A DNA stretch of 30,723 bases, taken from positions 1 through 30,723 of the IMG/VR virus record IMGVR_UViG_3300025887_000102; one strand, written 5' to 3'. Below, piece after piece: positions 1 to 30,723 of this stretch. Made by a program: the position numbers and the translations under genes. The notes under the pieces were generated by a model, which did no database searches, was not told the origin of the DNA, and worked only from the letters and a program-made list of their open reading frames with translations. This DNA comes from a virus. Every line of letters starts with the position of its first letter. The stretch's first letter is position 1.

Positions 1-125
1 GAGGGAACGGCACTATTAGTAAATAACGCCAGTTTAAAAACATTACTTGCAGTCGTGAAGTTATGAACACCTATCATAAGTTCCTTTTTGAACGAGGTGC
101 AAAGAGCATTTCCAGAAAAAGCCAT
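1..125 (-). CDS. Small virion-associated protein, cut by the window edge
   Basis: Only the first 41 codons are present; the rest lies beyond the left edge. It begins ATG at 125, one base after the stop of the upstream gene, so it is the next cistron of the structural operon. The visible protein starts MAFSGNALCTSFKKEL and continues with HNF and FKLALFTNS. From memory this is the start of a widespread family in marine phage structural modules, usually placed near neck and tail genes and of unknown role. Function cannot be assigned from this fragment. Confidence 0.7.
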   Translation of the reverse strand, partial: MAFSGNALCTSFKKELMIGVHNFTTASNVFKLALFTNSAVP

Positions 126-126
126 A

Positions 127-423
127 TCAAAGTTTCCTTATATGTTCAGCCAGTTCAGGGTGACCAGCCTGTTTAATTGCATTATATACAGTAGTACGGT
201 CCCCTTGAATAGCCTGTTTCATATATAGCACCAAGAGCTTCTCTATGCTGCTTTTGTATTCTATTACCTGTTCTCGTAAAACAGGATGCGCCGTTTCAGA
301 AACCACAACCATTTTATTTATGCAACGGTTAGCTACCTCTTCAGGAGTAGACCCCCTGTGGTTAGTGGTATGAACCTCAACTTTGAAGTCACTTCCCATA
401 GACGCCTGTACGGACATATTCAT
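127..423 (-). CDS. Conserved hypothetical protein of the structural module
   Basis: 98 aa, mostly helical, with the block NHRGSTPEEVANRCINK (about residues 21-37) followed by VSETAHPVLREQ. I recall similar wording (TPEE, SETA-P-hRDQ) in small proteins near neck genes of marine podoviruses and cyanophages, but no function is known to me. There is no membrane segment or signal peptide. The start overlaps the end of the adaptor gene by 4 bp (ATGA), a translational-coupling arrangement. Confidence 0.75.
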   Translation of the reverse strand: MNMSVQASMGSDFKVEVHTTNHRGSTPEEVANRCINKMVVVSETAHPVLREQVIEYKSSIEKLLVLYMKQAIQGDRTTVYNAIKQAGHPELAEHIRKL

Positions 424-1067
424 TGTTTCTCCCTCACCACCTGACCAACGCGGTAGTTTTGCGTGGTTTCTTTTGCCTCACCCAACAGTTTTAAACCAAC
501 CAAGGACTCTTGGAACCGCTTGTCGTACATTGCCATAACATCCTGCTCACCCTTCATAAAAATATACGCCTCTACTAAAGAACCGTACAAAAGAGTTAAC
601 TCTGCGTTTTCACTCAACCATGTTGTTCCGCTATCCGACCCTGCAGTAATACTTGCAGGCCGATACAAATAATGAAGCTCCGCGGCAAAAGAGGCGTTTG
701 GAGTCGGCGCTAAAATAAAATTATTTACATCAAACGAGGCATAATACTTTGGCAAACCCGTAACCGTTGAGTCGGGGTTGTACGTCTGTATAAAACTAAC
801 GTCCTTAAACTCTACAAACACCTCTTCCGAGCTAGTGGTGTAGCTTAACGAGTAAGGCGCTAGAAAATCTTGAGGAACCCTAAGATACTTGTTGCCTTGA
901 GACATAGTTCCCGAAGCGTTTCTTCTAAACAGGTTTAGTTGAACAGATTTTAAAATGCGCTCTTCTGCAGACCGTATGAAAAGAGGCAGATTATTTACAA
1001 ACGAAGTCTCCGTATTCTCCGTATAATCTTGGATGGCTTGCTTTAATGTTGCGTATGTATAGCTCAT
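420..1067 (-). CDS. Head-tail adaptor protein (SU10-adaptor type)
   Basis: 215 aa. The N-terminus (YATLKQAIQDYTENTETSFV, then FIRSAEERILKSVQL) is typical of the SU10-like adaptor family, which forms a ring below the portal and connects the head to the short tail. A beta-rich centre (VPQDFLAPYSLSY; PKYYASFD) and a helical C-terminus (LLYGSLVEAYIFMKGEQD, MYDKRFQESL) match that family and its usual length of about 200-230 aa. It sits between two other virion genes in an unbroken minus-strand run. The family assignment is by recalled pattern; the exact ring position is inference. Confidence 0.7.
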   Translation of the reverse strand: MSYTYATLKQAIQDYTENTETSFVNNLPLFIRSAEERILKSVQLNLFRRNASGTMSQGNKYLRVPQDFLAPYSLSYTTSSEEVFVEFKDVSFIQTYNPDSTVTGLPKYYASFDVNNFILAPTPNASFAAELHYLYRPASITAGSDSGTTWLSENAELTLLYGSLVEAYIFMKGEQDVMAMYDKRFQESLVGLKLLGEAKETTQNYRVGQVVREKQ

Positions 1068-1075
1068 TCAATCAC

Positions 1076-1849
1076 CTATGGAGTGTTCGCCGTTCCGCCC
1101 ATACCACTATGGTTGGTGCAGTAGTAATAGAGGGTTGGTGCAGAGTTTGCGACAGTTATTTGAACATACGCACCAGCCTGACCTGCCGTTCCTGACGCGG
1201 TTACGCCCGTAGTGTACTCAGAGCCCCCGCCGTGCGTACCGTTCGCTGTGGTGCTAAATCTAAGGGGGTGGCTACTATTAGATGAAGCTGATTGGTCAAA
1301 TCTAAACGTGCTGCCCTCTGCCAGACTGAGCGTTGGGCTAACAACGCCATCTATGTAGAACTTATTTCCCGTTCCATAAGGATTAGTGCCACTAGCCACA
1401 GTAACAATATAGACGTTACTGGTAACAGTGACAGAGCCTACCCCCGACGTTCCCAATACCCCCGTAACCGACACATCTACAGATGTTCCGCCCGAAGTGT
1501 TTACCGTAACAGAGCCTACCCCCGACGTTAAAGAGGGTAAGGACGCGATAGAAGAGGGCATTTCCGACACACCGCTAGTTGTCCAAACTCCATTACCCTC
1601 GTAGACGATGCCGTTAGTAGTTATTACTTGAAATGCCGCGGTACGATCCAGCGTTTGTGGCCTAGCGTCTTTTAAGGCTTGTGGATCAGAAACCGTTCTA
1701 AACGGACCTAGCTGCGGCTGTTTGGGCTCAAACTCGTCCTTACCAACCAACAGGCCATTCCACTCCCGCCGCATGTCTTTATACCTGTACCGAAAACCGG
1801 AACGATCTGATATCGCAAGAGCGTTTTTACCGCTGGCAAATTTACCCAT
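1076..1849 (-). CDS. Virion protein with C-terminal cupredoxin-like domain
   Basis: 257 aa. Residues 15-48 (DRSGFRYRYKDMRREWNG, then EFEPKQPQL) are a head-proximal motif that I recall from many marine phage structural proteins. Residues 108-145 hold an imperfect Gly/Ser/Val repeat (TSGVGSVTV twice), encoded by a repeated DNA segment. Residues 147-253 are beta-rich and end in YYYCTNHSGMGG. His194 (in SSHPLRFS), Cys244, His247 and Met250 mimic the H...C-x2-H-x2-M ligand set of small type-1 copper proteins such as amicyanin. Copper binding is inference. The start overlaps the preceding stop by 1 bp. No signal peptide, as expected for a virion protein. Confidence 0.7.
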   Translation of the reverse strand: MGKFASGKNALAISDRSGFRYRYKDMRREWNGLLVGKDEFEPKQPQLGPFRTVSDPQALKDARPQTLDRTAAFQVITTNGIVYEGNGVWTTSGVSEMPSSIASLPSLTSGVGSVTVNTSGGTSVDVSVTGVLGTSGVGSVTVTSNVYIVTVASGTNPYGTGNKFYIDGVVSPTLSLAEGSTFRFDQSASSNSSHPLRFSTTANGTHGGGSEYTTGVTASGTAGQAGAYVQITVANSAPTLYYYCTNHSGMGGTANTP

Positions 1850-2517
1850 CAGCCTGTCCTAAAATACTGGTATTGAGGCACAACATTAAACGAAGCCCTG
1901 TCTCTATCCTCCGTCATAGCACGTTCAAATTCTTCTTCATACACAGCCTTTAATAACTGAACGCGTTGCGGGGCCCGCTTTATAGCAATGTAATAAGCTA
2001 ATCCCGCAGCTAGACAGGGATAAAATCGAAAGGGCATGTCTAACGTGTTTGTAGCTGTATCCGCATCGTTCATACGAGTAAGCGCATTGTAATACACAAC
2101 GTCCGTACTGTTTTCTGGCGCAGGCCATATTTTTAAACTAGGCGTTATTTGACGATCCAAGAAAAACTGGTTAGGTCTGCCTTGAGAAGACTTATCGGGA
2201 ACCGTTTGGTATTCCTCTCGGCTTAAACGAAGCAGCGCGTAATCCGTGCCGTCCCTGCGGATAACCGCAGACAAAATATCAATAACGTCCGGTAATAACG
2301 AATACTCTCCAGTGCCTTGTGTCATGGTCACGGTGCGTTGCGCTATTGTCCACTGGTTTAAACCTCTGTTGGCCCACTCTGCCAACATTAAATTTAACGA
2401 CCGCTTTGCCGTTTTAAAATCATATCCTGTTCGAACCTCCAAGCCGCAACGCTCAAAGGCTTCTTCGACGTACTCAGCTACATCTAGCTCAAAATCCACG
2501 CTGTTAGAAACTGCCAT
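1849..2517 (-). CDS. Head-tail adaptor / P22 gp4-like head-completion protein
   Basis: 222 aa. The helical opening (VAEYVEEAFERCGLEVRTG, then TAKRSLNLMLAEWANRGLNQW) is characteristic of P22 gp4-like tail accessory factors in marine podovirus-like genomes. It is followed by a beta segment (GTGEYSLLPDVIDILSAVIR) and a helical end (CLAAGLAYYIAIKRAP; LKAVYEEEFERAMTEDRDRA). Such proteins bind under the portal ring and extend the connector. It lies two genes from the second adaptor-type protein, so the two probably form successive rings. The order of assembly is inference. Confidence 0.7.
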   Translation of the reverse strand: MAVSNSVDFELDVAEYVEEAFERCGLEVRTGYDFKTAKRSLNLMLAEWANRGLNQWTIAQRTVTMTQGTGEYSLLPDVIDILSAVIRRDGTDYALLRLSREEYQTVPDKSSQGRPNQFFLDRQITPSLKIWPAPENSTDVVYYNALTRMNDADTATNTLDMPFRFYPCLAAGLAYYIAIKRAPQRVQLLKAVYEEEFERAMTEDRDRASFNVVPQYQYFRTG

Positions 2518-2518
2518 G

Positions 2519-3193
2519 TCATTCCTCGTTGTACAGATTATCGAATATTCGATTAACGTCTAAGGTGTAGTCTAAATCAGATTTAGAATAATGTACATGC
2601 TGAGAGGGCTTGAAGTCTGGAGCGCCCTCTCCTGTCTCAAACCACGCAGGATGCGTTACTCTAACGCGATTGTTGGGCAAAGCTACAACATTGCCCGTCC
2701 AATCCCCCGCGTTTAATAGCTGCAATACATGAGCCTGCTTGTGTTGCGCAGGATCATCCGCAACATCTGTATCGGTGTAATCTACAGTAAACATGTATTT
2801 TGCTGGAAAGAACGTGCCGTCTATTTTGGCTAACCACGGACAAGGAGACGCCCTTTCTAGCACATACGCCGCGTGAGTATGTGAGGGGCAGTCCCAAGGT
2901 TGTGCTTCATGTACTGCCATTGGTTTAGGCCAATCCTCTAACGGTTCGTCTGCAACTAAAGCCGTTATGGGCATTCGGGCCCACATAGCTCCGCCATGCA
3001 CGTTCTCTCCCCCCTCTTCGTCCACCTCGCATCCCGTAAAAATAAGCTGAAAGCTTAAACAACGGTTAGGCATGGTAGTTACGGCTATTGCCATAGCGTG
3101 TAAAAATTCACCATGATAACGTTCATGGTTTACAGTATACTCGCGGCGAACCCAGCACTTAAAGTGCGGGATATTGCTCTGCAAAAAGGGCAT
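2519..3193 (-). CDS. Conserved marine-phage structural-module protein, function unknown
   Basis: 224 aa, rich in Trp, His and Pro, opening MPFLQSNIPHFKCWVRREY and containing MWARMPITALVADEP. I recall this opening from many uncultured marine phage contigs, always within the capsid/neck gene run, but I know of no experimental role. No membrane segment, signal peptide or recognisable catalytic motif is visible. The start lies 5 bp after the stop of the Lys/Gly-rich protein and the gene ends 1 bp before the gp4-like gene, so it is co-transcribed with both. Confidence 0.75.
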   Translation of the reverse strand: MPFLQSNIPHFKCWVRREYTVNHERYHGEFLHAMAIAVTTMPNRCLSFQLIFTGCEVDEEGGENVHGGAMWARMPITALVADEPLEDWPKPMAVHEAQPWDCPSHTHAAYVLERASPCPWLAKIDGTFFPAKYMFTVDYTDTDVADDPAQHKQAHVLQLLNAGDWTGNVVALPNNRVRVTHPAWFETGEGAPDFKPSQHVHYSKSDLDYTLDVNRIFDNLYNEE

Positions 3194-3198
3194 TCAGG

Positions 3199-3543
3199 TT
3201 ATTTTCTCTTAACCGCGCCGCCTTTAGCATAACCCTTTTTCTTCATCATTGCGCCACCCATGCGGCGTTTTACTGCGCCGCCAGCCTTCATCTTTTTAAC
3301 GGCACCACCCGCTTTCATCTTCTTTGCTGCACCACCCTTGGCGTAACCTTTTTTCTTCATGTTAGATTTCCTCATCTCTCCGCCTGTGGCGGCGCGTTGT
3401 GGTTGAGCGGTCTTTGCCGCAGCGGCAAAATTTGCTGCCGTGGGCGCACCCTTTGTTCCCGGTTTTCGCATGGTTTCTTTTGATCCGGCAGCAATGCGCT
3501 TTCGTTTTTTATGTATGTTGTCGTATAAACCTGTTTTAGCCAT
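3199..3543 (-). CDS. Small Lys/Gly-rich basic protein with internal repeats
   Basis: 114 aa, strongly basic. It starts MAKTGLYDNIHKKRKRIAAG; the ATG at 3543 shares one base with the upstream stop (TAATG), so I prefer it to the ATG four codons upstream. The C-terminal half is a low-complexity array of KKKGYAKGGA and KMKAGGAVK units. Proteins of this kind recur in marine phage structural modules. A role binding packaged DNA or another polyanion is plausible from charge but unproven. The next gene upstream is also very basic (DUF6321-like), so the two may act together. Confidence 0.75.
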   Translation of the reverse strand: MAKTGLYDNIHKKRKRIAAGSKETMRKPGTKGAPTAANFAAAAKTAQPQRAATGGEMRKSNMKKKGYAKGGAAKKMKAGGAVKKMKAGGAVKRRMGGAMMKKKGYAKGGAVKRK

Positions 3544-3830
3544 TAGCACTTCCACCTTTTTCTAGCCTGCCGCAAACGACTGTTTGGGTCTTTAGCAGCC
3601 TTTGGAAACTTCTTCATCTGACCCGCGGACCTTGCGCAAAAAGACTTTCGCCGCTTGGCGTCTTTACTGCCCGCTTTAACCTTGCCCGTCACAGCCTTTT
3701 TTATCTTAGACCCCGGATTGGCTTTTCTGTGTGCCGCTAAACCCTTGGCACTCATTCCCGCACCGTCTTTAGTATTACGGTAATTTCCGCCCTTACCCGT
3801 TGTTTTTGGTATTGGTTTATCGCCAGACAT
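3543..3830 (-). CDS. DUF6321-like basic protein
   Basis: 95 aa, very rich in Lys and Arg. The sequence PIPKTTGKGGNYRNTKDGAG, then MSAKGLAAHRKANPGSK, then KRRKSFCARSAGQ and a final NSRLRQARKRWKC matches the DUF6321 family that I recall from cyanophages and other marine phages. Its function is unknown. The conserved Cys in SFCARS and the terminal Cys could bind metal or form disulfides, which is speculative. It overlaps the next gene by one base. Confidence 0.8.
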   Translation of the reverse strand: MSGDKPIPKTTGKGGNYRNTKDGAGMSAKGLAAHRKANPGSKIKKAVTGKVKAGSKDAKRRKSFCARSAGQMKKFPKAAKDPNSRLRQARKRWKC

Positions 3831-3837
3831 AAAAACC

Positions 3838-4107
3838 TCAGTTAAAGAAAACAGTTACATCCGAAACATTGGTTAGAACAGCGAAACAACCGTCAGGAAA
3901 TAACATCCCCTCATCGGGAATATACACATTGTCATCCGTGTTGTCAGCAAACGCAAAGGTTAGCTGCACTGCCCCGTTTACGTCTTTGTTCCTAAGAACT
4001 AACGCCGGACTTGTCCCACACTTGTAATGAATGGCTTTTACTCGGGCCCTGCCCGCAAAAACGGTGCCCGAAGCAGTTAAGTTGGTTGCTTTTACATCTG
4101 AAGCCAT
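3838..4107 (-). CDS. Small beta-rich virion protein, paralogue of its upstream neighbour
   Basis: 89 aa, predicted all-beta. It shares an architecture with the protein encoded just upstream (4120-4392): an SDV..-..LTA.G start, GxARV/I followed by a short beta strand, the central IPDEG/IPDDG turn, and a C-terminal TxVTVFF/TSVTIFH strand. This indicates tandem duplication. Family members recur next to capsid genes in marine phages; a head-decoration or fibre role is a guess from location. Confidence 0.7.
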   Translation of the reverse strand: MASDVKATNLTASGTVFAGRARVKAIHYKCGTSPALVLRNKDVNGAVQLTFAFADNTDDNVYIPDEGMLFPDGCFAVLTNVSDVTVFFN

Positions 4108-4119
4108 TGTTTTAGCCTT

Positions 4120-4392
4120 TTAACTGTGGAAGATGGTCACCGAAGTACATCCTGTAAACGTAGAAACAAATATGTCACTTACACGAATGCCGTCATCAGG
4201 AATGTTAACAGAATGCGTAGAAGAAGCATCTAAATCCATGTCCAAAACTACCGCGCCGCCGCTCCCGTCCGTAACCGTAAACCTCGGCGTCCCTGTCGTA
4301 GTTTTGACTTGAACTTGCCGTATTCGGGCGGGCCCTAGACCCGCCGAACCCGTTGCAGTTAAACGCTTAGAGCGTACATCAGAGCCTGCCAT
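4120..4392 (-). CDS. Small beta-rich virion protein, paralogue of its downstream neighbour
   Basis: 90 aa, all-beta. It opens MAGSDVRSKRLTATGSAGLG and carries NIPDDGIRVSDIF near the C-terminus. It aligns over its length with the next gene (3838-4107), differing mainly at surface-type positions. The two lie 12 bp apart, consistent with a local duplication that has diverged strongly. No enzymatic motif. It belongs to the small-protein group transcribed after the capsid terminator. Decoration or attachment function is inference. Confidence 0.7.
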   Translation of the reverse strand: MAGSDVRSKRLTATGSAGLGPARIRQVQVKTTTGTPRFTVTDGSGGAVVLDMDLDASSTHSVNIPDDGIRVSDIFVSTFTGCTSVTIFHS

Positions 4393-4402
4393 CTAGTTAC
4401 CC

Positions 4403-4858
4403 CTAAACGTTGTTGCTCTGAGCATACACAACCGTTACAGCGCCGACACCGTTGCCAGTATTAGCTGTGGTCACAATCAAACGGTGATCGCCCGTGCCTG
4501 TGTTTAGCCATTTTGCTGTGCGGGTTGCATCAGTACCGGGACTAGCCGCGACAATACCTACAGCGTTGCCTTGGATCGCGCCCGCCGCTGTCAAAGAAGT
4601 GGCTGCACCTACGCCGCCTAACCCTAGAGTTGTAGCCCCACCGCTCCAAGCCGTGGTCACAGTAACATCAATAGATATCAACTGGCTGTTGGCTGGAATT
4701 ATAATGTTTGTAGTTGTGGTTGTGGCAGTCTGGTCAATCGCTGCTGTCTGAGACATTGCAACAAAGCCTGTGTTCTTCATGTCTGAACCAACAGTCGTTC
4801 CAGTGGTGTTTTTAATGGTTCCGGCCTTAATAGGGCCTGAAAAAGTAGTCGTACCCAT
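4403..4858 (-). CDS. Thr/Ala/Gly-rich structural protein
   Basis: 151 aa. The start at 4858 (MGTTTFSGPIKAGTIKNTTG) is set by an AGGAG ribosome-binding site 7 nt upstream; a longer in-frame reading to 4885 lacks one. Composition is Thr/Ala/Gly rich with beta-strand periodicity (IIIPANSQLISIDVTVTT), typical of phage surface or decoration proteins. I recall the TFSGPxKAGTI-NTTGT opening from marine phage structural modules. It is the first gene after the terminator that follows the major capsid gene. Exact function unknown. Confidence 0.7.
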   Translation of the reverse strand: MGTTTFSGPIKAGTIKNTTGTTVGSDMKNTGFVAMSQTAAIDQTATTTTTNIIIPANSQLISIDVTVTTAWSGGATTLGLGGVGAATSLTAAGAIQGNAVGIVAASPGTDATRTAKWLNTGTGDHRLIVTTANTGNGVGAVTVVYAQSNNV

Positions 4859-4942
4859 GTCAATCTCCTGTCTGGGTTTAGTCAAGCACAGGGTGCGCTT
4901 GTCAGGGAATAAATAACGTATAACACAAATTAACCAAAAAGA

Positions 4943-4967
4943 AAGGGGCCCTTTGAACAGGCCCCTT
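4943..4967 (-). terminator. Rho-independent terminator after the capsid gene
   Basis: An 8-bp perfect stem (AAGGGGCC with GGCCCCTT) and 9-nt loop is followed on the minus strand by TCTTTTTGG. It lies about 30 bp after the major capsid stop codon. It probably gives partial termination, allowing high capsid expression and lower expression of the neck genes beyond it. No convincing sigma-70-type promoter is seen between it and the next gene. Confidence 0.75.
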
Positions 4968-4994
4968 CCAAACTAAAACCGCTATTAGCCGTTT

Positions 4995-5906
4995 TTACGC
5001 TGCGCCCGGAGTTCCGAACACTGAACGCCAATCGGAAACACCGAACGAATAACGCTCACGAGCTTTAAAGCGCATGTTTCCAGTATCAAAGTCACCTTCC
5101 ATTGCGGTTTTAATAGCCGCACGGTTGAAGTACTTGAAACCGTTTGGAGCGTCGGTCTTTATGAAGTACGCGTCGGTATCTGTGAGGAAGTGGTTTACAA
5201 CCGCGCCCTCGGGCAACATACCCATGTTCTTCATTGCGTTGTTGTCGTTGTCCGCTGTTCCGCTACGCAGATTAGAGTTCAACACACGTTCCGCAATAAA
5301 CTGAAGCTCTTTTGGAATAACCAGCTTCGTTCCGCGAACCGCAATCTTCAAACCACGCTCGTCGGTAAGACCCGCAATGTCAATCAGCATTTGCTCCAAC
5401 GAAGTTTCGTTGAGGTCTGCTGCTGTAGCCAGAAGGTTAGTCTGGTTACCCGACAGAGAAGGGTGTGCGTTAGAACACAAGGCCACACCGTCGCCAATCG
5501 CATTCGCACCAGCCAAGAACGCGTTGTTCAGGATAGCTGCGGCTTTGATTTGCTTGGTTTGAGCCATCGACCGTGCCAGAGCTTTCGTGTACCGCGAAGC
5601 AAGACGATCATACAGATTGTCCTCAATCGCTTCCTCGGTAATCGAAAACGCAAGCGCAATGGTTTCGTGTGTGTAACGCGCCGTGTAGGTTTCCCGTGCC
5701 TCGTCAAACGAGATGGCAGTGCCCTCGCCTTTTGACGGTGCTGTTGAGAAACCTCCGAGCATAACTTCTTCTTCGAACGCCCGATCCGAGCTTTCTTCAT
5801 CGAAGATTTCACTATGTTCGTTTTCATAACGACCATATTCCAGACCAAACAGCGCGTTAAGTCCGGGTTCTAGCTCTTTCGCTAGTTGTGCGCGAGAAAT
5901 AGCCAT
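4995..5906 (-). CDS. Major capsid protein, HK97 fold (Mu gpT-like)
   Basis: 303 aa. The protein opens MAISRAQLAKELEPGLNALFG and includes YTHETIALAFSITEEAIEDN, ALARSMAQTKQIKAAAILNN, ALCSNAHPSLSG and a C-terminal RFKARERYSFGVSDWRSVFG. This is the pattern of gpT-type major capsid proteins of marine phages with the HK97 fold. The length fits a capsid protein without a large delta domain, consistent with a separate scaffold gene upstream. Neighbours are a decoration-type protein, a scaffold and GroES on one side and a terminator on the other. Confidence 0.85.
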   Translation of the reverse strand: MAISRAQLAKELEPGLNALFGLEYGRYENEHSEIFDEESSDRAFEEEVMLGGFSTAPSKGEGTAISFDEARETYTARYTHETIALAFSITEEAIEDNLYDRLASRYTKALARSMAQTKQIKAAAILNNAFLAGANAIGDGVALCSNAHPSLSGNQTNLLATAADLNETSLEQMLIDIAGLTDERGLKIAVRGTKLVIPKELQFIAERVLNSNLRSGTADNDNNAMKNMGMLPEGAVVNHFLTDTDAYFIKTDAPNGFKYFNRAAIKTAMEGDFDTGNMRFKARERYSFGVSDWRSVFGTPGAA

Positions 5907-5921
5907 TTGTTAGCCCCCTTC

Positions 5922-6572
5922 TTAAACGCCTGTCGAGGTCGCGGTAGTCTGCGAATCGAAACGGCTGGTGGGTGAATTGAAGTGAGCATTGATGCGAACT
6001 AGCATCGGAATACCCGCGGAAGTGAAGTCACTATTAGCCTCATCGTCCGAAATACCTACAATGCGAAGTGGAAGCGTTGCAGTGGTATTAATGGTACTAA
6101 CTCCAAGCGCAGAGTCCGAGCTACCTGTTGCGGTAGAACCTGTCCGTGCAGAAGTTCCTAGAGACGCGTTAGCGAATACAGCGGCTTGCGCAGTAGCCCG
6201 ATCAGTCAAAGAAGCGTCAGACGCGACCTTAAATACTTGCATCGGATTGTCTGCAACAAAGGCTTTGACAGGATGGTTTGTGTCTACAGACACAGCACCC
6301 GATCCGGGCCAGTAGCTGATGAACACAGGCTTTTTCTGTGTTGCATCCATGTACTCTACGCCCATCAGTACACCGAGTGCTTGCGTAGTACCACCACTGG
6401 TGGCACCCGCATAATCAATAACGCCCGCCGACAAAGGGACGACAAGACCATATTGATAAATAGCATGGGTGTTGTTGGAAGCGATTTCATACTGAGTTAC
6501 CCCAGTTGAATTAGTTGCGCTTCCCACTAGACCGACAGGACGAAGACCATAGGCAGTTTCTTGATTTGCCAT
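5922..6572 (-). CDS. Capsid decoration / head-stabilising protein candidate
   Basis: 216 aa, beta-rich and Ala/Thr/Ser-rich. It opens MANQETAYGLRPVGLVGSAT and contains GVLMGVEYMDATQKKPVF and SYWPGSGA. Genes with this opening lie immediately before the major capsid gene in many marine phages and are usually called structural or decoration proteins. An AGGAG ribosome-binding site precedes the ATG, suggesting high expression. The gap to the capsid gene is only 15 bp. The specific role in capsid stabilisation is inferred from position. Confidence 0.65.
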   Translation of the reverse strand: MANQETAYGLRPVGLVGSATNSTGVTQYEIASNNTHAIYQYGLVVPLSAGVIDYAGATSGGTTQALGVLMGVEYMDATQKKPVFISYWPGSGAVSVDTNHPVKAFVADNPMQVFKVASDASLTDRATAQAAVFANASLGTSARTGSTATGSSDSALGVSTINTTATLPLRIVGISDDEANSDFTSAGIPMLVRINAHFNSPTSRFDSQTTATSTGV

Positions 6573-6597
6573 TTGATATTTCTCCTAGTAAGGCGGC

Positions 6598-7053
6598 TTA
6601 CTTTATAGGACCGCCAAAGGTTATACGGGACTGACGATCAGGTTTGTTGATCGTCATGGTTGAGTGTGCATTTTCCCGCATCATATCTTGGTCAACTGCT
6701 TCCATCTGGTCTTTATTTCGGTTCGCGAAATACTCCGTCCGTTCAGCAATCGTCTCAATAGGAATGCGGGCAAGCATCAATCCGCCAACTCCAAACACAC
6801 CAGCGTATTTACCTGTTTCAACTACCGGAGACTCAAAGTCGGGGTATTCGTCTTGACGAACAAGTTCCCAACCTTCGCGCATCTTCGCGCTGATGTTCTT
6901 CCTATCGTCAAAACCTTGCGTTTCCGCACGAATCCAACGATGCTTGTAACCTTCCGGTGCAGGCGGTGCGTCTAGCATAGACGGGGGAGCCCACGGCTTA
7001 CGCGCAGCCGTCTTTTCCCTAGTTTTGTTAGCGCGAGGAGTTCTGTCTGTCAT
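6598..7053 (-). CDS. Conserved capsid-module protein between scaffold and decoration genes
   Basis: 151 aa with a basic, disordered N-terminus (TPRANKTREKTAARKPWAPP) and then a conserved core: APPAPEGYKHRWIRAE, DDRKNISAKMREGWELVR, YPDFESPVVETG, GVGGLMLARIP. I recall this core from many marine phage capsid modules without any assigned function. The C-terminus (RENAHSTMTINKPDRQSRIT) is again polar. It lies between scaffold and decoration genes, so a role in procapsid assembly or scaffold interaction is plausible but unproven. Confidence 0.75.
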   Translation of the reverse strand: MTDRTPRANKTREKTAARKPWAPPSMLDAPPAPEGYKHRWIRAETQGFDDRKNISAKMREGWELVRQDEYPDFESPVVETGKYAGVFGVGGLMLARIPIETIAERTEYFANRNKDQMEAVDQDMMRENAHSTMTINKPDRQSRITFGGPIK

Positions 7054-7057
7054 AGCC

Positions 7058-7897
7058 TTAATCCTTCACGTATTTCGCGTATTCGCTTAGTGGCACACCC
7101 AATTTCTTCGCTATTGCGACTTGGCTAGGAGTGAGTCTAACCTTCTTTCCAGTGCTGCGCCCAGAGGTACTTCTTGAAACTCCAGCAACCGTCTGTGCGG
7201 GCCGTCTACTGGCGTTATTTGCAGGCGTTCTGAACTTTTCAGAAATGCGCTGATCTAACTCATTATAGTAGTCATCGCTCTGCGGGTCAAACCCTTCTTC
7301 CTCCACCAACTTCTTGTGGATTCCAAAAGCCGCAAAAGTCATGGCCTCATCTTGACCAAACCACTCGTTCTTTTCTGCCCAATCCTCGGCCTTTCGGTCA
7401 GGACGGCGCATCTGTTGTTGCTGCGGTTGAGCCTGTTGCTGCGGTTGTTGTGACGCAGCCTCTTTTTGACGCTCTTGCTGCATTTTAGCCTGAGAAGCCC
7501 TGTCGTTCTCTATAGATAGCGACGTTAACTTGCGTTGAGCCTCTACCGCAGCCTGAGTATCTCCCAACTCCATAGCACGGGCCATCTCTTTTTCAGTCTG
7601 AGCAAGCTGTGTCTCCACACGCGTGGTATATTCGTTAACGTAACTGTTATCCAAGCTGGACATACGCTGTTTTAACGAATTTGCCTCGGCCTGAACCTGC
7701 TTTGCGTAGTTCAAAGCCTCGTTTTCACGACGTTCCGCCTCCCGCATCTTCTTCGTAAGACGATTTATGCGCGATTGCGTGGCGCTTTCCGCCTGTTCGA
7801 ACTGATCCCCTGATTCTTCGTCAACGCTAGGCTCTACCGAAACCTCCGTTTCTTCAGAACTCTCTAGTTCTAACTCAATTTGATCGTTTTCTGCCAT
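7058..7897 (-). CDS. Capsid scaffolding protein
   Basis: 279 aa. It has an acidic N-terminus (residues 7-40), a long predicted coiled coil (about 43-150), a Gln-rich linker (about 150-163, with QQPQQQAQPQQQQ) and a basic C-terminal region ending in TPSQVAIAKKLGVPLSEYAKY, which looks like a small helical capsid-binding tail. This charge-polarised coiled-coil design and its position upstream of the capsid gene fit a scaffold protein. An AGGAGAAAAAG ribosome-binding site precedes the ATG. Confidence 0.8.
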   Translation of the reverse strand: MAENDQIELELESSEETEVSVEPSVDEESGDQFEQAESATQSRINRLTKKMREAERRENEALNYAKQVQAEANSLKQRMSSLDNSYVNEYTTRVETQLAQTEKEMARAMELGDTQAAVEAQRKLTSLSIENDRASQAKMQQERQKEAASQQPQQQAQPQQQQMRRPDRKAEDWAEKNEWFGQDEAMTFAAFGIHKKLVEEEGFDPQSDDYYNELDQRISEKFRTPANNASRRPAQTVAGVSRSTSGRSTGKKVRLTPSQVAIAKKLGVPLSEYAKYVKD

Positions 7898-7906
7898 CTT
7901 TTTCTC

Positions 7907-8362
7907 CTAGAAATGCAAAATATCTTCAGGATTAGAGATTTTAGCCAAAACCTCGTCATCATTAAGAATACGGACCTCGCCACCGTCGATCTTAAACCGC
8001 GAACCCGCGTAACGGGCAAACATTACCCAATCACCCTTCGCGCACCACGGACCATCTGGAAACTTGTCCCCGTCCTGATACGCCAGTTCCCCGACCTTCA
8101 AGACATACCCAACCTGCGTAGACACAGATTGTTCCTCAACTACTTTATCCGGTAGATATATGCCGCCTTCTGTCTGACCCTTTCCCTTGTATGGGAGAAT
8201 CAACAGACGCCATCCCGTAGGACTAGGCATTTTTTCTAAAAGAGATTGACCCAACGCCGAAGGGTCTAAAGTTGTCTGTACTTTCTCTTTATAAGCATCT
8301 TCTAAGTTTGCCACGCCCTTTTTGGCAGCGGCTAAGTCTATTGCATGTGCTTTAGTCAACAC
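7907..8362 (-). CDS. groES: Phage GroES-like co-chaperonin
   Basis: 151 aa: a helical extension of about 45 residues, then a Cpn10 domain. PTGWRLLILPYKGKG aligns with the first GroES strands, TEGGIYLPDK (residues 64-73) with the mobile-loop GGIVL motif that docks on GroEL, and STQVGYVLKVGE with the following strand. GDWVMFARYAGSRFKIDGGE and VRILNDDEVLA complete the barrel. It presumably replaces host GroES to help fold the capsid protein, as T4 gp31 does. It lies directly upstream of the scaffold gene. The N-terminal extension is longer than in bacterial GroES (about 97 aa). Confidence 0.85.
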   Translation of the reverse strand: MLTKAHAIDLAAAKKGVANLEDAYKEKVQTTLDPSALGQSLLEKMPSPTGWRLLILPYKGKGQTEGGIYLPDKVVEEQSVSTQVGYVLKVGELAYQDGDKFPDGPWCAKGDWVMFARYAGSRFKIDGGEVRILNDDEVLAKISNPEDILHF

Positions 8363-8549
8363 TACGCTCCTGTTTATCTAGCAGGCCCTTGAGTTCCTGT
8401 TCCACATGATTCAGGGCCTCTAAGTTGCCCATAAGCTCACGATATTGCTCTAGTGATTTAACATTGCCGTACTGCATTAGATCGACAACGCCCTGTCTTC
8501 TTTCCCTTATAACGCGAAAAACAGCTTCTGCAACGCGTATCTCATCCAT
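8352..8549 (-). CDS. Small helical protein preceding groES
   Basis: 65 aa, fully helical and charged, with a probable coiled coil (RELMGNLEALNHVEQELKGL). Its 3' end overlaps the groES start by 11 bp, so the two are translationally linked. I know no function. The length and amphipathic pattern suit a small assembly helper or an oligomeric accessory factor, but that is only a guess from context. Confidence 0.65.
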   Translation of the reverse strand: MDEIRVAEAVFRVIRERRQGVVDLMQYGNVKSLEQYRELMGNLEALNHVEQELKGLLDKQERSVD

Positions 8550-8595
8550 TCCCAGATTCTCCCATTTAATCTTATACGGGAAACCTACTTGGTTT

Positions 8596-8808
8596 TTAGT
8601 AAACGTGCAACGAGTCGTCCGTAATTTTTATTGGCAAGCAATATGCAACCGCTCTGTCCGCAGTCGCTATACCGTGAGTGCTGTAACGCTCTACAAGAGC
8701 CTCGGCTACCCTGTTGCAAACGTTTAACTGGGAAAAATACAGATCATCCACAACTAATTTACGTTCGCTCCCGTAGCCGAGATACAGCATGAGAACGAAC
8801 GCGTACAT
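8596..8808 (-). CDS. Small conserved protein next to the endolysin gene
   Basis: 70 aa. A hydrophobic start (MYAFVLMLYLGYG) is followed by DDLYFSQLNVCNRVAEALVERY and AVAYCLPIKI. Similar short proteins with the MYAFVLM.Y opening and an AYC.P motif occur, as I recall, beside lysis genes in marine phages, function unknown. The start codon shares one base with the endolysin stop. The short N-terminal hydrophobic stretch is too weak to call a membrane anchor with confidence. Confidence 0.6.
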   Translation of the reverse strand: MYAFVLMLYLGYGSERKLVVDDLYFSQLNVCNRVAEALVERYSTHGIATADRAVAYCLPIKITDDSLHVY

Positions 8809-9260
8809 TAAAACACAACTTCAAAGTGTGGAGCGTCGATAAAGGGTCTACGTCCCTGTGATCTGCGAATGTCAATGTAGCTGTTCATTGCATTTTCTGC
8901 GCTACCTTCCCACGCACCAAGATCATCTATCGTCCACGCCGCGCCCCAACGGAGCTTTACACCCGCAGCCTCGGCACCTTCCTTCATGGCGTCAGCAATT
9001 TCATCATATAGGTTGAGTTCCCAACGACCTCCGTCGCAGTAAGCCATCAAATCAACGGCGTTGCCGTCAATGTGTTTTGATTTCATGGTTTGCGAGGCCC
9101 CTTTTGCAACCAATGCGCGTTGCTCGTCTATTGTTCTCAACCCGCAGATGACCGAGAAGTCCTGTTTCGTTACGCCGATAGCGTATTTCACGACCGTTAC
9201 CAGATCGTCGTTGACACCTTCTAGCCTTGACAGGCTTCGCTTTCCTAACTTGTATCCCAT
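8808..9260 (-). CDS. Endolysin, M15-family peptidase
   Basis: 150 aa. The zinc peptidase signature is visible: SKHIDGNAVDL gives His63 and Asp70 as two metal ligands and PHFEV near the C-terminus gives His145 as the third. GLRTIDEQRALVAKG is the substrate-loop region shared with T5-type L-alanyl-D-glutamate peptidases. It should cleave the peptide stem of host peptidoglycan for lysis. No signal peptide is present, so release probably needs the adjacent membrane proteins. It is a single-domain protein without a separate wall-binding domain, as usual for Gram-negative hosts. Confidence 0.85.
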   Translation of the reverse strand: MGYKLGKRSLSRLEGVNDDLVTVVKYAIGVTKQDFSVICGLRTIDEQRALVAKGASQTMKSKHIDGNAVDLMAYCDGGRWELNLYDEIADAMKEGAEAAGVKLRWGAAWTIDDLGAWEGSAENAMNSYIDIRRSQGRRPFIDAPHFEVVF

Positions 9261-9262
9261 AA

Positions 9263-9718
9263 CTACTTCCCCGCATACTTAGAGATTGCTCTATTTCCAA
9301 ACCAAAACGCTAAGACCGCCGACATGAGTCCGGCTGTTTCTGGGTCCCACATAAGTTCAACCGCTTCCGTCCAATCGCCGCCAGACTGCCCTACTTTAAC
9401 CATGATAACTACTTTCGTAGCTACGAACAGTCCGAAAAAGGCATAAGTAATGACAGGACGCACAGAACCCCGAAGAGCGTTGATAAATCCTCCAGCGTCG
9501 ATAGATCGGTCATGCTCATACAACCCCTTCGTTTCCGCGATATCCGCCTGCTTGTCTAACTCAACCAGTTTCATCTCAGAACGCTTCTGCGCCAACTGCG
9601 TTTCAAGCTGCATCATCTCCATACGATGCTTCTGAACCTGATTAGCCTTAAAATAGCTAAGTACCTCGGGCAGAAAAGAACTCCCAAAGCCCAGCAAACT
9701 CCCTAATAATGCCATCAT
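9263..9718 (-). CDS. Holin candidate, 3TM gene-transfer-agent type
   Basis: 151 aa. I place the start at the ATG at 9718, which overlaps the upstream stop as ATGA and has AGGA upstream. A hydrophobic start (ALLGSLLGFGSSFLPEV) is followed by a charged helical hairpin (about residues 28-70). Two membrane segments follow: RPVITYAFFGLFVATKVVIM and TAGLMSAVLAFWFGNRAISK. The RP-ITYAFF and W-ETAGL-SAVLAFWFG-RA pattern resembles the 3TM holin family described for gene transfer agents. It lies directly upstream of the endolysin, as expected of a holin. Confidence 0.7.
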   Translation of the reverse strand: MMALLGSLLGFGSSFLPEVLSYFKANQVQKHRMEMMQLETQLAQKRSEMKLVELDKQADIAETKGLYEHDRSIDAGGFINALRGSVRPVITYAFFGLFVATKVVIMVKVGQSGGDWTEAVELMWDPETAGLMSAVLAFWFGNRAISKYAGK

Positions 9719-9915
9719 TTCTCTGATCCTAACCATACGGCGAAGGCACCTGTCATAGCACCCGTTACGGTTGCAGTAAGCGCAGTAGCTTGCGTACTAA
9801 CAACATCCTGCGGTAACGACATAAACCACTCAATCACCCTGATATACATAACCGTCATTACCAACATCATAAGCCGAGGCATAACCTTCCATGCCAAAAA
9901 CTTCTCCATAGTCAT
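9715..9915 (-). CDS. Small two-helix membrane protein of the lysis cassette
   Basis: 66 aa with two membrane segments: MPRLMMLVMTVMYIRVIEWF (about residues 12-31) and TALTATVTGAMTGAFAVWLG (about 44-63). The ATG at 9915 shares one base with the upstream stop, and AAAGGAGG lies inside the end of the upstream gene, an ideal ribosome-binding site. The small size, two segments and position make it a second holin or antiholin candidate. The adjacent 3TM-type protein has the better holin case. Confidence 0.7.
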   Translation of the reverse strand: MTMEKFLAWKVMPRLMMLVMTVMYIRVIEWFMSLPQDVVSTQATALTATVTGAMTGAFAVWLGSEK

Positions 9916-10181
9916 TAGAAACCTCCTTTCAGGCCATCTAATATTTCCGACAAGCTAGGTCGCTTGTCCTTCCTCTCATAAAGACAACTAAAAACCTTCG
10001 GACACTCGGAAAAACTTTTCGTAGGGTAATGATAACCCAAGCCACCATACCCCGCTGTAAACCTATAAACACAAACCTTTTGACCGTTTCCGTCCGTAAA
10101 CCGTTTCCATAAGTGACACTGAACATGCGTCGGATTAGCCACTCCCGCAAGAGTTACAGACAAAATAAGCGCGTTTATCAT
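9915..10181 (-). CDS. Small exported Cys-containing protein of the lysis cassette
   Basis: 88 aa. The first 17-20 residues (MINALILSVTLAGVANPTHV) look like a signal peptide. The mature part has four Cys in two pairs (QCHLWKRF / KVCVYRF and ECPKVFSCLYE), suggesting disulfides in the periplasm. It has no clear lipobox, so it is not a typical outer-membrane spanin, although a lysis accessory role is suggested by its neighbours. It overlaps the upstream gene by 4 bp (ATGA). Confidence 0.65.
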   Translation of the reverse strand: MINALILSVTLAGVANPTHVQCHLWKRFTDGNGQKVCVYRFTAGYGGLGYHYPTKSFSECPKVFSCLYERKDKRPSLSEILDGLKGGF

Positions 10182-10657
10182 TGAGTAACCAATACTATTA
10201 AATACATACCACCACCTAAAACGCCAATTATACCAAGACTTAACGCACCAATAGCCATGTTATTCTGTATCTGGCGCTTGGCTTCCATAGCACGATACAC
10301 CGTTTCCTCCCGTTCAGCACGTATCTTGCGCCGCATACCCAACATCTCGTCGTAAGTGCCCAAGCCAAACCTATAGTCCAGCATGAACTTAATCTCTTTT
10401 TCTTTTTCCAGTAAAGTCTTCTTGCGGATCACGATATCCATAGCTTGCTGCTCTATGTTATCGGTTCCGTGAGTCTTCTTATCCAACCACGTTGGATTCT
10501 TACGCTGAGTCTCAGCCTTGGAAATATCCGCAACAGCACAATACCACTGACCAAGCTGCTTGCTTACGTCCTGCATCTCACGACCAGCACCAACCAACAT
10601 CTTCACGCCCTTAAACGCGGCGTTAGCTGCGGCAAAAGCCGTTACAGGATCAATCAT
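10178..10657 (-). CDS. Conserved helical protein with C-terminal membrane anchor
   Basis: 159 aa. It opens MIDPVTAFAAANAAFKGVK, continues with long charged helices (residues 60-135, coiled-coil-like) and ends with one hydrophobic segment (AIGALSLGIIGVLGGGMYLI). I recall this opening from pelagiphage and cyanophage genomes, where its function is unknown. The anchor plus coiled coil would suit a spanin-like or membrane-remodelling role, which is inference from the lysis context. A GGAGAGG ribosome-binding site precedes the ATG. Confidence 0.7.
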   Translation of the reverse strand: MIDPVTAFAAANAAFKGVKMLVGAGREMQDVSKQLGQWYCAVADISKAETQRKNPTWLDKKTHGTDNIEQQAMDIVIRKKTLLEKEKEIKFMLDYRFGLGTYDEMLGMRRKIRAEREETVYRAMEAKRQIQNNMAIGALSLGIIGVLGGGMYLIVLVTQ

Positions 10658-10891
10658 CTACCTCTCCAACATGCGGTCCATCTTAGCGTCTAACGCATCC
10701 AAACGCGTTATAACCCGATTCATGTCCGTAGTGTTGTCAGACTTAGTAACATACTCCTTCGCCATCTCTTCCCGAGTGCGGTTCAAGAGTATTTGAATAC
10801 GATGCACCTCCCCTACATACGTCCTCAATAACCAGCCAAAAACGCCCAGAACCGCGGTTAACCCACCGCTCCAAAGCAACTCAGGCGGCAT
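10658..10891 (-). CDS. Small membrane-anchored coiled-coil protein
   Basis: 77 aa: an N-terminal membrane segment (LLWSGGLTAVLGVFGWLLRT) followed by a charged helix (VHRIQILLNRTREEMAKEYV) and a heptad-like tail (MNRVITRLDALDAKMDRML). The layout resembles small inner-membrane spanins or holin partners. Its stop lies directly before the start of the next lysis-region gene. Function is inferred from topology and context only. Confidence 0.7.
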   Translation of the reverse strand: MPPELLWSGGLTAVLGVFGWLLRTYVGEVHRIQILLNRTREEMAKEYVTKSDNTTDMNRVITRLDALDAKMDRMLER

Positions 10892-10894
10892 CCG

Positions 10895-11089
10895 TCAGAC
10901 ACACGCAGTGTATTTGCCGCCGCGCTTTGCAGCGCCCATACCACGAGCAGTCTTAACTGACATAGACGTGGGAACACGGACCTCCGCTGTCTTACCATAC
11001 GGAATACGGCCCTGATCTTTAATGTCAGCGTAAGGAACCGCCTTTGGTGTTGGACCCGCAGGGGCCCCTTGGAACTTTACTTTAGCCAT
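10895..11089 (-). CDS. Small basic protein after the portal gene
   Basis: 64 aa, Gly/Lys/Pro-rich, ending TARGMGAAKRGGKYTACV. The ATG at 11089 overlaps the portal stop (TGATG) and has GAGGAG 6 nt upstream, so it is preferred to the GTG one codon earlier. Short basic Gly-rich proteins of this kind accompany portal genes in marine phages. The function is unknown to me. It has no membrane segment, unlike its downstream neighbours, so it probably belongs to the head module. Confidence 0.65.
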   Translation of the reverse strand: MAKVKFQGAPAGPTPKAVPYADIKDQGRIPYGKTAEVRVPTSMSVKTARGMGAAKRGGKYTACV

Positions 11090-13512
11090 CACTGACTCCT
11101 CTGCTTCATCATTTCACGCTGCATTGCACTCTCAATGCGCTGGTTCGTTTGCTTCTCTTGGCTCTCAAGCCGCTGTTGGAATTGCTGACCACGCATCTGC
11201 TGATTTTGAGCATCAAGCTGAAGTCTTGCCTGATCCATCTGAGCGTCTGACTGTTCCGACTGCGCCTTAATCTCCAACTCTTTCTCTTTAAGCTGTACCA
11301 GAGGATCAGGGCCCTGACCAGATATTTGTCCAGACAACTGCTTAACCTGCTGCATACCCTGCGCAATCAACTGAGCAACAACCGCCTGATACTGCATCTC
11401 CATCTGAGCCTCGTCACCGCCCTGCGCTTGCTGCATCTGTTGCATACCAGCCTCTTCAGCCTGTATCTTAACATGCTCCAAAACATGCTTCTGTAAAGCA
11501 ACCGCAACCTGCGGCATCTGACCAACCATCGGAGTCGCGCCAAAAATTAAATGCGCCATAATATGAGACTGATGGTCCTGACCCGCAAACGCACGTAACT
11601 CCATCATGTCCAAAGCGTTTATGTTCTCCTGTGCAGGGTCCAAGGGCCGCGGTTCGTCGTCCGGCACCGCCTTCATTATCCTGTCAACGTCCGTAACGCC
11701 CAACGATTCATACATATCACGATATACCTCGTGCATGTTGTGCATCTCAGGAGCCTGCGCCGCTAACTGCATCTTAGTCTGAGATAACGCAATCCGCTGC
11801 GCCTGACTAAATACATTCGGATTACTGACAGGAATTACGTCCACACGATCATCAAAATCAGACGCCATGATGCTCGACTCGTCACCAGCAACAGAATACG
11901 GATACTCTTGCGGTAAACTCTCCGACATTACCCGCGCCAAAATCTTAAACTCCTGACGCATGGCATAATGTAAACGCTTGTGAACCGCGCTCATTACTCG
12001 CGAACCCTGCTCCAACATCGCTATCGTTGTGCCAACCGCCGCGTTCTGATTACCGTCACCAACCTTCATGTCAGTAATGGTCGCGAACCGCTGTCCAGCC
12101 TGTACAACAAAACCCAATAACTCAAACAACGTCCGGTCAGGACCCTTAAACGGCAAAGGCATTAAACTGTCCCGAATAGCCCCACCCGGAGCATCTACGT
12201 CCCTAAACTCCCCCGGTTGTAAAGGATCGTCGTCGTCCCTAATCCGAAGTCCGCGGGCCTTGAACCCCGCAGGTAAGTTCGACAAAGTACCAGCATCAAT
12301 CAACTGCCGCAAAGCACTGGTCGCGGTCCGCGATAATCCACCAATAGTATGGATCAAGCCCAAGCCGTAGAACCCAAATCCCGGTAAAAACTTAAAGTGC
12401 GTAAAATATGCAATCTTCTTTTTAGCCGGATCGTCCTCACGGTAATTACGCCGAATAGATAAAACCTGACCGTTGTCCTGAGAAATAGTAACAAGATAAG
12501 GAACCTTAATGCCCGTAGGCTCCCCGTCCTCGTCTAAATCCTCATAACCCTCTAAGTCCAAATCAACGTGACACTCCAACAAAGTGCAGTCGTAATCAAT
12601 CTGCGAAGGCTCAATGCCGTCAATCCGGTTTATCTCAGAATCAACCTCCGTAACATCACCCTGCGCAGGTATCACGTCTATATCTAAATAAACCCCAGCA
12701 AGCTGCTTCTTACGCAAATCATTTAAATCCATCCGTATAAGCTGACTTATATTCGGACACGTATCCAAATCAGAAGTATCATACGGAACAACCAAATTCT
12801 GTGCCGGAACAAACTTACTTACAGCGCGGTCCATGACCTCATCATAATAAGTCTTCTTAAACGTGCTGCCAGCAAGCGGTAAATAAAACAACATCTGATC
12901 CATGTCAGGAGTGTAATCCTCCATGACACTCGTAATGTAGTAATTCATAAACTGACGAACCCGCTTGGCCTGATCTACCTTAGCATGAGTCTCCTCACCC
13001 ATAACCTGCGTTCGTACAGGACCACCCGCAGGCAATAGCTCGTTAAACGCCTGCGCCTGAAACTGCGTAGCAGCTTCCGCCAACAAAGGATGCGTTACAC
13101 CACTGGAACCACGAAACGGCTGAGTGCGCTCCTCGTAATTAAATCCCAACAACTCCAAACCATCCGTATACGCATCTTCCCAATCCTGACGACCAGCCTT
13201 GTTAGCATCAAACTCCCCCGCTAAGTCATTGCCAATGCGACTAAGTTCGCGGTCCGGCATCTCTTCCGCCAAGTTAGCGTAAAAATCACCGCCCTCACCG
13301 CGCATGTCCTCGGGATCAAAATCTACCGTAACCCCGCCGTCATCCTCCTCAGAGATCGCTATCTCCACATCAGAATCTACCGCATACAACATAGGGTCCG
13401 CGCCAGAGTCCGGTATTTCTATCTCCAACTCAGCGCGTAAATCGTCCTCGTCAAGCTGACTCGGTACGTTCGTATCCATCAATCCGCCAATAGCCATAGC
13501 CGTCTCCGTCAA
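11089..13512 (-). CDS. Portal protein, P22-like
   Basis: 807 aa, within the size range of P22-type portals. The core carries NKAGRQDWEDAYTDGLELLG, YEERTQPFRGSSGVTHPLLA, FQAQAFNELLPAGGPVRTQV and FYLPLAGSTFKKTYYDE, a recurrent portal signature in marine podovirus-like phages. The first about 100 residues are strongly acidic and the last about 130 are Gln/Met-rich coiled coil, which fits a long barrel or crown. It forms the dodecameric DNA channel and docks the terminase and adaptors. Its start overlaps the terL stop by 4 bp. Confidence 0.85.
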   Translation of the reverse strand: MTETAMAIGGLMDTNVPSQLDEDDLRAELEIEIPDSGADPMLYAVDSDVEIAISEEDDGGVTVDFDPEDMRGEGGDFYANLAEEMPDRELSRIGNDLAGEFDANKAGRQDWEDAYTDGLELLGFNYEERTQPFRGSSGVTHPLLAEAATQFQAQAFNELLPAGGPVRTQVMGEETHAKVDQAKRVRQFMNYYITSVMEDYTPDMDQMLFYLPLAGSTFKKTYYDEVMDRAVSKFVPAQNLVVPYDTSDLDTCPNISQLIRMDLNDLRKKQLAGVYLDIDVIPAQGDVTEVDSEINRIDGIEPSQIDYDCTLLECHVDLDLEGYEDLDEDGEPTGIKVPYLVTISQDNGQVLSIRRNYREDDPAKKKIAYFTHFKFLPGFGFYGLGLIHTIGGLSRTATSALRQLIDAGTLSNLPAGFKARGLRIRDDDDPLQPGEFRDVDAPGGAIRDSLMPLPFKGPDRTLFELLGFVVQAGQRFATITDMKVGDGNQNAAVGTTIAMLEQGSRVMSAVHKRLHYAMRQEFKILARVMSESLPQEYPYSVAGDESSIMASDFDDRVDVIPVSNPNVFSQAQRIALSQTKMQLAAQAPEMHNMHEVYRDMYESLGVTDVDRIMKAVPDDEPRPLDPAQENINALDMMELRAFAGQDHQSHIMAHLIFGATPMVGQMPQVAVALQKHVLEHVKIQAEEAGMQQMQQAQGGDEAQMEMQYQAVVAQLIAQGMQQVKQLSGQISGQGPDPLVQLKEKELEIKAQSEQSDAQMDQARLQLDAQNQQMRGQQFQQRLESQEKQTNQRIESAMQREMMKQRSQ

Positions 13513-14960
13513 TAATATGCGTGTACCCTAGCAGATGTTTCGTCATCTTGCCAATCATCTGTTGGCAACTGCACAAAATTGCCCTGACGATACCTCATCA
13601 AAGCTTGTGTAGCACTGTCAACTAAATCATCAAACTCACCATTGGGAAACGCCGCCATCTCCTCAATTAACTCGTCCGCCCAACTCTTGTCAGGAGCATA
13701 CACCATACCAGCCTCAAATAAAGGACTAACACTATGCAATCGCGTTACCTTGTCATTGCCCCTACTCGGCGTGAAATTTACAACAGGTATCCCAACCTGA
13801 CGCATCTCCTGCGTCAAAGGAGTCCCACTCGCCTTCGCTTCCACAATCACAGTGTCAGGCTCCCAAAACTTGTATTCCTCAAAAGCAATCCGCTTTAATT
13901 CAGGAAAATCCCAACGACCCTTCTTACTATCCAACAATATTAACGCAGGGGACCCACCATCCTCTTCAGGATAAAACACACCCCACGTCGTAATAGCACT
14001 GTAATCAGCACTCTCCCGCTTGCTAAACGCAGTGTCATAACTCTGTATCACATACTGTAAGTTAGGGACCCGCTCACTCTCCCAACGCTGCCACCACTCC
14101 CGAGGAACAATCGCGTTCTCATCTCCAGTAGGGTTCTGCTGGTACTGAGCATTCCACTTCATAGGAGGAATAGACGCCTTGACCGCGGTTAAATCCTCAA
14201 TACTCCAATACTCCGGCCAACAAGGAGTGTCGTCCTCAAAAATAGCAGGTAACTCAACAACCTCCCACTGATCCGCTAAAGGGTCCTTAGCCATAGCACG
14301 TAACAACTGACCCGTCATGTCCTTCTCAGACCACCGAGTCTGTACCAAAACTATAGAACCTCCGGGCTGTAGGCGCTGCCGAGGGCCCCCAGTGTACCAA
14401 TCCCAAGCGTCAGTAAAACCGTTCGTACTCATTGCCGTCTGCTCAGAATGTGGGTCGTCAATAATAATTAAATCACCACCACGACCCGCTAAGTTAGAAC
14501 CAACTCCAACAGCATAATACATCCCACCAGCACTCGTGTCCCACCGACCAGAAGCCTTCGAATCCGCCGCTAACTTAACGTGAGGAAATACCCCCTTATA
14601 CTCATCCGTGTCCAAAAGATTCTTAGTCTTACGACCAAAGTTTACTGCCAACTCCGTCGTGTGAGTCGCCTGAATGATCTTCATACTAGGATTCTTGCCC
14701 ATCATCCACGCAGGAAACAAAAAGGATGCAAACTCAGACTTCGTGTGCCGCGGAGCCATGTTGATAATTAAACGCTTTAACTCGCCACTCGCAACACGCT
14801 CCAACTTCTCAGCAATAATACGGTGATGACGACCCGCAATAAAGTCAGGCCACATACCCCTCACAAACGGTAAAAAATTGTTACGCTGAGACTCCTGCTT
14901 CTCTATTTGTGCAAGTCTAAGTTGAAGTTTCAGAGCCTTTTCTTGTAGTGCGATAGTCAC
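13509..14960 (-). CDS. terL: Terminase large subunit
   Basis: 483 aa with a GTG start at 14960 and a G-rich ribosome-binding region. ATPase: a variant Walker A, APRHTKS (residues 69-75), Walker B LIIIDD (164-169), and VLVQTRWSEKD (204-214) as the coupling motif. Nuclease: Asp309 in SYDTAFSKRESADYSA, Glu374 in VIVEAKASG, and Asp444/445/448 in FDDLVDSA form the RNase-H-like metal site. It packages DNA into the prohead through the portal and cuts it. It is separated from the small subunit by about 5.8 kb, which is unusual. It is the first gene of the late operon. Confidence 0.9.
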   Translation of the reverse strand: MTIALQEKALKLQLRLAQIEKQESQRNNFLPFVRGMWPDFIAGRHHRIIAEKLERVASGELKRLIINMAPRHTKSEFASFLFPAWMMGKNPSMKIIQATHTTELAVNFGRKTKNLLDTDEYKGVFPHVKLAADSKASGRWDTSAGGMYYAVGVGSNLAGRGGDLIIIDDPHSEQTAMSTNGFTDAWDWYTGGPRQRLQPGGSIVLVQTRWSEKDMTGQLLRAMAKDPLADQWEVVELPAIFEDDTPCWPEYWSIEDLTAVKASIPPMKWNAQYQQNPTGDENAIVPREWWQRWESERVPNLQYVIQSYDTAFSKRESADYSAITTWGVFYPEEDGGSPALILLDSKKGRWDFPELKRIAFEEYKFWEPDTVIVEAKASGTPLTQEMRQVGIPVVNFTPSRGNDKVTRLHSVSPLFEAGMVYAPDKSWADELIEEMAAFPNGEFDDLVDSATQALMRYRQGNFVQLPTDDWQDDETSARVHAYY

Positions 14961-15005
14961 GGATCGGGGCCCCTAAATAAACCAGCTATTACATAGTTAT
15001 ACCCC

Positions 15006-15034
15006 ATATCATTTTTATGGCAACTATTTGTCAA
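15006..15034 (-). promoter_or_regulatory. Promoter of the late (terL) operon
   Basis: TTGACA (15034-15029), a 17-bp spacer and TGATAT (15011-15006), a good sigma-70-type match, lie about 40 bp upstream of the terL GTG. The -10 is followed directly by GGGGTATAACTATG, a motif also found near terS, which offers a second reading (TTGCCA, 16-bp spacer, TATAAC). Either would start the long structural transcript. Confidence 0.6.
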
Positions 15035-15621
15035 AAACATGGCCCAAGCCCCCGCAGGTCGGCACGGGGTGCGCGGTCGGCGGATCGCGGTCGATTTGGG
15101 TTTAACCTAGGCGGTTTGACCCGATATCGGGGGGACCCTAGTCGCGTTATGCGGTCCTTGGGCCATTGATAACATGGGATAATGGCTATCCTGGCCCGGA
15201 AAACGTGATCCCCCTGCGGTTGCGGTGCGCGGCTGCCGTCGCGATTGTTCCGCCAGCTGGTGCAGCTGCTGCAGTTAATTGGCGCTCGAACGTCGATCCG
15301 GTGGGTCTGGGCAGGGCGCTGCGCTCCGATATTTTCCGCCAGCTGTTACAGTTAATTGGCGCTCGAACGTCGATCCGGTGGATTTAACTGCGCGGCTGCG
15401 CTCCGATATTTTCCGCCAGCTGGCATCGGATCGGGGCGGTTCGGTCCCGATCGGGGCGGTTCGGTCCAGATTAACGGCTCTCTCGTCCATCTCGTTGTCG
15501 ATCGCTGGGTATCTGGGCACGAGATCCACCAGATCGAACCATATTCCACGGTCCACGGTCCACGGTCGGTAGGTTTAAGCAACGGGGCGGGGTGCGGGGG
15601 TCGCATGTGTCACTAAAAGAA
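15035..15621. repeat. GC-rich non-coding region with tandem and short direct repeats
   Basis: No gene is supported here. A unit of about 77 bp is repeated: 33 bp at 15272-15304 recurs at 15349-15381, and 28 bp at 15318-15345 recurs at 15395-15422, with a further fragment ending at 15259. A 19-bp unit repeats at 15429-15447 and 15449-15467. A 7-bp CCACGGT unit repeats three times near 15546-15567. Nine GATC sites lie between 15083 and 15535. The 77-bp period is not a multiple of three and reading frames shift between copies, so the repeats are not coding. Possible roles are replication origin, packaging signal or recombination site. Confidence 0.7.
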
Positions 15622-15622
15622 A

Positions 15623-15643
15623 AGGCCCGCACTGGGCGGGCCT
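15623..15643 (-). terminator. Rho-independent terminator after the 73-aa gene
   Basis: An 8-bp stem AGGCCCGC/GCGGGCCT with a 5-nt loop is followed on the minus strand by TTTTCTTTTAG. It closes the accessory block before the repeat region and late operon. Confidence 0.8.
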
Positions 15644-15668
15644 GATCGTCGGTGTGGTGGTGCTGGGT

Positions 15669-15890
15669 TTAACGGATACCGTGGACCGATGCGGCCTCGT
15701 GTAGTTCCCGCAATGTGGAATTGATGACGGTTGCGGTGCAAACGCCATCGTCGGCGCAAGCATAATGGCTCGACGGTTCTCCGACGTTGCCAAGCTGGCG
15801 ACGTATTCCGGCAAAAGCCTCGGCCTCCGTGTTATATTCAACGGTCCAACCTTCGTGATTGTCTACGCTTTGATACAGTACTTTGATCAT
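15669..15890 (-). CDS. Small accessory protein, unknown
   Basis: 73 aa. The ATG at 15890 has TTGGAGAAC upstream and is preferred to longer readings that run into the promoter. The protein (EGWTVEYNTEAEAFAGIRRQ, then two Cys in YACADDGVC) is a compact alpha/beta type without a recognised family. It is a single-gene unit with its own promoter, 5' hairpin and terminator. Function unknown. Confidence 0.65.
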   Translation of the reverse strand: MIKVLYQSVDNHEGWTVEYNTEAEAFAGIRRQLGNVGEPSSHYACADDGVCTATVINSTLRELHEAASVHGIR

Positions 15891-15912
15891 TGTTGCGGTT
15901 CTCCAATAAGTA

Positions 15913-15964
15913 AGGGCGGGATTGCCCCGCCCTAAGATTAGCCTGATCCATGTGATTTCGTCAA
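15913..15964 (-). promoter_or_regulatory. Promoter and 5' hairpin of the 73-aa gene
   Basis: TTGACG (15964-15959), an 18-bp spacer and TAATCT (15940-15935) are followed at once by a hairpin (15933-15913): AGGGCGGG / CCCGCCCT with loop GCAAU. The hairpin precedes the TTATTGGAGAAC ribosome-binding site. The -35 overlaps the stop codon of the upstream gene. The same promoter/hairpin/RBS order recurs at three other genes in this block. Confidence 0.6.
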
Positions 15965-16152
15965 GTGTGGGCGTATCCGTCACGCTCAATGCATAGCCAC
16001 ATGTTAGCCCAATATACCGTAACGGCGTCATCGCAATAGAACGTGTCTTTCACGCTCTCAAGAAAGCGTTCAAGCGTCGGGCGGGTGCTTTCGTCCAGTT
16101 CGGACCATTTGCGTTCCAGCGTGTCGCGCTGGGCGGTTGTCATATTAATCAT
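15961..16152 (-). CDS. Small accessory protein, unknown
   Basis: 63 aa reading MINMTTAQRDTLERKWSELD and then PTLERFLESVKDTFYCDDAV and YWANMWLCIERDG. The start is uncertain: ATG at 16152 has GGAAAG upstream and follows the preceding stop by 4 bp; ATGs at 16179 and 16143 are alternatives. It is helical with no recognised family. It is the last of a probable three-gene unit beginning at 16626. Confidence 0.6.
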   Translation of the reverse strand: MINMTTAQRDTLERKWSELDESTRPTLERFLESVKDTFYCDDAVTVYWANMWLCIERDGYAHT

Positions 16153-16156
16153 AGTT

Positions 16157-16330
16157 TCACTTTCCGGCTCGTCTGCCATGTTTGGTTGTCCAGCGGTTAA
16201 AGTTAACCTTTCCACCTTTGGAATGTTTCCGGTTGCTGTCGGCTGCTCTGCGCTCGGCTCGGCTCTTTCGGGGGTCTGCGGGGGTCTTGGTAGTCAAACC
16301 ATTTAAACAGACGCCTACTCCACCTCTCAC
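16157..16330 (-). CDS. Possible small basic protein (GTG start)
   Basis: 57 aa, basic and low in hydrophobics (DPRKSRAERRAADSNRKHSK, then WTTKHGRRAGK). The GTG at 16330 overlaps the upstream stop as GTGA and has GGGG a few bases upstream; a longer reading from an ATG at 16360 lacks a usable site. It fills the gap between two accepted genes, but its composition could also arise from non-coding GC-rich DNA, so the call is tentative. Confidence 0.35.
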   Translation of the reverse strand: MRGGVGVCLNGLTTKTPADPRKSRAERRAADSNRKHSKGGKVNFNRWTTKHGRRAGK

Positions 16331-16626
16331 AGTCTGCCCCAGCTGGTCACGTCCGGCCATACCTCGGCAAAGTCTGCAAGGCTCTGGCTTGTTGCGCCAT
16401 TGTCAATGAACGGGTGCATCTTGCTATCGATCAAGTGAAAGTCGCTATCGCTGGGGTGCGCGGTGTCCAGCAAATTAATCAGGTCGTAATCGTTCCAAGT
16501 GGTGGCGTCTGTGAAGCCTTCTAGGTACGCTCTGGCTCCGGCAATACTGTTGCTATCGTGCAAAACAGTATGGCTCTCGGTGCCGTCCGCTTCGAAAGTG
16601 CTGGCTTCGATTGTATATCGTTTCAT
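16327..16626 (-). CDS. Accessory protein, unknown
   Basis: 99 aa, acidic, alpha/beta (MKRYTIEASTFEADGTESHT, then SIAGARAYLEGFTDA and SQSLADFAEVWPDVTSWGRL). The ATG at 16626 follows AGGAGAAC at good distance. No family is recognised. It begins a short unit with its own promoter and 5' hairpin and follows a terminator, so it is expressed independently of the gene before it. Small acidic proteins in phage accessory blocks sometimes act against host systems, but nothing specific supports that here. Confidence 0.65.
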   Translation of the reverse strand: MKRYTIEASTFEADGTESHTVLHDSNSIAGARAYLEGFTDATTWNDYDLINLLDTAHPSDSDFHLIDSKMHPFIDNGATSQSLADFAEVWPDVTSWGRL

Positions 16627-16649
16627 AGTTTTGGTTCTCCTATAGGCAA

Positions 16650-16705
16650 GCGGGCAGGATGCCCGCCGCTCCTGCAGTATGGGATATCTTACCTCGAGGT
16701 GTCAA
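16650..16705 (-). promoter_or_regulatory. Promoter and 5' hairpin of the 99-aa gene
   Basis: A perfect TTGACA (16705-16700), an 18-bp spacer and CATACT (16681-16676) are followed by a hairpin GCGGGCA/UGCCCGC (16666-16650) and then the AGGAGAAC ribosome-binding site. It is one of four similar modules in this block; here the hairpin starts about 9 nt after the -10 instead of directly after it. Confidence 0.55.
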
Positions 16706-16715
16706 ACATAAAAAA

Positions 16716-16735
16716 GGCCCGCGCTATGGCGGGCC
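16716..16735 (-). terminator. Rho-independent terminator after the 145-aa gene
   Basis: A 7-bp stem GGCCCGC/GCGGGCC with a 6-nt loop is followed on the minus strand by TTTTTTATG, 25 bp after the stop at 16761. Confidence 0.8.
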
Positions 16736-16760
16736 GAGTTGGGCAAGGTTGGGCGGGTGT

Positions 16761-17198
16761 TTAACCGAGTGTGATCTTTGCGCCTCTCAAAACATCTTCC
16801 ACAATCTCGGTCACCTCGTCGTTAATATCGCGCTCCGATACAATTTCTTCAATTTCGGATTGGAACGACGCGATATCAAAATTGTAAGTAATATCTTCGC
16901 GGATTTCGTCGAAATAATCGGTGATATCAAAAGCGGTTTCTTTTGTTTTTAATTGCTCGGCAATTTCGCCGGATATCATCGCGCCAATCTGGTCTTTATG
17001 AAGCCGCCAGAAAGCAAGCCGGATATCATCCAACAACAAAGCGTTTTCGTTGTTAAAATTGCGCTGGGTCGCGGCATCCTCTTTCGATTGCGATAGTTCT
17101 TCACGCAAGCGGGCTAGCTCCGCGTCACGGCGTTCGATCATCTCGCGGGCCGCGCTCAATTCGGTTTCATTTTCGTAGTCTGTTTTTGCAAGTTCCAT
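16761..17198 (-). CDS. Acidic coiled-coil accessory protein
   Basis: 145 aa. The ATG at 17198 follows TTGGAGAACAAA, so it is preferred to a longer reading from 17228 that would start inside the leader hairpin. Residues 12-55 form a probable coiled coil (REMIERRDAELARLREELSQ). The rest is acidic (EIREDITYNFDIASFQSEIE). No family is recognised. It is a single-gene unit with its own promoter, 5' hairpin and terminator. Confidence 0.7.
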   Translation of the reverse strand: MELAKTDYENETELSAAREMIERRDAELARLREELSQSKEDAATQRNFNNENALLLDDIRLAFWRLHKDQIGAMISGEIAEQLKTKETAFDITDYFDEIREDITYNFDIASFQSEIEEIVSERDINDEVTEIVEDVLRGAKITLG

Positions 17199-17221
17199 TT
17201 TGTTCTCCAAAACAAAGTTAA

Positions 17222-17272
17222 GGGGCAAGGTTTCCCCTGCCCCAATATGCGTGATTGTAAAGCGCAGATCAA
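17222..17272 (-). promoter_or_regulatory. Promoter and GAAA-capped 5' hairpin of the 145-aa gene
   Basis: TTGATC (17272-17267), a 17-bp spacer and CATATT (17249-17244) are followed directly by a 9-bp RNA stem (17243-17222), GGGGCAGGG / CCUUGCCCC, capped by GAAA. One pair is G-U in the minus-strand RNA and would be an A-C mismatch on the other strand, so the structure appears to belong to the minus transcript. The RBS follows 14 nt later. Confidence 0.6.
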
Positions 17273-17282
17273 GAAAAAAAAT

Positions 17283-18410
17283 TTAAGCCGCTATACGGTT
17301 CCAATCTCGGGCGTTCATATTCAACAACTGACCTCCGCGACGTTGCCAATCGTCCGCGTGATCTATGTCGCTGGTGTTGGCGACGGCGGTCACGGCGTTG
17401 ATCAAGGTTGCGCGGGACAAGGGGCGGTCGTTCTCGTATCCGGCCTGCCCTATTGTGCTCATTAAACCGTCCAACACATTCGAGGTTTCTTTTTTGGTCA
17501 AGCGCATAACGGTGCCCAGATTGTTGACCGTATCAGCAACCGAATACTCGCCTTCGATCACGTCGGCGGCGGCGGCTTTCATCTTGTCCAAAACTTGGTC
17601 AAACATTTCACGCGACGAATAGGCGGATACCAGATCACGCAGTTTTAAATTTAATGCGCGGTTGTCTGCCTCTTGCGCCTCTCCTGACAATAGGCCCCAA
17701 TCGTCGCTGTCACGGGCGCTGGTGATATGGCTGCTCCGCGTTTTGTTTTCAGTCTGCATACCATTTAAGCAAGCCAAGGTCCAAAAAAGTTGGTAAGCTG
17801 TCACGCTTCCCTGCCCCGTCTCGGAATTGCTAAACCCCACACCGTTAGCCATTACATCTGCCACGTTGGCACCCGCTCCGGTATGAACAAGCGATTTAAA
17901 CCGCATATACAACTTGCTGTCGCTAATTTTTGCGTTCACGACCTGCAATTGAGCGGCGTTTTCCATCAACGGCGGCAAAATGGTTTGAATCATATTATCA
18001 TTATCAAAGCACTTAAAACGGTCGGACAATAAAGCGCGGGCGGTGCCGTTGGTTTCATCGGTGTCGAGAAACGTTCTCAACATTTTTCTTTTAGGTTCTT
18101 TCTGAAAATGAGCGTTGATTAGCGTATCAAACTCCGCGGGGTAATGATCTTGCAAGCGTCGGGCGGTTCTAGTTTCAATATCGCAATGTGCCGCTAGTTG
18201 TTGGAAAGCAACCGAATTGATATCAAGGTGCCGCGTTGGTTCGCCGCCTTTTGCTTCGATTACTAAAGCGGGGCGGTTTGTTTCGGGGTCGGTTACTTTC
18301 TGCAAATCGTTAGTAGGGGTCAAAAAATCCGCCTTGCGGGCGGCTTGGTCCTGCACCTTTTGCATTAACTGGGTCAAGCTGCCGTGCGTGTTCTCAATCG
18401 AATGTGACAT
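17283..18410 (-). CDS. DUF932 phage/plasmid-type protein
   Basis: 375 aa. The pattern is that of DUF932 proteins: HLDINSVAFQQLAAHCDIET, RARRLQDHYP-like region, RTFLDTDETNGTARALLSDRF followed by KCFDNDNMI, LYMRFKSLVHTGAG, GVGFSNSETGQGSVTAYQLF, and a helical C-terminal half. The family is common on plasmids and phages; its biochemical role is not established, although replication or recombination is often supposed. The ATG at 18410 with GGAG 9 nt upstream is preferred to a longer reading through the leader hairpin. It has its own promoter module and lies next to a Cys-rich gene that often accompanies it. Confidence 0.85.
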   Translation of the reverse strand: MSHSIENTHGSLTQLMQKVQDQAARKADFLTPTNDLQKVTDPETNRPALVIEAKGGEPTRHLDINSVAFQQLAAHCDIETRTARRLQDHYPAEFDTLINAHFQKEPKRKMLRTFLDTDETNGTARALLSDRFKCFDNDNMIQTILPPLMENAAQLQVVNAKISDSKLYMRFKSLVHTGAGANVADVMANGVGFSNSETGQGSVTAYQLFWTLACLNGMQTENKTRSSHITSARDSDDWGLLSGEAQEADNRALNLKLRDLVSAYSSREMFDQVLDKMKAAAADVIEGEYSVADTVNNLGTVMRLTKKETSNVLDGLMSTIGQAGYENDRPLSRATLINAVTAVANTSDIDHADDWQRRGGQLLNMNARDWNRIAA

Positions 18411-18432
18411 TGTGTAAGTCTCCAAAGTTAAA

Positions 18433-18484
18433 GGGGCAGGATTGCCCCGCCCCATTACATATAGAAACCCGCATACATAATCAA
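18433..18484 (-). promoter_or_regulatory. Promoter and 5' hairpin of the DUF932 gene
   Basis: TTGATT (18484-18479), a 17-bp spacer and TATGTA (18461-18456) are followed by an 8-bp RNA stem GGGGCGGG/CCUGCCCC with loop GCAAU (18453-18433). One pair is a G-U wobble only in the minus-strand RNA. The same -10 (TATGTAAT) is seen in the promoter of the predicted short RNA near 25.64 kb. Confidence 0.6.
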
Positions 18485-18494
18485 GCGAAAATTT

Positions 18495-19205
18495 CTAATC
18501 GTGCGTTTCCTCGCCTATATCACCCGCTATATGGTGCCGGATAATTGAACGGGGCGGCAAGCCAGAAACAAAGCGGCGCAATTTATCCCCGTCTGTCTCG
18601 TCCTGATCCTGCGCGGCTGTAGCAGTCCAGTGCAAGGCAACGTTACCCCCACTAGCATAGCAACCGCCCGCTTCATCTGGGTTGGCGGCTTTCTTTTTAC
18701 TCGCACCGTGGGCAGTAAATCCAACTGCAAAAGTTCTTTCGAGCCTAGCGCATAATGGATCACCATTGCCACAGTCCGCGCAACTAAACCCCGCGATTGT
18801 TTCCGCCGGACAACGTACAATTAAAGCACCATTGACAGATTGTTTCTTTTTACCCTGCCAAAACTTTTCGCCAACTGTCACAACACAAGGCACCTTAAAC
18901 CGCATAAACTTTGCCGCGATTTCTGCGGTCTTTGCGCTGTAGTTTATCACGGTTTTATTTGCCGCAAGTTTTCGTTTCCAGTGTAACGGCGAAAAGTGGG
19001 AATAAGTGAACGATACACCTTTGGCGGGTTTGGCATCTAATACCGCGTCAAGATAATCAACATCAATTTTTGACGACCCGCAACCGCTCGGGTTTAATTC
19101 ACAACTGGCGGGGCAAGTTCCATAATTGCTACCGTTTCCGGCGCGATATGTGACAGCAATTCCCCGCGTCTTTTTTGCTCGGCTATATTCGACCGTTTTT
19201 AGCAT
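18495..19205 (-). CDS. Cys-rich phage/plasmid protein (DUF7227-like)
   Basis: 236 aa. It opens MLKTVEYSRAKKTRGIAVTY and carries two Cys clusters: CPASCELNPSGC (Cys31, 35, 42) and CADCGNGDPLC (Cys142, 145, 152), plus Cys182 in GGCYASGG. It ends with RSIIRHHIAGDIG. I recall this pattern from phages and plasmids of proteobacteria, often beside DUF932, and believe it is the DUF7227 family; function unknown. The Cys clusters suggest an Fe-S or zinc site. The ATG at 19205 overlaps the upstream stop by 7 bp and is preferred to an ATG 23 codons earlier. Confidence 0.7.
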   Translation of the reverse strand: MLKTVEYSRAKKTRGIAVTYRAGNGSNYGTCPASCELNPSGCGSSKIDVDYLDAVLDAKPAKGVSFTYSHFSPLHWKRKLAANKTVINYSAKTAEIAAKFMRFKVPCVVTVGEKFWQGKKKQSVNGALIVRCPAETIAGFSCADCGNGDPLCARLERTFAVGFTAHGASKKKAANPDEAGGCYASGGNVALHWTATAAQDQDETDGDKLRRFVSGLPPRSIIRHHIAGDIGEETHD

Positions 19206-19435
19206 AGCGTCTGAACCCCATATTCTGCCAAGGTTTCTTTTTTGGTCAATAGGTCTTTCTCGGTCAAGTTCCAAATATTTTCCGAAAACCTACGGCTATG
19301 CAAAACGCGCAACGCGCCGTGGTGCGTCGGGTAATGGCAACCTTTAGAAAGCCATTTTGTCCACATTTTTTTGCGACGGTTCCAGTATCTAGGCTGTCCC
19401 AAAACGGAATATTTCTTATAAATTACGTTAGTCAT
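19199..19435 (-). CDS. Small basic Trp-rich accessory protein
   Basis: 78 aa, basic, with MTNVIYKKYSVLGQPRYWNR then KMWTKWLSKGCHYPTHHGAL. The ATG at 19435 has GAGG 7 nt upstream and directly follows the preceding stop, so an earlier ATG is rejected. I recall no family. The Lys/Arg/Trp content suggests nucleic acid contact, which is speculative. It overlaps the Cys-rich gene by 7 bp. Confidence 0.65.
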   Translation of the reverse strand: MTNVIYKKYSVLGQPRYWNRRKKMWTKWLSKGCHYPTHHGALRVLHSRRFSENIWNLTEKDLLTKKETLAEYGVQTLC

Positions 19436-19437
19436 TT

Positions 19438-19635
19438 TTAATCCTCGCAATCTACAAAAGGAATTTCAGAAACCGTGTACTGTGTAGGGCGACCGTTTTT
19501 GTGATCATGTGCCCCCAAATCTAAAGCGGATTTTAACGCGTTATCTTTGTTTAGATGTGTTTCAACATGTCGAGAAACCAATTCAATAGAATATACAGCC
19601 CATGTGCCGTAGTGTCTTTTATTACGTTCGATCAT
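19438..19635 (-). CDS. Small accessory protein, unknown
   Basis: 65 aa reading MIERNKRHYGTWAVYSIELV, then NKDNALKSALDLGAHDH and YTVSEIPFVDCED. The alpha/beta pattern resembles short phage proteins with a W-VYSI/E-...-NK-AL arrangement. No family name is known to me. The ATG at 19635 follows ATTGGAGAAC. It is the first gene of the 19.6-18.5 kb unit after a terminator. Confidence 0.65.
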   Translation of the reverse strand: MIERNKRHYGTWAVYSIELVSRHVETHLNKDNALKSALDLGAHDHKNGRPTQYTVSEIPFVDCED

Positions 19636-19665
19636 AGCGTTCTCCAATCTATACAATGTCCCATA

Positions 19666-19694
19666 TCTATAAAAGAAAAAAGCCCGCGTGTAAA
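19666..19694 (-). promoter_or_regulatory. Possible promoter overlapping a terminator
   Basis: TTTACA (19694-19689), a 17-bp spacer and TATAGA (19671-19666) lie just before the 65-aa gene. The -35 falls in the loop of the terminator hairpin. Spacing is ideal, but the T-rich spacer makes chance similarity likely. Confidence 0.4.
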
Positions 19695-19700
19695 GCGGGC
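19682..19700 (-). terminator. Rho-independent terminator
   Basis: A 6-bp stem GCCCGC/GCGGGC with a 7-nt loop is followed on the minus strand by TTTTTTCTTTTA. It ends the short unit begun at the promoter near 20.4 kb. Confidence 0.75.
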
Positions 19701-19712
19701 AGTTTCTAAATA

Positions 19713-19817
19713 TTATCGGCGGCGTTTTCGCGTTGGTTTTTTGCGGTTCGCTCTTTTGCTCAATTCCTCGTAATCGCTGCCATAAAGCAATCGACCTATC
19801 AATTCAAAAATAAACAT
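19713..19817 (-). CDS. Tiny basic protein (34 aa)
   Basis: 34 aa: MFIFELIGRLLYGSDYEELS followed by a Lys/Arg-rich tail ending KKPTRKRRR. It begins 3 bp after the upstream stop and ends 13 bp before the terminator stem, filling the gap neatly. GGAGAAC lies 9 nt upstream of CCG-ATG, inside the end of the preceding gene. The size makes proof from sequence alone weak. Confidence 0.45.
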   Translation of the reverse strand: MFIFELIGRLLYGSDYEELSKRANRKKPTRKRRR

Positions 19818-19820
19818 CGG

Positions 19821-20003
19821 TTAGGCGTTCTCCCTTTCTTCCTCAATTATGTCGATAGTGTCTTGATCGTATTTCTCTCTAGAATCCTCAGCGTACCAAT
19901 CAAAGTTTTCATGCGCCTCAGTTTCAGCACTTTCAACATCTTCAGCATCAACCCAAACGGGTTTTCTAAGCGTGGCTTGGATGATGACCTTATATCGCTT
20001 CAC
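19821..20003 (-). CDS. Small acidic accessory protein (GTG start)
   Basis: 60 aa: KRYKVIIQATLRKPVWVDAE then an acidic helix (AETEAHENFDWYAEDSREKY) and DTIDIIEEERENA. The GTG at 20003 has AAGGGAG 7 nt upstream. The beta-strand then acidic-helix layout recurs in small phage proteins of unknown role. It overlaps the upstream gene by 14 bp. Confidence 0.6.
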   Translation of the reverse strand: MKRYKVIIQATLRKPVWVDAEDVESAETEAHENFDWYAEDSREKYDQDTIDIIEEERENA

Positions 20004-20373
20004 GTTGTTTCTCCCTTTCTTCCGTGGTTTTTAATTCCAGTGTTATGTTGCGGTTAGCCTGATCCACAAAACGTCTGTAAATGTCTTTCTGGAACTGGGC
20101 CTTAGTTCGAGTGTCCGCATTGGTGTGCAATCCGACGTGGCTTTTTACATCCTCTGCCGTAATCGGTCGGCTTTTTAAATCCTTATCACGAAGCCAAGCC
20201 CCGTGGATTGTTTCAATGGCGTGGCAACGGACGTAAAATTCTTCCCAATTCTTTTCTGTAATCGCATTTAAGCCAACCGACATAGTGCCCCAAATCAAAG
20301 CACTGGTAATAGGCCAGACAGCGTCGTCTCTATAGTCGGCTTTAACGCCGCATAAATCATAGTTTAAACTCAT
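19990..20373 (-). CDS. Accessory protein conserved on phages/plasmids, unknown
   Basis: 127 aa: MSLNYDLCGVKADYRDD, then WPITSALIWGTMSVGLNAIT, EKNWEEFYVRCHAIETIHGA and PITAEDVKSHVGLHTNADTR. I recall relatives with the SALIWxTM and EKNxxEFYxR motifs in phage and plasmid modules that also carry DUF932; no function is known. GGAGAAC precedes the ATG. It is the first gene downstream of a strong promoter. Confidence 0.7.
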   Translation of the reverse strand: MSLNYDLCGVKADYRDDAVWPITSALIWGTMSVGLNAITEKNWEEFYVRCHAIETIHGAWLRDKDLKSRPITAEDVKSHVGLHTNADTRTKAQFQKDIYRRFVDQANRNITLELKTTEEREKQREAI

Positions 20374-20402
20374 AGCATGTTCTCCATTTAGCTAACCCTT
20401 AG

Positions 20403-20431
20403 AGTATATGCGATTATATGGGAGAAATCAA
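20403..20431 (-). promoter_or_regulatory. Promoter of the accessory unit
   Basis: TTGATT (20431-20426), a 17-bp spacer and TATACT (20408-20403). The spacer block CTCCCATATAATCGC is almost identical to that of the promoter near 25.65 kb (CTCCCATATTATCGC), suggesting a shared control element. The -35 and spacer overlap the last codons of the nuclease gene. Confidence 0.7.
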
Positions 20432-20854
20432 GTCGAAAAGAACAGGCCAATTAAAAGGATTTGTGCCTTCATAAACCGGATCGGTCTTTAGCCCGTCTGT
20501 TTTGACCGCGATTGCCTGATCGGCACGATACAAAAGAACGACAGGTTTTTTACCCCAGTTCTGATGCTGCTTGACCAGTATCCAACTGCTACTGTGTCGG
20601 TGCCTCGTCAGCCAAGAAACTTGGTGTGGGCTTAACCGTACCGCATTGGCCTTGCAAAACTTTAATTCTACAAAATGAAATAGCCCGCGTTCATCGCAAA
20701 TCATAAGGTCGGGTATACCCTGACCGACAGAGTTTTCTATTCTAGTCAGGCTTAACTGGGGCCTAACCTTTTTTGCGGCTGTCCTCAACTGTTGATAAAA
20801 CGCCGCTTCCGTCGGAATCTTCGGTTGGGGTAATGTCGATAATGTCTGAGCCAT
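20414..20854 (-). CDS. PD-(D/E)XK nuclease (VRR-NUC-like)
   Basis: 146 aa. The catalytic pattern is visible: GQGIPDLMICDERG with Asp49, then LFHFVELKFCKAN with Glu63-Leu-Lys65, followed by RLSPHQVSWLTRH, the Q-helix typical of VRR-NUC and Holliday-junction-resolvase-like nucleases. It should be a metal-dependent DNase acting on structured or branched DNA, perhaps before packaging. The ATG at 20854 has AAAGGA at ideal distance, which gives a 92-bp out-of-frame overlap with the end of terS, unusually long. Confidence 0.8.
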   Translation of the reverse strand: MAQTLSTLPQPKIPTEAAFYQQLRTAAKKVRPQLSLTRIENSVGQGIPDLMICDERGLFHFVELKFCKANAVRLSPHQVSWLTRHRHSSSWILVKQHQNWGKKPVVLLYRADQAIAVKTDGLKTDPVYEGTNPFNWPVLFDLISPI

Positions 20855-21422
20855 TGGATTCCTTTAGTTCCTTCAACGCTTTCATCACCTCTTCTTTATC
20901 CATGTTGTCGATACTGCCGTGTCTGATCTCCGCCTTGCTAACGTATATATCACCCTGCGCCTGTCCCCGTCTATACTCGGCTTGTACCGCGGCACTGTAC
21001 GCCCCGTTTTCGAGGGCCACGTCACGGATTTTCTGCAAGTCGCGAACGTGTCTGCTATAGTTGATGGCAAAACGTTCATCCAATTCGTTTCGATACCGCC
21101 GGATAGCTGCCACAACGTGCGGGCATTTGTGAGGGTTAGTCAACTCATATGCACGGGTGTGGGCTGAACTCTCGGGGTAGCCCGCTCGAATAGCGGCTTC
21201 CTTGTAAGTTATCATACCATCGTTGCTTACAAGCTCTTTTACAAAAAGCTCCTGTTTACGCGTCAAAGGGCTGTCCGCTGTCTTATACTTCGCGCCTCGG
21301 GGATCAGAACGGTTGGCCTCTTTATCCACGGCTAGTCCGGTATGCTTTCTAGGAATGGGCCTTGCTTTAATCCTCAAAGGCTTGGGGAGTTTTGCAAGAT
21401 CAGCATTTGTTTTTCTAGGCAC
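20763..21422 (-). CDS. terS: Terminase small subunit
   Basis: 219 aa from a GTG at 21422, chosen because GGAG lies 6 nt upstream; a GTG four codons earlier would have to use the same bases as its own start. Residues 53-88 (LTRKQELFVKELV...YKEAAIRAGYPESSAHTRAY) are the terminase_2-type helix-turn-helix that recognises packaging DNA. A central helical oligomerisation region and a polar, acidic tail follow. It recruits DNA to TerL. It is separated from terL by an accessory block, and its tail overlaps the nuclease gene. Confidence 0.85.
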   Translation of the reverse strand: MPRKTNADLAKLPKPLRIKARPIPRKHTGLAVDKEANRSDPRGAKYKTADSPLTRKQELFVKELVSNDGMITYKEAAIRAGYPESSAHTRAYELTNPHKCPHVVAAIRRYRNELDERFAINYSRHVRDLQKIRDVALENGAYSAAVQAEYRRGQAQGDIYVSKAEIRHGSIDNMDKEEVMKALKELKESNGSDIIDITPTEDSDGSGVLSTVEDSRKKG

Positions 21423-21733
21423 GGTTCTCTCCACTGCAAATAACTATACAATACCTTTTAGCAACATATAGTATACCCCGCCAGAGAAACTTTTTTTACA
21501 TTTTTTTGTTGAGATTTGGCTTAACGCAGAAGGCTGCTTAACCGTTTGGGCCAAAAAATAGCCAAAGTAACACCTATCTTTAGTATGGAGTTACCGAAAA
21601 TGTTACCGTTTTTTGCCTTATTTTTGTTTGATTACAGAGTGGTAACTTTTATAACACCGGTAACGGCTATTTATTTTCGTTTTTTTTTTTTTTAATTCTC
21701 AGGAGGGGTATAGTATACACGTTACAAACGAAA
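21423..21733. other. Non-coding AT-rich control region with GTTACC repeats
   Basis: No gene is supported. GTTACC occurs at 21590 and 21602 and, inverted, at 21641 and 21659 (three copies extended to GTTACCG), with half sites near 21566 and 21721. Long T-tracts lie at 21491-21508 and 21680-21693. GGGGTATA(C/G)TATA occurs in opposite orientation at 21465-21479 and 21705-21718, framing the region. This layout suits a replication origin or a regulator-binding region ahead of terS. Which one is unknown. Confidence 0.55.
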
Positions 21734-21865
21734 CAGGCTCCCGCCTAAATTAAGACGGGAGCCTGATCCGCGGTCCTGCCACCACTATGTCAAAGTGGCC
21801 TACCGCGTGAGAGTGTTAAGCGACCGCTCCCTGCGCAAAGGCGGGTTAAAACCCCTAAACCCGCC
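21734..21865 (-). ncRNA. Strongly structured RNA segment (three hairpins)
   Basis: On the minus-strand transcript three hairpins follow one another: GGCGGGTT/AACCCGCC (21840-21865); CGCGGT/ACCGCG (21769-21774 with 21802-21807) enclosing CCACT/AGTGG; and a 10-bp stem CAGGCTCCCG/CGGGAGCCTG (21734-21765). The last is followed by GTTTCGTTTG, a weak T-rich tract, so it may terminate transcription of the small-gene operon. The whole may be a 3' UTR structure or a processed RNA. It does not fold as a tRNA by eye. Confidence 0.45.
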
Positions 21866-22219
21866 CTATTCGATTAGATTGATTTCTTTTGGTGGTTCTC
21901 CCAGTTCGAGCCGGATGATTATTCTGTTGCTTTCCTTGTCATGCGTGAACGTCATAACGTTTCCGGCGTCGGCGCGTTTTGTCAGCCCTTCGACGGACAG
22001 GAGTTTATCGCCCCGCGGTCTGCGGTACAATCGTATGCTTGTCGGTGTATATTGGTGACCATCGTCATAGTACGCCAATAGGGTATTTTTGCCCCCATTT
22101 TCTATGAAGTCGTATCCCAATGTTGGGTAGCAATTTCTAACGAACGCTACGACGCTTTTATTGGCGTCTATGATGCTTTTGTTGAGCATTCGTTGTGTGA
22201 TGTTTATTCGGGCTTTCAT
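21866..22219 (-). CDS. Hypothetical protein, last of the small-gene operon
   Basis: 117 aa from an ATG at 22219 that overlaps the upstream stop (ATGA) and has GAGG 7 nt upstream; an earlier ATG is not needed. It is alpha/beta: KARINITQRMLNKSIIDANK, GYDFIENGGKNTLLAYYDD, and SNRIIIRLELGEPPKEINLI. Central RLYRRPRGDKLLSVEGL looks like a basic DNA-contact strand, but I recognise no family. Function unknown. Confidence 0.65.
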   Translation of the reverse strand: MKARINITQRMLNKSIIDANKSVVAFVRNCYPTLGYDFIENGGKNTLLAYYDDGHQYTPTSIRLYRRPRGDKLLSVEGLTKRADAGNVMTFTHDKESNRIIIRLELGEPPKEINLIE

Positions 22220-22419
22220 AATAATTCCTCCGAGGCGTTTATCCATGCACAGGCTTCAATCCATTCGTTATGTTTATCAAGGTCCGTGATCCGCGAAATC
22301 AGGGCCTTTTTAATCATTTCGGGTGTCACGTCTTCGCCTTCGGGATGGTTTGATATTACTTCGAAAGCCACGTCATACATGTGGCTGTATTTTTTAATGA
22401 TTTCAGAAGTCTGGTTCAT
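22216..22419 (-). CDS. Small early-type protein, unknown
   Basis: 67 aa, acidic and helical: HMYDVAFEVISNHPEGEDVT, PEMIKKALISRITDLD and EWIEACAWINASEEL. Short phage proteins with a DVAFEV-...-D-T-E-I--AL--R pattern are common among early genes, role unknown. It overlaps neighbours on both sides by a few bases, as expected of a compact operon. Confidence 0.7.
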   Translation of the reverse strand: MNQTSEIIKKYSHMYDVAFEVISNHPEGEDVTPEMIKKALISRITDLDKHNEWIEACAWINASEELL

Positions 22420-22573
22420 ATTCTTCTCCCACGGCTATAGCTGCTTTTATGCTGTTCAGTGTTTCTGTTGCTTTTTGGATGGCCCGTGATCCGCGATCTT
22501 CGAACCAGCAATCGTCGAGTTGACGCTCCGCTTGGAGCAGAGCGTCTTCGATGTGTTTAGGTTTAGGTTTCAT
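22403..22573 (-). CDS. Small helical protein, unknown
   Basis: 56 aa: MKPKPKHIEDALLQAERQLD then WFEDRGSRAIQKATETLNSI. The ATG at 22573 lies 10 bp inside the preceding gene; a longer reading to 22615 would overlap it by 53 bp without a better ribosome-binding site. Helical, no recognised family. Confidence 0.6.
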   Translation of the reverse strand: MKPKPKHIEDALLQAERQLDDCWFEDRGSRAIQKATETLNSIKAAIAVGEEYEPDF

Positions 22574-22811
22574 TATTGCTGCAATACTCAAGGTCAAACC
22601 ATTTGCCTCTATCATCTAATTCAGTGAAGGAGTGTCCTTCAGAAAAGTTATAGAAGGTGCGAGTATATTTTTGTTTATCTGTTGCCCAGAAGTTGTAGTT
22701 TTTATCAACGCCTAGTTTTGCTAACATTTTGTTTGCGAGTTCGCAGTATTCTTTTGCGTCTTCCAAGTTGTCTGCTTTGTCGAGTTCTATCCATACTCTT
22801 TTTTCTGACAT
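22563..22811 (-). CDS. Small acidic/aromatic protein, unknown
   Basis: 82 aa: MSEKRVWIELDKADNLEDAK, then EYCELANKMLAKLGVD and TRTFYNFSEGHSFTELDDRG. The ATG at 22811 uses GGAGAACAAA as its ribosome-binding site; the ATG four codons earlier overlaps that site and is rejected. No family recognised. It is the first gene after the promoter at 22.89-22.92 kb and so leads the unit ending at 21.87 kb. Confidence 0.65.
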   Translation of the reverse strand: MSEKRVWIELDKADNLEDAKEYCELANKMLAKLGVDKNYNFWATDKQKYTRTFYNFSEGHSFTELDDRGKWFDLEYCSNNET

Positions 22812-22875
22812 TTTGTTCTCCATATATAAGGCGGGCTTTAATCCGGCCTATTGTCAAAAAGCGTTGTAAGTTACC

Positions 22876-22915
22876 CTTACGAAGTAAGAGTACCACAAGT
22901 ATAGAAGAAAGTCAA
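22876..22915 (-). promoter_or_regulatory. Promoter with overlapping palindrome
   Basis: TTGACT (22915-22910), a 17-bp spacer and TACTCT (22892-22887). The palindrome CTTAC-GAA-GTAAG (22876-22888) covers the end of the -10 and the likely start site, where a repressor could act. The -35 overlaps the stop of the upstream gene. It drives the genes from 22811 down. Confidence 0.65.
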
Positions 22916-23112
22916 GTGCGGCAAGTTGTCGCACCCCAGACCCGTTGTCCGTGAACCCACTCGCTTATCACCAGCCCCAAGCGCCTTAATCGTCTAAGGT
23001 AGTAGAGCGCGGCATCTAGTTTCATTTTGGCCCGCTCTGCCACTTCGAGGTCCGTGAGCCACGATCCTTGTTTCATCACTTCGATTATGGTTTTAAATCC
23101 AGTATCCATCAT
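22912..23112 (-). CDS. Small winged-helix-like DNA-binding protein
   Basis: 66 aa. SWLTDLEVAERAKMKLDAAL followed by YYLRRLRRLGLVISEW and GQRVWGA reads as helix-turn-helix plus wing, as in small MarR-like or PhiC31-like regulators. The start at 23112 has AGGAG 8 nt upstream. It lies directly before a promoter with a palindrome, so it could regulate that promoter. Family assignment is by pattern only. Confidence 0.6.
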   Translation of the reverse strand: MMDTGFKTIIEVMKQGSWLTDLEVAERAKMKLDAALYYLRRLRRLGLVISEWVHGQRVWGATTCRT

Positions 23113-23302
23113 TACGAAGGCTCCTGACGTATCGGTCCAGTTCTTCTGCGGCGGTCCAGTAGTTTTGGTTGGCGTTGGGTAGTGGTTCTTTAGCAAACCG
23201 CGCATCTTGGCATCTATCGACTTCTTGTCGGAGGAACTTTAATTCGGCTTGTTGTGCGGGGTTGAGGTCTCTTTGGATGCGTTTAATGTCTTCTTCTTGC
23301 AT
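23093..23302 (-). CDS. Small charged helical protein, unknown
   Basis: 69 aa: MQEEDIKRIQRDLNPAQQAE, LKFLRQEVDRCQDARF, and YWTAAEELDRYVRSLRNDG. Helical and charged, no recognised family. GGGAG lies about 12 nt upstream of the ATG. Its start overlaps a 54-aa coiled-coil reading frame by 64 bp; one of the two may not be expressed. Confidence 0.55.
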   Translation of the reverse strand: MQEEDIKRIQRDLNPAQQAELKFLRQEVDRCQDARFAKEPLPNANQNYWTAAEELDRYVRSLRNDGYWI

Positions 23303-23403
23303 AGTTCTATTGTCTCCCGTTGTTTTTTGATTATTTCGAATTGTTGTTCCAGTTCTAGGAATTGCTGATCTATTTCGGAGAACAGTTTAACTGCGTCTGG
23401 CAT
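23239..23403 (-). CDS. Short coiled-coil protein (54 aa), overlapping
   Basis: 54 aa: MPDAVKLFSEIDQQFLELEQ then QFEIIKKQRETIELCKKK. AGAGGA lies 8 nt upstream of the ATG at 23403, inside the end of the previous gene, a good ribosome-binding site. Without it the 84 bp between the neighbouring genes would be empty. The 3' third overlaps the 69-aa gene in another frame. Confidence 0.5.
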   Translation of the reverse strand: MPDAVKLFSEIDQQFLELEQQFEIIKKQRETIELCKKKTLNASKETSTPHNKPN

Positions 23404-23650
23404 TGCTAACATCCTCTCTTACTTTATCCAGAAACTTGATAGCGTCTCTGTTAGCCACTCTGACGATACGGGCGTGTCCATCATCCAGATTTATGCAGCG
23501 CACGATTTTGGGCAGCATATCGTCCCAATCGCCCTGCATACCGTATGACCAGACCATGTAGGCAATCAGGGTGGACATTTCATCTGGGTTAAGCTGCGTT
23601 GGGCAAGCCTGTATGATGCCCTCTGCCACTTCTGATAGGTGATTACTCAT
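23387..23650 (-). CDS. Small helical protein, unknown
   Basis: 87 aa: MSNHLSEVAEGIIQACPTQL, NPDEMSTLIAYMVWSYGM, then MLPKIVRCINLDDGHARIVR. Helical, without a membrane segment or known motif. It overlaps the upstream gene by 4 bp (ATGA), so it is translated together with it. Function unknown. Confidence 0.65.
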   Translation of the reverse strand: MSNHLSEVAEGIIQACPTQLNPDEMSTLIAYMVWSYGMQGDWDDMLPKIVRCINLDDGHARIVRVANRDAIKFLDKVREDVSNARRS

Positions 23651-23940
23651 AAAAGCTCCTCCTGTCCTTTAAACGTGATTTGATAGCGTCTGGCGCGGCC
23701 TAGAACTTTCTCTATTGGGGAGTTTGTTTCAACGGCGGCTTCTTCCAGAGTATAACCTTTTTGGGACATTTCCAGAAGTTTTTGTGCGGCGAGTGAGCGG
23801 TTAATTTCCGAGAGCCGCGGTCCGCCGCCTTTGATTTTATTTTTGACAATACCGTAGTTAGGTTTTTGGCCCTCGTAGGGTTCCAGCATCTTGGCGTTCT
23901 CTATTTTCGCTAGGGTCTTCCACTGTTCCAGTACGGTCAT
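23647..23940 (-). CDS. Small HTH-like protein, unknown
   Basis: 97 aa. The C-terminal part (LLEMSQKGYTLEEAAVETNS then PIEKVLGRARRY) has a helix-turn-helix look, with TLEEAA as the first helix and PIEKVLGRARR as the second. The N-terminus (MTVLEQWKTLAKIENAKMLE) is helical. GGGAGGGAACT precedes the ATG, the strongest ribosome-binding site in this cluster. A DNA-binding role is plausible but unproven. Confidence 0.65.
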   Translation of the reverse strand: MTVLEQWKTLAKIENAKMLEPYEGQKPNYGIVKNKIKGGGPRLSEINRSLAAQKLLEMSQKGYTLEEAAVETNSPIEKVLGRARRYQITFKGQEELL

Positions 23941-24061
23941 AGTTCCCTCCCAGAAACCGTTTAAGCATTTGCATCATAGCCATTGGGGACTTGGCTTTAA
24001 CCAAGTCCCGCAACTTTCTGTTTTCTTCGCAGACGCGTTCGTACTCGTCGCGGTGGATCAT
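23858..24061 (-). CDS. Short coiled-coil protein, overlapping
   Basis: 67 aa from an ATG at 24061: MIHRDEYERVCEENRKLRDL then KAKSPMAMMQMLKRFLGGNY and a polar tail. GAGG lies 8 nt upstream. It fills the gap between its neighbours but overlaps the next gene by 83 bp in another frame. The tail in the overlap is low complexity, so the true protein may end there by chance. Function unknown. Confidence 0.5.
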   Translation of the reverse strand: MIHRDEYERVCEENRKLRDLVKAKSPMAMMQMLKRFLGGNYDRTGTVEDPSENRERQDAGTLRGPKT

Positions 24062-24063
24062 GT

Positions 24064-24375
24064 TCAGTGCCTCGTTTTCTGGGCTTCTTTTTGCCCTATA
24101 TCGTACATCTCTGCGGACAGGGTATCCCAATCTTTAATCATGTACGGCAGATCGTTTGCCACGCAGTATCCGGTCAGGGTGTAAATCGCCAACTCATTCA
24201 TTTCTGGTTGAATAACGAGTAGGAGGTTTTTGGCGTCGTTATCCCTGTCAAGTAGGCGCATAACAAAGTCACTTTTTTCCTCGTCTTCCCACGCCATACA
24301 ACCGTCATCTGTGGTTGCGGCGCACGGTCCGACGATAGCGGACAGGTAGCTGATATGCCAAGCTTTATCGCTCAT
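24064..24375 (-). CDS. Small acidic protein, unknown
   Basis: 103 aa: MSDKAWHISYLSAIVGPCAA, FVMRLLDRDNDAKNLLLVIQ and TLTGYCVANDLPYMIKDWDT. Mixed alpha/beta with no recognised family. It overlaps the upstream gene by 4 bp (ATGA). Function unknown. Confidence 0.65.
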   Translation of the reverse strand: MSDKAWHISYLSAIVGPCAATTDDGCMAWEDEEKSDFVMRLLDRDNDAKNLLLVIQPEMNELAIYTLTGYCVANDLPYMIKDWDTLSAEMYDIGQKEAQKTRH

Positions 24376-24590
24376 TCAATTCTCCAAACTCTGAAGCCGC
24401 CGCTATGGTGTAGGATGCTTCTCACGGTTACCTTAATCCCGAGGCTTTCTGCTTTTGAATAGATACCCGCTGGCGCGGTAACATCTGCAACGTGGAAGCT
24501 GTCGCCAACTTCCAAGTCCTCTAGGATAGCGAACTTCCCTTTCCGCTGTGACGCGGGAAGGGGGATGTTTTTTTCTATCTTATAATTCAT
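24372..24590 (-). CDS. DUF7303-like protein
   Basis: 72 aa: MNYKIEKNIPLPASQRKGKF, then LEDLEVGDSFHV and GIKVTVRSILHHSGGFRVWR. The order 'IEKNIPLP ... LEVGDSF ... R ... G-RVWRIE' is the signature of a small phage family that I recall as DUF7303, which is common in early regions and of unknown function. It follows the ParB-like gene with a 4-bp overlap. Confidence 0.7.
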   Translation of the reverse strand: MNYKIEKNIPLPASQRKGKFAILEDLEVGDSFHVADVTAPAGIYSKAESLGIKVTVRSILHHSGGFRVWRIE

Positions 24591-25426
24591 TCGACAGCAG
24601 CCCAGCTAATCACGCGGCGAACGTTTGAAGCAAGGTCCTCCAGAAAGCCGCTGGATATTTGGATTTTGCTTTGCTGTTTCATGCGGCGTTCGATCAGATA
24701 AACGCCTCGGCAGAACTTATCGTTGGCTACGGTTTTACCGCCAGTATTTAGCTTACCGTTTGGAAACATGATCTGTTCGCGGTAGTTTAAATACATGGAA
24801 GGCCAGTGGTAGTCTTTATTGTTCTGCAACATTTCAAGCACCGAGATAGCTTCATAATCGGGCAGTACCCGCTTGTGAACACAGTACGCCATTGCGGCCT
24901 TAAATTGAACAGAATTAAAGCACCGATTGTTTTTTACCCAACGGGTGTTCTGATCGAAGTGGCGCAGGATATCTCCAATATAAGTATCCGCGATCCGCGA
25001 TACGACGGCTTCATCTTTGAGACGCCCCTCAAGGCCCGCGCAGCGCATGAGGTAGAGTATGGGCTGCACTATGTTGCTTTGGTTTAATCCTGTAATGTCT
25101 GCGATTGATCGGGCTTTGCCGAGGTCCAGAGACGCGTACAGTCTTTGGCACTCTTCCGGCGACTCTATGCGGCACTGCACCACTACACCTTGGTCAGCGA
25201 GAATTACAGCCATACATCTATTTTGACCGTTATATAAAACACCGTCTGTATCAATTAGGATAGGCGTTTCCATTGCGTCTACAACCCAGCGGCCTTGTGT
25301 AATTTTAAACGCAAGGTCTTTAACGTGTTGATCTTTAGTGCCTCTGTGGATTTTACGGTTTTTATGCCAGTTATTACTAAGCAGTTCTGTTGCGGCTGCT
25401 TTATCAAGAAAGCGTGACTCAATCAT
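24587..25426 (-). CDS. ParB/sulfiredoxin-fold-like phage protein
   Basis: 279 aa. HKNRKIHRGTKDQHVKDLAF, then ITQGRWVVDAMETPILID and DGVLYNGQNRCMAVI follow the ParB-like layout in which GQNR (67-70) stands for the usual G-(E/Q)HR box. The C-terminal 170 residues are helical without a clear HTH. Related phage proteins are called ParB-like; whether they bind DNA or nucleotide is not known. The ATG at 25426 with GGAGAAC is used; a longer frame to 25603 runs through the promoter. It has its own promoter and lies next to a 23-bp palindrome. Confidence 0.7.
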   Translation of the reverse strand: MIESRFLDKAAATELLSNNWHKNRKIHRGTKDQHVKDLAFKITQGRWVVDAMETPILIDTDGVLYNGQNRCMAVILADQGVVVQCRIESPEECQRLYASLDLGKARSIADITGLNQSNIVQPILYLMRCAGLEGRLKDEAVVSRIADTYIGDILRHFDQNTRWVKNNRCFNSVQFKAAMAYCVHKRVLPDYEAISVLEMLQNNKDYHWPSMYLNYREQIMFPNGKLNTGGKTVANDKFCRGVYLIERRMKQQSKIQISSGFLEDLASNVRRVISWAAVE

Positions 25427-25454
25427 GTTTGTTCTCCTTTGGTTGAGTAAAGCT

Positions 25455-25483
25455 AAGATAAACCAACTATACGAGATAGTCAA
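25455..25483 (-). promoter_or_regulatory. Promoter of the ParB-like gene
   Basis: TTGACT (25483-25478), a 17-bp spacer and TATCTT (25460-25455). The spacer holds ACTAT-ACGAG-ATAGT as an imperfect operator-like dyad. It is followed by the AAAGGAGAACAAAC ribosome-binding site. Confidence 0.65.
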
Positions 25484-25512
25484 GTACAAATAATAAATAC
25501 TTGAATAGACCG

Positions 25513-25535
25513 TCACGCTAACGACGTTAGCGTGA
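25513..25535. promoter_or_regulatory. 23-bp perfect palindrome, operator or parS-like
   Basis: Eleven bases (TCACGCTAACG) are followed by a single A and then their exact reverse complement. The site lies between a terminator and the ParB-like gene's promoter, about 30 bp upstream of its -35. It is not followed by a T-run, so it is not a terminator. The adjacent ribbon-helix-helix and ParB-like proteins are the obvious candidates to bind it. Confidence 0.7.
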
Positions 25536-25547
25536 TTAATTGGACAA

Positions 25548-25627
25548 TAAAAAACCCTCACCGCGGGTATTTCGGTGAGGGTTCCATGTTTATTGGAGAA
25601 CAAACATTCATATCTTATGAGGATATG
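25548..25627 (-). ncRNA. Predicted short regulatory RNA, antisense to phage RBSs
   Basis: A promoter and a terminator enclose about 80 nt with no supported gene. Positions 25607-25595 read ATGTTTGTTCTCC, the exact complement of the ribosome-binding site and first two start-codon bases of the ParB-like gene (25437-25425). The wider segment also matches the leaders at 17199-17210 and 15898-15909 (12 nt each), 22812-22821 and 19639-19648 (10 nt each) and 20378-20386 (9 nt). The 5' part is short and AU-rich; the 3' end is a strong terminator hairpin. Existence and action are inference. Confidence 0.5.
25553..25583 (-). terminator. Terminator of the predicted short RNA
   Basis: An 11-bp stem (AACCCTCACCG with CGGTGAGGGTT) and 9-nt loop is followed on the minus strand by TTTTATTG; with the stem's last bases this gives a run of six T. 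It is the longest terminator stem in the window. Confidence 0.85.
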
Positions 25628-25632
25628 CGTAT

Positions 25633-25661
25633 TACATACGCGATAATATGGGAGTGGTCAA
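25633..25661 (-). promoter_or_regulatory. Promoter of the predicted short RNA
   Basis: TTGACC (25661-25656), a 17-bp spacer and TATGTA (25638-25633). The CTTGA--- plus CTCCCATATTATCGC block closely matches the promoter near 20.42 kb. It overlaps the stop codon of the ribbon-helix-helix gene and points at the terminator 50 bp further on. Confidence 0.6.
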
Positions 25662-25834
25662 GCTTCTTCGTAGTGTTGCTTGAGCTTATTTCGGACGGAC
25701 TTCAGTTTGCTGTATTGGTCAAACATAAAGCGTAGCTGTCCGCTGATTGTCCGGCCTTCGATAGCCGATAAAATCTTCAGTTCTCGGTAAACTTCGACCG
25801 GAACGAGGACTGATTTCCATTTTGTAGTATCCAT
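25658..25834 (-). CDS. Ribbon-helix-helix regulator
   Basis: 58 aa from the ATG at 25834 (AAGG 8 nt upstream). KWKSVLVPVEVYRELKILSA then IEGRTISGQLRFMFDQY fits the Arc/MetJ-type fold: a beta strand (SVLVPV) that enters the DNA major groove as a dimer, then two helices with GRTIS between them. It should be a small transcription factor. It is a one-gene unit between the polA terminator and the predicted short RNA, next to several promoters and palindromes that it could control, including its own. Confidence 0.75.
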   Translation of the reverse strand: MDTTKWKSVLVPVEVYRELKILSAIEGRTISGQLRFMFDQYSKLKSVRNKLKQHYEEA

Positions 25835-25864
25835 CTTATGCGCCTTTGTGCGAGTTTCTGGGAC

Positions 25865-25894
25865 TATATAGGATAAACACTTGATACACAACAA
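25865..25894 (-). promoter_or_regulatory. Possible promoter of the ribbon-helix-helix gene
   Basis: TTGTTG (25894-25889), an 18-bp spacer and TATATA (25870-25865). The -10 is part of the palindrome CTATATAG. The -35 overlaps the T-run of the polA terminator. A promoter is expected here because a terminator precedes the gene. Confidence 0.5.
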
Positions 25895-25926
25895 AAAACC
25901 CCCGCCTTGCTGAACCAAAGCGGGGG
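25893..25926 (-). terminator. Rho-independent terminator after the DNA polymerase gene
   Basis: A 7-bp stem CCCCCGC/GCGGGGG is followed on the minus strand by TTTTTTGTTG, 15 bp after the polymerase stop. It ends the replication operon. Confidence 0.85.
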
Positions 25927-25940
25927 AGTTGAAGAGCAGA

Positions 25941-27833
25941 CTATACCGCTTCGCCCCATGACGGACCCAACTCAACGTCACAAAGGCTTGGCAACTCCAA
26001 TGGTACAGCATTTTGCATGATTAGTGCAACCTTTTCTGCCTCTTCTCTGGACGTTACGGACATAGCCAGTTCGTCGTGAATTTGCAGCATGGGCAGATAT
26101 CCTTCTCGGTACAGATCGACCATAGCTTTTTTGGTCATGTCCGCGGCGGACGCTTGGATCAGCCTGTTCAAGGCTTTGTAGGTGTACGCTCTGACCAGCG
26201 GAGTGTGCTTGCCGTGTTCTAACACCGCTTGCTCGAACGGCAGTGCTTTAAACATTCCAAACTGCTTTGGTTCCCACAACTCAAACCGACACTTGCGGCC
26301 CAGTAGGGACCTCACATGGCCTCGGCTTCCTTTCTGACTGAGGTGACTTTGTACGCCCTTCATCAGTTCTTTTACAAACGGCACCCGCTCATGGTACTGG
26401 TTAATCAGGCTTCTGGCCTGTTCCTCTGGTAGATCAAGTTCAATCGCCAGCTTACCCACGCCCATGCCATACATAATACCGAGGTTCACGGTCTTCGCTT
26501 GTTTACGCGGGATGCCTGCCATTTCTGCCACCATCGTATGGAAGTCGGTCCGCGGATCGTCATTGTAGCTTTGTATAAACTCTGTGACGCCCCCTAGCAC
26601 TCTGTTCTGGCTTTTACCAAATACGTGTGCGTAGTGAACCAAGATGCGCGGTTCTTGTTGGGAGTAGTCGATAGCGGCCCACTGTTCGCCTTCTTCTGGC
26701 AGGAACAGGGACCGGATCATTGGTCCTATCTCAGGGTCGCGGGCGGGGATTTGTTGTAGGTTTGGGTTATTCATGGAGAACCGCCCTGACACTGTACCGC
26801 CGTCATCTGATCTAATTTGGTTTATATGGCTATGGATACGTCCATCTGAGTTACAGAAGGTCAGGATGTTGTTAATGAACGTGCCTGACGTTTTGTTGAG
26901 GTTTCGAGCTTCTACAATCAGTTTAGGTAACTTATCGGGATGTTCTGACAGAAACTTCTTGGTAAAGGACGGAGAGCCCTTTTCTGTTTTAAAGTATTCT
27001 ATGTCCATTTTATCGAAGGCTTTGGCAATGGACGCCGCGGCCCAGATTTCTATGTCGCAGCCGGAGATACGCTTTATTTCTTTGTAGACTTCCTTCTCGC
27101 GCTTTAGGATTGCGTTCCGCGTTATTTCTGCTTTGTCCATATCAACGCGAATACCGCGCCATGTCATGTCTACAAGGCAGGGCAGGAGGTCTAGTTCGAG
27201 TTCTGTAACGCCCTCAAGGTTTTCCTGTTTGATTTGTACAGAGAGGTAGTCCCACAGTTTAAGCGTAATCTCTGCATCGTTCTGTGCGTATGGCCCGACA
27301 AACATTGCGGGCATCTTCCACATTTCTGCTTTGGCATCGAACCCAAACTCCACCGCGGCGGCGTTTAATAATTTTTCTGACTTGGCTATGCCCAGTAGTT
27401 CGTAGCAGAGGTTGTTGAGACTGAAGCTTCTACGGTTTTCATCAAGCAGGGACGCCACAACCATCGTGTCGATCACACGGCCCTTTACATCAAAGCCCAT
27501 GCGCTTGATCCAGCCGAGGTCATACTGAGCGTTGTGCATGACTTTATCTGCGGGGCAGTCGAATATCTTTTTGAGCCACTTGTTAACTTGCTTTTCGTCT
27601 AGGTTGCCGCCGCCTTGGTGCCTGATGGGGATGTATCCGGCCCAATCTGTAGTTGCCACGGCGTATCCCACCACTTCGCCGTCACCTCTAGCCCATCCGG
27701 GGCCCATCTTTTTAAGATTCGGGTCTTTGGTTTCCACGTCGATAGCGATTGTTTTGGCGTGTGTTAGGTCTGGCAGTTCGTGTGGCGGCACCCACTCGGA
27801 TGTTACGGACGGTGTACTAACTGTAAGTGTCAT
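25941..27833 (-). CDS. polA: DNA polymerase I (family A) with 3'-5' exonuclease
   Basis: 630 aa. Exonuclease: Asp32/Glu34 in AIDVETKDP, HNAQYD (100-105) and YAQNDAE with Tyr182 and Asp186. Polymerase: motif A AIDYSQQEPRIL with Asp389, motif B RKQAKTVNLGIMYG (443-456), and motif C QIHDE with His586-Asp587-Glu588. There is no N-terminal 5'-nuclease domain, as usual for phage replicative enzymes. The residue aligned with E. coli Phe762 is Leu451, a variant common in marine phages and discussed as linked to slower or temperate life styles. It follows helicase and sigma-like genes in the same transcript. Confidence 0.95.
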   Translation of the reverse strand: MTLTVSTPSVTSEWVPPHELPDLTHAKTIAIDVETKDPNLKKMGPGWARGDGEVVGYAVATTDWAGYIPIRHQGGGNLDEKQVNKWLKKIFDCPADKVMHNAQYDLGWIKRMGFDVKGRVIDTMVVASLLDENRRSFSLNNLCYELLGIAKSEKLLNAAAVEFGFDAKAEMWKMPAMFVGPYAQNDAEITLKLWDYLSVQIKQENLEGVTELELDLLPCLVDMTWRGIRVDMDKAEITRNAILKREKEVYKEIKRISGCDIEIWAAASIAKAFDKMDIEYFKTEKGSPSFTKKFLSEHPDKLPKLIVEARNLNKTSGTFINNILTFCNSDGRIHSHINQIRSDDGGTVSGRFSMNNPNLQQIPARDPEIGPMIRSLFLPEEGEQWAAIDYSQQEPRILVHYAHVFGKSQNRVLGGVTEFIQSYNDDPRTDFHTMVAEMAGIPRKQAKTVNLGIMYGMGVGKLAIELDLPEEQARSLINQYHERVPFVKELMKGVQSHLSQKGSRGHVRSLLGRKCRFELWEPKQFGMFKALPFEQAVLEHGKHTPLVRAYTYKALNRLIQASAADMTKKAMVDLYREGYLPMLQIHDELAMSVTSREEAEKVALIMQNAVPLELPSLCDVELGPSWGEAV

Positions 27834-27836
27834 CTT

Positions 27837-28022
27837 TTAGTCTCTGTCCTCTGTAAAACTATCTGTTCTTACCCATGTTGCAACCAAACTTAGCCCCCCA
27901 ACATCTTTACTTATAACTATGGAGTTGTCCTGATACTTTCGAGCGTTTTTAAACTTAACCCAAGGACAATCCCCATCATACTGTAGTTCTTTAGGTATTA
28001 CCTTATCCAATAAATTACTCAC
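27837..28022 (-). CDS. Small hypothetical protein before polA
   Basis: 61 aa: MSNLLDKVIPKELQYDGDCP then FKNARKYQDNSIVISKDVGG and LVATWVRTDSFTEDRD. Beta-rich end, no recognised family. It overlaps the upstream gene by 8 bp and ends 3 bp before the polymerase start, so it is co-expressed with it. Function unknown. Confidence 0.65.
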   Translation of the reverse strand: MSNLLDKVIPKELQYDGDCPWVKFKNARKYQDNSIVISKDVGGLSLVATWVRTDSFTEDRD

Positions 28023-28305
28023 TTTTTTCTCCTGAGAAAGAACCGCCTATAGCGGAGTATCCACACTTGTCGATCCATGAGTCTTCATGGTCTAGGGTGT
28101 TTAGTAGTCTTGCTGTTTTAACCCAATCCATCATAAGCGCAACGTGCTGCGCGGTCAGGTATCCATGCGAGGCTATTGCCCCGTTTAGAATTACGTTCCA
28201 CCCTGTGGCGATACGGTCAAAGTTTTCAAGCGCGTCACCGTAATCTTTTGCACGGTTGCCTGTCACTAACTCTGCACTTTTTTTTAGTATTTCTTCTTTT
28301 TTCAT
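28015..28305 (-). CDS. DUF6378-like protein
   Basis: 96 aa from the ATG at 28305, which overlaps the upstream stop (ATGA). KKSAELVTGNRAKDYGDALE then NFDRIATGWNVIL, HVALMMDWVKTARLLNTLDH and DSWIDKCGYSA give the DUF6378 signature (V.G.R..DYG...NF..IA..W; VALMM..K.AR; DS.ID..GY). The family is common in phages. The conserved acidic residues and helical fold recall MazG-type nucleotide pyrophosphohydrolases, which is only a resemblance. Confidence 0.75.
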   Translation of the reverse strand: MKKEEILKKSAELVTGNRAKDYGDALENFDRIATGWNVILNGAIASHGYLTAQHVALMMDWVKTARLLNTLDHEDSWIDKCGYSAIGGSFSGEKSE

Positions 28306-28670
28306 GTATTTACGTCTTCCCATTGATTTACTTCTGCGTAAAAGTTCCCCGTGCCGCGACTTTTGCACACTTGAGCGTTAATCCACTCTGAGTCACCACT
28401 TGTTGAAAGCCACTTAATTAATTCTGCGCGGTTAATATTTAAAGTGAACATCACCCATTCAGGAGAGCTTTCTTGCGGGGCTTTTGTGTACAGTCCTTTT
28501 ACAAACAACTTTTCTTTACGTTTCTTTTTACGTCGTTTAATGCCTAGTTCCGCGGCTAGTTTATCCGCCTTTGTCTTACACGCTTGAGCTTCTGCGGGGG
28601 AGCAAGCAGGGTCCATTGCCTTTTTTAAAAGGTTTTCTAATCTTTCGTAAGCTTCCCTTCGATTAATCAT
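28302..28670 (-). CDS. DUF2786-like protein
   Basis: 122 aa. The first 45 residues (YERLENLLKKAMDPACSPAE, then AQACKTKADKLAAELGI) resemble the DUF2786 helical domain. A very basic linker (KRRKKKRKEKLF) follows, then a C-terminal region with FTLNINRAELIKWLSTSG. The basic linker suggests nucleic acid contact. It overlaps the sigma-like gene upstream by 8 bp and is probably co-regulated with it. Function unknown. Confidence 0.6.
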   Translation of the reverse strand: MINRREAYERLENLLKKAMDPACSPAEAQACKTKADKLAAELGIKRRKKKRKEKLFVKGLYTKAPQESSPEWVMFTLNINRAELIKWLSTSGDSEWINAQVCKSRGTGNFYAEVNQWEDVNT

Positions 28671-29301
28671 TGAGAAGGTCTATGCCTCTGTTGGTTGTGC
28701 GCGGATTGTTGTTTTTCTTAAACTTTTGAAGAACACGGTTATATTCTCCGTGCCGAGAACCTGTAGTGAAGTAACCCGCAACCAAAGCTGCGCCTTTCAT
28801 CTTTCTAATGGCTTTGGCTTCTACTTGACGCACTCTTTCCCGCGTAACGCCAAAGACTCTGGCAGTCTCTTCTAAAGTATGGCCCAGTGCCCAGCGCATT
28901 GCCATGCATTGACGTTCTCTCGGGGTCAGGTTTTCAGATAACTTTGAGATAGCACTGATCTGAGACAAAGACTTTTCGGAAGTTCCGTCTTGAATTAGTT
29001 GCTTAACGCTGTCTAAATCAACTTCCATTTCAGCGGTTGATTTAATGAGCTTCAACTCACGAAGGTGGTCAGGCCATAAATCCTCGGGTTCCTTGCCCAC
29101 CATCGCCGCAACGTCCAAGGCTAAATCGGTCCAACCGTTTTGGTTAAATGGCTTTACCTTCATGGTAACCAAACTGTTTACTCTGGTTTGATGAAGGTGA
29201 CATTTACGGGCTAAATCAGCCACTGAATCGTAACGAGCCCTAATTGCTTTTAACAACCTGCCGTTTCTAACCGATATTTTAATGTTGAAATCTTCGCTCA
29301 T
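28663..29301 (-). CDS. Chimeric regulator: N-terminal HTH plus sigma-70 region 4
   Basis: 212 aa. Residues 124-168 (LTPRERQCMAMRWALGHTLE, ETARVFGVTRERVRQVEAKA, IRKM) are a textbook sigma-70 region 4, which binds the -35 element. There is no region 2 for -10 recognition and melting. Instead residues 14-80 (LLKAIRARYDSVADLARKCH then LHQTRVNSLVT and DLWPDHL) look like an Xre-type DNA-binding domain. It may be a phage transcription factor that works with host RNA polymerase or replaces region 4. I recall similar proteins in proteobacterial phages and prophages. Confidence 0.8.
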   Translation of the reverse strand: MSEDFNIKISVRNGRLLKAIRARYDSVADLARKCHLHQTRVNSLVTMKVKPFNQNGWTDLALDVAAMVGKEPEDLWPDHLRELKLIKSTAEMEVDLDSVKQLIQDGTSEKSLSQISAISKLSENLTPRERQCMAMRWALGHTLEETARVFGVTRERVRQVEAKAIRKMKGAALVAGYFTTGSRHGEYNRVLQKFKKNNNPRTTNRGIDLLND

Positions 29302-29477
29302 TCGTAAACCTTTCCATCGGGGGAAACTCCCCCATTTTCTGTTTCGGGCAAATAAACCAGAAAAAACGACTGACAGTTGGGGCAGCTAAGATTAGTGACC
29401 ATAATAAACTCTTCATTATCCTCACAATCGTGATCCCCGCCCCAGATTAATTCTGTCCCACAGTGCCAACAGTTCAT
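29298..29477 (-). CDS. Small zinc-ribbon protein
   Basis: 59 aa: MNCWHCGTELIWGGDHDCED then FIMVTNLSCPNCQSFFLVYL. Two C-x2-C knuckles (CWHC and CPNC) about 31 residues apart form a zinc ribbon. The ATG at 29477 overlaps the upstream stop (ATGA); an ATG seven codons earlier is possible. I recall nearly identical openings in marine phages. Likely a nucleic-acid or protein-binding accessory factor of early replication or transcription. Confidence 0.75.
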   Translation of the reverse strand: MNCWHCGTELIWGGDHDCEDNEEFIMVTNLSCPNCQSFFLVYLPETENGGVSPDGKVYE

Positions 29478-29785
29478 CGGAACAAGTTGCTTTCCCATTC
29501 AGTAACTTCGTGGATATGCGTGTGTTTACAGGTAGGCTTTATTTTCCCTATCTTTGTGATCCAACCATATTGGTTTAAAACACGAACCATAGAACACCAT
29601 ACGTTATGGTGATGCGGGTCAGGCATACCTTGTTCTCTGCAAAAAGCGCACAAGTGACCCCCCTCTAAATACCTATTCTTCTGTAAGAACTTAACGGCAT
29701 TCTCAAAGTATTGCTTTTTCCAATCATCATCTGCAGCCTCAAAGGCTCGTTCTATTTCTGTTTGGATAAACTGTTCTCGGCTCAT
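29474..29785 (-). CDS. Small Cys/His-rich phage protein
   Basis: 103 aa: a helical start (MSREQFIQTEIERAFEAADD), then GGHLCAFCREQGMPDPHHHN, VWCSMVRVLNQYGWITKIG and KHTHIHEVTEWESNLF. The 'P--HHN-W---...G-I-K-G---PT-K-THIH-V--WES' pattern recurs in short phage proteins of replication regions. A winged-helix fold and a metal site from Cys and His are possible. Function unknown. Confidence 0.65.
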   Translation of the reverse strand: MSREQFIQTEIERAFEAADDDWKKQYFENAVKFLQKNRYLEGGHLCAFCREQGMPDPHHHNVWCSMVRVLNQYGWITKIGKIKPTCKHTHIHEVTEWESNLFR

Positions 29786-30723
29786 ATGTCATAACTCCTG
29801 TTTAAGTTTTCGCCTTCGATAATAAACAAACGCTCTCGGGTCCGCGTGACGGCAACGTAGAACACGCGGTGCATATCGTCGGGTCTTTCGGTCATATCTT
29901 GTTGAGCCGCTGCGCTAATGTCCGAGAACACTACAACGTTGTCGGCTTCTCCGCCTTTGGTGCCGTGGATCGTGGATACTATGATACGGGGCGTCCCGTT
30001 AAAGCGTTCTCCGCGTCGAAGCAGAGCGATTATATATGCCCTGTCTTTTTCTGGCAGACGGTCCATAGCTTCATGCCAAAGCATATCTTTTGTTGCGAGT
30101 AGCCCGTGGTTAACATTTAGGTCTTGTATGTTAACCATCTCGGCGTCTTCCAAACCTTTGATGCGCTTAAAGCCCTTTTTTATTCTTTGACGGGCACCGG
30201 ACGCGGACATGTATTCATAGATGTTTCGCGCTGTTTGCCCTGTAACGCTTTGGCCTTTACGCAGTTGCTCCCACCCGTTTACCGCGTCACTAATCTTAGC
30301 GGAGATGGACCGTGAGCCGCGATATTCGAACAGGTAACCGAAGGACTTTAGGTATTGCGCCACGGGTTCTAGCATATATCCGGCTTGCGCCATTATAAGC
30401 CAAGAGCCTTCTGACAGGTCAATGTCCATAATATCTCGGTAGTATCCGACTTCGCCCATTTCTTGTCTTGGTTCGTAATTCTTTACGACGCGCCGTTGAA
30501 TGCGTTTGACTATGCCTTCTGCCACTTTGTGTACGCTGTAGGGGATGCGGTAGGATTGGCTTAGTGTATCTGATCCGCCGTCGAGGTTTATGAAGGTGTC
30601 CACGTCGGCTCCGGCCCAGCGGTAGATAGCTTGGTCATCGTCGCCCGCGACATACATACGTTTGGATCGTTCATCTAACAGGCTGGCAATATCCCACTGC
30701 ATTGGAGAGAGGTCTTGCGCCTC
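29782..30723 (-). CDS. UvrD/Rep-like superfamily 1 helicase (C-terminal part)
   Basis: Cut by the right window edge; 313 codons are visible. The frame is open to the edge and the first residues read EAQDLSPMQW, the end of the Walker B box (DEAQD), so the true start with Walker A lies outside. Motif III VAGDDDQAIYRWAGAD, motif IV LSQSYRIP, motif V STIHGTKGGEADNVVVFSD and motif VI HRVFYVAVTRTRERLFI are all present. It should unwind DNA 3'-5' during replication or repair. It is the most upstream gene seen in the replication operon. Confidence 0.9.
   Translation of the reverse strand, partial: EAQDLSPMQWDIASLLDERSKRMYVAGDDDQAIYRWAGADVDTFINLDGGSDTLSQSYRIPYSVHKVAEGIVKRIQRRVVKNYEPRQEMGEVGYYRDIMDIDLSEGSWLIMAQAGYMLEPVAQYLKSFGYLFEYRGSRSISAKISDAVNGWEQLRKGQSVTGQTARNIYEYMSASGARQRIKKGFKRIKGLEDAEMVNIQDLNVNHGLLATKDMLWHEAMDRLPEKDRAYIIALLRRGERFNGTPRIIVSTIHGTKGGEADNVVVFSDISAAAQQDMTERPDDMHRVFYVAVTRTRERLFIIEGENLNRSYDI

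Follow-up and report, generated by a model that had tools for sequence, protein, structure and literature searches.

Hairpin leaders in phase with a -35-like element precede unrelated genes in a phage and its relatives

Described leaders and stem-loop elements

Cassettes called PeSL (promoter-early stem-loop) are reportedly known from T4-like phages through the work of Arbiol in 2010 and Comeau in 2014. In leaders of the T4 gene e type, a late promoter lies within the left arm of a hairpin. The part of the PeSL literature considered here describes a small composite of a sigma-70-type promoter and a terminator-like stem-loop in T4-like phages (PMC4503421). Stem-loops at the very 5' end shield mRNA (PMC3997798), and T7 gene 10 is a case in point (PMC2254391). 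In cluster K mycobacteriophages, the short inverted-repeat element SAS/ESAS is found just before many unrelated non-structural genes; for the ESAS inverted repeats, the authors saw no support for RNA pairing (PMC3203893).

The leaders described here resemble a T4 PeSL cassette and a T7 gene 10-type leader combined. Four of them are located in the window, i.e. the whole stretch of 30,723 nt that was analysed (virus record IMGVR_UViG_3300025887_000102). PeSL belongs to T4-like phages, whereas this phage is not T4-like: its nearest relatives by terminase and PolA are HTVC027P/HTVC023P, 023Pt_psg01 and DSL-LC04. As in PeSL, a sigma-70-like promoter (here with weak -10 boxes) is joined to a stem-loop, and the element lies where gene content varies and is a point of gene exchange (seen at GGAG of leader 4 and in a leader swap ahead of the gene MENP). 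Unlike the PeSL stem-loop, as far as that source describes it, the one found here overlaps or follows the predicted start at a fixed phase and would become the 5' end of the mRNA, and its sequence is unrelated.

With the leaders of T7 gene 10, ompA and papA, those described here share a hairpin at the predicted 5' end, a strong SD and a stem whose sequence is not conserved, and with T7 gene 10 also a U-rich stretch with UUAACUUU. However, T7 gene 10 has a T7 promoter, while our leaders have one of the sigma-70 type and are repeated ahead of many genes, and in contrast to all three, the repeat of our class I leaders (see below) begins before the predicted start and is followed by a U-tail. With SAS/ESAS they share a short inverted-repeat element just ahead of many unrelated genes, but the 13-bp GGGATAGGAGCCC at the start codon is absent, the leaders having GGAGAAC or GGAGACTT. 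They differ also in that pairing is strongly kept and promoter phasing belongs to the element. As in T4 gene e-type leaders, local transcripts would begin in the left arm and escape the hairpin of the read-through RNA; the ribosome site, however, lies outside the hairpin, which is proposed to end transcription rather than to block translation.

Four hairpin leaders in the window

The control-region leaders of four small genes are real features of this DNA. Their GC hairpins lie about 29–39 nt 3' of a TTGA and 9–13 nt 5' of GGAG (Table 1). Such a hairpin occurs at only these four among the 44 minus-strand starts with an SD and an ORF in the window, and at 0/12 SD+ORF starts of a reversed-sequence control. 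Dinucleotide shuffles matched the folding energy of leader 1 in 1/200 cases, of leader 2 in 0/200 and of leader 4 in 1/200; for leader 3 the excess over shuffles was weak (16/200 as good). The loops GCAAU (leaders 1 and 4) and GAAA (leader 2) are those listed by an earlier, sequence-only reading of this DNA, and leader 3 has AUCCU.

Table 1. Features of the four leaders (window coordinates, all on the minus strand)
Feature	Position	Remarks
Leader 1, -35-like TTGATT	18479..18484	10 nt past the stop of the preceding DUF7227 gene (18495-19274)
Leader 1, inverted repeat GGGGCGGG-GCAAU-CCUGCCCC	18433..18453	class I
Leader 1, canonical +1	18449/18448	would be the start of the short hairpin GGGGCAAUCCUGCCCC
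Leader 1, U-rich tail UUUAACUUU, GGAG, spacer	18411..18432	GGAG at 18423-18420
Gene 1, phrog_1362 gene	ATG 18410	375 aa
Leader 2, -35-like TTGATC	17267..17272	17 nt to CATATT (17249-17244)
Leader 2, inverted repeat GGGGCAGGG-GAAA-CCUUGCCCC	17222..17243	class I
Leader 2, tail	17199..17221	a weak UUUGUU/AACAAA helix holds the SD (17208-17205) in its loop; then ATG 17198
Separate intrinsic terminator GGCCCGCCATAGCGCGGGCC-TTTTTT	16716..16735	just 5' of the leader 3 promoter
Leader 3, promoter TTGACA-18-CATACT	16676..16705	10/12 matches
Leader 3, hairpin GCGGGC-AUCCU-GCCCGC	16650..16666	class II, without U-tract
Leader 3, GGAGAAC and spacer	16627..16640	then ATG 16626
Leader 4, -35-like TTGACG	15959..15964	contains the TGA with which the preceding ORF 15961-16215 ends
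Leader 4, inverted repeat AGGGCGGG-GCAAU-CCCGCCCU	15913..15933	class I; canonical +1 would be 15929/15928
Leader 4, tail UUACUUAUU and GGAG	15891..15912	GGAG at 15904-15901; homology with L013 and L193 ends at GGAG
Terminator behind gene 4, AGGCCCGCCCAGTGCGGGCCT-TTTCTTTT	15623..15643	

That reading had described a repeated module in which the hairpin stands at or after the start site and is followed by GGAGAAC as an extended ribosome site. The hairpins, the TTGA elements before them, the weak -10 boxes and the G-U pairs in two stems (stems 1 and 2) are as described, but the other two points hold only in part. If a 17-nt spacing is assumed, the hairpins of leaders 1, 2 and 4 begin upstream of the predicted start site, and only that of leader 3 lies at the beginning of the predicted mRNA. 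Leader 3 is also set apart in kind by its own terminator directly ahead of the promoter. The ribosome site of leader 1 reads GGAGACTT rather than GGAGAAC, and GGAGAAC precedes ATG at five further places in the window, each without such a hairpin; it thus serves this phage as a ribosome site in general and does not belong to the module. A helix with the SD in its loop is suggestive for gene 2 and for the leaders of MHDL and MENP. We looked for it in leaders 1, 3 and 4, where it was absent, so it is not a part of the module.

Pairing, promoter phasing and upstream terminators

The stems of relatives differ in sequence yet remain paired. An automatic pair count on alignment A2 gave no covariation because MAFFT, which mishandles unequal loop lengths in leader alignments, misplaces such loops; we therefore used a count anchored on the loops, with arm swapping as control. 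Matched arms were 97.5% paired versus 67% after swapping arms between leaders (equalled in 0/20,000 permutations). Within the gene families g1, g2, MHDL and MENP, double changes compensate each other, so the lack of covariation that the sequence-only reading named as refuting did not appear. The non-Watson-Crick pairs, read in the coding sense, comprise 26 G.T/T.G versus 3 A.C/C.A. Since G-U pairs are common and A-C pairs rare, it is the RNA rather than the DNA that is under selection, as the sequence-only reading had supposed.

The same observation bears on the idea that a repressor or activator binds the repeats as double-stranded DNA operators, as put forward for the ESAS repeats of cluster K mycobacteriophages. 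Inverted repeats close to a promoter would suit such an operator, and ESAS provides a precedent, but a common recognition sequence is absent and almost every mismatch is a G-U pair when read as RNA, which makes this reading scarcely credible.

The hairpin by itself carries little sequence information. An Rfam covariance-model search at gathering and relaxed thresholds gave no match at the leaders and none above the gathering score, a literature search on the leader core sequence gave no match, and leader 4 had no meaningful blastn hit among phage records. It is very unlikely that the hairpin is an RNA recognition site for a phage or host factor (in nut/boxB- or put-like antitermination, or for a translational regulator). 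Its GNRA-like loops GCAAU, GAAA and GAGA and the recurrence of GGGGCAAUCCYGCCC among other phage leaders would be in line with such a role. However, loops vary by gene family (CUU, UUU, CUAC, AUCCU, UAAUCCG) and even from allele to allele of a single gene, boxA was not seen by eye in the leader sequences, and Rfam gave no match. The earlier suggestion of a specific regulator binding the hairpin found no supporting evidence, the loop sequence being unconserved across families. Membership of the lambda nut or HK022 put group is likewise disfavoured by the single variable-loop hairpin and the absence of boxA by eye.

A scan for new leaders, in which 27–35 nt were permitted from TTGAC to the repeat, gave 23 distinct ones, and the distance was 30–32 nt in 23/23 (15 at exactly 31). 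At 31 ± 1 nt, a canonical start site therefore falls inside the left arm. In each of 23 leaders that were folded, the locally started RNA still has a hairpin at its 5' end for at least one of the offsets 34–37, and few unpaired 5' nucleotides would precede the stem-loop, provided that the start is canonical. The start could lie elsewhere, since the -10 boxes are poor, and the phage may use a sigma-like factor of its own, a protein with sigma region 4 (28663-29301).

Two classes can be distinguished. Class I leaders (1, 2 and 4 in the window) have their repeat about 31 nt from the first T of TTGAC and a U-rich tail, with a mean of 7 T per 10 nt in the new ones. Their stem-loops are terminator-like in sequence, with textbook anatomy in L103, G004, G008 and G009. 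Class II leaders (3 in the window) have the hairpin at +1, 35–41 nt from TTGAC, mostly without a U-tail, and a separate terminator 11–13 nt ahead of the promoter. The g1 leaders of L030 and L032 are an exception to this rule, with a U-tail and the hairpin at 35–36. A canonical terminator lies directly upstream of 11/11 class II leaders versus 0/23 new class I leaders, and none was found near the class I leaders surveyed first (G004_4 has a distant candidate, at -119); leaders from the same clade cannot count as independent and class II is represented at few loci, and counted by locus the exclusion is about 3/3 versus 0/14. Three features missed by the sequence-only reading (the fixed phase with the -35, the tail rich in U and the exclusion of upstream terminators) thus suggest that the leader also serves to insulate transcription. 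Termination is perhaps partial in the class I leaders of the window, as their U-tracts are weak (UUUAAC, UUAAC, UUACUUA).

If the leader were a mere 5' mRNA stabiliser like those of T7 gene 10 and ompA, the U-rich tail would be a stretch for ribosomal protein S1 or a translation enhancer and no terminator. The predicted 5'-end hairpin is kept in every class, U-tail-less leaders included, UUUAACUUU in front of the SD is similar to the T7 gene 10 leader, and loops vary freely. This explanation seems unlikely, however, because it does not account for class I repeats whose pairing continues for 4–5 bp on the 5' side of the predicted start, nor for U-tails found mainly with class I, near which there is no other terminator. 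Quite improbable is a mere terminator of the upstream gene that overlaps the next promoter by chance, its hairpin having no role in the downstream mRNA. Class I anatomy and the lack of other terminators would agree with it, but class II retains the +1 hairpin despite its separate terminator. Moreover, the homologous gene of DSL-LC04 has TTGCGC-18-TATAAT and a hairpin at +1, GCGGGAAUCCUCCCGC, that starts exactly 7 nt past the -10 and is without a U-tract.

Exchange of leaders and a proposed device

At least 27 protein families were found behind this kind of leader in relatives. The leader 4 locus is 91–94% identical to L013 and L193 over 390 bp as far as GGAG, and the proteins beyond are unrelated (compared by blastp; naive global-alignment identity overstates similarity). 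At MENP, the gene is constant and the leader has changed, from class II in L034 to class I in L133 or the reverse. The module is thus mobile apart from its gene. The earlier idea of an expression cassette used ahead of different genes is largely right, because the leaders are real, their RNA is selected, the families behind them are many and the gene has been swapped at leader 4.

Each leader is rather probably a self-contained, insulated expression unit that is exchanged among phages independently of its gene. Its proposed parts, which stand ahead of accessory genes, are a promoter of the sigma-70 type, a hairpin in the RNA that keeps phase with the start site, a stretch rich in U and a strong ribosome site. 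Given the number of families behind a device that in most copies probably also stops incoming transcription, the unit resembles a socket kept ready for such genes. In class I, the commoner form, RNA polymerase running in from the gene before would copy the whole repeat, since this starts well past the TTGAC, together with the U-rich tail, and would tend to terminate. RNA from the leader's own promoter would start within the left arm, so that the long hairpin could not form; it would instead open with a short paired 5' hairpin, which should hinder 5'-end-dependent decay. Stabilisation of the mRNA by the leader hairpin is plausible. The idea of a short hairpin in class I was formed post hoc. Class II would split the two jobs between an ordinary terminator ahead of the promoter and a simple 5' hairpin at +1.

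More tentatively, one repeat may serve two RNAs: read-through would give the long hairpin and end there, and a start in the left arm would place the same 3' arm in a shorter, 5'-capping hairpin. With terminator, promoter and 5' cap overlapping within about 60 bp, this would possibly be a distinct and widely shared phage device for the insertion of accessory genes.

If this is true, lean marine and freshwater phages would gain single accessory genes and leave the neighbours undisturbed, the control region itself isolating, starting and protecting each transcript. The fixed 31-nt phasing would then be a marker for accessory genes in metagenomes, and the leader a compact natural insulator for gene-expression design.

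The leaders in the window

By its terminase and DNA polymerase, the window, a viral contig of 30.7 kb from IMG/VR, lies near the pelagiphages HTVC027P and HTVC023P, phage 023Pt_psg01 and the lake phage DSL-LC04. Genes 1–4 are located between the small and large terminase genes. Gene 1 is a member of phrog_1362, and genes 2–4 gave no family match above curated cut-offs. TTGA, GC hairpin and GGAG precede the start codon in all four minus-strand leaders, as the sequence-only reading had outlined; the -10 boxes are weak. Of 200 dinucleotide shuffles each, 1, 0, 16 and 1 folded as well as leaders 1, 2, 3 and 4, respectively. Among 44 minus-strand starts with a Shine-Dalgarno sequence (SD) and an ORF, such a hairpin is found at leaders 1–4 only, and the reversed-sequence control of the window had it at 0 of 12. 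The full GGAGAAC, however, does not belong to the module as had been claimed: it is absent from leader 1 and stands before ATG at five other window sites that lack such a hairpin, and thus serves this phage as its usual strong ribosome site.

Leaders of this kind precede 27 protein families in the gathered loci, a biased sample that was partly fetched by leader pattern and is not a survey. The whole record G003 holds three near-identical copies, each before an unrelated gene, and the whole record G004 (locus L198) has five before five genes. At leader 4, the window and the related loci L013 and L193 share 91–94% identity over the 390 bp that lead to the GGAG, and the proteins encoded after it are unrelated (blastp). 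The leader type of the MENP family gene differs between L034 and L133. As judged from sequence comparison, the leader is a module, not a feature of a gene.

Further elements

A further repeated leader of another kind ("type B") precedes many small genes of other phages, in the order AGGAAACTCT, a hairpin of about 9 bp and variable sequence, GGGGCAATCCTGCCC, SD, ATG. It has the core GGGGCAATCCYGCCC in common with the leaders studied here, and no Rfam match was found for it in the loci scanned. Some leaders hold the SD inside the loop of a lineage-specific A/U helix (UUUGUU/AACAAA, UACAUU/AAUGUA or UUCAUU/AAUGAA, with one apparent compensatory change). The palindrome over the -35 in 4/5 leaders of L198 (TTGACTGTCAA or TTGACGCGTCAA) is possibly an operator. 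So may be an inverted repeat such as TGCGC-TTTACAATA-GCGCA around a TACAAT box in the promoter region of leader 2, which is largely retained in the gene 2 homologues of L010, L018 and L021. The window also encodes a protein of 212 aa that matches the sigma-70 region 4 domain (E 1e-15) and is HTH-like in its N-terminal part. It is a possible transcription factor of the phage acting on -35 elements, and might shift promoter rules.

Coordinates of the features (L numbers denote gathered loci)
Feature	Location	Strand	Remark
Small terminase gene	20763-21434		
Leader 1 hairpin	18453-18433	minus	class I
Leader 2 promoter inverted repeat	17267-17248	minus	
Leader 2 hairpin	17243-17222	minus	class I
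SD in loop of A/U helix	17199-17216	minus	also MHDL/MENP leaders in L030-L037
Separate terminator of leader 3	16735-16716	minus	
Leader 3 hairpin	16666-16650	minus	class II
Leader 4 hairpin	15933-15913	minus	class I
Large terminase gene	13509-14960		
Mu-gpT-DE RNA (Rfam RF03012)	4856-4907	minus	between gpT-like capsid gene and next gene
Sigma-70 region 4 protein	28663-29301	minus	
Palindromes over -35	L198 (G004) 10676-12400	minus	
Type B leader	L126:3842-3909 and 4336-4404	plus	also L110, L099, L078, L128, about 35 other contigs

Pairing in the stems

Using the gene 1 protein as query, we gathered 59 related loci. Upstream of the gene 1 relatives, a hairpin of differing sequence occupies the same place (GGGGCGGGGCAATCCTGCCCC, GGGTGCGAGAAATCGCGCCC, AGGGAAAATGATCCCT, GGGGCAGGGGCAATCCTGCCCC), and the gene 2 homologue of L043 has an entirely different stem, AGGCCCGC...GCGGGCCT. 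In 29 distinct hairpins, each counted outward from its loop, the seven inner pairs are formed in 97.5% of cases. Swapping right arms between leaders left 67% paired, and 0 of 20,000 permutations reached the observed value. Compensatory double changes are present inside gene families. The non-Watson-Crick pairs, in the coding sense, comprise 26 G.T/T.G versus 3 A.C/C.A, many of the G.T counts being one inherited site. An automatic pair count on a MAFFT alignment found no such covariation in the leaders, because loops of unequal length had been forced into a single register. The retained pairing, with departures that are mostly G.T/T.G, argues against a DNA operator and supports the earlier suggestion that the leader stems are selected as RNA.

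Two classes of leader and a possible mechanism

With the first T of TTG as reference, the hairpin begins 27–34 nt downstream in one group (class I) and 35–41 nt downstream in the other (class II). U-rich tails are found in class I and are mostly absent from class II (Mann-Whitney p = 0.002, leaders not independent), the exceptions being the g1 family leaders of L030, L032 and L154. In the 130 nt searched upstream, a canonical terminator ends 11–13 nt before the TTGAC in 11/11 class II leaders and none lies near a class I leader; by locus, the figures are about 3/3 versus 0/14, class II loci being few. In many class I leaders, the TGA of TTGAC is the upstream gene's stop codon. The window's own class I leaders were flagged as terminator-like, and its U-tails are modest.

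We scanned viral contigs with a class I pattern (TTGAC, 22–30 nt, GGGCRGGGCAATCCYGCCC) that permitted any distance between 27 and 35 nt. It yielded 23 distinct new class I leaders, all of them at 30–32 nt (15 at 31), with a mean of 7.0 T in 10 in their tails and no terminator within 60 nt upstream. A class II scan added six loci with the hairpin near 35–37, which are not an independent test of terminator presence since the pattern included the terminator.

The usual sigma-70 geometry puts the start 35–36 nt downstream of the first T in TTGAC. This predicted start falls within the left arm in class I and at the beginning of the entire hairpin in class II. Almost all class I RNAs folded from about the predicted start formed a hairpin that left at most one 5' base unpaired; often, a second GGGGC copy served as the partner of the same 3' arm. 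In DSL-LC04, which has a perfect TATAAT, the hairpin GCGGGAAUCCUCCCGC begins exactly at the expected +1. From these folds and the DSL-LC04 hairpin we infer that locally started mRNA would have a base-paired 5' end in both classes, the short class I hairpin being a post hoc reading. The longer, U-tailed class I hairpin would form in read-through RNA only. Pairing of the left arm is kept upstream of the expected start, which would be difficult to account for if no upstream RNA ran through this arm.

A literature text search for the leader core sequence returned no match. The leaders are similar in position to SAS/ESAS repeats, which, unlike them, are without support for RNA pairing (PMC3203893). 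In the way they would work, the leaders resemble T4 PeSL cassettes, but the phage here is not T4-like. The 5' end is similar to that of T7 gene 10. Protection of mRNA is known for 5'-terminal stem-loops (PMC3997798) and for the T7 gene 10 leader (PMC2254391). Inferring from sequence, class I leaders would terminate upstream transcription, and leaders of both classes would stabilise the mRNA of the genes behind them.
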